Of a stretch of 64,000 nucleotides of DNA, positions 1 to 64,000 are shown piece by piece (within the stretch, counting starts at the first letter, position 1; each line of letters starts with the position of its first letter). The notes under the pieces are model-generated. The model was not told where the DNA came from and did not search any database. It worked only from the letters and a program-made list of their open reading frames with translations. Origin of the DNA: Acidobacteriota bacterium (GTDB lineage: Bacteria > Acidobacteriota > Vicinamibacteria > Vicinamibacterales > CAVVIG01). Where the stretch lies: the NCBI GenBank assembly GCA_018268955.1, contig JAFDVO010000014.1:1-64000 (forward strand), read 5' to 3'. Position numbers and translations under genes: made by a program.

Positions 1-43
1 ACAGTCCAGCCAGCCGAGCCCGCCCTGCCTGCCCTTCCCCGGT
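1..43. repeat. Right half of a nonamer/palindrome intergenic element
   Basis: The window opens with ACAGTCC followed by C-rich words of about nine bases up to the stop codon of the first gene. The same layout (ACAGTCC, then CCCACC/GACCCGCC-type words) forms the right arm of the elements at 61391-61462 and 62381-62467. The left arm would lie outside the window. Confidence 0.45.
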
Positions 44-745
44 CTACCGTAGCGCCAGCGCTATCAGGACCGTGGGTGCGAGGACGCCAACGGCGAGGAC
101 GATGCCGAGGAGGGCGCCGGCGACGGGGCGACCGAAGTTCAGGGTCCAGCGGCGTCCGTCCCGCGTGGGGACGAAGAGCGCCGGGTCGTCTGGGTTCTTG
201 TAGAGCTGCCCGAGCCGCCAATGCCCCGGCACGAACGGGCGCGGCTCAGGTCGGCCGAGCCGCCGATGGGCACGCACGGCGACGACGACCGACGCGACAC
301 CACACACGAGCTCAGCAAGGTTGTAGAACGGCAACGTCGCCTGGTGCGACATCCACAGGCGCGCCAGCGAGAACGCCGCGTAGCCTTGGAACACGATCCA
401 GATGCTCGCCAGGAGCACCACCGCTTCAGCGGCTGTCGCGGCAGCGCGGACGTCCGCGGCGTCGGCTTCGTGCTCACCGTGCGGTCGCGACAGCAGGAGC
501 GCGGCGACCGCGCCGAATACGATCGCGAGCATCATCTGCACGCCAACAGGAATGAGCACGCGCGGCAGCGTTCGATACTGCCAGCCGTTGGCCTCTCCGT
601 ACCGGTTGAAGTGAACCGGCAGCAGATCCGGCAGTGAAGGGTACGCAATCAGGAGCAGGATCAGCGTTGCGAGGATGAACAGGGCGGTCGCCAGGGCCGC
701 AGCCTGTGTCACCGTCGTCGGCCGGACGAGACCGCCAAAGCGCAT
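44..745 (-). CDS. DUF1648-domain membrane protein
   Basis: A 233-residue integral membrane protein. About residues 15-35 form a hydrophobic segment, followed by the LPxHFNxxGxxxGW-like signature of DUF1648 (LPVHFNRYGEANGW); four or five more membrane segments follow and the C-terminus is hydrophobic. DUF1648 proteins are poorly understood; some (SdpI-like) act in immunity or signal transduction, so no precise role is given. The ATG overlaps the TGA of lipB by one base (TGATG), which argues for translational coupling and rules out the longer, Arg-rich upstream extension of this frame. Confidence 0.75.
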   Translation of the reverse strand: MRFGGLVRPTTVTQAAALATALFILATLILLLIAYPSLPDLLPVHFNRYGEANGWQYRTLPRVLIPVGVQMMLAIVFGAVAALLLSRPHGEHEADAADVRAAATAAEAVVLLASIWIVFQGYAAFSLARLWMSHQATLPFYNLAELVCGVASVVVAVRAHRRLGRPEPRPFVPGHWRLGQLYKNPDDPALFVPTRDGRRWTLNFGRPVAGALLGIVLAVGVLAPTVLIALALR

Positions 746-1431
746 CAGGCCCTCGCCTCGCTCGCCGGGCGAGCGGCGTCGAGCACCTCGCGCCCGAACA
801 CCTCGCCGAAGTGGACCGCGATGCGCGTCTCCACTTCGGCGCGCGAGGCGCGGCAGCCGAGCTTCTGGAGCGACGTGACGCCCTTGTCTGAAATCCCACA
901 CGGCACGATCAGGCCAAAGTGCGAGAGGTCGGTCGTGTGGTTCAGGGCGAACCCGTGGCTCGTGACCCACCGCTGTATCCGGACGCCGATCGCAGCCAGC
1001 TTCTCGTCGCCAACCCACACGCCAGTGAGACCCGACACGCGGCCGGCGGTGATGCCGTAATCCGCAGCCGCCCGAATGAGTACTTCCTCGATGTCGCGCA
1101 CGTACTTGTGCACGTCCCGCCGGTCAGGGTTCAGGTCGATGATTGGGTATCCGACGATCTGTCCGGGTCCGTGATACGTGATGTCTCCGCCGCGGCCGGT
1201 CTCGAAGACGCCGATATCACGGGAGGCAAGCTCCTCGTCAGTTGCGAGGATATGCGAGCGGCCGCCGTCTCCCCGAACCCCAAGGGTCAGGACCGACGGG
1301 TGCTCCACGAGGAGCAGCACATCGCCCACCGTACCTGCACGCCGCTGCTCGACGAGCTGCTTCTGCAGATCGAGGGCAGCCGCATACTCGATGCGGCCGA
1401 CGCGCCGGACGTCGAGGGTTCTGGTGTGCAT
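745..1431 (-). CDS. lipB: Octanoyl-[acyl-carrier-protein]:protein N-octanoyltransferase LipB
   Basis: LipB moves the octanoyl group from acyl-ACP to the lipoyl domains of 2-oxoacid dehydrogenases and GcvH, the first step of de novo lipoate assembly in the cytoplasm. The 228-residue product has the family signature RGGDITYHGPGQ at 80-91, the catalytic Cys178 in VPCGI and the partner Lys144 in DEKLAAIG. It lies 35 bp downstream of the E2 gene, whose lipoyl Lys is its substrate, and close to lpdA, so the operon seems to couple the complex with its cofactor supply. LipA is not in the window. Confidence 0.95.
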   Translation of the reverse strand: MHTRTLDVRRVGRIEYAAALDLQKQLVEQRRAGTVGDVLLLVEHPSVLTLGVRGDGGRSHILATDEELASRDIGVFETGRGGDITYHGPGQIVGYPIIDLNPDRRDVHKYVRDIEEVLIRAAADYGITAGRVSGLTGVWVGDEKLAAIGVRIQRWVTSHGFALNHTTDLSHFGLIVPCGISDKGVTSLQKLGCRASRAEVETRIAVHFGEVFGREVLDAARPASEARA

Positions 1432-1466
1432 GAGGCGATCTCAATCGTCAAATCGCCGTGCGGGCT

Positions 1467-2822
1467 TCAGGCCTGGGCCGGATCCCAGTGCTCGAGCTGG
1501 TGCTTGATGAGCGCCATGAAGTGGTCCCCCACCGCACCGTCGACGACGCGGTGGTCGAAGGCGAGCGACTGGTACCCCATCAACCTGATCCCAATCGCGT
1601 CGTCGATGACGACGGCGCGCTTCTCGATGGCACCCACGCCGAGAATGCCGACCTGCGGCTGGTTGATGATCGGCAATCCGAACTGGGCGCCGATGCCGCC
1701 AGGGTTGGTGATGGTGAAGGTGCCGCCCTGCACGTCCTCGGGCTTCAACTGCTTCGTGCGCGCGCGCTCTGCGAGGTCGGCAATCGACTTGGCGATGCCG
1801 AGCAGGTTCTTCTCGTCCGCGGCCTTTATCACCGGCACGATCAGGCCCCACTCCAACGCCACGGCAATGCCCACGTTGATCTGCCGGTGGTATGTGACGT
1901 TGTTCTCCGCGTCGAGCGACGCGTTCATCACAGGCACCTGTCGCAGCGCGTCGACCACCGCCTTGACGATGAAGGCGAGGTAGGTGAGCCTGGCGCCGTG
2001 CGCCTCGTACTCGGCCTTCTTGGCCTTGCGGATCTGGTCCACTCGGCTGTAGTTCACCTCGAAGACCGTGTGCACATGCGCCGACGTCTTCTTGCTGAGC
2101 ACCATGTGCTCGGCGATCTTGCGGCGCATCACCGACAGCGGGACGGTCTGGCCCGCGAGGCCAGCACCCGTTGCTGGCGTCTGCCCTGATGCCGGTGTCT
2201 GTGCGGTCGGCCGCGCGCCGTGGCTGGACGCCTGTGCCGGTGCCGAGCCGGCGTGTTCGAGGTGGCTGAGGATGTCGTGCTTCGTCACGCGACCGCTGAC
2301 GCCGGTCCCCTGCAGCTTCGTGATGTCGACCTGATGCTCCTGCGCGATGCGGCGCACGAGCGGTGACGACTTCTGCCGCAGGCGTTCTTCGATGCTGTTC
2401 GCGGCCGGTGCCGCAACAGGCTGCGACCCCGTCGTCGGTGCGGTTGCTGCTGGCGGGGGGCCTGATTGTGCGTGCGTGGACGGTGCGCCATCCGCCTGCG
2501 GCGCGGGAGCGGGCGGGGCCACGGCCGGGGCCGGTGCCGCGGGCTCGGTGCGGTGCGCCTTGGCCGGCGCGACAGGCTGCGTCCCCGCTGGCGCGATGAC
2601 CGCGACCACTGAGTTCACCGGCACGGTCTCGCCCTCACGCGCGCGGATTTCAATGAGGACACCGGCCGCTGGCGACGGGATCTCCGCGTCGACCTTGTCG
2701 GTCGAAATCTCGAAGAGCGGCTCGTCGCGGTCGACCGCCTCGCCGACCTTCTTGATCCAGCGGACGATCGTCCCCTCGGCGATCGACTCGCCCATCTGCG
2801 GCATCAATACGTCGCTGGCCAT
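1467..2822 (-). CDS. Dihydrolipoyllysine acyltransferase, E2 of a 2-oxoacid dehydrogenase complex
   Basis: E2 core subunit that transfers the acyl group from lipoyl-lysine to CoA. One lipoyl domain spans residues 1-78, with the modified Lys43 in STDKVDAE. A long Ala/Pro-rich swinging linker follows, then a peripheral-subunit-binding domain at about 145-190 (SPLVRRIAQEHQVD, GTGVSGRVTKHD) and the catalytic domain from about 225. The active-site motif HRVVDGA gives His424 and Asp428. Length (451) fits SucB or branched-chain E2; which acyl group it carries cannot be told because no E1 gene is in the window. lpdA lies upstream and lipB downstream on the same strand. Confidence 0.9.
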   Translation of the reverse strand: MASDVLMPQMGESIAEGTIVRWIKKVGEAVDRDEPLFEISTDKVDAEIPSPAAGVLIEIRAREGETVPVNSVVAVIAPAGTQPVAPAKAHRTEPAAPAPAVAPPAPAPQADGAPSTHAQSGPPPAATAPTTGSQPVAAPAANSIEERLRQKSSPLVRRIAQEHQVDITKLQGTGVSGRVTKHDILSHLEHAGSAPAQASSHGARPTAQTPASGQTPATGAGLAGQTVPLSVMRRKIAEHMVLSKKTSAHVHTVFEVNYSRVDQIRKAKKAEYEAHGARLTYLAFIVKAVVDALRQVPVMNASLDAENNVTYHRQINVGIAVALEWGLIVPVIKAADEKNLLGIAKSIADLAERARTKQLKPEDVQGGTFTITNPGGIGAQFGLPIINQPQVGILGVGAIEKRAVVIDDAIGIRLMGYQSLAFDHRVVDGAVGDHFMALIKHQLEHWDPAQA

Positions 2823-2843
2823 AAGCGGAATACTCGAATCGCG

Positions 2844-2924
2844 AAATGCTAATTGCTAGATGCTGACTTCTGACTTCTGACTTCTGACTTCTGACTTCTA
2901 AGGTCTAACGTCTAAGTTCTAACG
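2844..2924. repeat. Heptamer tandem array, GACTTCT type
   Basis: Between lpdA and the E2 gene, about eleven consecutive 7-bp words keep exact phase: three xxxTGCT words (2844-2864), five perfect GACTTCT copies (2865-2899), then AAGGTCT, AACGTCT, AAGTTCT. All end in CT, so the period is conserved while the core drifts in blocks. The array is AT-rich against the GC-rich background. The same GACTTCT word recurs at 43524-43558. Confidence 0.9.
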
Positions 2925-2934
2925 TCGTCTGCAG

Positions 2935-4359
2935 CTAGACGTGAATCGCGGCGCCATGCGTGGCGTGCGCCGCCTCGCCCACCGCCTCGGCCATCGTCGG
3001 ATGCGCGTGGATGGTGCGGATCAGCTCCTCGACCGTCGACTCGAGCCTGAGCGCGAGCGTCGCCTCGGCAACCAGCTCGGTCGAGCGCGGACCGATCATG
3101 TGCACGCCGAGGATCTCGTCGTATTTCTTCTCGGCGACGATCTTCACGAAGCCTTCCGTCTCGCCCGCCATTTTGGCGCGGCCGAGCACGCCGAACGGGA
3201 ACGTGCCGACGCGCACGTCATAGCCCTTCTCGCGCGCGGCCTTCTCGGTCAGGCCGACACTGCCGATCTCCGGATCGCAGTACGTGCAGCCCGGCACGTG
3301 TCCGTAGTTGAGCGGCTGGATGTCGTGTCCGGCGATGCGCTCGGCCACGAGAATGCCTTCGGTGGACGACACGTGCGCCAACTGCGGGTGCGGGCCGTCA
3401 CCGAGCGTGATGACGTCGCCGATGGCCGAGATGCCTGGCACGTTCGTGCGGTACGCCTTGTCCACCTTGATGTAGCCGCGCTCCATCTCGACGCCGAGCT
3501 TCTCGATATCGAGACCGGTCGTCACCGGACCCCGGCCCGTGGCGACCAGCAGGTACTCAGCACGGATGTCCTTCGTCGACCCGTCGGGCAGCGCTGCCTG
3601 CACATCGACGCCGTCGCCGTTCACCTTCGCGCTCGTCACCTTCGTGCCGGTGAGCACCGCGATGCCCTTCTTGCGGAACGACTTCTGGAGTTCGGCGGAG
3701 ACCGCCTCGTCCTCGACCGGCACGAGGCGTGGCAGCAGCTCGATGATCGTGACCTCCGCACCGAAGCTGCGGAAGATCGACGCGAACTCGACGCCGACCG
3801 CGCCGCTGCCCATGATGGCAATCGACTTCGGCACCGCCTTCATGTGGATCGCCTGGTCGCTGGTGATGATGCGCTCGTAATCGAACGCGATTCCCGGCAC
3901 GCTGCGTGGGGTCGACCCGGTCGCGACGATGATCTCCTTCGTCGCCTTCAGCGTCTGCGTCTCGCCTTCGAACACATCGACCACGCCGTTGCCGGCCAGC
4001 CGTGCCGTGCCCTTGATCCAGTCGATCTTGTTCTTCTTGAAGAGGAACTCGACCCCCTTGGTCAGCCCCGACACGATCTTGTCCTTGCGGGCGTGCACCT
4101 GGGTCATGTCGATCGACACGTCGGCCGAGCCGTCGCCGATCCGCACGCCCCACTCCTTCGCGTGCTGCACGACCTTGAGCGCGTGCGCGTGCTCGAGCAG
4201 CGCCTTCGTCGGGATGCAGCCCCAGATCAGGCAGGTGCCTCCGAGCGACTTCTGCTTCTCCACGCAGGCGACCTTCAGGCCCAGCTGCGCGGCGCGGATC
4301 GCCGCCACATACCCGCCGGTTCCGGCTCCAATCACGATGACGTCGTATTCGTTGGTCAT
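2935..4359 (-). CDS. lpdA: Dihydrolipoyl dehydrogenase (E3)
   Basis: FAD-dependent E3 that reoxidises dihydrolipoamide on E2 with NAD+. The 474-residue protein has the FAD dinucleotide motif GAGTGG at 11-16, the redox disulfide Cys43/Cys48 in GTCLIWGC, a second NAD-binding motif around GSGAVGVEF, the FAD-contacting SAIGDV, and the C-terminal His453-Glu458 pair in HPTMAEAV that serves as the active-site base of the neighbouring subunit. The redox loop reads CLIWGC rather than the common CLNVGC, a known variation. The start overlaps the stop of the small upstream gene (ATGA). It pairs with the E2 gene downstream. Confidence 0.95.
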   Translation of the reverse strand: MTNEYDVIVIGAGTGGYVAAIRAAQLGLKVACVEKQKSLGGTCLIWGCIPTKALLEHAHALKVVQHAKEWGVRIGDGSADVSIDMTQVHARKDKIVSGLTKGVEFLFKKNKIDWIKGTARLAGNGVVDVFEGETQTLKATKEIIVATGSTPRSVPGIAFDYERIITSDQAIHMKAVPKSIAIMGSGAVGVEFASIFRSFGAEVTIIELLPRLVPVEDEAVSAELQKSFRKKGIAVLTGTKVTSAKVNGDGVDVQAALPDGSTKDIRAEYLLVATGRGPVTTGLDIEKLGVEMERGYIKVDKAYRTNVPGISAIGDVITLGDGPHPQLAHVSSTEGILVAERIAGHDIQPLNYGHVPGCTYCDPEIGSVGLTEKAAREKGYDVRVGTFPFGVLGRAKMAGETEGFVKIVAEKKYDEILGVHMIGPRSTELVAEATLALRLESTVEELIRTIHAHPTMAEAVGEAAHATHGAAIHV

Positions 4360-4622
4360 TTCTTCAGCGATGCAAGAGGAATGAAGGACGTGGACGGCAC
4401 CGCGCGCGCGGCGTCGGCCGGCGCCTCGGCAGGGGCTTCCGCGATGCCGGTGGAGGTCTCGAGTCGGTTGATTCGCGCCTTCAACTGCCCGACCTCGTAC
4501 CGCAGTTCCCAGTACGATTCCGCGAGCCGCGCGGCCCGCTGGCCTGCGCTCCGGGCCCGAAGCAGGGCGGCAAGGGCCACGAGAAGCGACAGCGTGGCGA
4601 TGGTCAGCGCAAAGGTCAACAA
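4356..4622 (-). CDS. Small single-pass membrane protein with coiled coil
   Basis: An 88-residue product with one N-terminal membrane segment (residues 3-22), then a charged helical stretch (about 25-60) with heptad-like Leu/Ile spacing, and an Ala/Pro-rich tail. No family is recognised. The frame opens with TTG codons and has no clear ribosome-binding site, but the ATGA overlap with lpdA and the absence of another gene in this gap support it as the first gene of the operon. Function unknown; an accessory membrane anchor is only a guess. Confidence 0.5.
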   Translation of the reverse strand: MLTFALTIATLSLLVALAALLRARSAGQRAARLAESYWELRYEVGQLKARINRLETSTGIAEAPAEAPADAARAVPSTSFIPLASLKK

Positions 4623-4644
4623 AACAGGTACGTTAACGAACGGC

Positions 4645-4673
4645 TTGCAACAGTGTCAACCGCCTGAGACAAT
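4645..4673 (+). promoter_or_regulatory. Candidate sigma-70-type promoter
   Basis: TTGCAA at 4645-4650 and GACAAT at 4668-4673 with a 17-bp spacer, 22 bp before the ATG of the sigma-54 activator gene. Four of six bases match consensus in each box. The assignment is weak and based on position. Confidence 0.35.
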
Positions 4674-4695
4674 ACCCGCGCCCCCCTGAGATCTC

Positions 4696-6084
4696 ATGAA
4701 CGTGAAGCCCAAGACGCTCCTGATCGTCGACGACGATGAGGGGACGCGTGATGGCCTGAACTCGCTGTTCAAGCGCGAGTTCCGCGTGCTGAAGGTCGCG
4801 ACCGGCGAAGCGGCGCTCACCATCCTCAACAAGGACGACATCGATCTGGTCCTGCTCGGCATGGACCTCCCCGGCATCAGCGGTCTCGAGGTACTGCAGA
4901 TCGTCAAGGAGAACTGCCCGCTCTGCGAGGTCATCATGCTCGCACGGTCCAGCTCCATCGATGCGGCGGTCCAGGCGATCAAGCGCGGCGCGTACCACTT
5001 CGTCGAGAAAGGGGTGCCGGGCGATCACCTGCGCGGGCTCATGCGGCACGCGAGCGAGCACCAGGATCTCGAACGGCAGGTGCGTTCACTCACCGCGCAG
5101 GTCGCGGACGAACAGGGTCGCGAGTTCATCGTCGGGCCGAGCCGGTCGACGCGCGACGTGATCGATACCGTGCACAAGGTGGCGAAGCTGCCGGCCACCG
5201 TGCTGATCCTCGGCGAAAGCGGCACCGGCAAGGAACTGCTCGCACGCTACATCCATCGCGAGTCCGAGAATCCGGACGCCCCGTTCATCGCAGTGAACCT
5301 CGCCGCCATCCCGAAGGAGCTGGTCGAGAGCACGCTGTTCGGCCACGAGAAGGGCGCGTTCACCGGCGCCCTGCGCCAGCAGCTCGGGAAGTTCGAGCTG
5401 GCATCGAACGGCACGCTGTTCCTGGACGAGATCGGCGACCTGCGGCTCGACCTGCAGTCGAAGCTGCTGCGCGCCATTCAGGAAGGGGAGATCGAGCGCG
5501 TCGGCGGGCAGAAGCCAATTCGCACGCACTTCCGGCTGATTGCGGCGACGAACGTGGACCTCGACAAGGCGGTGAAGGAAGGGCGGTTCCGCGAGGACCT
5601 CTACTACCGCATCAACGTCATCCCGCTGCGGCTCCCGCCGCTGCGGGAGCGGGCGGAGGACATCCCGCAGCTCGCGGAGTTCTTCCTCAAGCGCTACAAC
5701 ACGCGCTTCCGCAAGCGCATCGGCGGCATCACCGAGTCCACCATGTCGATGCTCAAGAAGTACTGGTGGCCGGGAAACATCCGCGAGCTCGAGAACCTCG
5801 TGGAGCGCTTGGTCGCGGTCTGCGACAAGGACTACCTGAGCGAAGAGGATCTGCCGCTCGAGTTCCACTTCGCGCAGCTCGAGCCGCAGGGGCAGCGCAG
5901 TGAGTCGCTCTTCGAGGACGCGACGAACACGTTCGAGCGCAACTTCATCCTGCGCGCGCTCGAGAAGTGCGGCTGGAGTGTCACGGCCACGTCGGAGTAC
6001 CTCGGCATGCCGCTCAGCACGCTCAAGTACAAGATGGACCGGCTCGAGGTCCGCCAGCTCGCGCGCCGCATCCGCGGCATCTGA
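4696..6084 (+). CDS. NtrC-family sigma-54 activator with degenerate receiver
   Basis: 462-residue transcription activator: receiver domain (about 5-120), AAA+ central domain (145-385) and C-terminal Fis-type HTH (415-460). The AAA+ part looks fully active: Walker A GESGTGKE 173-180, the sigma-54 contact loop GAFTGA 220-225, Walker B LFLDEIGD 241-248. The receiver keeps the acidic pair Asp12/Asp13 and Lys105, but the phospho-acceptor position is Gly55 (LLGMDLPG instead of LLDMDLPG), the switch Thr/Ser is Ala83, and the Pro after Lys105 is Gly. It therefore probably works without aspartyl phosphorylation. No histidine kinase lies beside it. Its target promoters are unknown. Confidence 0.92.
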
Positions 6085-6210
6085 CCCCTTCGCGCGTCAG
6101 GCCGCACCCGGGTGAGGGAGCGCAGCGGCCTGCCGTTGCCGGCCGCCGCGCTGCTCTCCACCGGGAGGCACACAGGATGATCTGTGGGGGGATTGCGAGT
6201 GCGGGACGTG

Positions 6211-6510
6211 CTACTTGCGCGGAAGTACGGCGTCCTTCAGCTGCTTGGTGATGCGGGCCTTCACGACCGTCTTGGCGGGAATCTTGATCGCCTCGCCAGT
6301 CGCGGGGTTGCGGCCCATGCGCGCCTTGCGCTTCTGGACCACGAGCTTCACCATACCCGGCAGGACGAACTCGCCGGACTTCTTGAGTTCCTTCTCCGCG
6401 AGCTGCGCCAGCTCGTCGAAGAACTCGCGAGCCTGCGTACGCTTCACCTCGAACCGTTCCGCAAAGTGCGAGAACAGCTCGGACTTGCCCATGCGGCGGG
6501 CGTCGGCCAT
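6211..6510 (-). CDS. HU/IHF-family nucleoid-associated protein
   Basis: A 99-residue basic protein with the full HU fold: helical dimerisation part (residues 8-45), beta saddle, and the DNA-intercalating arm with RNPATGE at 67-73 containing the key Pro. It bends and compacts DNA as a dimer. A strong ribosome-binding site (GAGGAG) precedes the ATG, and a promoter with a perfect -35 box lies upstream. Single-gene unit, divergent from queF. The motif does not separate HU from IHF alpha/beta. Confidence 0.93.
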   Translation of the reverse strand: MADARRMGKSELFSHFAERFEVKRTQAREFFDELAQLAEKELKKSGEFVLPGMVKLVVQKRKARMGRNPATGEAIKIPAKTVVKARITKQLKDAVLPRK

Positions 6511-6609
6511 GTTGTGTCTCCTCGTGTGAGTTGCGCGTCAGTGAGTTGACCCGTCGATCACCGCGCGCGCGGCGAAGATCGCGGCGTGAATGCCTTTGAA
6601 GTTGGCCGT

Positions 6610-6639
6610 ATGCTAACGCGCGGTTTCCGCCAGTGTCAA
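6610..6639 (-). promoter_or_regulatory. Promoter of the HU gene
   Basis: On the minus strand, TTGACA (6639-6634, six of six) is followed after 18 bp by TAGCAT (6615-6610, four of six), about 100 bp before the HU start. Confidence 0.55.
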
Positions 6640-6695
6640 ACGCTTCGCAGCCGAAATCGTCGATTTTCCTCAGCGAATGCTAGACTTCTGAGGTC

Positions 6696-7055
6696 ATGTC
6701 CAGCTCGACCCTCGAGACGTTTCCCAACCCGCGCCCCGAGCGCGACTTCGAAATCACCATCAGCTGTCCGGAGTTCACGTCGGTCTGCCCCAAGACGGGC
6801 CTCCCCGACTTCGGCGAGATACGGATTGCTTACGTTCCCGACCAGACCTGCGTGGAACTGAAGTCGCTGAAGTACTACCTGCTCGAGTTCCGCAACAAGG
6901 GCATCTTCTACGAAGCGGTCACGAACCAGATTCTCGACGACCTCGTCGCGGTCACCCGTCCACGTCGCATGACCGTCGTCGGCAACTTCTCGGCGCGCGG
7001 CGGCATCACCACGAGCGTCACGGCCACGTTCGAGTACAGAGCACAGAACGACTGA
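6696..7055 (+). CDS. queF: NADPH-dependent 7-cyano-7-deazaguanine reductase QueF (type I)
   Basis: Reduces preQ0 to preQ1, a four-electron nitrile reduction in queuosine synthesis. The 119-residue product is a unimodular type I enzyme: nucleophile Cys31 in SVCPKTG, Asp38 in PDFGE, the family signature ELKSLKYYL at 54-62 and Glu73 in GIFYE. The residue before that Glu is Tyr where the Bacillus enzyme has His. An extended -10-like TGCTAGACT ends about 10 bp before the ATG and GAGG lies two bases from it, so the message may be almost leaderless. Other que genes are not in the window. Confidence 0.95.
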
Positions 7056-7078
7056 CCGCGTCGTTCATCGCGCCGGCA

Positions 7079-7104
7079 CGGCGGGGCTGAAGCCCCGCCG
7101 CTAC
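7079..7104 (-). repeat. REP-like palindrome with GTAG tetranucleotide
   Basis: A perfect 10-bp stem (CGGCGGGGCT / AGCCCCGCCG) with a GA loop spans 7079-7100. On the minus strand GTAG sits directly 5' of the hairpin, as in bacterial REP elements. A second copy with one mismatch is at 37627-37652. No RAYT transposase gene is in the window. Placed just after queF, it may also act as an RNA 3' hairpin. Confidence 0.6.
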
Positions 7105-7161
7105 GTAAAGCCGCTACGTAGAGCCGCTACGTAGAGCCGCTGCGTGGAGCCGCTGCGTGGA
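7097..7161. repeat. 13-bp tandem repeat, five copies
   Basis: Five consecutive 13-mers of type GCCGCTACGTAGA (7097-7161). The first three read TACGTA and the last two TGCGTGG. The array starts inside the right arm of the REP-like palindrome and seems to have grown from it. Confidence 0.85.
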
Positions 7162-7237
7162 GCGGCGTCGTTCGGCGCCCCGGCCGATGCGTGGAGCGGC
7201 GTCGTTCCGCGCCCCCGGCCGCTGTATGATTCGCGGC

Positions 7238-7576
7238 ATGACAGTGGCGCACCGCGCCGACGACGATCGGAGTCTGGGCACGATGAGGGCAGACGACGAG
7301 TGCGGTGACGATGCGGTGGTGGTCCCGATCGGGCCCGAGCTGGACCTGCATAGCTTTCAGCCGCGCGACATTCCGTCGGTCGTCGACGAGTACCTGCATG
7401 AAGCGGTGAATGCCGGCCTTGCGGAAGTGCGGCTCGTGCACGGCCGCGGCCGCGGCGTGCAGCGCGGCATCGTGCAGGCCCTGCTCGAACGCCACCCGCT
7501 CGTCGCCGCATTCAGTGACGACCCGCGCTCACATCTCGGCGCGACGCTCGTCGTGCTCACGCGCACATCCGCTTGA
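7238..7576 (+). CDS. Smr-domain protein
   Basis: A 112-residue protein that is essentially one Smr domain (MutS2 C-terminal type). The conserved elements are LDLHSF near residue 32, the central helix region and HGRGRGVQRG followed by LxxHPLVAAF. Smr domains are nucleases or RNA/DNA-binding modules; MutS2-like Smr proteins act on branched DNA or collided ribosomes. The usual LDLHG is LDLHS here. The ATG at 7238 is chosen because the upstream extension is repeat-derived; a later in-frame ATG at 7283 is also possible. Monocistronic. Confidence 0.8.
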   Translation: MTVAHRADDDRSLGTMRADDECGDDAVVVPIGPELDLHSFQPRDIPSVVDEYLHEAVNAGLAEVRLVHGRGRGVQRGIVQALLERHPLVAAFSDDPRSHLGATLVVLTRTSA

Positions 7577-7630
7577 ACTCGCAGAGTCGCTGGGCCGACT
7601 CGCCGCGGTCCCTCACACCCCAACCAGTCC

Positions 7631-7679
7631 CGAGTTCCGAGTCCCGAGCCCCTGATTCCGAGTGCCCGCGCCGAACTCC
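7631..7679. repeat. Heptamer tandem array, CGAGTYC type
   Basis: Seven in-phase 7-mers between the Smr and M14 genes: CGAGTTC, CGAGTCC, CGAGCCC, CTGATTC, CGAGTGC, CCGCGCC, GAACTCC. Same architecture as the other heptad arrays but with a different, GC-richer core. Confidence 0.65.
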
Positions 7680-7722
7680 GACCTGAGCCGGACCGCCTGA
7701 GCCCCTCTGCTATGATGCGCCG

Positions 7723-10338
7723 GTGACCTTCTCGGGTGCCCGCGCCCTCCTGCTGGGCGCCCTGCTGCTCGGTGCCGCACCGGCTGCGGCCCAGGTCACC
7801 GCGCCGGCCACGCACTTTGGCTTCGAACTCGGCGCCGACCGCCGCCTCGCCACCGCAGACGCCATCGAGCAGTACTTCACGCTCGTCAGCACGCAGTCTG
7901 ACCGCGTCAAGCTGCTGGACCTCGGGCCGACCACCGAGAACCACCGCACGATCGCCGCGGTCGTCAGCGCACCGGCCAATATCCGCAACCTGGATCAGAT
8001 CCGTGCGGCGAACCTTCGGCTCTCGGATCCGGGACGGCTCGAGCCCCAGGATGCCGCGACAGCGATTGCCAGCCAGAAGGTGATTGTGGCAATCGGCGCA
8101 AGCATCCATTCCTCGGAAGTCGGCGGCACCCAGGCCGTGACGCAGCTGCTGCACGAGCTGACGAGCGCGACCGACCCTGGCACGCGCGCGATACTCGACA
8201 ACGTGGTGGTCGTCCTCATCCCGACGCTGAACCCTGATGGTCACCGGATGGTGACCGAGTGGTACGACAAGTACAAGGGCACCGCGTGGGAAGGCGGACC
8301 GATGCCCTGGCTCTACCACAAGTACGCCGGCCACGACGTCAACCGCGACATGTTCATGCTGAACCTCGCGGAGACCCGCAACCTCGCGCGGTTCATATAC
8401 AGCGACTGGCACCCGCAGGTCTTCCTCACGATGCACCAGATGGAAGACAACGGGCCGCGCTTCTTCGCTCCGCCGAATACCGACCCGATCGACCCGAACG
8501 CCGACCCGCTCATCTGGCGCTCCGCGGCGCTGCTTGGCGATGCGATCGCCATGCAAATGCAGCAGGAGCGGCGCTCCGGGGTCGTCACCGCGGCCAAGTA
8601 CGACTACTACTGGCCCGGGTTCGAGGACTCGGCGCCGCTGGGGCACAACACGGTCTGCCTCCTCACCGAGGTGGCGAGCGTCGACGTCGCGTCACCGGTC
8701 AACATCCCGGCAACGGAACTGCGCGCCGGCTTCAAGGGCCTGCTCTCGTACCGCCCGCAGATCAACTTCCCCGACCCGTGGCCCGGCGGCCGCTGGACGC
8801 TGCACGACATCGTCGAGTACGACCTCAGCGCCGTGCGAGGCCTGCTGTACGCGGCCAGTGCGTATCGTGAACCGCTGGTGCGCAACTTCTACGAGATGGG
8901 GCGACGCGCGATCGAGAAGGGCAGAGACGCGGCCCCCTTTGCGTTCATCATTCCGCCCGACCAGCAGGATCCGTATGCGACTGCACGTCTGGAGCAGTTG
9001 CTGCTCGACGGCGCCGTCGAAATCCAGCGTGCGATGGAGCCCTTCCGTGCCGATGGCGAACCGTACGCCGAAGGCACGGACATCGTCTTCCTCACGCAAC
9101 CGTATCGCGCGTACGTGAAGACGCTCCTCGAGGTTCAACACTACCCGGGCCGTCGTGGCATGCCGAACGCACCGGCTGAGCGCCCGTACGACGTCGCGGG
9201 CTGGACGCTGCCGCTGCAGATGGGCGTGAAGGTGATCACGATCGAGCGGCGCTTCGAGCCGCCGTCCCTCACGCGGCTCACCGCGCCGACGATACCGTCG
9301 GGCACGGTATGGGGCGAACGGAAGCCGGACTACTGGGTGATCGAAGGTCGGGGCACGGGCGCCGCCCTCGCGCTCAACAGGCTGGTTGCCGCAGGCGCGC
9401 AGCCGATGTGGACGACGGCGGGGATTGCCACGTCGGCGTTCCGCTACGAACCGGGCTCGTTCGTCGTGCCATACGCGAAGAGCGCGGAGTCGGCCGTCGC
9501 GGGCATCGCACGAACGCTCGGGCTGCGGGTCGACGGGCTGAAGGGTCGCCTGCCGCAGCAACTGCAGCCGATCGGACGTGCACGCACGGCGCTCTACCGG
9601 CCGTGGACCGCGAGCATCGACGAGGGGTGGACGCGCTTCCTGCTCGAACGGTTCGAATTCAGGTTCTCGACGCTCACCGACCAGCAGGTGCGCACCGGGA
9701 ACCTTCGCGCGCAGTTCGACGTCATCATCCTGCCGAATGTCCCAGGCGATCGACTCTCGTCGGGGTGGTCGGACGACGCGATGCCTCCGGAGTACACAGG
9801 TGGCCTGAGCCCCGCCGGTGTCGACGCGCTGCGCGCCTTCGTGCGCGCAGGCGGCACGCTCGTCTGCCTCGGGCAGTCGTCCGGCTTTGCCATCGGCGCG
9901 TTCGACCTGCCTGTCCGGGACGTCGCACGCGATGCAGACGACAAACTGTTCGTCCCAGGCTCCATCGTGCGCGTGGCGCTCGACCCGTCGCAGCCGCTGT
10001 CCTACGGGATGCCCGCGGACACGGCGGGGTTCTTCGTCTTCAGTTCCGTGTTCGGCGCCCTGTCCGCCGCCGGGCCTGGTGCGCCCTACGCTGAGCCGTC
10101 ACGCGCGGCGGGGATGAAGACCGTCGCGCACTATGGACAGCAGGACGTGGTCCTCAGCGGCTGGATTGAAGGCGAGGAGCTCCTCGCCGGCCGCTCGGCC
10201 GTCGTCGAGGCACCGATTGGCGCCGGACGCGTCGTCCTCTTCGGCTTCCCCGTCCAGCACCGCGCGCAGTCCTACGCGACCTTCCGCCTGCTCTTCAACG
10301 CGCTGTTCACCGCCGCGCAGCCACCGAACAAGAAGTAG
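7723..10338 (+). CDS. Secreted M14-family zinc carboxypeptidase-like protein
   Basis: An 871-residue exported protein with GTG start and a signal peptide ending near AAAQ (residue 24). The N-terminal half is an M14 metallopeptidase domain: zinc motif His129-x-x-Glu132 (SIHSSEVGG), a conserved LIPTLNPDGHRM block, HDVNRDMFM, and TEVAS as likely catalytic-Glu region. The C-terminal half (about 550-871) resembles the glutamine-amidotransferase-like fold seen after many acidobacterial M14 domains, with a GGTLVCLG motif. It probably degrades peptides in the periplasm or outside. A paralogue of the same layout lies at 45964-48747. Substrate unknown. Confidence 0.85.
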   Translation: MTFSGARALLLGALLLGAAPAAAQVTAPATHFGFELGADRRLATADAIEQYFTLVSTQSDRVKLLDLGPTTENHRTIAAVVSAPANIRNLDQIRAANLRLSDPGRLEPQDAATAIASQKVIVAIGASIHSSEVGGTQAVTQLLHELTSATDPGTRAILDNVVVVLIPTLNPDGHRMVTEWYDKYKGTAWEGGPMPWLYHKYAGHDVNRDMFMLNLAETRNLARFIYSDWHPQVFLTMHQMEDNGPRFFAPPNTDPIDPNADPLIWRSAALLGDAIAMQMQQERRSGVVTAAKYDYYWPGFEDSAPLGHNTVCLLTEVASVDVASPVNIPATELRAGFKGLLSYRPQINFPDPWPGGRWTLHDIVEYDLSAVRGLLYAASAYREPLVRNFYEMGRRAIEKGRDAAPFAFIIPPDQQDPYATARLEQLLLDGAVEIQRAMEPFRADGEPYAEGTDIVFLTQPYRAYVKTLLEVQHYPGRRGMPNAPAERPYDVAGWTLPLQMGVKVITIERRFEPPSLTRLTAPTIPSGTVWGERKPDYWVIEGRGTGAALALNRLVAAGAQPMWTTAGIATSAFRYEPGSFVVPYAKSAESAVAGIARTLGLRVDGLKGRLPQQLQPIGRARTALYRPWTASIDEGWTRFLLERFEFRFSTLTDQQVRTGNLRAQFDVIILPNVPGDRLSSGWSDDAMPPEYTGGLSPAGVDALRAFVRAGGTLVCLGQSSGFAIGAFDLPVRDVARDADDKLFVPGSIVRVALDPSQPLSYGMPADTAGFFVFSSVFGALSAAGPGAPYAEPSRAAGMKTVAHYGQQDVVLSGWIEGEELLAGRSAVVEAPIGAGRVVLFGFPVQHRAQSYATFRLLFNALFTAAQPPNKK

Positions 10339-10340
10339 GC

Positions 10341-10364
10341 GCGTTCCCGCGTTCCCGCGTTCCT
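10341..10364. repeat. Octamer array, GCGTTCCY, three copies
   Basis: GCGTTCCC twice and GCGTTCCT once, starting two bases after the M14 stop codon. Related to the GCATTCCT octads at 37737-37776. Confidence 0.75.
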
Positions 10365-10485
10365 GCCCGGCATCCGCCTTGCCCACGCAAGCAGGCGTTT
10401 CGCGCGAACGGCTCGATTTCCGAGCGTTTTCGCATGGTCGCGGCATGCGCGCTGCAATACGCGCGATCGTGCGGGCATCAGGGGT

Positions 10486-12930
10486 ATGGAGAATCTGCAG
10501 CCGAAGATTGGTGACCGCGTCCGGGTGCGGCAACGCACATGGGTCGTCCAGGATGTCGATACGCACCAGTCCTGCCGTGTCGTCACGCTCAGGAGCGACG
10601 CGCACGATGGACCGGCAACGATCCGGCGCGTCCTGCATCCGTTCGACGACATAGAGCCGACGGAGCACCAGCGCCGTACGCGTCTCGTCGGCGCCCGCGC
10701 GTGGCATCGCGCCTTCCACGCGCTCGGCCGGTCGCACGGCGGTGCGACGTCGCTGCGTGCCGTGCTCGACGCGCGGATGGACCTGCTGCCCTTCCAGCTC
10801 GAGCCAGCACTGTCACTCGTCGCGGGTCACGGCACGCGGTTCCTCCTCGCAGACGATGTGGGGCTCGGGAAGACGATGCAGGCACTGCTCTGTGCCGGTG
10901 AGATGCGTGCGCGCGGACTTGGCACGCGTGTGCTGGTGCTGACGCCCGCAGGGCTGCGCGAGCAATGGGTCTACGAGGCAGAGGCACGCGTCGGCCTGCC
11001 GCTCAGGCTCGTTGACCAGCTCACGATCAGGCGCCTCGCGGCCACGCTGCCGCCTGACATCAACCCCTGGACGACCGAGCCGTGCGTCGTGGCATCCATC
11101 GATTACGTGAAGCGGCCCGAGGTGCTTCCACTGGTCCGGGCCGCGGCGTGGGACATGGTGATCGTCGACGAAGCGCATGGAAGCTGCGGCGACTCCGACA
11201 GGCGAGACGCGGTGTCCGCGATCGCATCGCGAGCGCTCTTCGTGATCCTGCTGAGCGCGACGCCGCACAACGGGGACGAACACGCGTTTTCGTCGCTCTG
11301 CCACCTCGGACGGCTCGACGAGGAACTTGTGGTGTTTCGCCGGTCACGCACCGAAGCGGGCCGCGATCGTGGACGTCGTGTCCACACGCTGCGCGTCAGG
11401 CCCAGTCCCGCCGAGCGGCGCATGCACGCGGCCGTCGCGAGCCTCACGCGAGCGATCCGGCACGAGCGGGCCGAGCTGAGCCGCGACGCGTGGCTCCTCC
11501 TGTCGCTGCTGCACAAACGCGCGCTCTCGAGCGCTCATGCCTTGGCGGCGTCAGTGGAGCGCCGCCTGCAGTGCCTGGACGACGCGCCCACTCCCAGCGG
11601 CGCCCAGCTGCCACTGCCCCTGGACGATGAGACGGGCGAGCTCGATGGCGGTGACGCGCCGCCGATGTGGAACACGCCGGTGCTCGACGATCGCGGCCTG
11701 GAGCGACGGCTCTTCCAACAGGTCCTCGACGCCGCACGTGAAGCCCAGGGCTGCGAGGCCAAGCTCCGTCGGCTGCGGCGCTTGCTGCAGTCGGTCCACG
11801 AGCCGGTCATCGTCTTCACGGAATACCGGGACACGCTGCTCTACCTTCGCACCCAGGTGGCCTCCGAAGCGGTCGTCATTCACGGGGGTATGTCCCGCGA
11901 CCAGCGCCGCGCGGCACTCGAACAGTTCCGCGCCGGACGTGTCCTCCTCGCGACGGATGCCGCGGGCGAAGGGCTGAACCTGCACCATGAGTGCCGCACC
12001 GTGATCAACCTCGAGCTTCCCTGGAATCCGATGCGGCTCGAGCAGCGCATCGGACGGGTCGATCGGATCGGGCAGCGACGCCGGGTCCACGTGGTCCACC
12101 TGATCGCCAATGGCACGGGAGAGATGCGGCTGCTCGACCGGCTGGCCGCCCGGGTCACCCACGCACAGGATCGCGTGGCCGCACCGAACCCGCTCGGCGG
12201 TCGAGCGGAATGGACCGAGGAGGCATCCGCCGCGATCGTCGTGCTGCGCCGCAGCTCGGAGCACGCCGGGCCGGCCACGTCCACGCTGAGGACGCCACCG
12301 GTCCACCTGACGCGCCTCGTCGACGAGGCACTGCGGGAGGCTGAGCGGATCGAGTGCGTCCGCGCCTTCGCTGGGAATGGGCGCCGGCGGTCCGTTCCTG
12401 GCGTCTCTGCCGAGCCGGGTCGGGCCGCTTCAGCACCACTGCTGGACACGCTCGTCCTTCGCGCTCGTCGCCGCACCATGCGTCGTGCCCTGCGTGGGCG
12501 GCGGCTTCTCGTCTTCAGGAGCCAGCTGCTCGATGCGTCAGGGCGAGCCGTCGCGACGCACGTGCTCGGAGTGCTGGCGGACACCGGGTTGCCACACGAC
12601 TCCGCGATCCGCGCAGGCGCTGCCGCTGCGGCTCGCGCCGCGGCTGAATCGCATCACGATTCCGTCCAGGCCCACCATCGCCTCACCGCCACGCAGTTAC
12701 GGCGCGCACGAGCCATTGCCCGCCTGTGCAGGCCGCCCGGTGCCGAAGAGCAACCCGGGCTTTTCGATCGGCGCGTGGAGCATCTGGCGGCGGCGCGCGG
12801 CCGTGCGGTGCGCGAGGAACGCACGGTCGCCGAGGAGCGCCTCGCGCGCATCGCGACTGCCGCACGCGTCTGCATCGCCGAGCCCGAACTGATGCTGGTC
12901 GCGGTGCCCAGGCCAGACACGTGGCGATGA
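10486..12930 (+). CDS. SNF2/RapA-type DEAH helicase-translocase
   Basis: An 814-residue superfamily 2 ATPase. After a beta-rich N-terminus (1-95) come Walker A DDVGLGKT (123-130), DEAH (228-231) and SATPHN (257-262). The second RecA domain carries VFTEYRDTL, DAAGEGLNL, LPWNPMRLEQRIGRVDRIGQ; the arginine-finger motif VI is intact. Such enzymes translocate on dsDNA. The stop overlaps the start of the methylase gene (ATGA), so the two are made together. SNF2 helicase plus adenine methylase recalls DISARM (drmD/drmMI) and other restriction-like defence systems, but drmA/B/C are absent and no nuclease motif is seen here. Likely defence, unproven. Confidence 0.88.
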   Translation: MENLQPKIGDRVRVRQRTWVVQDVDTHQSCRVVTLRSDAHDGPATIRRVLHPFDDIEPTEHQRRTRLVGARAWHRAFHALGRSHGGATSLRAVLDARMDLLPFQLEPALSLVAGHGTRFLLADDVGLGKTMQALLCAGEMRARGLGTRVLVLTPAGLREQWVYEAEARVGLPLRLVDQLTIRRLAATLPPDINPWTTEPCVVASIDYVKRPEVLPLVRAAAWDMVIVDEAHGSCGDSDRRDAVSAIASRALFVILLSATPHNGDEHAFSSLCHLGRLDEELVVFRRSRTEAGRDRGRRVHTLRVRPSPAERRMHAAVASLTRAIRHERAELSRDAWLLLSLLHKRALSSAHALAASVERRLQCLDDAPTPSGAQLPLPLDDETGELDGGDAPPMWNTPVLDDRGLERRLFQQVLDAAREAQGCEAKLRRLRRLLQSVHEPVIVFTEYRDTLLYLRTQVASEAVVIHGGMSRDQRRAALEQFRAGRVLLATDAAGEGLNLHHECRTVINLELPWNPMRLEQRIGRVDRIGQRRRVHVVHLIANGTGEMRLLDRLAARVTHAQDRVAAPNPLGGRAEWTEEASAAIVVLRRSSEHAGPATSTLRTPPVHLTRLVDEALREAERIECVRAFAGNGRRRSVPGVSAEPGRAASAPLLDTLVLRARRRTMRRALRGRRLLVFRSQLLDASGRAVATHVLGVLADTGLPHDSAIRAGAAAAARAAAESHHDSVQAHHRLTATQLRRARAIARLCRPPGAEEQPGLFDRRVEHLAAARGRAVREERTVAEERLARIATAARVCIAEPELMLVAVPRPDTWR

Positions 12931-15900
12931 CCGGGTACGACGGCTACCTGCTCGCGAGTGAGTTCGTCCGTGCCCGCGCGTCGGAGCCGCATGCGCTGGC
13001 ATTCGCCCGCGACCGACAGGACGCGCTGAAGCGGTGGTGTGCGCACGCCCGTACGCTCGGCCCCGCGTCGCCGTACCGCGCGCTGCTCGATGTGGCGCTG
13101 TATCCGGTGCTGGATCTGCTCGGGTTCGAGGTGGCAGGACCGGCCGAGGTCGCGACCGGCCACGTGCGGGTCAGTGCCCGCGCGGCAGCGACCAAGGTCG
13201 CCGTGATCGTCACAACCTGGGGTGCACCGCTTGCGGCGTTCTGGCGCGAGGCGGTCACGCAGGCCGTCCGCACGGGTGCGGCCTGGTGCCTTCTCTGCAA
13301 CGGCACGCACCTGCGCCTCGTCCACGCGTCCAGGCTGCAATCGAGGCGGCACGCCGAGATCGACCTCGAAGCCGCGGCCGACGACCTGCTGACCGCGTCG
13401 GCGCTGTGGCTGCTGTTCCGCGCTGAGGCGCTGGTCGCACCCGAAGGCCACGTGGGCGTTGCGCAACTGATCGCGGAGGCTGACGACCACGCCACGGGTG
13501 TCTGTCGTTCGTTGCGAGCCGGCGTCCTCGAGGCGTCGTCCGAGGTGCTGCGGGCGCTCGTGGCACGGGAACGCGGCCGGCCTGTGCCCGACGTCTTCGA
13601 GCAGTCGCTGACGGTCGTCTACCGGCTGCTGTTCCTCTTCTTCGCCGAGGCGCGAGCCCTCGTACCTCTGTGGCATCCGGTGTATCGCGAGAGCTACAGC
13701 GTCCACACGCTGCGCGACGCCGCGCTCACCTCAGAAGCCACCGGCTTGTGGGACGCCCTGCGTGCGGTGGCGCGTCTCGCGCACGCAGGCTGCCAGGCCG
13801 GCGGGCTCAACGTCACGCCCTTCAACGGCCGCCTGTTCTCCCCGTCGCGCACGCCCCTTGCCGAACGCCGCGGCCTGGACGATGACGCTGCACGGCGGGC
13901 AATCGTCGCGCTCTCCACCCGCCCGGCTCGCGACGGCACGGCCCGCGAGCGCATCTCGTACCGTGACCTTGGTGTGGAGCAGCTCGGCGCCGTGTACGAG
14001 ACGCTGCTGGACTACGAACCGCGCGTGGAGCGAGGGCCGCGTGGACGCCTGCTCCGCGTCTCGCTGGAGCCCGGTTCCGGTGTCCGCAAGGCGACCGGCA
14101 CGTTCTACACGCCGCAGCCGATCGTCGAGTACCTCGTGCGCAACACGCTGTCGCCGCTTGTGCGCGACGCCACCCCAGAGGCGATCCTCGGGTTGCGCGT
14201 GCTCGATCCGTCGATGGGCAGCGGGGCCTTCCTGGTCGGTGCCTGCCGATTCCTGGCGGCGGCGTACGAGACGGCACTCATCGATCATGGTCGCTGCCAC
14301 GCGACGGACATCGGGCCAGGCGAGCGCGCCTCGATGCACCGGCTTGTCGCGGAGCGCTGCCTGTTCGGCGTCGACATCAACCCCACTGCCGTGCAGCTCG
14401 CCCGCCTGTCGCTGTGGCTCACGACGCTCGCGGCTGATCGGCCGCTCACGTTCCTGGATCATCATCTGCGGTGCGGCGACAGCCTGGCAGGCACATGGAT
14501 CGCCTGCCTGCGAACCTCTCCGATCCGCAGGATGCAGGGAGGCACGCTGCCCCTGTTTCCCGACGCGGCACAGGAGTCGGCGCTGGCTGGTGCGTTGCCC
14601 GTGCGCTTCCGCCTCGCGGAGGATCCGAACGACACACCGGCGCAGGTCCGCGCCAAGGAGCGGGCGCTCGCGGCGCTGGCGAAGGCCGACACACCGTTGG
14701 CGCGGTGGACACGCATCGCCGACCTCTGGTGCGCGGGCTGGCTGGCCGATCCTCCTGTCCCCGCGGCAGCGTATGCGGAACTCGCCGACGCCATCCTGAC
14801 GTGCCGCTCGGCGCTGCCGAGGGGGACCCAGCACTCGCTCCTCGACCGCGTGGCGCACACCGCGCGAGCGCAGCGGCTGTTCCACTGGGAGCTGGAGTTC
14901 CCGGAGGTGTTCTTCGATGAACACGGCCGGCGACGGGCGGATGCCGGGTTCGACGCGGTCCTCGGCAATCCACCCTGGGACATGGTGCGCGCCGATGGCG
15001 CGGGCGACAGGACCAGCGCCCGCGCGGAAGCTGCACGGCTGGTCCGCTTCGCCAGGGAATCGGGCGTGTACGAGGTACGTCCAGGTGGGCAGGTGAATCG
15101 GTACCAGCTGTTCACGGAGCGGGCGATCGCACTCACGCGACCGGGCGGACGCATCGGGCTCGTCCTGCCGTCGGGGATCGTTGCGGACAGCGGCAGCGCG
15201 CCGGTCCGTCGCCTGCTCTTCTCCCGCACGTCGGTCGATCACATCGTCGGCTTCGACAACCGTGCCGGCACGTTTCCGATTCATCGCAGCGTCCGCTTCG
15301 TGCTGCTGTCTGCCACCGCGGGTGGCGCCACAAGGGAGATGCACTGTCGTTTCGGAGAAACGAATGCAGCGAGCCTCCCTGATGCGCTGTCGGACGGAGG
15401 TGATCGATCCAGCTGGTATCCGCTGCGCGTCAGCCCGGCCCTGCTGCACAAGATCTCAGGCGAGGACCTCTCGGTCCCTGATGCGCGGACACCCGTGGAC
15501 CTCGCGCTCGTCGAGCGCGCGGCGGAGATCTGTCCCGCACTCGGCGCGGCTGACGGCTGGCAGGTCCACTTCGGGCGCGAGCTGAATGCGACCGAGGACA
15601 GCGACGTGCTCCGTCAGCACGACGCCGGGCTGCCCGTGCTGGAAGGCAAGCTGATCGAGCCGTTTCGCGCACGCGTGGACCTGGTGCGGTGGCGGATCGC
15701 TCCGGATGCCGCGGCAGAACGGATCGGCCCGCGAGCGGCGCGTCCGAGGCTCGCGTACCGGGACGTGGCAAGCGCGACCAACCGCGTCACGCTCATCGCC
15801 GCCCTGCTGCCAGCCCACACCGCCTCGACGCACACGCTCTTCTGCCTGAAGGAAGAGCTGCCCTTAGATGCGCAACAGGTGCTCTGCGCGCTTTTCAACA

Positions 15901-16196
15901 GCCTCGTCGTGAACTTCTTTGTCCGGATGCGGGTCTCCATTCATGTGACGACGAGCATCGTGGAACGGCTGCCGGTTCCGACGGCGGATCGGGTCGGTCC
16001 CTGGTGGGGCGAGTTGGCGGAGGGCGCCGCTCTCCTCTCGCGCGAGGACGCGCCGCATGTATTCGCGCGGCTCAACGCCATCGTCGCGAAGCTCTATGCG
16101 CTCGACGCGGCCGAGTTCGGCCATGTCCTCGCGACCTTTCCGTTGATTGACAGGTCCGACCGGGACGCGATGATGCGCGCCTTCGAAGAGCTCTAG
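12927..16196 (+). CDS. Eco57I-type adenine-specific DNA methyltransferase
   Basis: A 1089-residue class I SAM-dependent DNA methylase. Residues 1-350 are of unknown fold; no clear PD-(D/E)xK nuclease motif can be read. The methylase core starts at GTFYTPQPIVEYL (about 390), with the SAM motif LDPSMGSGAF near 425, acidic motif GVDINPTAVQLARLSL near 475 and catalytic NPPW near 680. The C-terminal part resembles the TaqI/Eco57I target-recognition region. Start at 12927 overlaps the helicase TGA; the longer frame upstream is helicase shadow. It probably modifies N6-adenine in an asymmetric site, as self-marking for a helicase-methylase defence or as a type IIG-like enzyme. Confidence 0.88.
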   Translation: MTGYDGYLLASEFVRARASEPHALAFARDRQDALKRWCAHARTLGPASPYRALLDVALYPVLDLLGFEVAGPAEVATGHVRVSARAAATKVAVIVTTWGAPLAAFWREAVTQAVRTGAAWCLLCNGTHLRLVHASRLQSRRHAEIDLEAAADDLLTASALWLLFRAEALVAPEGHVGVAQLIAEADDHATGVCRSLRAGVLEASSEVLRALVARERGRPVPDVFEQSLTVVYRLLFLFFAEARALVPLWHPVYRESYSVHTLRDAALTSEATGLWDALRAVARLAHAGCQAGGLNVTPFNGRLFSPSRTPLAERRGLDDDAARRAIVALSTRPARDGTARERISYRDLGVEQLGAVYETLLDYEPRVERGPRGRLLRVSLEPGSGVRKATGTFYTPQPIVEYLVRNTLSPLVRDATPEAILGLRVLDPSMGSGAFLVGACRFLAAAYETALIDHGRCHATDIGPGERASMHRLVAERCLFGVDINPTAVQLARLSLWLTTLAADRPLTFLDHHLRCGDSLAGTWIACLRTSPIRRMQGGTLPLFPDAAQESALAGALPVRFRLAEDPNDTPAQVRAKERALAALAKADTPLARWTRIADLWCAGWLADPPVPAAAYAELADAILTCRSALPRGTQHSLLDRVAHTARAQRLFHWELEFPEVFFDEHGRRRADAGFDAVLGNPPWDMVRADGAGDRTSARAEAARLVRFARESGVYEVRPGGQVNRYQLFTERAIALTRPGGRIGLVLPSGIVADSGSAPVRRLLFSRTSVDHIVGFDNRAGTFPIHRSVRFVLLSATAGGATREMHCRFGETNAASLPDALSDGGDRSSWYPLRVSPALLHKISGEDLSVPDARTPVDLALVERAAEICPALGAADGWQVHFGRELNATEDSDVLRQHDAGLPVLEGKLIEPFRARVDLVRWRIAPDAAAERIGPRAARPRLAYRDVASATNRVTLIAALLPAHTASTHTLFCLKEELPLDAQQVLCALFNSLVVNFFVRMRVSIHVTTSIVERLPVPTADRVGPWWGELAEGAALLSREDAPHVFARLNAIVAKLYALDAAEFGHVLATFPLIDRSDRDAMMRAFEEL

Positions 16197-16197
16197 C

Positions 16198-16539
16198 TCA
16201 CAACCGGCGATGGAACACCAACGCCGCGACGACGCCGGCGATCAACTCTGCGAGGACAATCGCCGTGAGTACCGTGAACGTCCAGTCCCGTCGGCGGCCG
16301 TACTCCACGACAGACGCCGCGACCCTCGCAACTGGCGTCATCATGAGCAGCACGAGCCCCAGCGTCAGCAGCAGTGCGGGGACCTGCCCTGCCCCGAGTG
16401 CCAGCGTGAGCAGCAGTCCCACGCTCAGCATCCCGGTGCTCGCGACCACGCCGATGCGCAGCACGCGTCCCAGCCGCGCTTCGATCTGTTCATCCGCCAG
16501 CCGGCGATCGGACGTGGCGCGGTCCTGAGGCGATGTCAT
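16198..16539 (-). CDS. DUF1634 membrane protein
   Basis: A 113-residue protein with three predicted membrane helices (about 26-46, 55-75, 88-110). The family is known as a frequent partner of TauE/SafE exporters, and here its start overlaps the exporter stop by four bases (ATGA). It converges with the methylase gene, two bases apart. Role in transport is inferred from the pairing only. Confidence 0.85.
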   Translation of the reverse strand: MTSPQDRATSDRRLADEQIEARLGRVLRIGVVASTGMLSVGLLLTLALGAGQVPALLLTLGLVLLMMTPVARVAASVVEYGRRRDWTFTVLTAIVLAELIAGVVAALVFHRRL

Positions 16540-17378
16540 GCGAGGCTCCGGTAGCACATCAGCGCCGACACCACGAAGAGCACCGCCGCCAGGAGGAGCT
16601 TGAGCGACCGGGCCGACGCCCGCTCGCCGAGCCGGCCGCCAATGGCCGTGCCCGCCTGCACGCCGAGGATCGCCGCTGCCGCAAGGGCGGGGACCAGCTG
16701 CCCGTTGCCGTAGTAGATGATCGCGCCCGCGGCGGCGGTCACCCCGATCATGAACGCGCTCGTTGCCGCGGCAGCGCGGAGCGGGACGCCACACCACGCG
16801 TTCAGGACCGGCACCTTGATGACGCCACCGCCGATGCCAAGCAGCGATGAGACGTTCCCCGCGACGAACGACGCGACAAGCGCCAGCGGCAGCCGCCTGA
16901 TCTTGTAGCTCACCGTGCCGCCGCTCTCCGCTTCGACGTAGCGTCCCCCGAGCACGCCGGGGTCCACATCGCCCACAAGCACGTTGCGTCTGTTCACGCG
17001 CGACAGCGTGGCGAGGCCGACGATGAGCGTGACGCCCGAGAAGATGCGCTCGAGGAGATGCGCCTCCAGATATTGCGCCGTGATGCCACCGAGCAGGCTC
17101 CCGGCGGCTGTGGCGACTTCCAGCACCATGCCGAGGCGGAAATTGATCAGGTGCGATCCGGTGCGCCCGGCCGACACCGCGCTCGAGGTGCCGATGACGG
17201 TGGCGAGGCTCGTCGCAGCGGTCACACCAATGGGCCAGCCCATCACGATCGTGAGGAATGGGACGAGGAAGATGCCGCCGCCAATCCCGAGCGTCGAACC
17301 GAGACCGCCAGCGACGGCGCCGCTGAAGAGAACAACCGCCACCACACTGGCGCTGACGACCGGCATGCTGGCTCCCAC
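16536..17378 (-). CDS. TauE/SafE-family sulfite/anion exporter
   Basis: A 280-residue inner-membrane protein with eight or so helices arranged as two similar halves; each half opens with the family's GIGGG motif (LGIGGGIFLVPFLT near 30 and LGIGGGVIKVPVL near 187). The family exports or imports sulfite, sulfoacetate or other small organosulfur anions. Cotranscribed with the DUF1634 gene. A start at the second Met (17366) is equally likely. Substrate cannot be read from sequence. Confidence 0.88.
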   Translation of the reverse strand: MGASMPVVSASVVAVVLFSGAVAGGLGSTLGIGGGIFLVPFLTIVMGWPIGVTAATSLATVIGTSSAVSAGRTGSHLINFRLGMVLEVATAAGSLLGGITAQYLEAHLLERIFSGVTLIVGLATLSRVNRRNVLVGDVDPGVLGGRYVEAESGGTVSYKIRRLPLALVASFVAGNVSSLLGIGGGVIKVPVLNAWCGVPLRAAAATSAFMIGVTAAAGAIIYYGNGQLVPALAAAAILGVQAGTAIGGRLGERASARSLKLLLAAVLFVVSALMCYRSLA

Positions 17379-17419
17379 GATAGCAGGGCACGTGCCCGCG
17401 TTTGCGGTAGATTCGAGGC

Positions 17420-18103
17420 ATGACTGCTCCTGCTCCGCGCTTCACGCCGAAGACCCTGTCGTTCCTTCGCTCGCTCGCGCGCAACAACGACCGCGAGTGG
17501 TTCCGGGAACGCAAGGAGCAGTACGACGCGCACGTGAAGGCGCCGATGCTCGCGGTCATCGAGCAGCTGGCCGTCGACTTCCAGGACTTCGCTCCGGAGC
17601 TCGTGGCAAGCCCCAGGTGCGTGTACCGGATTTACCGCGACACCAGGTTCTCCGATGACAAGACGCCGCTGAAGACCAACATCGCGGCGAGCTTTCCCTG
17701 GCGCGGCCTGCATCGCCATCAGGGTGCCGGGCTGTACATCGAAGTGGCCCCGCGCTGGGTGTGGGTGGGCGGCGGGATGTACGCCCCCGAGACAGCGCAG
17801 CTCGCCGCCGTGCGCGAGCACATCGCCGGCAACCACCAGCGCCTTCGGGCAATCGTGGAGTCACCGCGCTTCCGCCGGTCCGTTGGCCGTCTCGAAGGCG
17901 AGACGCTCACGCGAGTGCCGCGCGGGTTCGACAAGGCGCATCCGGCGGCCGACTACCTGCGGCACAAGCAGTTCCTCGCCGGGAAGGAGTTCCCGGCGGC
18001 GTTCGCCCACGACCCTGCCTTCTACCGCGGCGTGCTCGGCGTCTATCGCGAGGTCGCGCCGTTGATCCGCTTCCTCAACGAGCCGTTCACCGACCGGTTG
18101 TGA
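17420..18103 (+). CDS. DUF2461-family protein
   Basis: A 227-residue cytosolic protein matching the DUF2461 pattern throughout: FLRSLARNNDREWF near the N-terminus, VYRIYRDTRFSDDKTPLKTN in the middle, a GLYIEVAP/GGGMYAP block, and DYLRHKQFLAGKEF near the C-terminus. The family is widespread and uncharacterised. Divergent from the TauE gene with about 40 bp between starts, so their promoters overlap. Confidence 0.85.
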   Translation: MTAPAPRFTPKTLSFLRSLARNNDREWFRERKEQYDAHVKAPMLAVIEQLAVDFQDFAPELVASPRCVYRIYRDTRFSDDKTPLKTNIAASFPWRGLHRHQGAGLYIEVAPRWVWVGGGMYAPETAQLAAVREHIAGNHQRLRAIVESPRFRRSVGRLEGETLTRVPRGFDKAHPAADYLRHKQFLAGKEFPAAFAHDPAFYRGVLGVYREVAPLIRFLNEPFTDRL

Positions 18104-18407
18104 ATCGGCGAGAGGCGTCGAGATACCGGTCCTCGCCGACATCCCGCTGATGCGAGCGCTCCGAAACAGTGAACGGGTGCCGCGCGGTGTCGCAACGAAA
18201 TACGTGAGCTGGTTACCGAATCGTGATCGCAGCCGCCATGCGACAATCGCGCACGCCGCTAATCCCGCCTGAATTGTTGGTATCCAGTCCCCACTAGCCC
18301 AATATGGTCTAGCTGGACCGTATCTTGCCTCAGCCAATCCGCCGATACAGCCATGTGACGCGAGAGCGTCCTCAATTGCCTCGGGCTTCAGTCCGGAGTT
18401 TCGATTC
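18104..18407. other. 304-bp gap upstream of the multihaem operon
   Basis: No gene seen. The stretch is less GC-rich than its surroundings, as expected for a promoter region, and holds the dyad described separately at 18302-18323. The minus-strand frame across it (17861-18526) lacks codon structure of its own and is the shadow of flanking genes. Confidence 0.5.
18302..18323. promoter_or_regulatory. Inverted repeat, candidate operator of the multihaem operon
   Basis: ATATGGTC and GACCGTAT are 8-bp arms (one mismatch) around TAGCTG, about 85 bp before the first gene of the operon. The size fits a dimeric HTH regulator. Which regulator binds is unknown. Confidence 0.4.
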
Positions 18408-19802
18408 GTGTTGTTCGAACCGGCGAGTGCGTCATCGTTCCTCGCGTTCTTCACGACTATCCACCTCGCGCTCGCCGCGCTGAGGAACCACCGCAGCGCG
18501 ACCACCGCGCCGTTCAGCTCGCTCACTGTCGTGTCGCTGGCGCTCGCCGCCCTGCCGTGGATCTTTCCGAGCCTCTACGGGCTCGGGTTCGGGCTCCTCG
18601 CGCACGTGGCCTGGTTTGGCGCGTGCGAGCGGTTTGCGCCGCTTGCGGCGAAGGCCGCCCCCGCACCACCGGTCGCGCCCGTTCGATTTCCCGGCACGAC
18701 GCAGCCGCCTTCGAGTGCCGCGGCGATACGCAGCAGTTCACCGCCCCGTGGGTTCGTCCAGACTCCCGTTGTCGCGCTCGTCGACGAGACGCCTGACATC
18801 CGCACCATCCGGATGCTGCGCCCTGACGGGTTCCAGTTCGAAGCCGGCCAGTTCATCCCGATCCGCATCCGCGTGGATGGACGCGAGTACGTTCGCTGCT
18901 ACTCGATCAGCTCGGCGCCGCACAGCGATGGCTACCTCGAAGTCTCGGTGAAGCGGCAGGGGCTCGTCTCGAACGCCCTGCACGCCACGGCTCGCTCGGG
19001 CTCGATCCTCTCGATCAAGGCGCCGAACGGCGCGTTCAAGTACCCGTCGGCGGATGACAGGCCGCTGCTCCTCCTCGCAGGTGGCGTGGGCATTACGCCG
19101 CTCATGAGCATGCTCCGGCACGCGGTCCACTCGGAACCGACCCGTCGCGTGACGCTGTTGTACAGCGCAGCGGAGGAGACCGGCTTTGCGTTCCGAGACG
19201 AGTTGGACTCCCTGGCGCGTCGCCATCCGCAGGTGAAGGTCGTCTACTGCCTGACCAGGCAGCCGGCGCCGGCACCGACGTATTACCCAGGACGGATCGA
19301 TGCTGCCCTGCTGCGAACGGCGGTCCCCGATGCGTCCCACTCAATCGCCATGCTCTGCGGCCCGGCGCAGATGATCGACGGGCTCAAGGCGCTCCTCCTC
19401 GACATCGGAGTTCCCACCAGCCAGATCCGGCACGAAGTCTTCGAAGCAGCGGTGGCCGCGTCGGCGGGCGCCCATGCCGAAGGCGATGCTCACGTGGGCA
19501 AGGTCGGCCGAAGGTCGAGCGCGGACGCTGCCGGCGCTGGCAACACGGTCCAGGTGCGATGTCTCCCCGACGGCCAGACGATGGCGGTGGCGCCGGGGCA
19601 GACGCTCCTCGAAGCCGCCGAGAGCTGCGGCGTGGAGATCCCGTCGCTGTGCCGAGCGGGCGTCTGCGGCACCTGCCGTGTCCGCATCACCGAAGGTGAC
19701 GTCGCCTGCGAGACCACGACGCTCGACGCCAGCGAACTGGGTCAGGGCTACGTCCTCGCCTGCGTCGCACAGCCACTCAGCAACTGCACGGTGCAGCGAT
19801 GA
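18408..19802 (+). CDS. Membrane-anchored flavin/NAD(P)H:2Fe-2S oxidoreductase
   Basis: A 464-residue redox protein, GTG start. Residues 8-25 and 38-72 are hydrophobic (membrane anchor); a Pro-rich linker runs to about 112. The FNR-like module has the FAD motif RCYS at 163-166, the NAD(P) motif GGVGITP at 225-231 and CGP at 317-319. The C-terminal domain (380-464) is a plant-type ferredoxin: Cys415-x4-Cys420-x2-Cys423 and Cys452. It should pass electrons from NAD(P)H through FAD to 2Fe-2S. It overlaps the cytochrome b gene (ATGA) and leads a five-gene operon, so it likely feeds, or is fed by, the membrane haems. Confidence 0.88.
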   Translation: MLFEPASASSFLAFFTTIHLALAALRNHRSATTAPFSSLTVVSLALAALPWIFPSLYGLGFGLLAHVAWFGACERFAPLAAKAAPAPPVAPVRFPGTTQPPSSAAAIRSSSPPRGFVQTPVVALVDETPDIRTIRMLRPDGFQFEAGQFIPIRIRVDGREYVRCYSISSAPHSDGYLEVSVKRQGLVSNALHATARSGSILSIKAPNGAFKYPSADDRPLLLLAGGVGITPLMSMLRHAVHSEPTRRVTLLYSAAEETGFAFRDELDSLARRHPQVKVVYCLTRQPAPAPTYYPGRIDAALLRTAVPDASHSIAMLCGPAQMIDGLKALLLDIGVPTSQIRHEVFEAAVAASAGAHAEGDAHVGKVGRRSSADAAGAGNTVQVRCLPDGQTMAVAPGQTLLEAAESCGVEIPSLCRAGVCGTCRVRITEGDVACETTTLDASELGQGYVLACVAQPLSNCTVQR

Positions 19803-20737
19803 ACGCGAACGCGATCCCGCACCGCCCGACGGCCAACATCCCCGCGGCAGCCGCGCCCCGGAGTGCGGTCGTGTCGTGGATGACCAGCGGACTGTTCTGG
19901 AGCGCGGTGGTGTCGGTCGCGTGCGTCGGCTGGGTGCTGTTCGCGCAGGACGGACGCGAGTACTACCTGACGCCGCTGTCGACACGCGCCTACTCAACGG
20001 CGCATCCCCTGCTCCGCCCGTCCGGGCCGATCGGGCAGACGCTCGGTGTCGTTGGCGCCGCGTTGATGCTGGTGCCGTTCGTCTACATGCTCCGCAAGCG
20101 CATCCCCGGGCTGCGGGCGATCGGTAGCGCGCGAGGCTGGCTCGAGGTGCACCTGTTCTGCGGCGTGGTCGGACCCGTGCTCGTCACGCTGCACACCTCG
20201 TTCAAGTTCAACGGCATCATCTCGGCCGCCTACTGGTCGATGGTCATCGTGATGCTCTCCGGCTTCGTGGGGCGCTTCCTCTTCGTGCGCATCCCACGCT
20301 CCATCCGCGGCAGCGAGCTGACCCGCAGCGAACTCGATGCCCGGGCAGAGTCGCTCAACGGCGAGATCGCCGAGTCAGTGCAGTCCATGGCGCTGCTCGA
20401 ACGGGTCCACGCGTTCGAGGCTTCGGTCGTGCCGTCCGGAGCGCACCTGTCCTTCCTGGACCTGTTCACCGGGGAACTCACGCTGGGACGCAAGGCTCAC
20501 CGCTTCGAGCAGGAGCTGACGTCCGCAGGGCTCTCGCCCGAACTCGCGCATGCCGTCGTCACCTTGACCCGTGAGCGCGCGACCCTGCTGCGGCGTATCG
20601 CGTACCTGCAGAAGACGAAGACGCTGTTCGGCCTCTGGCACGTGTTCCACCTGCCGCTCGTCTACCTGATGCTCGTCATCGTCGCTGCGCACATCGGCGT
20701 CGCCCTGTACCTGGGCTACGTGCCGTTCCGGTGGTAG
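19799..20737 (+). CDS. Four-His b-type cytochrome, ferric-reductase-like membrane subunit
   Basis: A 312-residue inner-membrane protein with about five helices (31-50, 78-98, 116-133, 143-165, 280-306). His118/His132 and His284/His298 form two His-x13-His pairs in opposite helices, the spacing expected for two stacked b haems, as in ferric reductase and NOX-type domains. The loop between (170-270) is long, charged and helical. Start overlaps the reductase stop and the stop lies two bases before the first 24-haem gene. It probably carries electrons across the inner membrane between the FAD/2Fe-2S protein and the periplasmic cytochromes. Confidence 0.8.
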   Translation: MNANAIPHRPTANIPAAAAPRSAVVSWMTSGLFWSAVVSVACVGWVLFAQDGREYYLTPLSTRAYSTAHPLLRPSGPIGQTLGVVGAALMLVPFVYMLRKRIPGLRAIGSARGWLEVHLFCGVVGPVLVTLHTSFKFNGIISAAYWSMVIVMLSGFVGRFLFVRIPRSIRGSELTRSELDARAESLNGEIAESVQSMALLERVHAFEASVVPSGAHLSFLDLFTGELTLGRKAHRFEQELTSAGLSPELAHAVVTLTRERATLLRRIAYLQKTKTLFGLWHVFHLPLVYLMLVIVAAHIGVALYLGYVPFRW

Positions 20738-20739
20738 CG

Positions 20740-22602
20740 ATGCGAGGTTCTGGATCCTGCGCGCGCCTCCTCCGCATCGTCGCTGCCGGCCTGTTCATCT
20801 GGATCGCCAGCACGGGAACGGCACATGCGCAGCTCGGCAGCCTGCTCTCCCCTGGTCGGCTCGCGAAAGCGCACGCGAACCTGGAAGGACTGTCGAACTG
20901 CCAGCAGTGCCATGAGCAGGGGCAGAAGGTCTCAGCGACGAAGTGCCTGACGTGCCACAAGCCGGTGGCAGAGCGGATCCGGCTGAAGAAGGGTGTCCAC
21001 AAGGATGTCCAGGGCAACTGCATTGCCTGCCATGCCGAACATGCGGGGGTCGACGGTGAACTCCGCCCGTTCGACCAGAAGTCGTTCGACCACGCAAAGG
21101 TCACCGGGTTCGCCCTCGACGGGAAGCACGCGAACCTCGCAGCTGGTTGTGCCGCCTGCCATCAGGGCCCCTCATTCCTGACCGCACGGGCTGAGTGCGC
21201 GTCCTGTCATCAGGACGTCCACAAGCCGTCGCTCGGCGCGAAGTGTGACACCTGCCACTCGACGCGCACGGCGTTCAAGGGGGTCGGCACGGCATTCGAC
21301 CACACCAGGGCGGCCTTCCAGCTCCAGGGAGCGCACCAGACCGTCGCCTGTGAGAAGTGCCACGTCAACCGCACCTTCAAGGGGATTGCATTCGCGAGCT
21401 GCACCAACTGCCACGCCGATCGGCATCGGGGCAGCTTCGGGGCGACGTGCACGACCTGCCACACGAACGAGAGCTGGCGCACGAAGCGGGTGGACCACGC
21501 GAAGACCGACTTCGCGCTGGTCGGCCTGCACCAGAAGGTCGACTGCGCGGCATGCCACAAGCAGCCACCCATGCGCGTGGCGTTACGCGCGGATACGTGC
21601 GCGGCCTGCCACGTCGACGTCCATCGCGGCACCTTCAAGCAGGACTGCAAGGCCTGTCACAACGAGAACGGGTTCGGGAAGGCTCCGTTCGATCATGCGC
21701 AGACCCGCTTCGCCCTGACCGGCAAGCATGAGGCGCTCACCTGCGAGAAGTGCCACACCAGCCCGGCTGCCCAGCCGACTGCGCCTGCGGCGAAACGGGT
21801 CGCCGACTTCCGCGGGCTGAGCACGACCTGCGTGAGCTGCCACACCGATGTCCACCAGGGCCAGCTCGGCGCGTCGTGCGAGACGTGCCACACGTCTGCG
21901 AGCTTCCGGGTCAGCTCGTTCACGCACAAGAGCGATCCGTCGTTCTTTGCCGGCCAGCACGCCTCACTGACGTGCGAGAAGTGCCACGTGCCGTCGGCGC
22001 CGCGAGCAACGCGGACCGACCTGCCGGTCGCCCTGAACGTGCGCTACCGCGACCTGCCGAAGGCGTGCGCATCGTGCCACGAGGACGCGCACCTCGGGCA
22101 GGAACCGGCGACATGCGAGACGTGCCACACGATCACCTCTCCCAAGTTCGCCGTCCCCGGCTTCTCCCACGCGCGCACCAGCTTCGCCCTGACCGGCAAA
22201 CACGAGACCGCCGCGTGCGCGGTCTGCCACAAGCGTGAGACGGGGCAGTTCCCGAAGGGCCCCGGCACCGCCATCCGTTTCAGCGGCCTGGCGCATGAGT
22301 GCCGAAGCTGCCATCAGGACGTGCATCTCGGCCAGCTGAGCGGCGCATGTGAGACGTGCCACGCGACGAGCTCGTTCACGATTGACCACTACACGCACAA
22401 GGACCGGACGCTGTCGTCACTGTTCGTCGGCCGACACCTGAAAGCCACCTGCCAGGACTGCCACAAGGCTGCGACGACGAACTTCCCCGCGGGGCGCGGG
22501 ACCGCGGTCCGCTTCAAGGTCGAGAGGACCTGCGTCAGTTGCCACACGGACATTCACAAGGGAGCGCTCGGCCCGAACTGCGCCACCTGCCACCGCCCAT
22601 GA
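20740..22602 (+). CDS. Exported 24-haem c-type cytochrome (first of two)
   Basis: A 620-residue exported protein: signal peptide about 1-30 ending AHAQ, then 24 CxxCH haem-attachment motifs counted by eye, one per about 25 residues. Motifs come in a loose repeat of the form CxxCH...DVHxGxLGxxCxTCH...FxHxxTxFALTGKHxxxxCxxCH, whose extra His residues are likely distal ligands. The layout belongs to the cytochrome c3/c7-like multihaem class. It probably forms a long haem wire in the periplasm. An upstream in-frame GTG at 20731 would overlap the cytochrome b gene; the ATG at 20740 fits the signal peptide better. Confidence 0.9.
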   Translation: MRGSGSCARLLRIVAAGLFIWIASTGTAHAQLGSLLSPGRLAKAHANLEGLSNCQQCHEQGQKVSATKCLTCHKPVAERIRLKKGVHKDVQGNCIACHAEHAGVDGELRPFDQKSFDHAKVTGFALDGKHANLAAGCAACHQGPSFLTARAECASCHQDVHKPSLGAKCDTCHSTRTAFKGVGTAFDHTRAAFQLQGAHQTVACEKCHVNRTFKGIAFASCTNCHADRHRGSFGATCTTCHTNESWRTKRVDHAKTDFALVGLHQKVDCAACHKQPPMRVALRADTCAACHVDVHRGTFKQDCKACHNENGFGKAPFDHAQTRFALTGKHEALTCEKCHTSPAAQPTAPAAKRVADFRGLSTTCVSCHTDVHQGQLGASCETCHTSASFRVSSFTHKSDPSFFAGQHASLTCEKCHVPSAPRATRTDLPVALNVRYRDLPKACASCHEDAHLGQEPATCETCHTITSPKFAVPGFSHARTSFALTGKHETAACAVCHKRETGQFPKGPGTAIRFSGLAHECRSCHQDVHLGQLSGACETCHATSSFTIDHYTHKDRTLSSLFVGRHLKATCQDCHKAATTNFPAGRGTAVRFKVERTCVSCHTDIHKGALGPNCATCHRP

Positions 22603-24452
22603 GAACAACGCGCCTGTTCGCGATCGCCCTGCTCGGACTCCTCGGCCTGCTCACCGGGGCGCGCGATGCGTCCGCGCAATTCGAGACACCGAGCCGTGCC
22701 TTCCACAACGGCACATCGTTCAGGCTCGAGGGGCGCCACCAGACCGTGCCCTGTACCTCGTGCCACATCAACAACCAGTACGCCGGTACGCCTCGCACCT
22801 GCTATCAGTGCCACTGGGTCCGCCGGAAGGACGACCGCTACCAGACGCGGCTCGGCAACGATTGCGAGTCGTGCCACCGCCCGACCTCATGGACCGCAGT
22901 CAACTTCAACCACTCGACGCTGGCAGGTGTGGCGCTCGGTCCGAACCACCGGACGATCGGGTGCGACTCCTGCCACATCAACGCACAGTTCAAGGGGACG
23001 ACGAGCGACTGCTTCTCGTGTCATCAGCGGGACTACCAATCGACGGCGAGCCCCAATCACGTGGCCGCAGGGTTCCCGACGACGTGCGATTCGTGCCATA
23101 AGCCGAACGACACGGTGTGGCAGAACTCAGGCGGACGCGGGTTCAATCACGCGTCCGTGTTCCAGCTGGTCGGCCGGCACGCCACGGTGACCTGCGTCTC
23201 ATGCCACAAGAACAACGTCTATCGCGGTACCTCGCGCGACTGCGTCGGCTGCCATCTGCCGGAGTACAACGCCACGCGGACGCCGAATCATGCCGCGGCG
23301 GGCTTCCCGACCACGTGTGAGACCTGCCACCGGGCGACCGACGCGCAGTGGGCCGGTGCGAACTTCAATCACAACGCGGTGTTCGCGCTGCAGGGCGTGC
23401 ATGCGACCGTCCAGTGCGTCAGCTGCCACAAGAACAACGTGTATCGCGGCACGGCGCGCGACTGTGCCGGCTGTCACATCGCGAAGTACAACGCGACCAC
23501 AACCCCGAACCATGCCGCCGCAGGGTTCCCGACGACATGCGACTCCTGCCACCGTCCGACTGACACGCAGTGGGCAGGCGCCTCTTTCAACCACAACGCC
23601 GTGTTCGCCCTGCAGGGCGTCCACGCGACGGTACAGTGCGCCACGTGCCACAAGAACAACGTCTACCGTGGCACCGCCCGTGACTGCGCTGGCTGTCACA
23701 TCGCCAAGTACAACGCCACGTCGAAACCGAATCACGCGGCCGCCGGGTTCCCGACGACGTGCGAGTCGTGCCACCGTGCAACGGACGCGCAGTGGACCGG
23801 AGTGGCCTTCAACCACAACGCCGTGTTCGCCCTGCAGGGGGTCCACGCGACGGTGCAGTGCACCACCTGCCACAAGAACAACGTCTACCGCGGCACGGCC
23901 CGGGATTGCGCTGGCTGCCACATCGCCAAGTACAACGCGACGACCGCGCCGAACCATCCGGCGGCAGGATTCCCGACCACCTGCGAGGCATGCCACCGGG
24001 CGACCGACACGCGATGGACCGGCGTGAGCTTCAACCACAACGCCTCGTTCCCTCTACAGGGAGTGCACGCGACGACGGCGTGCGCGTCGTGCCACAAGAA
24101 CAACGTCTACAAGGGCACGTCGCGGGACTGCGCCGGCTGCCACATCGCGAAGTACAACGCGACCACGAGCCCCAACCACGCGTCGGCCGGTTTCCCGACC
24201 TCTTGCGACAGCTGCCATCGCGCCACGGACACGAGCTGGAGTCAGGGCCGGTTCAGCCACACGCAGTTCCCGCTGTCCGGACGTCACAACGTTGCGTGCA
24301 CGCAGTGCCACACGACACCGAACAACTACCGCGTCTTCTCCTGCACGACCTGCCACGGGCGCAGCGAAACCGACAGCAAGCACAGAGGCCGTTCGGGATA
24401 CGTCTACGACTCGAACGCGTGCTACTCATGCCATCCGAACGGACGGAGCTGA
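22599..24452 (+). CDS. Exported 24-haem c-type cytochrome (second, modular repeats)
   Basis: A 617-residue exported protein with signal peptide (1-27, ending ASAQ) and 24 CxxCH motifs. The centre is built from consecutive 74-residue modules, each with three haem sites, of the form FNHNAVFALQGVHATVQC...KNNVYRGTxRDCxGCH...NHAAAGFPTTCxxCH. At DNA level the modules repeat every 222 bp (for example 23424 and 23646) and are highly similar, so they arose by tandem duplication. Start overlaps the previous stop (ATGA). Haem count equals that of its neighbour though the sequences differ. Likely part of the same electron wire, perhaps reaching the barrel. Confidence 0.9.
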   Translation: MRTTRLFAIALLGLLGLLTGARDASAQFETPSRAFHNGTSFRLEGRHQTVPCTSCHINNQYAGTPRTCYQCHWVRRKDDRYQTRLGNDCESCHRPTSWTAVNFNHSTLAGVALGPNHRTIGCDSCHINAQFKGTTSDCFSCHQRDYQSTASPNHVAAGFPTTCDSCHKPNDTVWQNSGGRGFNHASVFQLVGRHATVTCVSCHKNNVYRGTSRDCVGCHLPEYNATRTPNHAAAGFPTTCETCHRATDAQWAGANFNHNAVFALQGVHATVQCVSCHKNNVYRGTARDCAGCHIAKYNATTTPNHAAAGFPTTCDSCHRPTDTQWAGASFNHNAVFALQGVHATVQCATCHKNNVYRGTARDCAGCHIAKYNATSKPNHAAAGFPTTCESCHRATDAQWTGVAFNHNAVFALQGVHATVQCTTCHKNNVYRGTARDCAGCHIAKYNATTAPNHPAAGFPTTCEACHRATDTRWTGVSFNHNASFPLQGVHATTACASCHKNNVYKGTSRDCAGCHIAKYNATTSPNHASAGFPTSCDSCHRATDTSWSQGRFSHTQFPLSGRHNVACTQCHTTPNNYRVFSCTTCHGRSETDSKHRGRSGYVYDSNACYSCHPNGRS

Positions 24453-24453
24453 C

Positions 24454-25818
24454 ATGTCCTGGAGCCTGCCGGTGACTCGCGCCTCCCGCCTGACAGTGGC
24501 CGTGGCCAGCGCCCTCCTCGGGCTCGTCGTGCCCGCTGCACTCCAGGCGCAGGACGGCACCGCGTCCGTCCCCAAGCCGCGACCGAGCGGACGCATTTCG
24601 ATGTTCGTCGACTCATGGTCGACGTCGCCGGATGACGGGCCGAGCCGATCGTTCCGCAACGTCATCACAACCGCGACGCTGCGCGCCCCAGAGGGTGAGG
24701 CCGACGGCCTCGAGTACGGCATGGACATGCGGCACAGCGGCCTGAGTGGCGGCACACGGCCCAATCGCTTCTCGCTCTACGAAGGGTTCGTGGGAGCGAG
24801 GGCGGCCGACGGCCACCTTCGGATCCGCGGCGGTCATCTCTGGCTGACCGACCTCGGCGCACTCGGCTCGCTCGCAGGAGGACACGTCGAGGTGCGACAG
24901 AAGGAGTCGGCACGGCAGGGCATCGGCCAGCTGCGCGTCGGCGCGTTTGGCGGCCTCGAGCCGAAGATCCTCGATACGGGGTATTACTCGGGCGTGAAGA
25001 AGTTCGGCGTCTACGGCGCGCTCGACGGCGACGCAGGACGACGGCATTCGCTCGGCTACATACAGGTCCGCGATCAATCGCTCATCGAACGCTCGGTCCT
25101 GTCCGCGACCAACTTCGTGCCGGTCGGCCGGACGTTCTTCCTCTACCAGGCGGCCGAGTACGACCTGTCGCAGCCGGCCGGGATGGCAAAAGGCGGATTC
25201 AACTACTTCTACGCCAATGCGCGCGTGAACCCGTCGGCTCGGGTGGAGCTTCAGGGGACCTACAATCGCGGACGCTCGATCGACACGCGCGGCATTGCGG
25301 ACGACGTGCTGAACGGTCGGCCGGTATCGCAGGCCACCGCGCTCGGGCTCGCCTATGAATCGCAGGGGGGCCGCATCACCGTCGAGCCGATCGCGCGCGT
25401 GCGCGTCTACGCAGGGTTCACGCAGGACAAGTCGAGCCGAGAGGACAAGCCGGCACACCGCACGATGGTCGGCGGGTACGCGCCGAATGTCGGCGGGACG
25501 GGGCTCGACGTCGCGGCGTCCGACACGAGAACGCTCCGCTCGAACGGCAGCTACCACTCGAGTTACGTGTCGGTCGGACGGCAGGTGGGGCGGCGCGTCT
25601 ACGTCTCCGGCGACTACACGACCTCGCTCTCGATCATCCGCTTTTCGCTGAGCAACGGCCTCATCACCGAGGATCGTCCGTCCACGCGGCGGCTGAGCGG
25701 CACGTCCTCCGTCAACGTGGGACCGGCCACCTCACTTCAGCTCACTGTCGATCGCACCTGGGATGTCGGCCTCCGCGAACTGCGAGTGCTCGCGGGGCTG
25801 TCGTATCGCTTCAGGTGA
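24454..25818 (+). CDS. Outer-membrane beta-barrel protein of the multihaem operon
   Basis: A 454-residue exported protein: signal peptide 1-32 (ALQAQ), then a stretch without hydrophobic helices but rich in alternating polar/aromatic strands ending at the C-terminus in LSYRFR, as in outer-membrane barrels. It follows the second 24-haem gene by one base. In known metal-reducing bacteria a porin (MtrB, or the porin of Geobacter porin-cytochrome complexes) sheathes a multihaem cytochrome to carry electrons through the outer membrane; the same role is inferred here from context. Similarity to MtrB itself was not seen. Confidence 0.7.
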   Translation: MSWSLPVTRASRLTVAVASALLGLVVPAALQAQDGTASVPKPRPSGRISMFVDSWSTSPDDGPSRSFRNVITTATLRAPEGEADGLEYGMDMRHSGLSGGTRPNRFSLYEGFVGARAADGHLRIRGGHLWLTDLGALGSLAGGHVEVRQKESARQGIGQLRVGAFGGLEPKILDTGYYSGVKKFGVYGALDGDAGRRHSLGYIQVRDQSLIERSVLSATNFVPVGRTFFLYQAAEYDLSQPAGMAKGGFNYFYANARVNPSARVELQGTYNRGRSIDTRGIADDVLNGRPVSQATALGLAYESQGGRITVEPIARVRVYAGFTQDKSSREDKPAHRTMVGGYAPNVGGTGLDVAASDTRTLRSNGSYHSSYVSVGRQVGRRVYVSGDYTTSLSIIRFSLSNGLITEDRPSTRRLSGTSSVNVGPATSLQLTVDRTWDVGLRELRVLAGLSYRFR

Positions 25819-26578
25819 GGGTCGGCGTGGCGACGATTGTCTCGCTCCACGCTCCAGCGAGTGGATCGATCCGATAGCCAAGCCCGGCCAGGTACTCCTG
25901 CAGCTGCGCCGGGCCGTGCCCAAAGCGCTGCTGCAACGTCTCGTCGGACTCGCAGACGATCAGCGGACGCTCGGCACGCAGCAGATCGGCTGCGCCCCGG
26001 AGCGCCAGCCATTCGGCCCCTTCGATGTCCATCTTGATCGCCTGAATCCTGCTGGCGCCGGAAGCCCGCCACCACGCGTCGAGGGTCGTCATCATGACCT
26101 GCGGCGCGGACGCGCTCTGGACCACGCCGGTCAGCCCTGAATCCGCGTCCATGTGCACGCCGACCATTCCGTCACGATCGCCGACCGCCACCGCGTGCAC
26201 GTGCAGGTTGGTCAGCTGCTCGCTCGCGATCGTGCGGCGCAGGCAGCGCAGCGGCCGCGCATCGATCTCGAAGGCGTGGACCGATCCGCTGGGCCCAACG
26301 ACGTCGAGGGCGAGCATCGAGTAGAAGCCGACGTTCGAGCCGACATCGAGGAAGGTGCCGCCGTCCGACAGCGCGGCACGGATCGGCTGGAAGACCATGG
26401 GATCGAACTCGCCCTTGACGAAGATCCCTCGGCTCACCGCGGACCGCAGGTCGACGTACATCCGCCGCCCCGTGGCAATCCGCGTCCGGACCGGCCACGG
26501 CCAGCGTCGGGCCAGTTCGAGCCCAGCCCGCCGAACCGGCGCCAGCGCTCGCGACCGAACAATCGCATCCAACGGCAT
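25811..26578 (-). CDS. FkbM-family methyltransferase
   Basis: A 255-residue class I SAM methyltransferase. The SAM motif is TFLDVGSNVGFYS, followed by the acidic VHAFEIDARP, and the FkbM signature IQAIKMDIEGAEW in the second half. FkbM enzymes O-methylate sugars and polyketides. The ATG at 26578 begins just before the conserved part; longer starts run towards the pruA promoter. Its stop overlaps the barrel gene's stop by eight bases (convergent). No glycosyltransferases lie nearby, so the acceptor is unknown. Confidence 0.85.
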   Translation of the reverse strand: MPLDAIVRSRALAPVRRAGLELARRWPWPVRTRIATGRRMYVDLRSAVSRGIFVKGEFDPMVFQPIRAALSDGGTFLDVGSNVGFYSMLALDVVGPSGSVHAFEIDARPLRCLRRTIASEQLTNLHVHAVAVGDRDGMVGVHMDADSGLTGVVQSASAPQVMMTTLDAWWRASGASRIQAIKMDIEGAEWLALRGAADLLRAERPLIVCESDETLQQRFGHGPAQLQEYLAGLGYRIDPLAGAWSETIVATPTLT

Positions 26579-26683
26579 CCCGATCGCCTCTCCAGCGTCA
26601 ATGGCCCAAGCCCTGCGGTGACCATAGCAGATGCACTGGCCTGACACCCGAAACCGCCTCACGTCCGGCGTTACACTTCCCCT

Positions 26684-28318
<1,635 letters not shown>

Positions 28319-28340
28319 GGCGGGCAGATCGGCGATCGCG

Positions 28341-29495
28341 TCAGCGCAGTTCGCTTGCCGCATCGATCGGGGCGTCAACCGAAAAGTCGATGAAGAAGCG
28401 CGACTGCCCCTGGTTGAAGTAGCGGACGTGCTGGCCCCCGAGTTTATCCGTCCCCTGGATCGACGGATCGCCCACGACTTGCGGGTACCAGCCCTGACTG
28501 TCACCAATCACGACCTTCGGCTGCGCCCACGAACGCGGGTCGTCCAGTGTCGTGGTGTAGGTCATGAAGATCCCGGCGGACTCGTAGTTCCCACCCCGCG
28601 AGCGGCTCATGAGGACGATGAAGCGCTGGAGATCCACGTTCCAGTGGACCGACGGCCCCCAGTAACCGTTGTTGGCGATGCTCGTCCAGGTCACCTGCTC
28701 GGCATCATGGAAGATGGCCACGCTGCGGCCGCCGATGCCGGGAGCGACCCAGTCCTGGCCGTCCCACTTGAAGGCTGCCGATTCGCCTGAGAAGCGGTCC
28801 AGCGGGTGGTCTCGGTCGATCCAGCGCATGCGCGCGAACGAGATCCCCTGCTCCTCGAGGTCGCCGCCATAGCTGGAGAAGAGGAAGTAGACGAAGCGCT
28901 GCGTGGGGTCTTCGTTGTTGTCGAGGATCACCGAGAAGTCCCCGATGCCACCGTCGGTCATCGGATGTTCGGTGTCGCAGCTGACGGTTCCCTCCCGCGG
29001 CGTCAGGATGATCCCAAGGTCGTCCCACGTCGCGCCGTCGTCGTCCGAGATGGCGGCGCCAATCTGCGGCCACAGGCGGATGCCCTGAGGGCAATCCGTG
29101 GGAATTTCATTGTGGTACCAGCCGTACAGCCGGCCGGTCTCGTCGTCCCTGATGACCGCCTCGAGCCAGCGCCCGCTGCCGATGTCGTCCGTGTACGCCA
29201 TGCCCGGCTCGGCATCCTCCGGCATCGCCGCATCATCAAGGCTGGAGCCCGTTGCGCGGGTCGTGCGGCCGCTCTGCGAGCTGAAGACCGTCAGCCTGTC
29301 TCCAATCCACACGAGAGGGGTATTCGAATCGGTCGGTCCGGGAAAGGTCTGCAACGGCGCGGTTGACAGCGTCGCCGTGAGCGTATTCGGCGGGGGCGAC
29401 GCCGCGTCGTCAACCTGTGCGAACGCAGCCGGGCCGCACGCCAGCAACAGGCCCGCACACGCCAGCACGCGAACGATCGTAATCGTGGGATTCAC
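28341..29495 (-). CDS. Secreted protein with Asp-box (beta-propeller-like)
   Basis: A 384-residue exported protein, GTG start, signal peptide 1-26 (AAFAQ). It contains a clear Asp-box (SDDDGATWDDLG, near 150), as in sialidases and other beta-propeller glycosidases, and repeated W/G-rich strands (NNGYWGPSVHWN, GWYPQVVGDP). The pattern resembles a five-bladed GH43/GH33-like fold, but catalytic residues cannot be assigned. Possibly a secreted glycan-active or glycan-binding protein. It stands alone. Confidence 0.6.
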   Translation of the reverse strand: MNPTITIVRVLACAGLLLACGPAAFAQVDDAASPPPNTLTATLSTAPLQTFPGPTDSNTPLVWIGDRLTVFSSQSGRTTRATGSSLDDAAMPEDAEPGMAYTDDIGSGRWLEAVIRDDETGRLYGWYHNEIPTDCPQGIRLWPQIGAAISDDDGATWDDLGIILTPREGTVSCDTEHPMTDGGIGDFSVILDNNEDPTQRFVYFLFSSYGGDLEEQGISFARMRWIDRDHPLDRFSGESAAFKWDGQDWVAPGIGGRSVAIFHDAEQVTWTSIANNGYWGPSVHWNVDLQRFIVLMSRSRGGNYESAGIFMTYTTTLDDPRSWAQPKVVIGDSQGWYPQVVGDPSIQGTDKLGGQHVRYFNQGQSRFFIDFSVDAPIDAASELR

Positions 29496-29644
29496 GGATT
29501 CCTGATAGAGAAGGTCGCGTGGACGCCGCTACCTGTCCTCGGTCTTATCGGCCGATGCGGCGCGCACTTCAGCACGCACCCACGACCGGACCACCCATGA
29601 TCGCCCGTGTGTCCCGCGCGGATGATGACGTAATTGAGACAATC

Positions 29645-30655
29645 TCATGGCTGTGATCGCGTCTCGAGTGCGCCGCGAATGGCGGACAGGAACGCGTCAG
29701 CGATGCGCTGGTACCCAGCGGACGTCGGGTGCAGGCCGTCGGACGAGATGTAGGGATCTGGGGAGCCCCCAAGCGCCTGCCACGTATCCACGAGCACCGC
29801 GCCTTCCGAAGGCACCACACTCCGCAGCCTCGCATTCACCGGGTCCACCCACTCGGGCCGCGGGCCCTTGCCGCCGGGCCGCTGCGGCGTCAACGTGCCG
29901 ACGAACACGGTCCGTCCGCTCCGCGCGGTCCGAATCATCGACACGATCGCGTTCGCGATGGTGTTCACGGCGGCACTCTGGCTCCCGCCACTCAATGCGC
30001 TCAGGTCGTTGGCGCCTTCCATCAGCAGGACGACGTCGTAGGTGCCTGTGGAGAGCCCGGTGGGTAACCGCACGACACCTTGCGTGGCCTCTTCACCAGC
30101 CCACCCACAGTTCGTCGCCGCAACACTCTGGGTCGGATAGAGCGTCTTGAGCAGGTCGTTCATCACTGCGGGGTACGCGACCGCCGAGCCGGTGTGACAG
30201 CCAATGCCCGTCAGCGTCATGCCGCTCAGCGTCGTCGGTGTCGTCCCTTCGGTGATGCTGTCGCCGAAGGCCAGGATCGCGGTCGCGTTCAGGCGGAGCG
30301 CTGGATTGACCGTCACCGGAAACGAGCAGCTCGCCGCGCGGGTCTGCGCGTCGGTCACGGTGCAGGTGACCGTGCTCGTCCCGACAGCGAACGCCGAGGC
30401 GGTCTCCGGCGTGCACGATGTCGTGACCGGAGCCGTGCCGCCGTCGATTGTCGGCTTCGGATAGGCGACCGACACGGGCCTGTTGTCTGGCGAGAGCACA
30501 ATTTGCGGCGCTGGACACGTGATCGTCGGCGCACCCGCCACAGGCGTCGGAGTTGGGGTCGTCGGGGAGGAACATCCGCTCACCGCGAGCAACCCGCAGA
30601 CGCACGCTGCCAGCGTCAACGTTGCACGTCTTCTGAGACCGCCTTCTACCGCCAT
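29645..30655 (-). CDS. Lipoprotein SGNH/GDSL hydrolase with HYR-like domain
   Basis: A 336-residue lipoprotein: signal peptide with lipobox AVSGC (Cys28), then a Thr/Pro-rich tether. An Ig-like HYR-type domain spans about 42-117 with four Cys. The SGNH hydrolase domain has block I GDSITEG (131-137, nucleophile Ser133), block III GAND and block V DGLHPT near the C-terminus. It should be anchored to a membrane and hydrolyse ester bonds of lipids or acetylated glycans. An Asp and His of the triad are both in the DGLHP block. Confidence 0.85.
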   Translation of the reverse strand: MAVEGGLRRRATLTLAACVCGLLAVSGCSSPTTPTPTPVAGAPTITCPAPQIVLSPDNRPVSVAYPKPTIDGGTAPVTTSCTPETASAFAVGTSTVTCTVTDAQTRAASCSFPVTVNPALRLNATAILAFGDSITEGTTPTTLSGMTLTGIGCHTGSAVAYPAVMNDLLKTLYPTQSVAATNCGWAGEEATQGVVRLPTGLSTGTYDVVLLMEGANDLSALSGGSQSAAVNTIANAIVSMIRTARSGRTVFVGTLTPQRPGGKGPRPEWVDPVNARLRSVVPSEGAVLVDTWQALGGSPDPYISSDGLHPTSAGYQRIADAFLSAIRGALETRSQP

Positions 30656-30680
30656 GAATCAGTCGAACGCCACTCGATGA

Positions 30681-30764
30681 GCAATCGTCAGTCCGCAATC
30701 GCCAATCAGCATTTAGCATTTAGCATTTAGCATTTAGCGATTAGCGATTAGCGATTAGCAATCG
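30681..30764. repeat. Heptamer tandem array, GCATTTA / GCGATTA type
   Basis: Twelve in-phase 7-mers: GCAATCG, TCAGTCC, GCAATCG, CCAATCA, four GCATTTA, three GCGATTA, GCAATCG. It fills the gap between the SGNH gene and the HerA-like gene. The GCGATTA/GCAATCG words recur at 37152-37186 and 37543-37598. Confidence 0.9.
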
Positions 30765-30774
30765 CCTCGGTGCG

Positions 30775-33186
30775 CTACTTGGTCCACACGAGACCGACCA
30801 GCTTGACCGTGACGTTGGCGCGCTTCGGCTTGAGCGTGATCCGGTCGAACGTCTCGGTGGCTGGGTCGCCAGCCGCTTCGATGGTCGCCATTTCGGCCTT
30901 CATGTCGTCCTCGAGCGCCTGCCGCTGGTCCTGCAGCGCCTGAATCGTGTCCTGTGCGCGGCCGATGTCTTCGGACTCCTTCATCGACCGGCCCATGCCG
31001 CGCGCCGCGGTCGTCGCGCGGCCGATCGTGCTCGCAGAGATCGCCTTGCGCCCCATCAGCGCGCCCATCAGCGTCGCGCCCACCGAGATCATGGTCTGCA
31101 GCTTCGCACCGGTCGCCTGCTGCGATTCACGTTCGAGTGCCTGCTGGGCTCGCCGCAACTTCTCGTCGAGCGCCGCCTGACGCGGCGCGTACTTCTTCCT
31201 CAGCACGTCGAGCGCGCGATCGCGCGATTCGCGGGACGCCTGCTGGAGGCGCGCCCGGAAATCGCGTTCGGACTCGTCCGGGTTGGACACTTGGCCTGTC
31301 GAGGGGCTCTGCAACAGCTGCAGTTCCTCCTTCGTGGTCAGCGCAGTGACGAACTGCTTGGACCAGCCGTCGTAGTTCTTCGCCTTCAACGCCGGCGCGG
31401 GGACCGCCGCGTACGATGCCTCGTCCGGTGGCTCCTTCTCGAGCAGTTCCGGCGCGAGGTCGACGGCTGCGGCCGCGTCCCAGTCCACCGCTACCGCGCC
31501 GTCGCCAATGGGAGTCGTCCAGGAGACGAGCTTCGTGACGTCGACCTTCAGCTTCGGCTCGACGAATCGGACGTTGGCAGCGCCGTAGATGACCGGCGTG
31601 AGCGGCACTGACCCGCCCACCGCGTCGGGCGAGAAGAACTGCGGTACTTCCGGCGGAATCACGGGGCGGCTCGCCGCGACCGCCAGTGGCGAAGGAGCCG
31701 GCGCTGATGGTTGCGCTGATGGCACGGCGGCTGGCGTGGCTGCAGCCGCCGGCGTCGTCGACGCCGCCGCGGCGGCCTTGCGTCCGGCCGTGAGCTTCTT
31801 GATCTCGTCACGTCCGAGCGGACCACGCAAGTACGACAGGGCCCAGCGGGACTGGAACAGCGTGAGCCGATCCTCGTGCACGTTGCGCATCAGGAAGACG
31901 CGCGCAGTCAGACCAGAGAGGATCCGGTCGATCTCGGCGCGGTCGAACCCGGAGTGATCGCTGGCGCCTTCGAGTCCGTCGAGCAACCGCGCCTTGTCGC
32001 GTTCGGTTTGCAGCCGGCCGAGCCACCACGTGCCGATGTTGGACAGCCCCTTGTAGTCCAGGTCCACGGGGTTCTGCGTGGCGAGGACGACACCCACGCC
32101 GGCGGCGCGCCCCTGCTTCAGCAGCGTGAGCAGCGGCCCCTTCGACGGCGGGTTCGCGGTCGGCGGGAAGTAACCGAAGATTTCGTCCATGTAGACCATG
32201 GCACGCAGGCTCGACGTACCGGTCTGCCCGCGCATCCATCCCGCGACGGCGTTCAGCAGCAGCGCGACGAAGAACATGCGCTGGGTGTCGTCGAGGTGTG
32301 CAATCGAGAAGATCGACACGCGTGGCTTGCCACTGGGCGTTCGCAGGAAGGCGGCGACGTCCAGCGGTTCGCCCTGCGTCCAGACCTCGAAGCCGGGCGA
32401 CGCGATCAGCGCGTTGATGGTCATCGAGAGGGCAAAGCGGTCCTTCGCCGGATAGAAGCTCTCGAGATCGATGACGCCGATGCGTGTCATCGGCGGCTGC
32501 TGAATCCGCTGGATGAGAGTGGCAAGGTCCGGGTTCTCGCCGTTCTGCCACGCCGAGAGGAGGATTGTGGTCAGCAGGATGTGCTCGCGGCTCTTGAGCG
32601 GCTCGGCGTCGACTCCTGCGAGGGCAAGCAGGCTCGACACGGTCGTCTGCGCACGCTCACGCACGAGTTCGGGGTCGTCGATGGTCGGCCTCTGGAACGA
32701 CGTGAGAACGGACACGGGCACGCCAGCGGTGCTGCCTGGCGTGTAAATGGTGAACTCCGCCGCGTCCTTCAGTCGCTGGATGCGCGCGCCGTCTTCTCCC
32801 CAATCCGCAAGCCCCTTCTTCCACCGGTCTGCCTGCTCGGCCGCGAACGTCGCCACGTCCTTCCCCGCGCGTCTCGCATCGTCTTCGTTGACCCACGGCT
32901 GCAGGTCGTCGGCCTTCAGGTCGGGGAACGTGAGCACGAGGTTCGTCAGGTCGCCCTTCGGGTCGATGACGATGACCGGGACCGAGTCGATGGCAGCCTC
33001 TTCGATGACGGCAATGCCGAGGCCGGTCTTGCCGCTGCCGGTCATGCCGACACAGAGTGCGTGGGTGACGAGGTCCTTCGAATCGTAGAGGACGAGGTCG
33101 TCCGTTGGCTTCTTCGTGTCCGGGTCGAAGCGGCGACCGAGGTAGAACACACCGAGCTTTTCGAAGTCGTTGGTCGAAGGCGGCAT
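30775..33186 (-). CDS. HerA/DUF87-type ATP-binding protein
   Basis: An 803-residue cytosolic ATPase of the HerA/FtsK-like class. Walker A is GMTGSGKT at 47-54, the following IDPKGDLTNL is typical of HerA-type proteins, Walker B is VYMDEIFGYFP near 335, and a sensor ATQNPVDLDYK lies near 375. Residues 490-560 are an Ala/Pro linker; the C-terminal 200 residues are a long coiled coil with a glycine-rich hydrophobic patch. HerA works with NurA in DNA ends, other members in conjugation or defence; neither NurA nor a partner is nearby, so the role is open. Confidence 0.75.
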   Translation of the reverse strand: MPPSTNDFEKLGVFYLGRRFDPDTKKPTDDLVLYDSKDLVTHALCVGMTGSGKTGLGIAVIEEAAIDSVPVIVIDPKGDLTNLVLTFPDLKADDLQPWVNEDDARRAGKDVATFAAEQADRWKKGLADWGEDGARIQRLKDAAEFTIYTPGSTAGVPVSVLTSFQRPTIDDPELVRERAQTTVSSLLALAGVDAEPLKSREHILLTTILLSAWQNGENPDLATLIQRIQQPPMTRIGVIDLESFYPAKDRFALSMTINALIASPGFEVWTQGEPLDVAAFLRTPSGKPRVSIFSIAHLDDTQRMFFVALLLNAVAGWMRGQTGTSSLRAMVYMDEIFGYFPPTANPPSKGPLLTLLKQGRAAGVGVVLATQNPVDLDYKGLSNIGTWWLGRLQTERDKARLLDGLEGASDHSGFDRAEIDRILSGLTARVFLMRNVHEDRLTLFQSRWALSYLRGPLGRDEIKKLTAGRKAAAAASTTPAAAATPAAVPSAQPSAPAPSPLAVAASRPVIPPEVPQFFSPDAVGGSVPLTPVIYGAANVRFVEPKLKVDVTKLVSWTTPIGDGAVAVDWDAAAAVDLAPELLEKEPPDEASYAAVPAPALKAKNYDGWSKQFVTALTTKEELQLLQSPSTGQVSNPDESERDFRARLQQASRESRDRALDVLRKKYAPRQAALDEKLRRAQQALERESQQATGAKLQTMISVGATLMGALMGRKAISASTIGRATTAARGMGRSMKESEDIGRAQDTIQALQDQRQALEDDMKAEMATIEAAGDPATETFDRITLKPKRANVTVKLVGLVWTK

Positions 33187-33302
33187 GAAGGCGATTCTAA
33201 ATGGCGAACCGGCCGGCGCTCATGGCTAATTGCAGGGCTGGGTCGACCGCGGATGTGACGCTTCGCGGTCCCGCCGGTCTAACCACCCAGGAACCGGCAT
33301 CC

Positions 33303-34952
33303 ATGAGACATGGTTTTCTTACGCTCGTCGGCGCGATCGTGACCGCAGTCGCTCTCCTGATCGGCGCGCAGGTCGGCGGCGTCGTCCTCGCGGCCGGCCT
33401 GGTGAGCACCACTGAAGCGGCGACGCGGACAACCGATCCAGCAACCATCCTTCACGTTCTCAGCCGCATCACCTTCGGGTTCCGTCCCGCGGACCTCGAG
33501 CGTGTGCAGAAGATCGGGCTCAACCGCTACATCGACGAGCAGCTACATCCTGAACGACTGAAGGACGATGAGGTCCAGCGGCGCCTGGAGCCATTCGAGA
33601 CGCTGGGGCTGAGCTCTCGCACGATCGCGGAACGCTATGAGATTCCGGCGCTGCAGGCCCGTCTCGCCCAGCAGCGAGCGGCTGGCGACACGAGCGTCAG
33701 CCAGCCTGCGCCTGAGGCTGCGCGCGACCCGCAGCAGCAGCGCGCGAACCTGCCGATGATGGAGCTCGCCTCCCAGAAGATCATCCGCGCCACCTACAGC
33801 GAACGGCAGCTTGAAGAGGTCCTCACCGATTTCTGGTTCAACCACTTCAACGTCGACGCCCGTAAGGGTCCGACGCGCTTCATGCTGACGGAATACGAGC
33901 GCGACGTGATCCGCCCGCACGTGCTCGGTCACTTCCGTGATCTGCTCGGTGCCGTCGCGAAGAGCCCGGCGATGCTCTTCTATCTCGACAACTGGATGAG
34001 CGCCGATCCAAACGGGCCGCATTTCGACCGCGCGAGACCTGCCGGCGCGGGCCGATTCCCGGGGGCGAGACGGCGCGGACTTCAGCGCATGCCGATGACA
34101 CAGCCGCGCCCTGGCGCCGCGCAGGCGGCGCGTCAGCGCGCGGGGCTCAACGAGAACTACGGACGCGAGCTGCTCGAGCTGCACACGCTCGGCGTCGATG
34201 GCGGCTACACGCAGAAGGACGTGACCGAGGTCGCGCGCGCGTTCACGGGCTGGACCATCGAGCAGCCGCGCGCTGGGGGCGGCTTCCGCTTCGCGCCCGC
34301 CCTTCATGACGATGGGGAGAAGGTGGTGCTGGGGCGCCGGATCAAGGCTGGCGGCGGCGAACGCGACGGAGAAGAGGTCCTCGACATCGTCTCGTCGCAT
34401 CCGTCAACCGCGCACTTCATCTCGCTGAAGCTCGCGCGTCGCTTCGTGAGCGACACGCCACCCGATGCGCTCGTCGGGCGGATGGCGACGACGTTCCAGA
34501 AGACGCATGGCGACCTGCGTGAGGTGATGCGGGTCCTTCTCACCTCCGACGAGTTCCTCTCGGCGGATGCGACAGGCGCGAAGGTGAAGAACCCGTTCGA
34601 GTTCGTGGTCTCCTCGCTGCGGGCGACCGGCGCCGACGTCCGGGACGCGCGGCCGCTCGTCCGGGCCGTGCAGCAGCTCGGCATGCCGCTCTACCAGTGC
34701 CAGCCACCGACAGGCTACAAGGACACGGCCGACACGTGGGTGAACACCGGCGCACTCGTCAGCCGCATGAATACCGCGCTCGCGCTTGCGAGCGGCAAGC
34801 TGCCGGGCGCGCGCATCGGGGAGATCGCGGATCCACTGCAGTTGATTCCCGGGGTCGTCTCCGACACGACGAAGGTGACCATCGCCCGCGCGCAGGCAGC
34901 GCCGCAGGCGATTGCCCTGGCGCTGGGCGCACCGGAGTTTCAGCGGAAGTAG
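33303..34952 (+). CDS. DUF1800-family secreted protein
   Basis: A 549-residue exported protein. The ATG at 33303 opens a signal peptide (about 1-38); the upstream in-frame extension lacks coding character. DUF1800 motifs: ILHVLSRITFGF at the N-terminus, FWFNHFNVDARKG, LNENYGRELLELHTLGVDGGYTQKDV and ISLKLARRFVSD. The family is nearly always next to a DUF1501 gene, as here (11 bp). Common in Acidobacteriota, Planctomycetota and Bacteroidota; biochemical function unknown. Confidence 0.92.
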   Translation: MRHGFLTLVGAIVTAVALLIGAQVGGVVLAAGLVSTTEAATRTTDPATILHVLSRITFGFRPADLERVQKIGLNRYIDEQLHPERLKDDEVQRRLEPFETLGLSSRTIAERYEIPALQARLAQQRAAGDTSVSQPAPEAARDPQQQRANLPMMELASQKIIRATYSERQLEEVLTDFWFNHFNVDARKGPTRFMLTEYERDVIRPHVLGHFRDLLGAVAKSPAMLFYLDNWMSADPNGPHFDRARPAGAGRFPGARRRGLQRMPMTQPRPGAAQAARQRAGLNENYGRELLELHTLGVDGGYTQKDVTEVARAFTGWTIEQPRAGGGFRFAPALHDDGEKVVLGRRIKAGGGERDGEEVLDIVSSHPSTAHFISLKLARRFVSDTPPDALVGRMATTFQKTHGDLREVMRVLLTSDEFLSADATGAKVKNPFEFVVSSLRATGADVRDARPLVRAVQQLGMPLYQCQPPTGYKDTADTWVNTGALVSRMNTALALASGKLPGARIGEIADPLQLIPGVVSDTTKVTIARAQAAPQAIALALGAPEFQRK

Positions 34953-34963
34953 GGAGTAGCGAG

Positions 34964-36199
34964 ATGGTGAGCCGCAGAGCGTTTCTTCGTGACGGCGCCT
35001 GTGCCCTGGTCAGCCTTGGGTTTGCGCCGTCGTTCCTGGCGCGCACAGTGGCGGCAACGGCGGACACCCGCCGGAGCAAGCAGCTCATCGCGATTTTCCA
35101 GCGCGGGGCGGTTGACGGCCTGAGCGTGGTGGTGCCGCACGGCGAGGCCGAGTACTACCGTGTGCGACCGGGCATCGCGATCGGACGGCCAGAAAAGAGT
35201 GCCGATGCGGCGCTGGACCTCGACGGCTTCTTCGGCTTCAATCCGCGCCTTGCGCCGCTGAAGCCGCTCTGGGACAGCCGCGATCTCGCCATCGTCCATG
35301 CGTGCGGATCGCCGGACGCCACGCGATCGCACTTCGACGCGCAGGACTACATGGAGACCGCGACGCCCGGCGTGAAGAGCACGCCAGACGGCTGGCTCAA
35401 CCGATACCTGCAGGTGCGGAAAGCCGAGAGCGAGACGCCGTTCCGCGCCGTGGCGCTGACGCCGCAGATGCCCCGCATGCTCCAGGGGCGCGCGGCTGCG
35501 ATGGCCATGAACCAGATCGGGCAGTTCGGCATCCGCGCGGCGCAGGCGCAGCATGCGTTCGAAGCGGAGTACGCGGCCGCAGCCGACCGGCTGCTCGGCG
35601 GAACCGGACGCGATGCGTTCGACGCGATGAAGACGCTGCAGGCCGCCGAGCCGTCCCGATACCAGGCTGAGCATGGCGCGGAGTATCCGACGACCGCGTT
35701 CGGACAGGCACTGAAGCAGATCGCGCAGCTCTCCAAGGCCGGTGTGGGGCTCGAAGTGGCGTTCGCGGAGCTTGGCGGCTGGGACACGCACGTCAACCAG
35801 GGCTCCGCACAGGGTCAGCTCGCCACGCGGCTCGACGACTTCTCCCGATCCATTGCCGCGTTGGTCACGGACCTCGGCGAGCGCATGGCGGACACGGTCG
35901 TCCTCACGATGTCCGAGTTCGGTCGTGCCGTGAGCGAGAACGGCAACCGCGGCACGGACCACGGGCACGGGAACGCGATGATGGTCATCGGCGGCGGCGT
36001 ACGCGGCGGCCACGTGTACGGTCGCTGGCCCGGGCTTGCTGCCGAACAGCGGTACGACGGCCGCGACCTCGCGGTCACCACCGATTTCCGCGACGTCTTC
36101 GCCGAGGTCGTCGTCCGGCACCTTGGTGTGCCGGACGCCAGCCGCATCTTCCCCGGTTACCGCATCGACGACCGCCGCTTCGCCGGGCTCTTCGGCTGA
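34964..36199 (+). CDS. DUF1501-family Tat-exported protein
   Basis: A 411-residue protein with a twin-arginine signal peptide (VSRRAFLRDG at the start, hydrophobic core to about 30) and the sulfatase/phosphatase-like DUF1501 fold: IAIFQRGAVDGLSVVVP, GSPDATRSHFDAQDYME, ELGGWDTHVNQG, TMSEFGRAVSENGNRGTDHGHGN. Preceded by AGGGAG ribosome-binding site and partner of the DUF1800 gene. Tat export suggests folding, perhaps with a metal, in the cytoplasm. Function unknown; the His/Asp-rich block may bind metal. Confidence 0.92.
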   Translation: MVSRRAFLRDGACALVSLGFAPSFLARTVAATADTRRSKQLIAIFQRGAVDGLSVVVPHGEAEYYRVRPGIAIGRPEKSADAALDLDGFFGFNPRLAPLKPLWDSRDLAIVHACGSPDATRSHFDAQDYMETATPGVKSTPDGWLNRYLQVRKAESETPFRAVALTPQMPRMLQGRAAAMAMNQIGQFGIRAAQAQHAFEAEYAAAADRLLGGTGRDAFDAMKTLQAAEPSRYQAEHGAEYPTTAFGQALKQIAQLSKAGVGLEVAFAELGGWDTHVNQGSAQGQLATRLDDFSRSIAALVTDLGERMADTVVLTMSEFGRAVSENGNRGTDHGHGNAMMVIGGGVRGGHVYGRWPGLAAEQRYDGRDLAVTTDFRDVFAEVVVRHLGVPDASRIFPGYRIDDRRFAGLFG

Positions 36200-36221
36200 C
36201 GCTGGGCCGGCAGGGGCCGGT

Positions 36222-36261
36222 AACGCTAAAACGCAGCAACGCAAGAACGCAAAATCGCAGG
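36222..36261. repeat. Octamer array, AACGCARN, five copies
   Basis: Five 8-mers in phase (AACGCTAA, AACGCAGC, AACGCAAG, AACGCAAA, ATCGCAGG) starting about 20 bp after the DUF1501 stop. Related words appear in the octad array at 52411-52490. Confidence 0.75.
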
Positions 36262-36293
36262 CTGTGAGGGTGACCTACGGGTGATGCCGCACT

Positions 36294-36730
36294 GCGGGCC
36301 GGCAGCTATCCGGCCGTAGCGCCTACCTCCCACCGCCCATAGCCCATCGCCCATCGCCGATTGCCATGTCCCTGGCCCGGGGCCAACCCGCCCTGGAGCC
36401 AGAAGCCCCGAGCCCGAAGCCCGTGTTACAGCGGGCCGGCAGCTATCCGGTCGTAGCGCCTACCTCCCACCGCCCATAGCCCATAGCCCATAGCCCATCG
36501 CCCACCGCCCATCGCCGATTGCCATGTCCCTGGCCCGAACCCGACCCGCCCCGGAGCCTGAAGCCCCGAGCCCGAAGCCCGTGTTACAGCGGGCCGGCAG
36601 CTATCCGGTCGTAGCGCCTACCTCCCACCGCCCATAGCCCATCGCCCATCGCCCATCGCCGATTGCCATGTCCCTGGCCCGAAGCCGACCCGCCCCGGAG
36701 CCTCAAGCCCGGAGCCCGAAGCCCGTGTTA
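36294..36730. repeat. Three-copy direct repeat with nested variable heptads
   Basis: Three consecutive units, 36294-36430 (137 bp), 36431-36589 (159 bp) and 36590-36730 (141 bp), nearly identical. Each begins with GCGGGCCGGCAGCTATCCGG (a GGCCGG/CCGGCC or near-perfect stem-loop) followed by GTAGCGCCTAC, then a run of CGCCCAT/AGCCCAT heptads, then a C-rich tail ending CCCGTGTTA. The heptad number differs: four, seven and five, which explains most of the length difference. The third copy ends 14 bp before the microcompartment gene. No gene lies in this stretch. Confidence 0.92.
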
Positions 36731-36744
36731 GAGTTGTCCTCCTG

Positions 36745-37041
36745 ATGGCTGACAAGGAAAAGCGCGTCGTGGGCGATGCCCTGGGCATGATCGAAACCCG
36801 TGGGCTCGTGGGGATGATCGAGGCTGCCGACGCGATGCTGAAGACGGCAAACGTCGAGCTGGTCAGCTGGCAGAAGGTCGACGCCGGGCTCGTCACCGCG
36901 ATCATCCGCGGCGACGTCGGTTCCGTGAAGGCCGCCACCGACGCCGGCGCGGCCGCCGCACGCCGGGTGGGCGAGCTGGTTGGCGTCCACGTCATTCCGC
37001 GCCCCGCAGACGACGTCGAGAAGGTCTTTCCGATCTCCTGA
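36745..37041 (+). CDS. Bacterial microcompartment shell protein (BMC-H, PduA/EutM type)
   Basis: A 98-residue single-BMC-domain protein: [20 protein letters not shown] at the N-terminus, [20 protein letters not shown] in the middle, HVIPRPADD at the end, all hallmark positions of hexameric shell tiles. Such hexamers tile the facets of carboxysomes and catabolic microcompartments. No pentamer (BMC-P), trimer (BMC-T), signature enzyme or encapsulation peptide gene is seen in the window, so it is either an orphan or its cluster lies elsewhere. Its upstream region is the tandem repeat; no clear ribosome-binding site was found. Confidence 0.92.
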
Positions 37042-37151
37042 ATTGATAGAGCAGCTGTCAGGTTGCGGCCACGGCCCGGCACACGGCGAGGACCGTGAGT
37101 CCTCAACTGGCAGTCTGGCACTTACCCATCACGAAGCGCTAAGCACCGATC

Positions 37152-37186
37152 AACGATTAGCAATTCGCGATTAGCGATTAGCAATC
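37152..37186. repeat. Heptamer array, AGCGATT type
   Basis: Five in-phase 7-mers (AACGATT, AGCAATT, CGCGATT, AGCGATT, AGCAATC) just past the stop of the next minus-strand gene. Same word family as 30681-30764. Confidence 0.75.
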
Positions 37187-37193
37187 GAGAGAC

Positions 37194-37538
37194 CTAGGGT
37201 CTCCTGCCTCTCACCTCGTCGAGCCTGGCCCTCGCCGCATTCAAGGCCTCCAGCGCAGCCCGACTCGCCTCTCCCAACTCTGACGCGCCGAAGGCGGCGT
37301 CGGCCATCGCGCGGTGATACACACGCTCGGCCTGCTGCAGTGCCGCGAGCGCCTCTGTGTGCGCGTGCTGCCATTCGAGCCAGCGCGTGAGCCGGTCGAG
37401 CGCCTCCGCCGCAGACGACCCGCTTGTCTCAATACCGAACCGATCGCGGTGCTCGCCCCTGAGCGCGTGGGCAACGAAGTGGCCATTGCGTTCGGTCGCG
37501 ACGAGGTCGTAGATGGTGTTGCCGATGTGCAGGTCCAT
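37194..37538 (-). CDS. Hypothetical protein, helical C-terminus
   Basis: A 114-residue protein that matches no family I know. The N-terminus (1-45) reads as a small beta unit (MDLHIGNTIYDLVATERNGHF), the rest as amphipathic helices (50-112) with regular Ala/Leu spacing and one possible coiled coil. Heptad arrays abut both ends (37152-37186 and 37543-37598). Good GC-third-position bias supports coding. Confidence 0.55.
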   Translation of the reverse strand: MDLHIGNTIYDLVATERNGHFVAHALRGEHRDRFGIETSGSSAAEALDRLTRWLEWQHAHTEALAALQQAERVYHRAMADAAFGASELGEASRAALEALNAARARLDEVRGRRP

Positions 37539-37542
37539 GGGG

Positions 37543-37598
37543 AATCAATGCTAATCGCTGAATGCTGATGGCCAATCGCTGACTCGGAATTGGACATC
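37543..37598. repeat. Heptamer array, GCTAATC / GCTGAAT type, degenerate
   Basis: About eight in-phase 7-mers (AATCAAT, GCTAATC, GCTGAAT, GCTGATG, GCCAATC, GCTGACT, CGGAATT, GGACATC), upstream of the hypothetical gene. Confidence 0.65.
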
Positions 37599-37626
37599 CG
37601 GGATTGGGAACTCGGGCCCGGACGGT

Positions 37627-37652
37627 CGGGCGGGCTGAAGCCCACCCGCTAC
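37627..37652 (-). repeat. REP-like palindrome, second copy
   Basis: CGGGCGGGCT / AGCCCACCCG (10-bp arms, one mismatch, GA loop) followed by CTAC, i.e. GTAG 5' of the hairpin on the minus strand. Same architecture as 7079-7104. Confidence 0.6.
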
Positions 37653-37736
37653 GACGGCGTTCGCGCGTTCGGACGTTACCGCGTCGTCATCAGCCCCGCC
37701 CGCCGTGCCTGCCCTGCCCGCCCGGTTTGCCTTGCG

Positions 37737-37776
37737 GCATTCCTGCATTCCTGCATTGCTGCATTGCTGCATTCCC
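37737..37776. repeat. Octamer array, GCATTCCT / GCATTGCT, five copies
   Basis: Five in-phase 8-mers. The word is the reverse complement of the GCAGGAAT octads at 52411-52490, so the two arrays are one family in opposite orientation. Confidence 0.85.
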
Positions 37777-37791
37777 CCGGTCTCGTCCGCG

Positions 37792-38916
37792 TTAGAGCCT
37801 CCCGAATCGCGCCGGGCTAGTGAGCGCGAGGGCGGGATCGGCCGTCCCATCGAGGACGGCGTCCGCGACGACCTGCGCGGTGAGGGGCGCGAGCAGCACG
37901 CCATTGCGGTAGTGTCCGGTGGCATACATCAGGCGCGGCACCGCTGAGGACCAGCCGATGATCGGCAGCGGATCGGGGCTCCCCGGCCTGAGGCCCACGC
38001 GCGCAGAGAGCAGCGTCGCATTCCAGGCCAGCGGCAGCAGGTCGCAGACCGCTTCGAACAGCTGGCGCACGCCGCCGACGGTGTTCCGCTCGTCGAACCC
38101 CGCGTCCTCGACGGTCGCGCCGACGAGCAACGTGCCATCGCGCCAGGGCACGAGGTAGCAGCGTTCGTCCCACGTGATGCGCGCCAGTTGCTGGGCGGTC
38201 CACCCGAGGTGCAGCAGTTGTCCGCGCACAGGCTTCACCGGCGGAGCGGCATCCGCGCCCTCCACCGTCACCTGCCCCGCCCACGCACCGGCCGCGAGGA
38301 CGACGGTGCCAGCGGCGATGCTGCCCTGCGTCGTGTCGACGCGAACACCGTCACCCTCGGCCCTGATCCGCTGCACCCGCGCGGGCTCGAGCAGCGTGGC
38401 GCCAGCGCGCTGTGCCGCCATGACGAGCGCGCGTGTCAGCGACGGCGCGGCAACGATGCCCTGGGTCGTGATGAGCAGGCCGCCGAAGATGTCCGGCGCG
38501 AGGTTCGGCTCCGCGGCGCGCGCCGCCGCAGTGTCCAGCAGCTGCGCCTCGATGCCGAGTTGGCCCAGCTCACCCGCGGTCTCGGCGAAGTGGGCGAGCG
38601 AGGCGTCCTCGCGCGCCACGTGCAGCGTGCCGGTCCGCTCGTAGCCGACCGGAATGCCCGCATCCTGTTGCAGCTGCCCGATGAAGCGGTCGAACAGGCC
38701 GAGGCTGCGCGCCCCGAGTTCCAGCAGGGGGCCGCCCTCGCCCGCTTCGGTGTACGGCGCGAGCATGCCGCCAGACGCCTGCGTCGCGCCGCTCCCCGGC
38801 GTGCGGGCATCGAGGATGGACACCGACGCGCCGCGCGCGGAGAGCTCCCGGGCGATGGCCGCGCCGATCACGCCGGCGCCAATGACAAGGATGTCGTTCG
38901 CCCCCACCTTCCGCAT
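37792..38916 (-). CDS. thiO: Glycine oxidase ThiO
   Basis: FAD enzyme that oxidises glycine to the imine used in thiazole assembly for thiamine. The 374-residue protein has the Rossmann motif GAGVIG at 13-18, ASGGMLAPYTEA near 48 typical of ThiO, VRGQLLHL near 230 and the C-terminal LRPGSPDPLPIIG...ATGHYRNGVLLAP block. No other thi gene is adjacent, so a more general D-amino acid oxidase role is possible. Divergent from pyc with 130 bp between starts. Confidence 0.85.
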   Translation of the reverse strand: MRKVGANDILVIGAGVIGAAIARELSARGASVSILDARTPGSGATQASGGMLAPYTEAGEGGPLLELGARSLGLFDRFIGQLQQDAGIPVGYERTGTLHVAREDASLAHFAETAGELGQLGIEAQLLDTAAARAAEPNLAPDIFGGLLITTQGIVAAPSLTRALVMAAQRAGATLLEPARVQRIRAEGDGVRVDTTQGSIAAGTVVLAAGAWAGQVTVEGADAAPPVKPVRGQLLHLGWTAQQLARITWDERCYLVPWRDGTLLVGATVEDAGFDERNTVGGVRQLFEAVCDLLPLAWNATLLSARVGLRPGSPDPLPIIGWSSAVPRLMYATGHYRNGVLLAPLTAQVVADAVLDGTADPALALTSPARFGRL

Positions 38917-39046
38917 CTTACGTTAAGATCTCCGGAGCCTGCCTCGCCCCGAGAGTCCGCGGGCCCATCGATCACTGATTGTCACCGCTCCGGTTCCACC
39001 AGCCGACGTGTGCGGGTGGAGCTGGTCTGAAGGTTCGCTGCCAGCT

Positions 39047-42000
39047 ATGCGGAAACTGCTCGTCGCCAATCGCTCGGAGATCGCCATCCGGTGCTTCCGT
39101 GCCGCCACTGAACTCGGCATGCGCACCGTGGCCATCTACAGCCATGAGGATCGCTTCTCGCTGCACCGCTTCAAGGCGGACGAAGCGTTCCTGATCGGTC
39201 CGCCGACCGGCGGGGAACCGGTCCGTTCATACCTGAACATCGAGGCGATCATCGCCGTCGCCCTCGAGCACGGCGTCGACTGCATCCACCCGGGCTACGG
39301 GTTCCTCTCGGAAAATGCCGAGTTCGCGCGTGCATGCGAGGCGGCAGGCATCAAGTTCATCGGGCCGACGCCCGATCACCTCGAGGCGTTCGGCGACAAG
39401 ACCGCCGCGAAGAAGCTCGCCGTCGCTGCGGGCGTTCCGACCATTCCGGGCACCCAGGAGGCCATCGCCGATCCCGACGAGGTGATGCGCGAGGCGCTCC
39501 GCATCGGCTTCCCGCTGATGATCAAGGCGAGCTTCGGCGGCGGCGGGCGCGGCATGCGCGTCGTCCAGAACGCCGAGGAGCTCCAGGGCAAGCTGGCCGA
39601 GGCGCAGCGCGAAGCGGGCGCCGCCTTCGGGCGCGCCGATGTCTTCCTCGAGCGCTACATCGCCCGCGCCAAGCACATCGAGGTGCAGATCCTCGGGGAT
39701 GCGCACGGCAACCTCGTTCACCTGTGGGAGCGCGACTGCTCGGTGCAGCGTCGCCACCAGAAAGTGGTCGAGGTGGCGCCGAGCATCAACCTCAGCGAGG
39801 GCCTGCGCCGACAGATCTGCGAATCGGCCGCGGCGCTCTGCCGATCGGTGAACTACCGCAGTGCGGGCACCGTCGAGTTCCTGCTCGACGTCGACCGCAA
39901 CGAGTTCTACTTCATCGAGGTCAATCCCCGTATCCAGGTCGAACACACCGTCACTGAGGTCGTGACCGGCATCGACCTCGTGCGCAGCCAGATCCTCGTG
40001 GCCGAGGGGCACAGGCTCCACGAATCGCCCCTGAACATCCCCACGCAGGAGAAGGTCGAGCACCGCGGCGTGGCCATGCAGTGCCGCGTGACCACCGAGG
40101 ATCCGGAGCGTAACTTCACGCCCGACTACGGCCGCATCACGACTTATCGCTCGGCTGGCGGCTTCGCCGTCCGCCTCGACGGCGGCAACGGCTTCGGTGG
40201 GTCCGTCATCACGCCGTACTTCGATTCATTGCTCGTCAAGGTGACGACCTGGGGCTCCTCGCTGGAGGAAGCGGGCCAGCGCGCCGACCGTGCGCTCCGG
40301 GAGTTCCGGATCCGTGGCGTCAAGACGAACATCTCATTCCTCCTGAACCTCATCGAACACCCGACCTTCAAGTCCGGGGCAGCGACGACAACGTTCATCG
40401 ACCAGACGCCGGAGCTGTTCCGCTTCCGCCAGAACCGCGATCGCGCCACGAAGACGCTCTCCTACCTCGGCGACGTGATCGTGAACGGCCGGCCCGACGT
40501 GAAGGGCATGTTCGATCCGAAGCGGCCGATGCCGATCCCCGTGCCGCCGCCCATTCCGCATGGCATCGAGCCGCCGGCCGGCACGCGCCAGCGCCTGCTG
40601 GAACTCGGCCCCGAGAAGTTCGCTGAGTGGGTCCGCAGCGAGAAGCGGCTGTTCATGACCGACACGACGATGCGCGATGCGCACCAGTCGCTGCTGGCCA
40701 CCCGCGTCCGCACCTACGACATGCTCGCGGTGGCCGACGCAGTCGCCAGGCTCACGCCGAACCTGTTCTCGCTCGAGATGTGGGGTGGCGCGACGTTCGA
40801 CACGGCGATGCGGTTCCTGCAGGAAGACCCGTGGCAGCGGCTGGCTGAACTCCGCCAGCGCATCCCGAACATCCTCTTCCAGATGCTGCTGCGCGCGAGC
40901 AACGCGGTCGGCTACACCACGTATCCGGACAATGTGGTCCGCGCGTTCGTGAAGCAGAGCGCGGACGTCGGCATCGACGTCTTCCGCATCTTCGACTCGC
41001 TGAACTCGACCGCGAACATGCAGCTCGCGATCGAGGCGGTGCGGAACGACACGCACGCGATCGCGGAAGCGGCGATCTGCTACACCGGCGACATCCTCGA
41101 CCCGACGCGCACCAAGTACTCACTGAAGTACTACGTGGCGCTCGCCAAGGAGCTGGTGCGGATGGGCACGCACGTCCTCGGCATCAAGGACATGGCGGGG
41201 CTCTGCAAGCCGTACGCGGCGTACGCCCTCGTGAAGGCGCTGCGTGAAGAGGTCGGCGTGCCGATTCACTTCCACACGCACGACACGAGCGGCATCAACT
41301 CCGCGAGCATCCTGCGGGCCTGCGATGCCGGCGTGGACATCGCGGATGCGGCGCTCGCCTCGATGAGCAGCATGACCAGCCAGCCGTGCCTCAACAGCAT
41401 CGTGGCGGCGCTGCGCAACACGGACCGCGACACCGGCCTCGATCAGGCGGCGCTCGACGACATGAGCCGCTACTGGGCGGCCGTGCGCGATCTCTACTAT
41501 CCCTTCGAGGAAGGGCTGCGTGCCCCGGGTCCGGACGTGTATCAGCACGAGATGCCCGGTGGGCAGTACACGAACCTGCGGCAGCAGTCGAAGAGCCTTG
41601 GGCTCGAGCACCGCTGGCAGGAGGTCTGCGAGGCCTACGCCACGGCGAACCAGCTGGTGGGCGATATCGTGAAGGTGACGCCGTCGAGCAAGGTCGTTGG
41701 CGATCTCGCGCTCTTCCTCGTCACGAACAAGCTCACCGCGGACGACGTGATGAATTCCACCGTCCCCCTCAGCTTCCCCCGCAGCGTCGTCGAGATGATG
41801 CAGGGGCTGCTCGGCGAGCCGGTCGGCGGCTGGCCGAAGGCGTTCCAGGAGATCGTGCTGAAGTCGGCGCACGTGGAGCCGATCGCGGGTCGGCCTGGCG
41901 CCTCGATGGCGCCCGCGGACTTCGAGGCGGCGTCCAGGGAGATTCAGGCGAAGGCGCACCACACCGCGAGCGACACCGACGTGCTGTCGTACCTGCTGTA

Positions 42001-42502
42001 TCCGCAGGTGTTCCTCGACTTCCAGAAGCACGTCACCGCCTACGGCGACACCTCGAAGATCCCGACGGCGAACTTCTTCTACGGTCTCCAGCCGGGCGAG
42101 GAAGCGTCGATCGAGATCGAGCGCGGCAAGACGCTCATCGTGAAGTTCCTGACGATGGGTCAGGTGCGCGAGGACGGGACGCGGACGGTCTTCTTCGAGT
42201 TGAACGGCCAGCCGCGTGCAGTGACGATCGTCGATCGCTCGGCGTCCGCCACCGTGAAGCGCAACCCGAAGGCCGACCCGGACAACCAGGCGCACATCGC
42301 GTCACCGATGCCGGGCAAGGTGTCCTCGGTGGCGGTGCGCACCGGGCAGACAGTCAAGAAGGGTGAGCGGTTGCTCTCCATCGAGGCGATGAAGATGGAG
42401 ACGGCCGTTTACAGCCCGAGGGACGCGAAGGTCGGCCCAATTCACGTCGAGCCCGGCGCAGCGGTCGAGGCGCGCGACCTGCTGCTCGTGCTGCAGGACT
42501 GA
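39047..42502 (+). CDS. pyc: Pyruvate carboxylase
   Basis: Single-chain, biotin-dependent enzyme (1151 residues) that carboxylates pyruvate to oxaloacetate for anaplerosis and gluconeogenesis. N-terminal biotin carboxylase (1-450, with GGGGRGMRVV, the VEHTVTE block); carboxyltransferase from about 535 (TDTTMRDAHQSLLATRVRT) to about 830, including the metal-site HFHTHDT; allosteric linker; C-terminal biotin carrier domain with EAMKMETA, biotinyl Lys1116. Length and order match other single-chain PYC. The ATG at 39047 starts right at RKLLVANRSEIA. Monocistronic or with the downstream receiver (43 bp). Confidence 0.96.
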   Translation: MRKLLVANRSEIAIRCFRAATELGMRTVAIYSHEDRFSLHRFKADEAFLIGPPTGGEPVRSYLNIEAIIAVALEHGVDCIHPGYGFLSENAEFARACEAAGIKFIGPTPDHLEAFGDKTAAKKLAVAAGVPTIPGTQEAIADPDEVMREALRIGFPLMIKASFGGGGRGMRVVQNAEELQGKLAEAQREAGAAFGRADVFLERYIARAKHIEVQILGDAHGNLVHLWERDCSVQRRHQKVVEVAPSINLSEGLRRQICESAAALCRSVNYRSAGTVEFLLDVDRNEFYFIEVNPRIQVEHTVTEVVTGIDLVRSQILVAEGHRLHESPLNIPTQEKVEHRGVAMQCRVTTEDPERNFTPDYGRITTYRSAGGFAVRLDGGNGFGGSVITPYFDSLLVKVTTWGSSLEEAGQRADRALREFRIRGVKTNISFLLNLIEHPTFKSGAATTTFIDQTPELFRFRQNRDRATKTLSYLGDVIVNGRPDVKGMFDPKRPMPIPVPPPIPHGIEPPAGTRQRLLELGPEKFAEWVRSEKRLFMTDTTMRDAHQSLLATRVRTYDMLAVADAVARLTPNLFSLEMWGGATFDTAMRFLQEDPWQRLAELRQRIPNILFQMLLRASNAVGYTTYPDNVVRAFVKQSADVGIDVFRIFDSLNSTANMQLAIEAVRNDTHAIAEAAICYTGDILDPTRTKYSLKYYVALAKELVRMGTHVLGIKDMAGLCKPYAAYALVKALREEVGVPIHFHTHDTSGINSASILRACDAGVDIADAALASMSSMTSQPCLNSIVAALRNTDRDTGLDQAALDDMSRYWAAVRDLYYPFEEGLRAPGPDVYQHEMPGGQYTNLRQQSKSLGLEHRWQEVCEAYATANQLVGDIVKVTPSSKVVGDLALFLVTNKLTADDVMNSTVPLSFPRSVVEMMQGLLGEPVGGWPKAFQEIVLKSAHVEPIAGRPGASMAPADFEAASREIQAKAHHTASDTDVLSYLLYPQVFLDFQKHVTAYGDTSKIPTANFFYGLQPGEEASIEIERGKTLIVKFLTMGQVREDGTRTVFFELNGQPRAVTIVDRSASATVKRNPKADPDNQAHIASPMPGKVSSVAVRTGQTVKKGERLLSIEAMKMETAVYSPRDAKVGPIHVEPGAAVEARDLLLVLQD

Positions 42503-42545
42503 CCCGACCGCCCCAACGACTCACGCCGATCGACTGGAGACGCTC

Positions 42546-42944
42546 GTGAACACGAACGACCCGTCACCCGCCGCAGAGCGCACGCCGCTGGTCGCCGTCG
42601 TGGACGATGACCGGATGTGCACGATGATGCTGGACCGCATCCTCACGCGGGCAGGGTACGCGGTGCGGGTGTTCGCGAGCGGCGAAGAGGTCCTCGACGC
42701 GGCGGGAACCACGACATTCGATGCGATCTGCGTCGACATGTCCCTGCAGGGGATCGATGGGATCGAAACCATTTCTCGCCTGAAACAGGCTGGCGGGAAC
42801 ACGCCAGCCATCCTCTTCAGCGCGTCAGCCGACGAGGTCCGTGAGCGCGCCCTCGCCGCCGGCGCCACCGCCTGCGTCGCCAAGAGCGGCGCATGGGACG
42901 AACTACGGGCCGCCATCGCTGAGGCGATTGCTGCCCGAAGTTAG
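42546..42944 (+). CDS. Stand-alone response-regulator receiver
   Basis: A 132-residue single receiver domain, GTG start behind TGGAGA. Acidic pair Asp20/Asp21, phospho-acceptor Asp64 (ICVDMSLQG), Ser92 and Lys113 are all present, so unlike the sigma-54 regulator it should be phosphorylatable. No output domain; it may work as a CheY- or Spo0F-like shuttle. A phosphorelay set lies 0.6-2.4 kb downstream on the other strand. Its last codons run into a heptad array. Confidence 0.88.
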   Translation: MNTNDPSPAAERTPLVAVVDDDRMCTMMLDRILTRAGYAVRVFASGEEVLDAAGTTTFDAICVDMSLQGIDGIETISRLKQAGGNTPAILFSASADEVRERALAAGATACVAKSGAWDELRAAIAEAIAARS

Positions 42945-42966
42945 AACTCAGAGTTCAGAAGTCAGA
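42939..42966. repeat. Heptamer array, AGTCAGA type (inverted relative to 43524-43558)
   Basis: AGTTAGA, ACTCAGA, GTTCAGA, AGTCAGA, then degenerate CAGAA words to about 42975. The core is the reverse complement of TCTGACT in the array at 43524-43558. The stop codon of the receiver gene lies inside the first word. From here to 43112 no gene was seen. Confidence 0.75.
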
Positions 42967-43112
42967 ACTTCAGAACGCGTTCCACGACTTTCCACAACGC
43001 AAGGACGACAGCGAACTACTCCGAAGAACTGTTCGAAGGGAACTTCAAGCTCGGAAGGCCGAAGCCCAGTGCGCGCCGGGAACGGTTGGCCTCGCTGGGC
43101 ACGCAGTGCCCA

Positions 43113-43475
43113 CTAAGCAGGCCGGTTCTCTTTCGACTTCCGAGCAGCGACCGTGAAGATCGCGACGAGTTCGTCGGCCTCACGTACTAGTCCCCTGATT
43201 TGCGCTTCGTTCACCAACCCTGTCGCCTGAATCAGTCGCAGCCAGTACGACGCCTCTCGCGCCTCTCGCAAGACAAGCGCGAGCTTGCAACTGAATTCCT
43301 TGCGCGTGTGAGCGGATTTGGCTTCCTTGAGGTTCGCACCGACAGACGTGCCTGCGCGCAGAAGCTGCGCGCTGATCTGGCGTTGTACATTGGGCGTCTG
43401 TGACAGCCGTCGGCACAGCCGTACGATGCGGCAGGCGAACTCGAAGGTTCTTTCCCGAAGTTCGCGTGCCTGCAC
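43113..43475 (-). CDS. Four-helix-bundle protein (23S rRNA intervening-sequence / Avd-like family)
   Basis: A 120-residue all-helical basic protein with the family pattern: LRERTFEFACRIVRLCRRL, QISAQLLRAGTSVGANLKEAKSA and LREAREASYWLRLIQATG. Relatives are encoded by intervening sequences in 23S rRNA genes; the fold is that of Avd, the accessory protein of diversity-generating retroelements. The start is a GTG (43475); no ATG fits. Heptad arrays in inverted orientation stand on both sides (42939-42966, 43524-43558), so gene plus arrays may be a unit. Function unknown; nucleic-acid binding is likely. Confidence 0.85.
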   Translation of the reverse strand: MQARELRERTFEFACRIVRLCRRLSQTPNVQRQISAQLLRAGTSVGANLKEAKSAHTRKEFSCKLALVLREAREASYWLRLIQATGLVNEAQIRGLVREADELVAIFTVAARKSKENRPA

Positions 43476-43523
43476 GTCGCCTGAGCCATTCAGGTTCCGT
43501 ACCCGATGGCGTCTTCCCGCCGA

Positions 43524-43558
43524 AACTTCTGACTTCTGACTTCTAGGTTCTGACTTCG
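43524..43558. repeat. Heptamer array, GACTTCT type
   Basis: AACTTCT, GACTTCT, GACTTCT, AGGTTCT, GACTTCG in phase. Identical core to 2844-2924 and inverted relative to 42939-42966. Confidence 0.85.
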
Positions 43559-43567
43559 GACACGGTT

Positions 43568-44245
43568 CTACGTGCCAATTCCGTGTTTGACCGCGTACAT
43601 CGCGAGTTCGAGGCGGCTGGACATGCCGGTCTTGTCGAAGATGATCGTGAGGTGGCGCTTCACGGTCTCCTCGGAGATCGAGAGCTTCTCGGCGATGTCC
43701 TTGTTCGAGCGGCCTTCGACGACGGCCTTCACGATCTGGAGCTGCCTGGCGGTGAGGTTCACGCCGTTCGGGTTCGGCAGGTGCATGCCGCCCGGATCGG
43801 CCATCGCGCGCACGATGTCCGTGACGGTCTGGTCGCCGAGCCAGTAGCGGCCGCCCACGATCGCGCGGCATGCGGCCCCGAGGCGTTCGGCGACGACGTC
43901 CTTCAGCAGGATGCCGCGTGCGCCGAGCTGGATGATCTCGAGTGTCTGCTTGCGGTCCACGGTGGCGGCGAGCACGAGGGTCTTGATGTTGGGCGCGGTG
44001 ATGCGCAGGGCGCGCAGCACCTCGATGCCCGACATCTTGGGCATCGCGAGGTCGAGGATCAGCAGGTCCGGCGTGTGCGTGCGCACGAGCCGCAGCGCGA
44101 CCTCGCCGTCGCTGCACTCACCGACGATCTGGAACTCCGTCAGCGGCGCAAGGATGTTGCGGACGCCGATGCGGACGACCGGATGGTCGTCTGCGACCAC
44201 GACCTTCCAGGTCGCGGGTGGCGTGGATGGCGTTACAGGTGTCAC
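43568..44245 (-). CDS. NarL/FixJ-type response regulator (REC-LuxR HTH)
   Basis: A 225-residue regulator. The receiver has the acidic pair VADDH, phospho-acceptor Asp65 (LLILDLAMP) and Lys in LLKDV; the LuxR-type HTH spans about 160-220 (LTARQLQIVKAVVEGRSNKDIAEKL split by the usual GxSNKxIA, then SEETVKRHL). The start is the GTG at 44245, which overlaps the Hpt stop (GTGA) and has AGGGA six bases upstream. It is the probable output of the phosphorelay encoded by the two upstream genes. Confidence 0.9.
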   Translation of the reverse strand: MTPVTPSTPPATWKVVVADDHPVVRIGVRNILAPLTEFQIVGECSDGEVALRLVRTHTPDLLILDLAMPKMSGIEVLRALRITAPNIKTLVLAATVDRKQTLEIIQLGARGILLKDVVAERLGAACRAIVGGRYWLGDQTVTDIVRAMADPGGMHLPNPNGVNLTARQLQIVKAVVEGRSNKDIAEKLSISEETVKRHLTIIFDKTGMSSRLELAMYAVKHGIGT

Positions 44246-44595
44246 TGGAGGTCCCTGCCGAGCCACGCCGTAATGGTCCGGCGCAGCGCGGCGAGCTGAG
44301 CGTCAATCTGATCGAACACGTCGCGGGTCACCGACTCGCCTGCCGCTGCACGCACTTCGAGGTCGGCGAACAGCGCGGCAAGTCCCACGGCCCCGACGAT
44401 GCCGCTCGCGCCTTTGGCCCGATGGGCCTGCGCCCGCACGTCTTCCGGGGCGGTGGCCCGGCGCATGGCGTCGGAGGCGGCGCACACATTATCGAAGTAG
44501 GCTCGAAAGATCTCAACGAGCGCGGCCTGCCCTGCCTCGGTGGCGGGGTCAGCCAGCGCTGCGGTGCGCGTCAAGTCCACCAACGGTTCGTCCAC
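44242..44595 (-). CDS. Stand-alone Hpt phosphotransfer protein
   Basis: A 117-residue helical protein with the Hpt signature AHRAKGASGIVGA; phospho-accepting His58. Read from a GTG one base after the REC-Hpt stop; the longer ORF towards 44673 is shadow of that gene. It would relay phosphate between receivers. Confidence 0.75.
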   Translation of the reverse strand: MDEPLVDLTRTAALADPATEAGQAALVEIFRAYFDNVCAASDAMRRATAPEDVRAQAHRAKGASGIVGAVGLAALFADLEVRAAAGESVTRDVFDQIDAQLAALRRTITAWLGRDLQ

Positions 44596-44596
44596 G

Positions 44597-45388
44597 TCAG
44601 CACCCAAGCTGCTGCTGGACCTGCGCCAGCAGCCGATCCAGTTCGTCCACGAGCCGCGATGCGGCGTCGGCATCGCGCTCCCTGCCAGCGGCTTCGAGCG
44701 CCCGGCCGATGCGCGTGACGTCGGGAATCCCGTACGACGTACCGGTCCCTTTCATGTCGTGCGCCAGCCGCAGCACCCGGTCCATATTGTCATTCGCGAT
44801 GAAGTGGCGCAGATCACCGGTCTGACGCCGCTTCTCGCGCACGTAGGCGGGTACGAGATCCGCGAGCAGCGGGTCGATGTCGAGCGGCACCGGCGGGTGT
44901 GACTCACCCTCGCCGGTCCCGGCCGGCAGCGCGATGGACACGGCGTCCGACACAGGCTGCAGCAGCGCCGCATCGACCGCCGCGGCAATCGCCGCCAGGG
45001 GCACCGGCTTCGTCAGATACGCCGTGCACCCGGCCATCGTGGCCCTCCTGCGCGCCTCCACGCTTTCCTCGCCCGTCATCGCGATGATTGGCGCCGTTCG
45101 ACCGTCCTCGCGCCTGCGGATCGCGGCCGCGGTGGCGTACCCATCCATGATCGGCATGTCCAGATCGAGCAGCACGACCGCCGGCCGATACCGGGCGAAC
45201 TGCTCGAGCGCCGCTCGCCCATCAGTTGCCTGCAGGACGCGATACCGCGTGCGCAGCCGATGGCCGACGAGTTGGCGGATTTCGGCTGAATCGTCGGCAA
45301 TCAGCACAGCCGGCCGTGTGTCGATCAGTCCGTCTGCGCTGACGTCCGGCGCAGGTGTCTCCAGCGGATTGGCCATGTCGTCGGTCAT
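44597..45388 (-). CDS. REC-Hpt hybrid phosphorelay protein
   Basis: A 263-residue protein: receiver (25-145) with acidic pair Asp32/Asp33, Asp75 (VVLLDLDMP), Thr105 and Lys127, then an Hpt domain (170-263) with phospho-His210 in LAHDMKGTG. The presence of both acceptor types in one chain, followed by a separate Hpt gene and a LuxR-type regulator, gives a His-Asp relay. The histidine kinase that starts it is not in the window. Confidence 0.88.
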   Translation of the reverse strand: MTDDMANPLETPAPDVSADGLIDTRPAVLIADDSAEIRQLVGHRLRTRYRVLQATDGRAALEQFARYRPAVVLLDLDMPIMDGYATAAAIRRREDGRTAPIIAMTGEESVEARRRATMAGCTAYLTKPVPLAAIAAAVDAALLQPVSDAVSIALPAGTGEGESHPPVPLDIDPLLADLVPAYVREKRRQTGDLRHFIANDNMDRVLRLAHDMKGTGTSYGIPDVTRIGRALEAAGRERDADAASRLVDELDRLLAQVQQQLGC

Positions 45389-45472
45389 GCAAGGTCCACG
45401 CGATCACCCACCCGGGCTCTCCCTCCGGAGATCGGCAGGGGCGACGGCGGACTCAAGGTCAGCCGTACGCAG

Positions 45473-45508
45473 AAAAGCCCCGGAGGCCACGCGGTGGCCC
45501 CGGGGCTT
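45473..45508 (-). terminator. Intrinsic terminator of the small secreted-protein gene
   Basis: On the minus strand a 14-bp GC-rich stem (AGCCCCGG-GGCCAC, loop CGC, GTGGCC-T-CCGGGGCT, one bulged T) ends in a short T-run. It lies 23 bp after the stop of the gene at 45531-45884. Confidence 0.7.
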
Positions 45509-45530
45509 CGGTCATGCGAGGTGCGGCCGT

Positions 45531-45884
45531 TTACTTCGCCATCTTCACCGAGTCGGCGGCAATGGAGAGCTTGCCGTTCTTCTCGGTGACGTCGCCGGTG
45601 ATCTCGACCGTGTGCAGCACGTGGGCGATGAGCTTCTCGTTCTTGTTGGCTGCGAGACCGCCGGTGATCTCGTAGACCTTGCCGTCGTTCGTGAGCAGCG
45701 CGAGCGGCTTGCCCGACTTCGCACACTCCACGGCGCACGACTTGTCCGCGTCCACCTTCTTCTCGCGCAGGTAGCACTCCTGGTCGACGACCTGCCCCTT
45801 CACCGTCCCCGTCTTGGCGAACGCCGGAACGCCGAGCGTCGCAACCATCGCGAACGCCGCGATGCCGGAGAAGAACTGCCGCAT
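45531..45884 (-). CDS. Small secreted protein with three Cys
   Basis: A 117-residue exported protein behind a strong ribosome-binding site (GGAGGATC). Signal peptide 1-23 (AFA). The mature part has Cys37, Cys50 and Cys54 in VVDQECYLREKK...SCAVECAKSGKPLALLTNDG and a short beta-rich end (VYEITG, HTVEITGDV) that looks like a small OB-type barrel. Similar secreted proteins occur widely in Acidobacteriota without known function; a metal-binding role is possible. Confidence 0.7.
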   Translation of the reverse strand: MRQFFSGIAAFAMVATLGVPAFAKTGTVKGQVVDQECYLREKKVDADKSCAVECAKSGKPLALLTNDGKVYEITGGLAANKNEKLIAHVLHTVEITGDVTEKNGKLSIAADSVKMAK

Positions 45885-45963
45885 GATGATCCTCCTTCAC
45901 TGCTGCCCGCCCACAGTGGTGAGCGGAAGGTTCAGCCCTTATACGTCCGGCCCCGAACGGGTG

Positions 45964-48747
<2,784 letters not shown>

Positions 48748-48814
48748 GACAGTTCCTCGTGGGCCTGGAGCGATGATAGCCCGGCGTTCGGCGCGGCCTT
48801 ACAATGGCGGGCCT

Positions 48815-50101
48815 ATGCCGAGCATTGCTGCCGCCGCTCCGACTCCACTCACGCGCAACCAGGTCCGCGGGTTCTGGGCCGCCTGGGGCGGGTGGGCGCT
48901 CGACGGCATGGACTCGTTCATCTACGCGCTCGTGCTCACGCCAGCGATCACCGAGCTGCTGCCCCGCTCGGGGATCGAGGCGACACCCGGCAACATCGGC
49001 TACTACGGCAGCCTGCTCTTCGCGCTGTTCCTGTTCGGCTGGGGCTGCTCGATGGTGTGGGGGCCGCTCGCGGATCGCTACGGTCGCGTGAAGACGCTGA
49101 TGCTGACGATCCTGTGCTACTCGGTCTTCACCTTCCTGGGCGCAGTCGTCACGAGCGTCTGGCAGCTCGCGATCTGCCGCATGCTCGCGGGGGTTGGCAT
49201 CGGCGGTGAGTGGTCGATGGGCGGCACGTTCGTCGCGGAAGAGTGGCCTGAAGATCGCCGGAAGACCGGTGCGGGCTACATGCACACCGGCTACTACTTC
49301 GGGTTCTTCCTTGCGGCGCTGGCGAACTACTTCATCGGCGCACGCTATGGCTGGCGCGTGATGTTCGCGCTCGGCGGCCTGCCGGCACTGCTCGTCGGCT
49401 TCATTCGGCACGGTGTCCACGAGTCGGCACGGTGGCAGACGACGATCGAGCGCACCCGCCCCTCGATGATCGCGTCGTTCGGCGCGCTGTTCTCGTCCGA
49501 ATACGCACGCCGCACGGTGCTCAACTCGCTGTTCCTGCTGGTCTCGGTGGTGGGGCTCTGGGCCGGCTCCGTGTATGTCCCGACCTCCGTCACCCAGCTC
49601 GCCCGCGCCGCTGGCTATACCGCGCCGCAGGCCGCGCAGATGGCCTCGTACGGGACGATGGTGCTGTCGGCGGGCACGATCCTCGGGTGCCTTGGCGTGG
49701 CGCCCCTCGCGGAACGGTACGGTCGGCGGCTCACGCTCGGGTTCTACTTCGTGATCATGTTCCTCAGCATCGCGATCGGGTTCGGGTACGTGTTCTACCT
49801 GGGATCGCTCTCGCTGTTCATGATCGCGCTCTTCTTCCTCGGCGTGGGGGGCGCGAACTTCGCGATGTACACGCTCTGGCTGCCGGAGCAGTACTCGACC
49901 GAGTGCCGCGCGAGCGCCTTCGCGTTTGCGACGTCGGTCGGGCGCTTTGCTGGTGCGGGGATTACGTTCCTTGTCGGCGCGGCCGTCTCGTACTACGGCA
50001 CGCTGGGGACGCCGGTCGCCTTCACGTCGGTGGCGTTCCTGCTCGGGTTGCTCATCCTGCCACTGGGCGAAGAGACGCTCGGCAAGCCGTTGCCGAAATA
50101 G
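48815..50101 (+). CDS. MFS transporter, sialate/aromatic-acid symporter type
   Basis: A 428-residue permease with 12 predicted helices. GWALDGMDSFIYAL in helix 1 and GPLADRYGRVKTL in loop 2-3 place it in the AAHS/SHS branch (NanT, PcaK-like) of the major facilitator superfamily; APLAERYGRRLTL in loop 8-9 is the mirrored motif. Substrates of this branch are carboxylates such as lactate, sialate or aromatic acids, driven by protons. No catabolic gene is adjacent. The ATG at 48815 is favoured; the upstream frame is non-coding. Confidence 0.88.
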   Translation: MPSIAAAAPTPLTRNQVRGFWAAWGGWALDGMDSFIYALVLTPAITELLPRSGIEATPGNIGYYGSLLFALFLFGWGCSMVWGPLADRYGRVKTLMLTILCYSVFTFLGAVVTSVWQLAICRMLAGVGIGGEWSMGGTFVAEEWPEDRRKTGAGYMHTGYYFGFFLAALANYFIGARYGWRVMFALGGLPALLVGFIRHGVHESARWQTTIERTRPSMIASFGALFSSEYARRTVLNSLFLLVSVVGLWAGSVYVPTSVTQLARAAGYTAPQAAQMASYGTMVLSAGTILGCLGVAPLAERYGRRLTLGFYFVIMFLSIAIGFGYVFYLGSLSLFMIALFFLGVGGANFAMYTLWLPEQYSTECRASAFAFATSVGRFAGAGITFLVGAAVSYYGTLGTPVAFTSVAFLLGLLILPLGEETLGKPLPK

Positions 50102-50116
50102 ACCCGGCGGTCGCGT

Positions 50117-50785
50117 CTACTTCCATACCAGCGACACCCGGCCGTCATCCGCCGCGTCTGCGGGCCTGGCTGCGTCAGCGGCACCGACGAGTTCCTCGGG
50201 CCATTCGAGAGAGGTCCGCCAGGAGAGGCGGATACGAGGCGCAGTCGCGCCTGCGGTTCGCGACTGGCGCCGCACGGTGTCAGCGCGAACGTCTTCGATC
50301 CGTTCGTTGATGCGGGTCAGCGCTTCCTCCAGCTTCGAGGCTGGCGCCGGCTTGGCCGGACCTTCGGCCATCCCTGTCTTGGCGTCGACCTTCGTGACGG
50401 ACACGCGTGGCGCATCAGCCGCGCGCTTCGTGCTGGCGGTCCTTGCCTCCGTAGCAGGCGGCTTCGTCTCAGCCTTCGCGTCCTTCGCGGCCGCCGCAGT
50501 CGCCTCTTTCTTCGCTGGGGCAGGCTCGGCCTTCTTCTCGCCGGCTGTCGCCTGCGCCACCTTTTCCGCCTTCGCTGCGGCAGCTGGCTCTGCCGCGGGC
50601 TTCGCCTCCGCATGGGCGGGTGCCGGCTTCGACGCTTCGTGCGAGCTCGTGGCGGCCTTTGTGGCAGGTGCAGCCGCCTCGTGAGCCGGCGCCGCTTCCT
50701 TGTGCTGCCCGGCGCGTGCCGGAATCGGCACGCTCGTCATGGCCGCGATCACTCCCGCGGCCAGTGCTATCTCGAGACGTGTCAC
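50117..50785 (-). CDS. Ala/Pro/Lys-rich exported protein
   Basis: A 222-residue exported protein, GTG start overlapping the carbonic anhydrase stop (GTGA). Signal peptide 1-25 (ARA), then 100 residues of low-complexity AEAKPAA/KKEATAA type, and a short conserved-looking tail (LEEALTRINERIEDVRADT, RIRLSWRTSLEWPEEL, VSLVWK). The disordered middle may cross or bind the cell wall. No family recognised; likely works with the carbonic anhydrase. Confidence 0.65.
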   Translation of the reverse strand: MTRLEIALAAGVIAAMTSVPIPARAGQHKEAAPAHEAAAPATKAATSSHEASKPAPAHAEAKPAAEPAAAAKAEKVAQATAGEKKAEPAPAKKEATAAAAKDAKAETKPPATEARTASTKRAADAPRVSVTKVDAKTGMAEGPAKPAPASKLEEALTRINERIEDVRADTVRRQSRTAGATAPRIRLSWRTSLEWPEELVGAADAARPADAADDGRVSLVWK

Positions 50786-51501
50786 TGGTGCCCTCCGGTC
50801 GCGCGAGGCTCACCCGGCGGTGGTGCGACCGGCTCGGAGAAGTAGACCTTCCCGCTTGCCAGCTCGTAGTAGGCACCGACGAAGGCGACCTTTCCCTCCT
50901 TGCCCGCCTCACGGAGGATCGCGGAGCCGGTCAGCATGTCATTCAGCGTCTCCTCGACGTTGGCGAGGATCGCTGCACGCATGCGTTCCGCTTCGGGCCG
51001 CGACGCCGTCGCGTTCACCGAGGGACGGATCGCCGACACGAGGTAATCGAGATTCGGCCCGAGCGACTGGCCGGCTGGCGTCTCCACGGCGGCCTTCACG
51101 GCACCGCAGGACTCGTGGCCCATCACGACGACGAGCGGCACGTTCAGGTGCTCGACGGAGTACTCGACGCTCGCGAGGATCGCCTTGTCCGTGATGTTCC
51201 CGGCGGCCCGCACGACGAACAGGTCGCCCAGCCCTGTGTGGAACACAATCTCAGGAGGCACGCGCGAATCGGCGCAGGAGAGCACCGTGGCAAACGGCGT
51301 CTGCCCCTTCGCGAGCGCCGCGCGACGACCGGCGTCCACCGGCAGCGCGTCCTGCGGGCTCGACACAAACCGGGCATTCCCGCTCTTCAGCTTTGCCAAC
51401 GAACTCGAGGACGCACCTGGCGCGGCCAGCATCCGTCCATCCGAACCGGCAATCACCAGCAGCGCCGCCGCCAGAATCGTTCCCTGCACCCGAAGTCTCA
51501 T
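50782..51501 (-). CDS. Periplasmic beta-class carbonic anhydrase
   Basis: A 239-residue enzyme that interconverts CO2 and bicarbonate. Signal peptide about 1-27. Zinc ligands are Cys76 (SCADSRVPPE), His129 and Cys132 (GHESCGA) with the Asp78-Arg80 pair; the open (type I) arrangement is expected. The ATG at 51501 has GGAGG upstream; the longer frame would begin with TTG. Export is unusual for beta-class enzymes but known in some Gram-negative bacteria. Confidence 0.92.
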   Translation of the reverse strand: MRLRVQGTILAAALLVIAGSDGRMLAAPGASSSSLAKLKSGNARFVSSPQDALPVDAGRRAALAKGQTPFATVLSCADSRVPPEIVFHTGLGDLFVVRAAGNITDKAILASVEYSVEHLNVPLVVVMGHESCGAVKAAVETPAGQSLGPNLDYLVSAIRPSVNATASRPEAERMRAAILANVEETLNDMLTGSAILREAGKEGKVAFVGAYYELASGKVYFSEPVAPPPGEPRATGGHQ

Positions 51502-51590
51502 CCGACCATGCCTCCAGTCCAAACCACCTGAGCAATCGGCACGGTCCCCGTCGAACCGCAGCCCTTCTTTTTGTGGTACTCGTTACAGGC

Positions 51591-52409
51591 ATGGCACGGA
51601 CTGGACGACGGTTCGAATACGTACTCGGCGACCATGCACGCGAGGCCGCGCGGCTGCGCGCGCAGGCACGGCTCTGGGATCCCGTGTCACACGCGCTGTT
51701 CGATCGCGTCGGGGTGAGACGTGGCTGGCGTGTGCTCGAGGTCGGGCCCGGACAGGGCTCGCTCCACATGGAGCTCCGTCGTCGGGTTGGTGGTACCGTC
51801 GACGCGGTCGAGCGCTCGGAAGCGTTCGCGTCGCAACTCGAGCAGCGGGTCCGGCGTGATGGCCTCGGCCCGAGCCGCATCTTCTTCTCGGATCTCATCG
51901 ACGCGGATCTGCCGGCCAACACCTACGACTTCATCTTCGCCCGCTGGGTCTTCCTCTTCCTCCCGGATCCCGCTGCGCACGTGAAGCTCCTCGCACGCGC
52001 GCTGAAGCCGGGCGGCATCCTCGCCGTGCAGGACTACCACCGCGACACGTTCATGCTCGTACCGAAGCCGCAGGACTGGGACGCCTTCATCACGGCTGAC
52101 CGGGCCTTCTTCGCATCACAAGGGGGGAACGTCAGCATTGGCGTTCACCTGCCCGCGATGATGAAGGCGGCGGGATTGAGGGTGACCGGCATCGAGCAGA
52201 CCACCAAAGATGGCCACCCCGGGTCGCCCACGTGGAACTGGGTCACGAACTACGTGCTGTCGGTGATCGACCGCCTCGACCACTCACCGGCCTTTCCACG
52301 CACGGCGGCCGCACGCCTCAAGCGCGAGTGGCTCGCGCTCGGACGCAATCGGTCGACGCTGCTGATTGCGCCATGCGTGCTGGACGTCATCGGACAGAAG
52401 CCCAGGTAA
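51591..52409 (+). CDS. Class I SAM-dependent methyltransferase
   Basis: A 272-residue methyltransferase: motif I VLEVGPGQGSL near residue 50, acidic VDAVERS, motif IV-like YDFIFARWVFLFLPDP, and LKPGGILAVQDY typical of small-molecule methylases (Methyltransf_11/UbiE-like). Substrate unknown. Divergent from the carbonic anhydrase gene, with about 90 bp between starts. Confidence 0.85.
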   Translation: MARTGRRFEYVLGDHAREAARLRAQARLWDPVSHALFDRVGVRRGWRVLEVGPGQGSLHMELRRRVGGTVDAVERSEAFASQLEQRVRRDGLGPSRIFFSDLIDADLPANTYDFIFARWVFLFLPDPAAHVKLLARALKPGGILAVQDYHRDTFMLVPKPQDWDAFITADRAFFASQGGNVSIGVHLPAMMKAAGLRVTGIEQTTKDGHPGSPTWNWVTNYVLSVIDRLDHSPAFPRTAAARLKREWLALGRNRSTLLIAPCVLDVIGQKPR

Positions 52410-52410
52410 T

Positions 52411-52490
52411 GTAGAAACGCTGTAATGCAGGAATGCAGGAATGCAGAAATGCAGGAATGCAGAAACGCGGAACGCACAAACGAAGAGACG
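52411..52490. repeat. Octamer tandem array, GCAGGAAT type
   Basis: Ten in-phase 8-mers from GTAGAAAC through GCAGGAAT (three copies), GCAGAAAT and GCAGAAAC to AAGAGACG, filling the whole gap between the methyltransferase and diguanylate cyclase genes. Reverse-complement family of 37737-37776. Confidence 0.9.
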
Positions 52491-52497
52491 AGGAAGC

Positions 52498-53892
52498 CTA
52501 TTCCTCCCAGGCGCCGGCGATGACGCTCTTGCGTCCGCCCATGGCCTTGGCGCGATAGAGCGCGCGATCGGCCTCGGCACTGAGATCCCTGAGCGGCGTC
52601 GACGCATCGGGGCTGATGGCAATCCCGACGCTCGCGCCAACGCGGATGGTGTGACCGTGGGCGGTGATCGGCTCGCTGATCGCGTCGACGATGGCGTCGG
52701 CCAATAGCAGCGCGCCCGCGGGACCATCCACGCCGACCTGCACGACCGCGAATTCGTCTCCGCCCATGCGCAGCACCACATCGCCCTGCCGTGTGGATCG
52801 GCGCAGCCGTTCCGCGACGACGCGGAGCACCTCGTCGCCGAAGAGATGGCCGTGGTTGTCGTTGACCGGCTTGAAGCGGTCGAGGTCGATGTAGTGGAAC
52901 GCCACTCCCGGTGAGGAATGCCGACGGTCGGCGTCCTGCTCCAGAAGCCGATTGAGCACGTGACGGTTCGGGAGGCCGGTGAGCGGATCCGTGTCGGCCC
53001 GGCGGCGCAGGTCCGCCATGGCCATCTCTTCCGACACATCGCGAAGAATCGCGTTGGCCAGCAGCCCGTCCCCCAGCTCTCGTCGACGGAACTCGACCTG
53101 CAGTTCTGCTGGGAAGGCGGTCCCCGTCGCGGCACGGAGCCCGCGCACACGCCAGACCCGCCCCTGTGTCGGCGACTGCGTCAATGCCGCGGCCACGTGA
53201 TCGCGATCCTCGGCGACGACGAAGCGCAGCAGCGCCTCGAGCGATGTCGGCACCTCGCCGGCGCGCGCGACCGCGAACACGCTCGCGAACATCGCGTCGC
53301 ACTCGAGCCGGTCCTCGTCCACGTCGTACTCGAGGCCGCACGCCCAGGCGATCTGCTGGACGTGACGGCACCGCGCGCTCAGGTCGAGGTAGTGCTCGAG
53401 GACGCGGCGCTGCCGCATCACGGACCAGATCCGCGCGCCGATCATCTCGAGCAGCTCGACGTCCGCGCGGTCGTAGTCGGTCGCCTTGTTGCCAACGCCG
53501 AGCAGCATCCGCACGCGACCAGCGTCGACGACCGGTATGCCGAGGTGGCGGATCAGGCGGGAGTGTCCGGGAGGCAGCCCCCGTGCTCCCGCATAGTGCT
53601 CGTAGTCGTTGTGGATGACAGGACGCCCGAAGCGGGCCGAGTCCGCCCAGATACCGGCATCCGCGACAGGGTAGTGGCGGTCGTAGACCGCCGTACACCC
53701 GAGCAGCGTCTCCTGTGACCAGGCGCCAAGCTCGATCGTGTTCTGGTCGTCGTTGAGGAAATGCAGGTAGGCGATACGACTGTCGGTCGCGCGCTGCGCG
53801 ATGTCGACGCCAAGCTGGGCAATATCGGCGCTGCCCAGATCGGTGCTCAGCTGCTCGAGCTCCCGGACGACGGCGAGGAGTCCACTGCCCAT
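52498..53892 (-). CDS. GAF-GGDEF diguanylate cyclase
   Basis: A 464-residue cytosolic enzyme that makes cyclic di-GMP. An N-terminal GAF domain (about 10-165), a PAS-like middle domain (180-290, ending ILRDVSEEMAMADL), then GGDEF (295-464). The signature is an intact MGGDEF, preceded by RQGD, the RxxD inhibitory site five residues upstream, so product inhibition is expected. The ATG at 53892 has GGAGA in front; an upstream TTG would add 14 residues. The GAF domain probably senses a small ligand. Confidence 0.93.
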   Translation of the reverse strand: MGSGLLAVVRELEQLSTDLGSADIAQLGVDIAQRATDSRIAYLHFLNDDQNTIELGAWSQETLLGCTAVYDRHYPVADAGIWADSARFGRPVIHNDYEHYAGARGLPPGHSRLIRHLGIPVVDAGRVRMLLGVGNKATDYDRADVELLEMIGARIWSVMRQRRVLEHYLDLSARCRHVQQIAWACGLEYDVDEDRLECDAMFASVFAVARAGEVPTSLEALLRFVVAEDRDHVAAALTQSPTQGRVWRVRGLRAATGTAFPAELQVEFRRRELGDGLLANAILRDVSEEMAMADLRRRADTDPLTGLPNRHVLNRLLEQDADRRHSSPGVAFHYIDLDRFKPVNDNHGHLFGDEVLRVVAERLRRSTRQGDVVLRMGGDEFAVVQVGVDGPAGALLLADAIVDAISEPITAHGHTIRVGASVGIAISPDASTPLRDLSAEADRALYRAKAMGGRKSVIAGAWEE

Positions 53893-53979
53893 GGCCGGTC
53901 TCCGATCCGCGGCGATCGGCTGTCCATTACACAATACACCCCTTCGACGCGCGGCAGGCGGGGTGAATTGTCCGTCGCG

Positions 53980-55185
53980 TCATGGGGCGTTCCCCGATGT
54001 GCGACGTTCGACGCGCACCCCGGCTGAGATCGTGTCTCCGGGGTGGACGATCACGGGCGTGCCCGGCTCGAGGCCCGAGGCGATTTCGGCCTCGCGTCCG
54101 TTCTGGTGACCGAGCGTCACGGGTAACTGGACCGCACGTCCGTCCTGAACGGTGTAGACAGCCCACTGCTCACCGACGCGGATGAGCGCTGACGTGGGCA
54201 CCTTCGTCACGTCCCCCGCTTCCCAGATGACGATCCGGGCCTCGACCCGGTACCCGTCGCCGAGCGCTTTCCAGGCATTCTCCGGGTCGGCGAACTCCAG
54301 GATGACGTTGACCCGCTGCTCCTCGACACCAAGCGCCGACACTTTCGTGAACCCGGACGGTTCGACGCGGCGCACCCGGGCGTCGAGCGTCCGATCGCCT
54401 CCCCATTGATCGACCAGCACGCGCGCGCCCGGCTTCACGCGCACGGCATCGAGGGACAGCAGGTCCACCACGATTTCGAGCTGTGCGGGATCCCCGACCT
54501 CCAGCAGGGGGTCGCCCGCAGGAACCACGGCTTCGCTCTCGCGCACGCGCTTCAGCACCACGCCGTCGACCGGGGACGTGACGGGCACCACACGTCCGCC
54601 ACGCTCGGCCGCCGGCGGCGCCAGCGTGGCCTGCGCCCGCCCGACGTCCGCGGCTGCCGCGCGCAGGGCGAACGCGGCGGCATTGAGCTGCTCGCGCGCC
54701 GTGGCGACGTCCGCTTCGCGCGATTCCACCTGCTGTGCTGTTGCCAGGCTTTCAGCGGCCAGGCGGCGGACCCGCTCCAGCTCGCGTTCCGCCTGTGCGA
54801 CAAGCGCGCGCACGCGCTGCTCCTCGGCGCGCACGCGCCCCTCCGCGGCTCGCGCGCTCGCGAGCGTTGCTTCGGCTTCGGCGCGCGATCGCACATCGAG
54901 CAGCGGAGGCGCCTCGGGCCTGATCTGCGCGACGGCCTGCCCTGCCCGGACACGATCGCCTGGCTCGAGCTCGATACGCAGGACCCGACCGGCAACGGGA
55001 GCTCCGATGATGAACCGGTCGCGTACGCGCGTCCGCCCTTCTTCGTCGACGGTGACCAGCAGCGGCCCGCGGGTCGCCTCCGTGGTCTCCACCGGAACCG
55101 ACTTCGGCCACAGCGCGATGGCAAGGAGACCAGCGACGACGAGCAGCGCCAGCCAGAGGCGCACGTTCCGCAGCAGGCGCAGCAT
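53980..55185 (-). CDS. HlyD/MacA-type periplasmic adaptor
   Basis: A 401-residue membrane-fusion protein: N-terminal anchor (10-27), lipoyl-like half motif [19 protein letters not shown], an Ala/Arg/Glu-rich coiled-coil hairpin (95-190), second lipoyl half [15 protein letters not shown], then beta barrel. It links an ABC permease in the inner membrane to an outer-membrane duct. Third gene of the exporter operon (three bases after the permease stop). Confidence 0.9.
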
Positions 55186-55188
55186 CGG

Positions 55189-57555
55189 CTACTCCCTCCT
55201 CTTCAGGACGGCGACGAGGTCGAGCCGGTCGAGGCGGCGCCGTACGACGAACCCGGACAGCGCGGCCGCGCCGATGACAACGAGGAAGGCCCACGCGATC
55301 GTCGAGGGGGACGCGACGAACGACAGGCGATACAGCTCGTTGCTGAAGCTCGACATGATGAACTGCCCCAGGCCGTACCCGATGACCGCGCCGGGCACCA
55401 GCGCGGCGGTCGTGAGCACGGCGAGTTCCCCGAGCAGGATCAGCGAGATCTCCGCGCGCGTGAACCCGAGCACGCGAAGGCTCGCGAGCTCATGGCTGCG
55501 TTCCGACAGTGACACCCGTGCGGCGTTGTAGACGACGCCGAAGGCGATGATGCCGGCAAACAGCACGTTGAAGAAGATCTGCAGGTTCATCGTCTCGGCT
55601 GTCGTGTCACGGAAGTTCCGGATGGTCAGTTCGCGCAGGGCGACGCCGGCCACCGCGGGCATCGCCTTCATCGATCCATAGAAGCGGCCGAGCGCCTCGG
55701 GGTCGACCGTCACAGCCGCTCCGGTCACCGTGTCTCCCTCGCCGAGGAGCCGATGCAAGGCGTCCTGCTGCATGTAGGCCTGCAGTCCAATGCTGTCATC
55801 GACCAGCAGGCGCACGGGAACGTCGAGCACCGGTCGCCGCCCTTCGAGCACCGAGACCTGCACGGCGTCGCCGGGGACGACCTGCAGGAGTTCCCCCAGC
55901 TTCTCCGAGAGCGCGAGCCCGTCTGGCGGTGGACTGATCACGCGTCCGGAGCGATCGACGATCCGGGTGAGGGTCGGCCGCTCGGCCACGCCTGTAATCG
56001 CCAGCGTGCGGCTGCGAGCCCCGGCCCGGAGCCGAACCGGCACGCTGCGCGTCGGCTCGACGTCGAGCGTCCCTGGGATGTGCCGCACGTCGAAGGCGAC
56101 CCGCGCAGACCGCGGCTGGGCGAAGGAGATCGTGGCGTCCTGGCGCATCGCGAGGACGAACTGCTGCTGAATCAGCCGCTCCATCACGTCGATGAACGAC
56201 AGGCCCACGACGAGCACGGCCACGGCGAACGCAATGCCGATGACCGACACCAGTGTGCGCACGGGCTGCCGCTCGAGGTTGCGCAGGACGATCCGTGACG
56301 CCATCGGGAGACGCAGCGTCCCCTCGAGCACGCTCCGCCGATAGCGCACCGGCGACTCCGGTCGCATGGCTTCGGCCGGCGGGATCCGCACGGCGCGGCG
56401 GACCGCCGACCAGGCGCCAAGCGCCGCAACTGCGAGCGCGCCGAAGAGCGACACGACGGCGACGTCGGTCGACATGCGGTAGTAGAGCACCGGGAACCGG
56501 AAGTACTCGTTGTAGAGGCCGATCATGCCGGCGCCAAGCCAGGCCCCGGCCGCAATTCCCCCAAGCGCACCAGCGGCCGCAATCACCAGCCCCCACTTGA
56601 TGTAGTGCCACGCGATGGCGCCGTTCGCGAAGCCGAGGGCCTTCAGCGACGCGATCTGTGAGCGCTGGAGCGACAGAGCGCGCGTGAGGGCCACGTTGAG
56701 GATGAACGCGGCGACCGACAGGAAGATCAGCGGCGTAATGAACCCGAACGTCTGCAACTGCGACAGCTCGTTCTCGAGCGTCCAGCCCGATGGCTGCTGC
56801 GTCTGGGGCACGGCACCGAGGCCGCCATACGGTTCGAGGATCCGGTCCACGCCGGCAATCACGTCTGCTGAAGAGGCCCCGCGACCGAGCGCAATCGAGA
56901 CGTCGTTGAAGCCGCCCTCCATGTCGAACGCCGACGCCAGCGCGGTGCCGTTCATCCAGAAGATGCCGAAGCGCCGCTTGTCCGGAAACACATCACCGGG
57001 CCGCACGGCGAACACGTACTCGGGTGAGAGTGCGATCCCAACGATCGTGAGCCAGCGCCTCCGTCCGTTGATGAGCGCCGCGACGCGGTCGCCAGGGCCG
57101 AAGCCATGCGCCTCGCAGAACATCTCGCTCGCGAGCACTTCATCCGGCCGCGCGGGATCGACCCAGCGGCCCCGGCGGAGGAAGAGGTCGTTCAGTGCGG
57201 GCCGCCCGCGGTCCGGAAGCGAGATCAGCCGCCCAGTCGCCGGCTCGTCCATGCCCGGAACATCGAGCGTCACGTCGGCGACCACACGGGTCATGACCCG
57301 CTCGACACCGGGCAGCGCCTCGAGCCGCGCCCGCACGCTGTTCGGCGCCCGCTTCAGCGACGTGAAGACGTCGGCGAACCGCGCCGTGTCGTAGTACTCC
57401 GCACGGGTCTGCTGCAGGGACGAGAAGTTGGACAGGTACGTCACGAACATCGTCACGCCCGCGGCAACCACGACCGCAATGGCGAGCGCCTGCCCTTTCA
57501 TCTCCCACAGGTCGCGCAGGAGCTTGCGGTCCAGGATCCCGACGACGCGCGGCAT
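55189..57555 (-). CDS. FtsX/LolC-type ABC transporter permease
   Basis: A 788-residue permease with two FtsX-type membrane modules, eight to ten helices in all, and large periplasmic loops (residues 45-270 and 470-660). The region [16 protein letters not shown] and [16 protein letters not shown] are the paired coupling helices of the two halves. The arrangement resembles DevC/MacB-type exporters moving lipids, glycolipids or peptides. Start is ATG 57555, two bases after the ATPase stop; GTG codons at 57561 and 57564 are alternatives. Confidence 0.9.
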
Positions 57556-57557
57556 CC

Positions 57558-58280
57558 TCACCACTGCAGCTCCTCGACGCGCAGCTTGTGTGCGTTGGAT
57601 TCCACCGCGACCACGCGGCCGTCCGACAGCCGGACCACCCGGTCGGCGATGCCGGCAATCGCCGCATTGTGCGTGATGACGACGGTCGAGGTCCCGAGTT
57701 CCTGGTTGACGCGCGTGATCGCGTCGAGCACGACCGCGCCGGTCGTGATGTCCAGCGCGCCGGTCGGCTCATCGCACAGCAGGACGTCAGGCCGCTTGGC
57801 GATGGCACGAGCGATGGCCACGCGCTGCTGTTCCCCGCCGGACAGCTGCGCAGGGAAATGATCGAGCCGCCGACCGAGCCCGACGAGCGCGAGTGCGGCT
57901 TCCGGCGTCATCGAGCCGGTGGACAGCTCAGTGACCAGCGCGACGTTCTCCCGGGCGGTCAGGCTCGGAATCAGGTTGTAGAACTGGAAGACGAAGCCGA
58001 CGTGATCGCGGCGATACTGCGTAAGCGCCGACTCGCCCGCGGTCGTCAGGTTGTGATCCTTGTAGATCACGGAGCCGGATGTCGGCACGTCGAGGCCGCC
58101 GAGGATGTTGAGGAGCGTCGACTTGCCGGACCCTGACGGCCCAAGGAGGACGACGAACTCGCCCGCGTAGAGGTCGAAATCGACGCCACGCAGCGCCTCC
58201 ACCGTCACCTCGCCCATCTCGTAGGTCTTGCGCAGGTCCCGGGCGACGAAAACCGGCTCGCGCGTAGGCGCAGGGGTCAT
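57558..58280 (-). CDS. ABC transporter ATPase, LolD/MacB/DevA type
   Basis: A 240-residue ATPase. Walker A GPSGSGKS at 47-54, signature LSGGEQQR at 146-153, Walker B LLCDEP at 167-172, and the LolD-type [20 protein letters not shown] start. First gene of the ATPase-permease-adaptor operon, which has no outer-membrane TolC gene in the window. Confidence 0.93.
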
Positions 58281-58333
58281 GGTGATCTCACCCGAGCCTA
58301 ACGCCGCGACCGCGCTTCGCCAAGCCGGTTCGC

Positions 58334-58728
58334 TCAGGCGGGCTTCGCCGGCAGGTGATAGCAGGAGACGAACTTCAGCGCCTCCATGCGCTCGAAGTCA
58401 CGATCGAGGGACCAGACGAACCCACCGATGCCCGCGGCGAGCGATGCCACGAGCAGGTCCCTGATTCCGAAACGCTGCCCCGCGTCAGCGGCCCGTTCGA
58501 CCCAGCCGGAAAGCGGCCGCCAGGTCTCTTCTCCGGAACGAGTTGGGGCAGTGCGGAGAGGGCGCGGAGGAACGCCCGACGATCGTGCTTCGCGACACCC
58601 GCCAGCAGTTCGAGGCGGACCGGCAGGGCGAGGGCCACCTCGTCTGCGTCGATCAGCGAATCGAGCGTGTCGCCGATCCGGGCCTGTCGACGGGCGGCAA
58701 TCCAGACCGACGTGTCGACGACGATCAC
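58334..58728 (-). pseudogene. vapC: VapC-type PIN-domain toxin, frameshifted
   Basis: GTG start overlaps the vapB stop. Residues 1-62 give the PIN N-terminus (IVVDTSVWIAARR, then RLELLAG with the acidic Glu). After LVPE the original frame turns into nonsense, but the frame shifted by one base continues perfectly: [49 protein letters not shown] and a stop at 58334. The total, 395 nt, is one base short of 132 codons. A G lost in a GAGGAAGAG context near 58531-58534 explains it. Either a real inactivating mutation or a sequencing error; with it the toxin lacks the last two metal-binding Asp. Confidence 0.85.
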
Positions 58729-58931
58729 CGTGTGCCGCGTTCCCGCCGGCGGAGCTGCGTGGGATCGAAGGTGTACTCCACGCGGCGCACCAGCTTCTTC
58801 AGGTCTTCCATCCTGCTGCGACGGTCGACCTCGCGCAGCGCGAAGACCACGGTGTCGGTCTTCGACCTGAAGCCGATCGCTTCACGAGCCTCGTCTATCA
58901 AATCGGCGGGCAGGTCCAGCGTCGTGCGCAT
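58725..58931 (-). CDS. vapB: VapB-type antitoxin (ribbon-helix-helix)
   Basis: A 68-residue antitoxin: N-terminal RHH DNA-binding part (MRTTLDLPADLIDEAREAIG and KTDTVVFALREVDRR) and a short toxin-wrapping tail. Start is ATG. It overlaps vapC by four bases (GTGA). It should repress its own operon. If vapC is really broken, the antitoxin is without its toxin. Confidence 0.88.
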   Translation of the reverse strand: MRTTLDLPADLIDEAREAIGFRSKTDTVVFALREVDRRSRMEDLKKLVRRVEYTFDPTQLRRRERGTR

Positions 58932-59018
58932 ATGAATCGATGCTAATCGTATGCTCCCAGCGCGTCAAAAATCGGGTCTTTCGTATGCAGCAGACCGGAG
59001 ATGCGGAGCGCCGGGACT

Positions 59019-59729
59019 ATGCTGGGTGCCGTGTCGATCGCGATCATCGACGAGACCCCACACGAGCTCGTCGTCGTCAAGCCGGCGGGGCTGGCGAGCG
59101 AGCACACGCGGGATCCGAAGGCGGACTCGCTTGTGTTCCGGCTCCGGCAGCAGGGTTTCGACGGACTGCGTCTCGTCCACCGGCTCGACGGCCCGGCGTG
59201 CGGCCTGATGCTCATCGCGCGGACACTCGACGCTGCGCGGCACTACTCCGGCGAAATCGAGCGGCGACAGTGGCACAAGTGGTACGTCGCGCGCGTGGCC
59301 GCGCCGGTCGACGTCGCACGAACGCTTGTCGGCCAGCACAAGGCCTATCTCACGACCGAGGGCCGGTCGGCGCTCGTGGTGCGCTCCGGCGGCAAGCCGT
59401 CGTTCCTCGACATCGAGGCGGTTGCGCCGGCGCCCGGATACCCTGACGCGTCCGACGTGCTCATCGAACTGCACACTGGCCGGTTCCACCAGATCCGGGT
59501 GATGCTGGCGCACCTCGGCGCGCCGCTCGTCGGCGATGAACGGTACGGTGGTCCGCCGCCAGCGCCGCTCTACCTCGAACACGTCATGCTCGCCGCCCGC
59601 CCGTTCGGATCAGATGGATGGAAGCGCTGGCTCGCGCCCGAGCACCGCGATCGTCCGACGTGGGATCGTGCCCTCGGCGATGCGCTGGAGAGTCAGGCCC
59701 GAACGCTCGCGACGATCCTCAACCAATAG
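59019..59729 (+). CDS. RluA-family pseudouridine synthase
   Basis: A 236-residue enzyme that isomerises uridine in rRNA or tRNA. Catalytic Asp in RLVHRLDGPACGLMLIA, typical of the RluA family (HRLDxxTSG), with the conserved LIELHTGRFHQIRVMLAHLGAPLVGD near the C-terminus. No S4 domain. Start choice among ATG 59001, ATG 59019 and GTG 59031 is uncertain. Which RNA site it modifies is not predictable. Confidence 0.9.
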   Translation: MLGAVSIAIIDETPHELVVVKPAGLASEHTRDPKADSLVFRLRQQGFDGLRLVHRLDGPACGLMLIARTLDAARHYSGEIERRQWHKWYVARVAAPVDVARTLVGQHKAYLTTEGRSALVVRSGGKPSFLDIEAVAPAPGYPDASDVLIELHTGRFHQIRVMLAHLGAPLVGDERYGGPPPAPLYLEHVMLAARPFGSDGWKRWLAPEHRDRPTWDRALGDALESQARTLATILNQ

Positions 59730-59766
59730 ATTGCTGATTGCGAATGGCGGTGGCCACGCTGGCTGC

Positions 59767-60801
59767 TCACGCCTGCGTGCGCCGCGAGAACAGCACCGCA
59801 GCCACACGCCCGCGCTCGCGCACGTCGATTGGCCATGTGGGCAGGCGCTCCCACTTCACGCGGCGCCCGAGGGCGTCTTCGATGAGATCCCGCAGTGCGT
59901 CACCGGTGGCAAGCTCCCGCGCGTTCGTTGCCGCGAAGATACGCCCTCCCGGCGTGAGCACCTTCGCTGCCGCCTGCACGAGCGCTGGATAGCCGGAAAC
60001 CGCCTTCCACGGCTTTCGCTTGCGGCGCACGTCGCCGGCTGCGAAGGTGGGCGGGTCCAGAATGACGAGGTCGAACCGCTCCTCCGGCTTTCGTGCGGCC
60101 CACGCAAGGAACTCGAACGCGTCCATCGGGTAGAAGCGAGCGCGGTCCAGCGGCAGTGCGTTCAGTTCGAGGTTCCGTCGTCCCCACGCAAGATAGCGTG
60201 CGGACACGTCAACGTTCGTGACGTGCGCGCCAGCCGCAACGAGCGGCACGGCGAACCCGCACGTGTACGCGAACAGGTTGAGCACTCGCGCCGGCTGAAG
60301 CGCGGCAAGTGCGCGGCGGTGTTCGCGGTGCTCGAGGAACAGGCCGGTCGAGAAGCCGTCGTACAGTCGCACCTCGAACTGCGCGCCGTGCTCGCGTATG
60401 GCGATCGCCTCCGGTTGCGCGACACCAGCGCGCGGCATGGGCATCCTCGTCTCTTCCGGCGCCTGTCCGCCCAACCGGCTGCGATCGCGCACGAAGCGCT
60501 TCACGTAGACCGACTCGACGTCGTGATCGCGCATGCCGTCGAGCGACGCCCTCGCCACCGTCGTCGCCGCCCCCTCATCCACCCCGGCATCGTCGTACAC
60601 GTTGAGGACGAGTGCCGGGCCGTAGCGGTCGATGTAGATGCCGGGCAGATCGTCGCCCGCTCCGTCGACAATGCGGTAGGCGGTTGTGTCTGGGGACGCG
60701 AGCAGCGACGCCCGTACGTGCAGGGCTGCTGTCAGTGCGTCCCGAAAGCGTCTCGTGTCCACCGTGCAGCCATCGTTCTGCGATGTGGCCGGCGCGGTCA
60801 A
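59767..60801 (-). CDS. RlmI/RlmK-type class I rRNA methyltransferase
   Basis: A 344-residue SAM-dependent methylase of the RlmI family (23S rRNA m5C). N-terminal PUA-like part with DLPGIYIDRYG; SAM motif VLNLFAYTCGFAVPLVAAGA; catalytic FDLVILDPPTFA; C-terminal VLFSRRTQA. The frame opens with TTG at 60801; a GTG at 60762 just before the conserved part is a good alternative. Divergent from the histidine leader. Confidence 0.85.
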   Translation of the reverse strand: MTAPATSQNDGCTVDTRRFRDALTAALHVRASLLASPDTTAYRIVDGAGDDLPGIYIDRYGPALVLNVYDDAGVDEGAATTVARASLDGMRDHDVESVYVKRFVRDRSRLGGQAPEETRMPMPRAGVAQPEAIAIREHGAQFEVRLYDGFSTGLFLEHREHRRALAALQPARVLNLFAYTCGFAVPLVAAGAHVTNVDVSARYLAWGRRNLELNALPLDRARFYPMDAFEFLAWAARKPEERFDLVILDPPTFAAGDVRRKRKPWKAVSGYPALVQAAAKVLTPGGRIFAATNARELATGDALRDLIEDALGRRVKWERLPTWPIDVRERGRVAAVLFSRRTQA

Positions 60802-60829
60802 GCGACGCGTGTGGAGCGGGAAGTACTCG

Positions 60830-60859
60830 TTGACACGCGCGCGGCACTCCGGATACGCT
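60830..60859 (+). promoter_or_regulatory. Promoter of the histidine operon
   Basis: TTGACA at 60830-60835 (six of six) and a weak -10 region within GATACGCT (60852-60859), spacer 16-18 bp. Transcription would start near 60866, just before the leader-peptide ATG, so the leader may be translated as a nearly leaderless message. Confidence 0.55.
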
Positions 60860-60868
60860 CAGCGGGAC

Positions 60869-60946
60869 ATGATCGTTCGCGTCCACCACCACGTGCATCA
60901 TCATCATCCGGCCGCTGCCGGGCAGGTGGAGTTGCGCGCACTGTAG
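60869..60946 (+). CDS. hisL: Histidine operon leader peptide HisL
   Basis: A 25-codon ORF starting ATG 60869 and ending TAG 60946, with seven His among eight consecutive residues (codons 6-13, CAC CAC CAC GTG CAT CAT CAT CAT at 60884-60907). A GGGA lies just upstream. Such a His run next to a terminator and biosynthesis genes marks an attenuation leader: ribosomes stall at the His codons when His-tRNA is scarce. The remaining residues (PAAAGQVELRAL) have no visible role beyond setting the position of the stop. Confidence 0.88.
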   Translation: MIVRVHHHVHHHHPAAAGQVELRAL

Positions 60947-60987
60947 GATCGGATCGACGAACGAACCGAGCGACATGCAACCCGCCT
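60924..60987 (+). promoter_or_regulatory. Antiterminator segments of the histidine attenuator
   Basis: AGGTGGAGTTGC at 60924-60935 pairs with GCAACCCGCCT at 60977-60987 (11 pairs, one G-U, one bulged A). The second segment contains the 5' arm of the terminator, so the two structures exclude each other. A ribosome stalled on the His codons leaves the first segment free and lets the antiterminator form; a ribosome reaching the stop codon at 60946 covers it and lets the terminator form. Confidence 0.8.
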
Positions 60988-61003
60988 CCCGGCGGGTTTT
61001 TTT
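60979..61003 (+). terminator. Intrinsic terminator of the histidine attenuator
   Basis: AACCCGCC, loop TCCC, GGCGGGTT, followed by five or more T. Eight base pairs, strongly GC. It lies 63 bp before hisI. Confidence 0.9.
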
Positions 61004-61065
61004 GTGTCTGCGCTCGGGCAGACCACCCGTTCTCGTGGAGCCAGCAGAGGGACGAAAGGACAGCG

Positions 61066-61383
61066 ATGAAGATCGATTTCTCGAAACTCGACGGCCTCAT
61101 TCCGGCGGTCATCCAGGATGCCGACACGCTGGAAGTGCTGATGGTCGGCTTCATGAACGAGGAGGCGCTCGAGAAGACGAAGCAGACCGGCTTCGCGACC
61201 TTCTGGAGCCGCACGCGCAACAAGCTCTGGATGAAGGGGGAGACCTCCGGCAACCAGCTGAAGGTGGTCGAGACGCTGGTCGACTGCGACGAAGACACCC
61301 TGGTACTCAAGTGCAAGCCGCTCGGCGACGGCGTTGCGTGCCACACCGGCGAGCGCACCTGCTTCTACCGGAAGTTCGAATAG
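61066..61383 (+). CDS. hisI: Phosphoribosyl-AMP cyclohydrolase
   Basis: Third step of histidine synthesis: opens the adenine ring of PR-AMP. The 105-residue product is the HisI domain alone, not fused to HisE. Zn/Mg-binding motifs VDCDEDTLVLKC and ACHTGERTCFYR and the TFWSRTRNKLWMKGETSGN block are all present. ATG has AAAGGA at the right distance. First structural gene behind the attenuator. hisE is not in the window. Confidence 0.96.
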   Translation: MKIDFSKLDGLIPAVIQDADTLEVLMVGFMNEEALEKTKQTGFATFWSRTRNKLWMKGETSGNQLKVVETLVDCDEDTLVLKCKPLGDGVACHTGERTCFYRKFE

Positions 61384-61390
61384 CGAGCGA

Positions 61391-61462
61391 GGGTCGGTAA
61401 GGCAGGTCAGGCAGGTAGGACTGTGACAGTCCCACCCGGCCGACCCGCCCGACCCGCCTGGC
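61391..61462. repeat. Nonamer element with palindromic core, between hisI and hisG
   Basis: Left arm words GGTCGGTAA, GGCAGGTCA, GGCAGGTAG; core GGACTG-TGA-CAGTCC; right arm words CCCACCCGG, CCGACCCGC, CCGACCCGC. Period about nine; arms are imperfectly complementary, so the RNA should fold into a long hairpin. Confidence 0.75.
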
Positions 61463-61493
61463 TGGCACCACACGACTAATCGAAGGACACGCG

Positions 61494-62381
61494 ATGAAAC
61501 TCAAACTTGGCATTCCGAAGGGGTCGTTGCAGGACGCGACGATTCAGCTGTTCCAGCGCGCCGGCTTCAACATCACCGTGAGCTCGCGCTCGTACTTCCC
61601 CGCGATTGACGATCCCGAGATCGAGTGCATGCTGATCCGCGCGCAGGAGATGGCGCGGTACGTCTCGGACGGCGTGCTCGACGCGGGACTCACGGGGCTT
61701 GACTGGATCGCGGAGCACGAGGCCGGTGAAGGCAAGACCGGCGTCATCGAGCCGATCGCCGATCTGATCTACGCGAAGCAGAGCTTTGGCAAGGTGCGCT
61801 GGGTCCTGGCGGCACCGGAGGACTCGAACATCAAGTCGGCGAAGGACCTCGAGGGCAAGACCATCGCGACCGAACTGGTGCGCGCGACGAAGGCGTACTT
61901 CCAGAAGCAGGGCGTGAACGTGAAGGTCGAGTTCTCGTGGGGCGCGACCGAAGTGAAGCCGCCGATGCTCGCCGACGCGATCGTCGAGGTGACCGAGACC
62001 GGATCGTCGCTCCGCGCCAACCGGCTGCGGATCATCGACACGCTGATGGAGAGCAACACGCAGCTCTTCGCGAACAAGACCGCGCTCGCCGACAGCTGGA
62101 AGAAGAACAAGCTGCAGAACATCGCGCTGCTGCTGAAGGCGGCCATCGAGGCGCAGGGGCGCGTCGGGATCATGCTGAACGTGAAGCGCGACGACCTGCA
62201 GAAGGTGCTCTCGCTGCTGCCGGCGCTGCAGCGCCCGACGATCTCCAACCTGAGCGACGATCAGTGGGTGGCGGTCAACACGATCATCGAAGAGAAGGTC
62301 GTGCGCAACCTGATCCCGCAGCTCAAGGCGGCCAGCGCCCAGGGGATCGTCGAGTATCCGCTCAATAAGATCGTGCTCTAG
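61494..62381 (+). CDS. hisG: ATP phosphoribosyltransferase, long form
   Basis: First, committed step of histidine synthesis: PRPP plus ATP. The 295-residue length is the long (HisG-L) form with a C-terminal ACT-like regulatory domain, so it binds histidine itself and needs no HisZ. Conserved blocks: [50 protein letters not shown], and the C-terminal [27 protein letters not shown] precedes the ATG. So the pathway has feedback inhibition as well as attenuation. Confidence 0.96.
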
Positions 62382-62467
62382 CAGGGCGGGCAGGGCGGGC
62401 AAGGCAGGTAGGACTGTCACGGAACAGTCCCACCTCCCAACCTGCCCAACCTGCCCAACCTGCCCAG
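62381..62467. repeat. Nonamer element with palindromic core, between hisG and hisD
   Basis: Words GCAGGGCGG twice, GCAAGGCAG; core GGACTGT-CACGGA-ACAGTCC (7-bp perfect arms); then CACCTCCCA, and ACCTGCCCA three times. Same architecture as 61391-61462; first bases overlap the hisG stop. Confidence 0.8.
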
Positions 62468-62477
62468 GTGATAGGCC

Positions 62478-63710
62478 ATGAGAATCATCGAGTCCACCAA
62501 CAGGCGCGCGGTCGAGGCGCTGTTTGCGAAGAAGGAAGCGGCCGACCGGCTGTTCGAGCGCAAGGTCGCGGCGATCGTCGAGAAGGTGCGCACGGGCGGC
62601 GACCGGGCGCTGCTGAAGTTCGCGAGGCAGTTCGACAGCCTCTCCCAGCCGATCGAAGTGAGCCGGGAGGAGATGGAAGCCGAAGCCGCGAAGCTGCCGG
62701 TCGACGTCCGGCTGGCCATCAGGAACGCGGCGAAGAACATCGCGCGCGTCGCCGCTCGGCAGATTCCGAAGCACTTTGACGTGCAGGTCGTCCCAGGCGT
62801 GCAGGTCGAGCAGCGCGTCGAACCGCTCGAGAGCGTCGGCTGCTACGTGCCCGGTGGCCGGTTCCCGCTGCCCTCGTCCGTGCTGATGACCGCCGTCCCG
62901 GCTCGGGTCGCGGGCGTGCGCGACATCATCGCCGTCTGCCCACGGCCGGAAGGCAGTGTCATGGCGGCCGCCCTCGAGGCTGGCGTCACGAAGCTGTTCC
63001 GCGTCGGCGGCGCGCACGCGGTGGCGGCACTCGCCTACGGCACTGAGTCGATCCCACGCGTCGACAAGATCGTCGGCCCTGGCAACAAGTGGGTCGCCGA
63101 AGCCAAGGCGCAGGTGACGAAGGACTGCGCCATCGACTTCTACGCGGGCCCGACCGAAATCGTCGTCGTCGCGGCCAGCGGCGATCCGCGCTGGGTGGCT
63201 GCAGACCTCATCGCCCAGGCCGAGCACGACCCTGAAGCGCGCTCCGTCTTCATCACCTGGAAGAAGGGGTTCGCCACGCGGGTCAGCAAGGTGGTCGACC
63301 GGATCGCGAAGGGGCGCGACATCGTCACGAAGTCGCTTGCCGCGCACGGCGCGATCGTGATCGCGAAGGATGCGGACGAAGCGATGACGCTCTCCAACCG
63401 CTTCGCTCCCGAGCACCTGGTTGTCGAGAGCGACGCGCTCATCAATCGTCCCATCGTCGCCGGAGCGGTATTCGTCGGTCCGCACACGGCGCAGGCGGCC
63501 GGCGATTACGCCACCGGCTCGAACCACGTGCTGCCCACAGCCGGCGCGGCCCGCTTCCGGGGCGGCCTGAGCGCGGCGGATTTCGTGCGCGTCATGGCGG
63601 TGCAGCGGCTCACGGCCGACGGCCTCGCCCGGCTCGCCCCGACCATCGTGCCGCTCGCAACGGCCGAAGGGCTGCGGGCGCACGCCGAATCGATCAAGGT
63701 GCGGCTCTAG
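62478..63710 (+). CDS. hisD: Histidinol dehydrogenase
   Basis: Last two steps of histidine synthesis, histidinol to histidine with NAD+ and zinc. A 410-residue protein with GYVPGGRFPLPSSVLM-type NAD region (CYVPGGR), KIVGPGNKWVAEAK, IDFYAGPTEIVV, the zinc/catalytic AQAEHDPEA and RFAPEHLVVES, and TAQAAGDYATGSNHVLPT. Slightly short at the C-terminus compared with E. coli but the conserved end is present. Confidence 0.96.
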   Translation: MRIIESTNRRAVEALFAKKEAADRLFERKVAAIVEKVRTGGDRALLKFARQFDSLSQPIEVSREEMEAEAAKLPVDVRLAIRNAAKNIARVAARQIPKHFDVQVVPGVQVEQRVEPLESVGCYVPGGRFPLPSSVLMTAVPARVAGVRDIIAVCPRPEGSVMAAALEAGVTKLFRVGGAHAVAALAYGTESIPRVDKIVGPGNKWVAEAKAQVTKDCAIDFYAGPTEIVVVAASGDPRWVAADLIAQAEHDPEARSVFITWKKGFATRVSKVVDRIAKGRDIVTKSLAAHGAIVIAKDADEAMTLSNRFAPEHLVVESDALINRPIVAGAVFVGPHTAQAAGDYATGSNHVLPTAGAARFRGGLSAADFVRVMAVQRLTADGLARLAPTIVPLATAEGLRAHAESIKVRL

Positions 63711-63721
63711 GCGGACGGATC

Positions 63722-64000
63722 GTGATCGAGAAGTACAAGAAGCCGGCCGAACTCTACGACGGCCTGCGCCTGCACCAGAACGAGAACACCGGCGGCTGTT
63801 CGCCGAAGGTCCTCGAGGCGCTGGCGTCACTCACGGCGGAGCAGGTCGGCTTCTACCCTCCATACGACGCGGCCACACGCGCGTGCGCCGCGTACCTCGG
63901 GGTCGATCCCGATCGCCTGTCGCTGGTGAACGGGCTCGACGAAGGGGTGATGGCGCTCGCCGTGGGCTACCTGCGTCCGCGCGGCACCGGGGATCGGCCC
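63722..64000 (+). CDS. hisC: Histidinol-phosphate aminotransferase, partial
   Basis: GTG 11 bp after hisD; 93 codons reach the window edge with no stop. The product reads YDGLRLHQNENTGGCSP, then VLEALASLTAEQVGFYPPYD and LSLVNGLDEGVMALAVG, the N-terminus of the fold type I HisC family. PLP Lys and the rest are outside the window. Transfers the amino group from glutamate in the seventh step of the pathway. Confidence 0.92.
   Translation, partial: MIEKYKKPAELYDGLRLHQNENTGGCSPKVLEALASLTAEQVGFYPPYDAATRACAAYLGVDPDRLSLVNGLDEGVMALAVGYLRPRGTGDRP

Follow-up and report, generated by a model that had tools for sequence, protein, structure and literature searches.

What does a tight operon do that joins an NAD(P)H reductase, a cytochrome b, two giant cytochromes c, and an outer-membrane barrel, and does it belong to a known type of electron conduit? 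Such an operon lies in the window (the whole 64,000-nucleotide stretch of Acidobacteriota DNA analysed), and the original prediction read it as a conduit from the inner to the outer membrane. According to the ORF coordinates, its five genes, all on the + strand, span positions 18408-25818:

18408..19802, + strand: g1, membrane-anchored NAD(P)H reductase, 464 aa
19799..20737, + strand: g2, five-helix di-haem cytochrome b, 312 aa, PCC3-type inner-membrane protein
20731..22602, + strand: g3, exported cytochrome c with 24 CxxCH; the start is ATG 20740 or GTG 20731
22599..24452, + strand: g4, exported cytochrome c, 617 aa, with 24 CxxCH
23202..24233, + strand: tandem repeat inside g4, 222-bp unit, 4.6 copies
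24454..25818, + strand: g5, outer-membrane beta-barrel with a signal peptide, 454 aa, ~22 strands

The genes had been described as joined by ATGA overlaps or 1-2 bp gaps, and the junction coordinates agree: ATGA overlaps are found at g1/g2 and g3/g4, a 2 bp gap at g2/g3 (counted from ATG 20740), and a 1 bp gap at g4/g5. A search of the operon for a sigma-70-type promoter was negative, and such promoters may not apply to this host.

The five gene products

The g1 product harbors FAD_binding_6, NAD_binding_1, and Fer2 domains, each above its Pfam cut-off, preceded by three hydrophobic N-terminal helices (residues ~9-29, 38-52, and 56-76), and thus corresponds to the FAD/NAD(P)-2Fe-2S reductase with a membrane anchor recognized originally. 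Two histidines of the anchor, H19 and H66, are invariant in an alignment of 15 homologues. The FAD domain displays RCYS at 163, the NAD(P) domain GGVGITP at 225 and CGP at 317, and the C-terminal motifs provide the 2Fe-2S ligands C415, C420, C423, and C452. The AlphaFold model (pLDDT 80.4) resembles, by VIA-align, the reductase of flavohaemoprotein (Z 31.2), NqrF (Z ~27), and the DH domain of SpNox (Z 25.0).

Hydropathy reveals five hydrophobic segments in g2, which possesses two WX3HX13H haem motifs (W114-x3-H118-x13-H132 and W280-x3-H284-x13-H298) and an SGFVG motif at 154. The four haem histidines are invariant in 36 sequences, in line with the doubled His-x13-His proposed for this cytochrome b, and so are the S and G of the SGFVG motif. 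No significant Pfam family match was obtained for g2, and its alignment returned noise only against the sequences of solved structures.

Both g3 and g4 carry signal peptides and exactly 24 CxxCH motifs apiece, which bears out a count previously made by eye. These motifs are arranged in eight three-haem modules, with 24.6 residues per haem and, in g3, at least three additional histidines per module. A chance origin is ruled out by 1000 residue shuffles, which yield a mean of 0.31 (g3) or 0.26 (g4) motifs and a maximum of 3 vs 24. One copy of the 222-bp tandem repeat of g4 corresponds to one three-haem module, and the haem count of g4 shifts by whole modules among complete relatives (21, 24, or 27), while that of g3 is 23-24 in unfused type A relatives. 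When g3 is searched by sequence against solved structures, only photosynthetic reaction-centre cytochromes are returned, and weakly. Neither protein matches TIGR03508 (decahaem MtrA, DmsE family), the cut-off being 192 and the scores 45 bits for g3 and 25 bits for g4. Seven loci have both cytochromes fused into a single polypeptide, with 51-53 motifs where complete, and hence contiguous wires; the fused protein of locus L049 measures 1357 aa. Such a fused protein is hard to position half outside the cell.

The fifth product, foreseen as an outer-membrane barrel, is modelled by AlphaFold as a barrel of ~22 strands (pLDDT 84.8, pTM 0.72), and all of its listed structural matches (Foldseek, VIA) are outer-membrane barrels, with Z up to 20.1. 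No MtrB chain is among these listed matches; at the sequence level, the g5 alignment yields noise only against the sequences of solved structures, with no profile match to a solved chain.

Likeness to known conduits

Closest to this architecture is PCC3, a known type of putative conduit in which a porin accompanies an inner-membrane cytochrome b with two haems and a pair of giant cytochromes, of 34 and 21 haems at the median (He et al. 2017, PMC5566968). The PCC3 inner-membrane protein is ~300 residues long and has five TM helices, the third and fifth bearing WX3HX13H and the fourth SGXXG (PMC5566968). With 312 residues, five helices, two WX3HX13H motifs, and SGFVG, g2 displays every one of these published features. 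The likeness extends to g3 and g4, both of them very large cytochromes that are rich in repeats and spend few residues on each haem, and to g5 as the porin gene of the cluster. A periplasmic subunit whose haems come in multiples of three is a further shared trait (21, 24, and 27 in Gallionellaceae; PMC5566968, PMC10734462). The idea of an architecture unrelated to known conduits is therefore rejected, and the original statement that those differ in their inner-membrane modules and have fewer haems was mistaken, since PCC3 has the same kind of cytochrome b and 34 and 21 haems.

PCC3 has been described as a four-gene set from Proteobacteria, with a quinone-linked model (PMC5566968). The present operon, in contrast, opens with a membrane-anchored NAD(P)H/FAD/2Fe-2S reductase, and its barrel is predicted to have ~22 strands vs up to 42 in the PCC3 porin. 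In the proposal of a separate conduit type, g2, the cytochromes, and the porin turn out PCC3-like, and it is the reductase that is missing from the PCC3 description. The novelty is at the cytoplasmic end, in a built-in NAD(P)H reductase not described for PCC3 in the literature searched. This largely open-access literature yielded neither an NAD(P)H-linked PCC3 nor a PCC3 in Acidobacteria.

Other systems share fewer traits. PCC4 (He et al. 2017) also combines an HX13H five-helix membrane protein with more redox genes and a porin, but it has three periplasmic cytochromes (4, 5, and 10 haems), none extracellular, and an extra Fe-S gene in one subgroup. MtrCAB/MtoAB and the Geobacter OmbB-OmaB-OmcB complex likewise pass the outer membrane with a porin plus multihaem cytochromes; however, these are smaller (decahaem in Mtr), and entry is quinol-linked via CymA, ImcH, or CbcL. 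The NADPH oxidase/ferric reductase (FRD) superfamily likewise binds two b haems by two HX13H pairs and has a NAD(P)H/FAD reductase of the FNR type. In the operon, however, the reductase stands apart as a protein of its own, with a membrane anchor and a 2Fe-2S cluster, the acceptor would be a multihaem cytochrome, and Ferric_reduct (PF01794) matches only weakly, in 10 of 33 g2 relatives (best E 4e-4, below the curated cut-off).

Relatives and the exchange of reductases

Within the clade of the window, g1 adjoins g2 in 18/18 operons. In a phylum sample of 396 genomes, the 11 with a long-anchored g1 are the same 11 that have g2 at E <1e-70. The g2 proteins of this operon type form one clade, and a profile search of genome contigs with a reduced g2 alignment retrieved only Bacteroidota and close kin, and no proteobacterial PCC3. 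In related operons, an unrelated NAD(P)/FAD/2x[4Fe-4S] reductase replaces g1, in 80/81 Bacteroidota and 24/30 same-phylum loci; the other six of the 30 are without a reductase nearby, some of them interrupted by contig ends. Such a replacement would preserve the NAD(P)H function.

Absence of the barrel from most homologous loci had been named beforehand as a point against a conduit; the gene set with the barrel is found in nine of the 12 operons (window counted) having enough downstream contig, and the objection thereby falls away. The barrel also occurs in many 4Fe-4S-type operons, next to the outer cytochrome gene. Over 383 columns, the g5 profile matches barrels encoded next to the Bacteroidota homologues (probability 94%, E 1e-7), and on this profile evidence the barrels of the two operon types are homologous. 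In a sub-clade (L046, L050, and L055), both g4 and the barrel are missing.

Shorter versions are found on plasmids of Sphingobium, Methylophaga, Bradyrhizobium, and Glaciecola, as three-gene modules annotated as 2Fe-2S reductase, hypothetical protein, and cytochrome c3 family. They resemble the operon in that homologues of g1 and g2 precede a multihaem cytochrome gene; they differ in having ~7 haems, no second cytochrome, and no barrel, and their g1 shows a longer N-terminal part with a single TM helix ahead of the FAD domain. The sub-clade and plasmid versions indicate that the module can work for the periplasm alone. The Glaciecola module has a NiFe hydrogenase as its neighbour. A sister version of the operon sits on a plasmid of the cultured Emticicia oligotrophica DSM 17448; when plasmids were searched with g3 and g4, Emticicia alone came up.

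Proposed electron path and its rivals

The motifs and folds of the five products, together with the recurrence of the barrel, make an inner-to-outer-membrane conduit the best reading, as first suggested. We put at roughly 0.58 the probability that the operon is a PCC3-like trans-envelope conduit driven by NAD(P)H. In g1, a hydride from cytoplasmic NAD(P)H would pass to FAD and be split into single electrons for the 2Fe-2S cluster. From there, electrons would cross the inner membrane along the stacked pair of b haems in g2, in the fashion of NADPH oxidase. The 24 presumably bis-His c haems of g3, probably the periplasmic wire and long enough for the periplasm, would carry them to the outer membrane. 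There g4, probably the outer wire, would take over and deliver them to an extracellular acceptor, either through the g5 barrel or past it. The five products would presumably form a single complex.

Entry of electrons could also be sought in the quinone pool. Standard extracellular electron transfer in Shewanella and Geobacter begins at the quinol pool (PMC7096707), and in the model of He et al. for PCC3 (PMC5566968), transposed here, g2 would trade electrons with menaquinone and g1 would be an accessory or alternative input. The six same-phylum operons without a reductase nearby fit this scheme, and g2 might contain a quinone site. The invariable g1-g2 pairing in one clade speaks against it, as does the other clade, where an NAD(P)H flavoprotein unrelated to g1 takes its place, and we regard it as rather unlikely. 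That one cytochrome b is served by two NAD(P)H modules lacking homology to each other favours a direct coupling to NAD(P)H over a quinone link.

As for direction, outward, NADPH-oxidase-like electron export is the best reading. By general bioenergetics, transfer from Fe(II) to NAD(P)+ directly would be uphill in potential and oppose the membrane potential. We regard it as quite improbable that a cathode, Fe(II), or a partner cell feeds electrons inwards to generate reduced Fe-S or NAD(P)H, even though PCC3 is present in Fe(II) oxidisers (PMC5566968, PMC10734462) and electrons may flow inwards beside the Glaciecola hydrogenase. The genome, moreover, has five haem-copper oxidase matches and no RuBisCO, and the latter disfavours autotrophic Fe(II) oxidation via the Calvin cycle. 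Both cytochromes might instead be periplasmic, as a store or relay, with the barrel docking the wire or having another role. The versions lacking a barrel agree with this arrangement, as do the g3-g4 fusions, which rule out separate export of g4 in those species; yet retention of the barrel beside the outer cytochrome, in both operon types, makes it very improbable for the operon.

The NAD(P)H-driven export would be aided by the membrane potential. Because electrons would depart from the negatively charged side and no proton pump would be engaged, its likely role would be disposal of excess reductant or reductive mobilisation (of Fe(III), Mn(IV), or quinones, or towards partner cells); efficient respiration would be a less likely one. 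More tentatively, the family could connect NAD(P)H with the cell surface independently of quinones, powered by membrane potential, and be widespread in Acidobacteriota and Bacteroidota. Two unrelated flavoproteins would then have been exchanged on a shared kind of cytochrome b, a third b haem might lie between H19 and H66 of g1, and in some species a single polypeptide of 51-53 haems would start at the inner membrane and extend as far as the outer membrane or across it. If the conduit is wired directly to NAD(P)H, electron export would depend neither on the quinone pool nor on proton pumping, which would help to explain the giant cytochromes of oxygen-respiring heterotrophs.

The operon and its membrane proteins

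The five genes of the original prediction do form an operon at 18408-25818 on the forward strand, and the gene calls agree:
18408-19802, + strand: g1, NAD(P)H reductase, with an ATGA overlap with g2
19799-20737, + strand: g2, di-haem cytochrome b
20740 (ATG, after a 2 bp gap) or 20731 (GTG) to 22602, + strand: g3, exported multihaem cytochrome c
22599-24452, + strand: g4, exported multihaem cytochrome c of 617 aa counted from ATG 22599, with an ATGA overlap with g3
24454-25818, + strand: g5, outer-membrane barrel, 1 bp after g4

A DUF2461 gene ending at 18103 lies upstream, and an FkbM-type methyltransferase gene in the opposite orientation lies downstream. At 10486-16196, an SNF2 helicase adjoins an N6-adenine/Eco57I-type methylase; their best PADLOC matches are DrmD and DrmMI, a DISARM-like pair.

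The reductase g1 harbors FAD, NAD(P) and 2Fe-2S domains, all exceeding Pfam cut-offs. In structure comparison, its model aligns best with the reductase domain of flavohaemoprotein (Z 31.2), followed by NqrF (~27) and SpNox (25.0), a bacterial NADPH oxidase. Hydropathy and the model place three hydrophobic helices at its N-terminus, where T16, H19, R29, P50, H66 and W69 are invariant (n=15 sequences). H19 lies in the middle of the first helix and H66 in the middle of the third; hypothetically, they could therefore be ligands of a further b haem.

Cytochrome b g2 displays five hydrophobic segments, two WX3HX13H motifs and an SGFVG motif; H118, H132, H284, H298, S154, G155 and G158 are invariant among 36 sequences. 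No Pfam family was found for g2 itself, and 10 of its 33 relatives match Ferric_reduct weakly. The g5 model is a good 22-strand barrel (pLDDT 84.8), whose structural relatives among the matches listed are all outer-membrane barrels.

Two reductase types and their distribution

Homologues of g2 are patchily distributed: 10 of the 60 near relatives have one, as do 85 of the 396 genomes that sample the phylum. Types were assigned from loci with flanking DNA. Type A comprises the window and 17 loci (g2 identity at least 45%), and g1 adjoins g2 in all 18; in the phylum sample, a long-anchored g1 (E<1e-150) and a g2 at E<1e-70 each occur in 11 genomes, and the two sets coincide. Type B loci (g2 identity ~30-38%) lack g1. 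Instead, 24 of the 30 from the same phylum and 80 of the 81 from Bacteroidota encode a membrane-anchored reductase that combines a pyridine-nucleotide flavoprotein domain with two 4Fe-4S clusters; the Bacteroidota loci were chosen by similarity to one Emticicia protein and represent one part of the diversity. The common Bacteroidota order is cytochrome b, reductase, a cytochrome with 20-23 CxxCH, a cytochrome with 13-77, and a barrel of ~490-560 aa homologous to g5 (profile comparison: probability 94%, E 1e-7, 383 columns). Six Bacteroidota loci (L099, L103, L108, L114, L123, L126) apparently carry three giant cytochromes close together, with 23, 25 and 50 CxxCH in L123. In the tree, all type A g2 proteins group together, next to the whole of type B, which makes a single reductase exchange the simplest history; the branch support is modest (0.61).

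The original prediction held that absence of the barrel from most homologous loci would tell against it. Six type A operons are cut short by a contig edge. Of the 12 whose contig runs on far enough downstream, nine keep g4 and g5: the window, L044, L047, L048, L049, L057, L058, L061 and L064, with g4 counted in L049 and L061 as the second half of a fused protein. Most of these loci thus have the barrel, contrary to that refuting outcome. The three operons devoid of both (L046, L050, L055) form one sub-clade; in L050 and L055, an in-frame TAG within g2 may reflect decaying copies, assembly errors or recoding.

Short modules composed of g1 and g2 homologues and a 7-haem cytochrome, without barrel, are found on plasmids of Methylophaga, Bradyrhizobium, Sphingobium and Glaciecola, and in some same-phylum genomes (L051, L053, L184, L186). 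In all eight reductases of this type (L076-L079 and the four same-phylum loci), a conserved His opens the single membrane helix preceding the FAD domain, reminiscent of H19/H66 in g1. On Glaciecola plasmid pGLAAG01 (L078), genes for hydrogenase maturation and for a NiFe hydrogenase follow immediately downstream of the module, which suggests a periplasmic hydrogenase with an electron link to NAD(P). On Sphingobium plasmid p-A-Sy (L079), it lies amid copper/heavy-metal resistance genes, and similar g2 matches occur on 28 Sphingobium plasmids. Very distant relatives (L188-L194) carry a g2-like domain within open frames of ~815-1067 aa, mostly neighbouring a protein that joins a 4Fe-4S/NAD(P) reductase domain to 8 CxxCH.

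Giant cytochromes and their fusions

The predicted 24 CxxCH in each of g3 and g4 were recovered, against an average of 0.3 after residue shuffling. They are arranged in eight three-haem modules per protein, with 24.6 residues per haem in both. Further His residues number 3, 4, 3, 3, 3, 3, 4 and 4 per module in g3 and 2, 3, 3, 3, 3, 3, 3 and 3 in g4, enough for bis-His ligation of nearly all haems, as expected of a wire rather than an enzyme. No g3 homologue was found in the genome beyond the window operon.

In separate-gene type A loci, g3 is constant at 23-24 motifs, and complete g4 proteins have 21, 24 or 27. The g4 modules of the window form a 222-bp tandem repeat, and this repeat and the motif counts have the appearance of whole-module gain and loss. 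Single frames in L049 (1357 aa, 51 CxxCH), L061 (53) and L067 (1255 aa, 51) match g3 in their first half and g4 in their second; the same fusion, cut by contig ends, is found in L056, L059, L060 and L063. These fusions show directly that g3 and g4 can adjoin in one haem chain. Since a fused protein is not exportable as two separate parts, either the barrel encloses the chain or the g4 half is not fully outside.

Probable electron path, published conduits and physiology

The published conduit type PCC3 comprises a porin and giant extracellular and periplasmic cytochromes (median 34 and 21 haems), with a five-helix inner-membrane protein bearing WX3HX13H and SGXXG and modelled as quinone-linked (He et al. 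2017, PMC5566968). The window operon shares every testable feature of PCC3, a likeness judged against the published description. Periplasmic subunits with 21, 24 or 27 haems are known in Gallionellaceae (PMC10734462), and a porin cluster published from Burkholderiales includes cytochromes of 24 and 49 haems (PMC7399161). In a search that covered mainly openly readable papers, we found no published cluster of this kind with an NAD(P)H reductase of its own, nor any account of the reductase-type swap or the fused 51-haem form.

Electrons would most likely pass from NAD(P)H via FAD and 2Fe-2S to the two b haems of g2, then through 24 and again 24 c haems to the outside. The g1 and g2 steps are modelled on the well-known FNR and NADPH oxidase families; the complete chain and its extracellular end we infer. 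What speaks most strongly against a g2 fed by quinone alone is that NAD(P)H flavoproteins of two unrelated kinds are found beside such a cytochrome b.

The genome harbors five haem-copper oxidase matches and, on another contig, a NiFe hydrogenase; no RuBisCO was found in it. Its gene content thus indicates an oxygen-capable host without this Calvin cycle marker. Unpumped electron flow from the negative side of the membrane to the positive one draws down the membrane potential. On such bioenergetic grounds, inward transfer from Fe(II) would be a poor fit, and disposal of reductant or reductive mobilisation fits better than energy-conserving respiration.

Follow-up and report, generated by a model that had tools for sequence, protein, structure and literature searches.

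A predicted histidine attenuator with a probably leaderless leader peptide upstream of hisI in Acidobacteriota

The his operon in the window, the whole 64,000-nucleotide stretch of DNA analysed here, is preceded by an element that, as judged from its sequence and from RNA modelling, is very probably a ribosome-mediated transcription attenuator of the classic type, responding to the supply of charged tRNA-His. Attenuation of the his operon belongs to textbook knowledge, for the most part from Enterobacteria, and Acidobacteriota is a common soil phylum in which regulation has been little studied. The mechanism itself is known; the phylum, the breadth of occurrence and the probably leaderless layout of the leader appear to be new.

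Organization of the leader region and the his operon

All elements of the leader region are located on the plus strand. The promoter (60830-60859), read directly and also located by script, consists of TTGACA (60830-60835), an 18-nt spacer and TACGCT (60854-60859); position 60830, at which the range given in the earlier note began, is the start of the -35 box. On direct reading, 9 nt separate TACGCT from the ATG at 60869. A scan for the sigma-70 consensus called no promoter, its rule requiring 9 of 12 matches and the -10 being TACGCT, and was replaced by the comparison of relatives. The leader ORF (60869-60946) codes for the 25-residue peptide MIVRVHHHVHHHHPAAAGQVELRAL, with seven His, and ends with the stop codon TAG (60944-60946); His-rich ORFs are likewise found before hisI in relatives. 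The sensor codons (60884-60907) are three CAC, one GTG and four CAT, and are followed in the minimum-energy fold by a hairpin, CCGGC-CGCT-GCCGG (60908-60921), lying between them and region 2.

Region 2, the 5' strand of the antiterminator (60924-60935), lies inside the leader ORF, and region 3, its 3' strand (60977-60987), overlaps the 5' arm of the terminator; both were assigned from complementarity, covariation, a duplex control and a permutation test. The two strands form 11 pairs, including one G-U, with one bulged A: A60924-U60987, G60925-C60986, G60926-C60985, U60927-G60984, G60928-C60983 and G60929-C60982 precede the bulged A60930, and G60931-C60981, U60932-A60980, U60933-A60979, G60934-C60978 and C60935-G60977 follow it. 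The strong intrinsic terminator (60979-61003) has a GC stem (60979-60986/60991-60998) and a run of seven T (60997-61003), and its stem begins only 110 nt from the start codon, most of this distance being leader ORF. The locus carries the parts that define this class of attenuator, i.e., a His-rich ORF (7 of 25 codons), an intrinsic terminator and an antiterminator that is, by computation, exclusive of it. The earlier note had described the 25-codon leader with seven His codons, the terminator with GC stem and T-run, and an 11-bp antiterminator using the terminator 5' arm; the leader agrees base for base, the terminator was found again, and the coordinates of the antiterminator are exact.

The first structural gene is hisI (phosphoribosyl-AMP cyclohydrolase; 61066-61383, plus strand; NF000768, 145 bits against a cut-off of 126), followed on the same strand by hisG (61494-62381; TIGR00070 and TIGR03455), hisD (62478-63710; TIGR00069) and the 5' portion of hisC (63722-64000), which runs past the window. 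The order hisI-hisG-hisD-hisC proposed in the earlier note holds, with hisC assigned as the best match (TIGR01141) at a score below the curated cut-off, 229 of 276.55 bits. Beyond the window, hisC is followed by hisB, hisH and hisF, each over a cut-off, and hisA, a best match below cut-off, so that the gene order 3' of the attenuator is hisIGDCBHFA. Between hisI and hisG, a GC-rich imperfect inverted repeat lacking a T-run (61398-61459) is possibly an intercistronic processing or stability element; matches of Rfam microRNA models to this repeat were sub-threshold and were rejected as chance.

Conservation of the His-rich leader

The named loci nearest to the HisI of the window carry the titles Acidobacteria, gp6 Acidobacteria, Vicinamibacterales and Luteitalea, and Vicinamibacterales is by taxonomy an order of Acidobacteriota; the proviso of the earlier note, that the host be an acidobacterium, is borne out by these titles together with the taxonomy, and the titles place the host probably in Vicinamibacterales. 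The search covered the genome of the window and those of 59 relatives, 60 in all, of which 46 carry hisI. In a first scan for short ORFs upstream of hisI, requiring a minimum of three His per ten codons, such an ORF was detected in 44 of the 46; in the remaining two, G009 and G023, the contig ends 0 and 102 nt upstream of hisI, respectively. Relatives that keep hisI without the His run, named in the earlier note as the observation that would speak against an attenuator, are therefore rare. Extension to 126 loci (the 46 plus 80 named loci) gave 108 distinct leaders, 7 duplicates and 11 loci without leader. These 11 comprise three contig ends, three loci with non-acidobacterial titles, one titled 'bacterium' and four with acidobacterial titles (L050, L052, L092 and L123, all among the 80 named loci), before whose hisI the scan found no leader.

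A strict scan (at least four His in 10 codons, within 350 nt) was applied to 117 deduplicated upstream regions of at least 300 nt from two classes. It detected a His-rich ORF in 103 of the 117, as opposed to 3 of 117 reverse complements and 19 of 2,340 dinucleotide shuffles, and no other amino acid showed a comparable excess, the next being Arg with 51 forward and 51 reverse. The leader peptides have medians of 24 residues and 6 His (108 leaders). CAT and CAC are used nearly equally in the same set (333 and 320 codons, respectively), indicating that the amino acid, and not the base, is what is kept. A cluster of only three His codons is present in G016 and G054. For L059, the automatic scan chose a wrong ORF, the better one being MLRHGHHTAQPTVRRGGAADLHVR; this locus was kept as scanned within the 108. 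The same device is found in front of hisI in Bryobacterales, which belong to a second class, Terriglobia. The extension of his attenuation to an acidobacterium, suggested in the earlier note for a single genome, is supported by leaders in both Vicinamibacterales and Bryobacterales.

Pairing of the terminator and the antiterminator

A terminator follows the leader in 99 of the 108 cases, the scan finding none in the other 9. For these 99 leaders, the duplex was computed between the stretch from the His run to the stop codon and the stretch extending from before the terminator into its 5' arm. The region 2-region 3 duplex has a mean energy of -26.8 kcal/mol, compared with -20.4 kcal/mol when region 2 is shuffled. 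In 50 of the 99 leaders no more than 5 of 100 shuffles were as good as the natural sequence, and in 28 no more than 1 of 100; the other 49 miss the 5-in-100 level, and some leaders, among them G015 (68 of 100) and G034 (83 of 100), show no excess at all.

Covariation was analysed on MAFFT alignments made from sequence only, A1 with 35 Vicinamibacteria-type rows and A2 with 34 Bryobacterales-type rows. These 69 of 95 reference sequences were picked by eye and the 26 omitted appeared to be more diverged or of mixed type, so that the selection may flatter the pair counts. Antiterminator cells were paired at 76.7% in A1 and 81.5% in A2 (0 of 500 shuffles each), as against only 24-53% (A1) and 27-49% (A2) for slid versions of the antiterminator. 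Cells in which both sides had changed numbered 15 in A1 against 7.5 expected from shuffles (4 of 500) and 16 in A2 against 9.0 (1 of 500), without correction for kinship. The number of antiterminator pairs with two-sided change, 4 in A1 and 2 in A2, was not above that in shuffles. Terminator pairs were kept in 98.2% of cells (35 sequences).

The flanks beyond the conserved core were also compared. Of 65 and 39 sequences, 35 and 36, respectively, could be anchored, and 19 and 22 remained after removal of near-duplicates. Pairing of the flanks is stronger with the native partner than after exchange, as only 3 of 20,000 permutations (n=19) and 731 of 20,000 (n=22) did as well. Apart from this removal of near-duplicates, all of the pairing and covariation statistics ignore kinship. 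The comparison called for in the earlier note therefore came out as expected for an attenuator, in that relatives retain the His run as well as the alternative pairing, the latter showing compensatory changes. At the level of sequence and its comparison, the ORF, its His run, the terminator, the antiterminator with its covariation, the promoter spacing described below and the link to his genes form one recurrent arrangement.

In both classes, region 2 often carries an A opposite C (GGCGG-A-GTTGC or CG-A-CGGGC), forming a mismatch or bulge, as at position 60930 in the window. This A may tune the antiterminator against the terminator.

Predicted mode of switching

The transcription start, translation of the leader, ribosome stalling and read-through on histidine limitation are what we infer from this anatomy. 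RNA polymerase would start at the leader ATG or a few bases ahead of it, giving a near-leaderless 5' end on which ribosomes would initiate. With ample charged tRNA-His, the ribosome would reach the stop codon (60944-60946) and cover region 2, leaving region 3 to the 3' arm of the terminator, and transcription would end at 60997-61003. Under a shortage of charged tRNA-His, the ribosome would halt at the His codons (60884-60907) with region 2 exposed; region 2 would then pair with region 3 ahead of the synthesis of the 3' arm, no terminator would form and hisIGDCBHFA would be transcribed. Without a ribosome, the His codons would pair with region 2 and the terminator would form. In the predicted ribosome-free minimum-energy fold, the hairpin at 60908-60921 is extended into a 1:2-type hairpin by pairing of His codons (60901-60905) with region 2 (60925-60929), and the terminator is intact.

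These states were modelled by ribosome footprints. As long as the 3' arm is still missing from the RNA, regions 2 and 3 pair at a probability of at least 0.5 in 96 of 99 leaders with the ribosome in the middle of the run and in 81 of 99 with the ribosome at the last His codon, compared with 15 of 99 with the ribosome at the stop codon, a state that masks region 2 by construction. For the full leader RNA encoded in the window, the computed terminator probability is about 1e-7 in the middle of the run, 0.007 at the last His, 0.97 at the stop codon and 0.95 without ribosome. When full equilibrium is computed for a stalled ribosome, the probability of the antiterminator averages 0.30 (median 0.09), compared with 0.07 when region 2 is shuffled, and it exceeds that of all 20 shuffles in 34 of 99 leaders. 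Since the antiterminator wins at equilibrium in only part of the set, most members would need the order of events during transcription, as in the classic model. The geometry proposed in the earlier note, in which a stall frees 60924-60935 and the stop codon masks it, is reproduced by the footprint computation and more weakly at full equilibrium.

Probable leaderless arrangement of the leader ORF

In 96 of the 108 leaders, 7-11 nt lie between the end of a TAnnnT motif and the start codon; this holds for 60 of 5,400 random positions in the same regions. In 47 of the 108, a near-consensus TTGACA is present as well at 17-18 nt spacing (score at least 8 of 9), compared with 4 of 2,140 controls. Bryobacterales leaders often show a TGnTATACT-like extended -10 instead, a feature that was not counted. 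With transcription starting about 6-7 nt past the -10 box, this spacing would correspond to a 5' UTR of 0-5 nt, and the leader peptide is probably translated from leaderless or near-leaderless RNA. In the window, the spacing places the start of the transcript probably near 60866.

Leaderless translation had been guessed in the earlier note and called unusual. The guess gains from the conserved arrangement in 96 of 108 leaders, but the second part needs correction, as leaderless leader peptides are on record in the accessible parts of two reports, for trpL/rnTrpL of Sinorhizobium meliloti (PMC7298713) and for trpL, leuL, ilvL, thrL and metL of Streptomyces lividans (PMC8079986). The trait that these probably share with the present leaders is an attenuator peptide translated from the 5' end of the RNA. 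They differ in that none of the leaders named there senses histidine and in that they belong to other phyla, and leaderlessness in the present case is deduced from spacing.

When the leaderless promoter pattern was searched across the genome of the window, 9 matches were found against 4 for the reversed pattern, and the pattern was rejected as too loose for listing more leaders. Elsewhere in the window, on the minus strand (58375-58931), a VapB-like antitoxin gene (PF09957) is followed by a PIN-domain ORF just below the Pfam cut-off. A promoter-like site (58929-58968) places its -10 a few nt before the antitoxin start, which from this spacing is perhaps another leaderless start.

Distribution across Acidobacteriota

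A covariance model of the Vicinamibacteria type (R1) matched 69 of 297 genomes of the phylum at E<=0.01. All of its 47 matches at E<=1e-4 are located before a his gene, 42 of them within 500 nt upstream of hisI, and the other five before hisG (three, family f31) or hisD (two, f18). By Pfam, hisG was confirmed in L227 and hisD in L187, and L228, L229 and L197 were assigned because they are nearly identical to these two loci. In front of hisG, additional His leaders are present in f19, f74 and a single f37 genome. In these other acidobacterial families the leaders are of quite different sequence (L227, L228, L229, L237, L242 and L201 before hisG; L187, L183 and L197 before hisD), which suggests either repeated origin or retention of an old leader through operon rearrangement.

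For the 14 members of the order without hisI, no strong leader match was obtained (best E 0.008, a fragment). Only one of the 14 has a HisD match, and several of these genomes are incomplete. Seven genomes lacking both hisI and a HisD match are at least 97% complete, and their organisms are therefore probably histidine auxotrophs or users of undetected enzymes.

A model of the Bryobacterales type (R2) matched 92 of 297 genomes at E<=0.01, many of them weakly. Matches weaker than 1e-4 were not counted as leaders without inspection, and when 20 places with weak R1 or R2 matches (E 1e-4 to 0.01) were inspected, ten (L230-L234, L238-L241 and L244) were rejected as apparent terminators or chance matches, having no His-rich ORF.

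Leaders of other composition were observed in family f37. Ile-rich leaders, MSHTGSAIISAAIAIIPSREGA and MSHAGSTLIIAAIAIIPSREGA, with a GC terminator, are located directly before ilvA (threonine dehydratase, identified by Pfam) at L236, L246 and L199 (G278 and G212), and represent a candidate Ile attenuator in Acidobacteriota. In L245 (G183), the short ORF MILIPAIHPRPSTLRAGGSRMIG, with four Pro codons, is followed by a terminator and then by proC (pyrroline-5-carboxylate reductase, Pfam), a candidate Pro attenuator in a single case. In relatives, no Trp leader was found before trpE (20 loci) and no Phe leader before pheA (17 loci); the pairs of Trp codons seen before trpE belong in most loci to the last part of a preceding ORF, which is similar in sequence, and were rejected. 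Leaders for aromatic amino acids are thus not an obvious feature of the host order.

Alternative interpretations

Among other readings, the one that survives best is that the terminated leader RNA also works in trans as a small RNA, on top of attenuation, like rnTrpL of Sinorhizobium. The anatomy of rnTrpL is similar, an RNA extending from the leader start codon to an intrinsic terminator, as given in the available portion of PMC7298713; the present leaders, however, diverge strongly in sequence between families outside the paired regions, and we consider such a second role improbable.

Far less probable is a His-rich small protein that acts in trans, for instance as a metal binder, with the terminator merely ending its transcript. 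His-rich peptides bind metals, and the leader gene lies between a promoter and a terminator of its own. Conservation is limited to the His run, however: the other residues vary freely between families, except near the end, where the codons spell region 2. Moreover, the leader stays before his genes even where the first gene shifts from hisI to hisG or hisD, it has no strong match where hisI is missing, and a protein acting in trans would give the pairing of region 2 with region 3 no role.

We regard as similarly unlikely that the terminator obeys another signal (T-box, riboswitch or RNA-binding protein) and that the His ORF is a bystander or auxiliary. T-boxes do occur on his operons in some Firmicutes and Actinobacteria, as described in the part of PMC9413887 available to us. 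Against this, none of the Rfam families, T-box included, attained its gathering score in 20 leader loci or in the part of the window that was scanned (hits followed up to E 5), where a weak match to Trp_leader (17.1 of 41 bits) was rejected as sub-threshold chance. The 110 nt between start codon and terminator stem consist mostly of ORF, and the His specificity of the ORF would be left without a place.

That a random short ORF happens to lie upstream of an ordinary promoter-proximal terminator is practically out of the question: short ORFs are common in GC-rich DNA (80 ORFs of at least 20 aa in 6 kb), but the comparative data already refute this, through the excess in the strict scan over shuffles and reverse complements and the fixed distance to the -10 box.

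Comparison with known his leaders

The Rfam model of the enterobacterial his leader (RF00514, His_leader) gave no match in 21 genomes at E<=0.001, E. coli as positive control being matched, and none in the 20 leader loci (gathering score 49 bits), nor did it appear in the window list up to E 5. The acidobacterial leaders share with the hisL leaders of Enterobacteria a short ORF containing a His run, an antiterminator and a terminator that exclude each other, and a position directly before the his operon. In contrast to RF00514, besides the failure of the covariance model to match, they precede hisI, region 2 lies within the last part of the ORF, and the start codon follows the -10 at a distance of 7-11 nt, too short to accommodate a Shine-Dalgarno site. 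As the 20 scanned leader loci belong to no Rfam family, the leaders could be added as one.

In the earlier note, his attenuation by leader peptides was held to be established in Enterobacteria and some other Proteobacteria. This range is correct as far as it goes but too narrow, since the accessible text of PMC9413887 describes his attenuators in Proteobacteria and three Firmicutes lineages, with Acidobacteria unmentioned in that text, and that of PMC2965389 describes His leader peptides before hisS genes of bacilli. The Firmicutes leaders (hisS/hisZ of the B. cereus group, Peptostreptococcaceae and Erysipelotrichales), compared here by description and not by sequence, likewise combine a His peptide with a terminator and antiterminator outside Proteobacteria. 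They occur in scattered small lineages, whereas the acidobacterial leaders, of probably leaderless layout, stand before almost every hisI of one order and are widespread in a second class. Distances between leader and gene are treated in PMC4833913, as seen in its available part. According to the accessible part of PMC2965389, a survey of 2010, almost all of the attenuators predicted in the phylum were without assigned function. No report of a his attenuator in Acidobacteria was found in the open literature; Lopatovskaya et al. (2010) lay outside this search, and an earlier mention is possible.

Biological implications

The near-universal presence of the leader in one acidobacterial order and its wide occurrence in a second class imply that this attenuation is either old or repeatedly evolved. 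A broader proposal, to which we give somewhat less than even chances, is that leader-peptide attenuation is phylum-wide, ancient and consistently leaderless, covering His leaders before hisI, hisG or hisD together with the candidate Ile and Pro leaders, and that initiation at the 5' end is part of the sensor. If this were true, the switch would respond to the state of 70S initiation as well. The roughly 100 diverged leaders, with their common and probably leaderless layout, constitute a natural data set on how the function of a switch is kept while its sequence changes; they could also serve directly as a histidine sensor and allow leaderless translation to be tested in Acidobacteriota.
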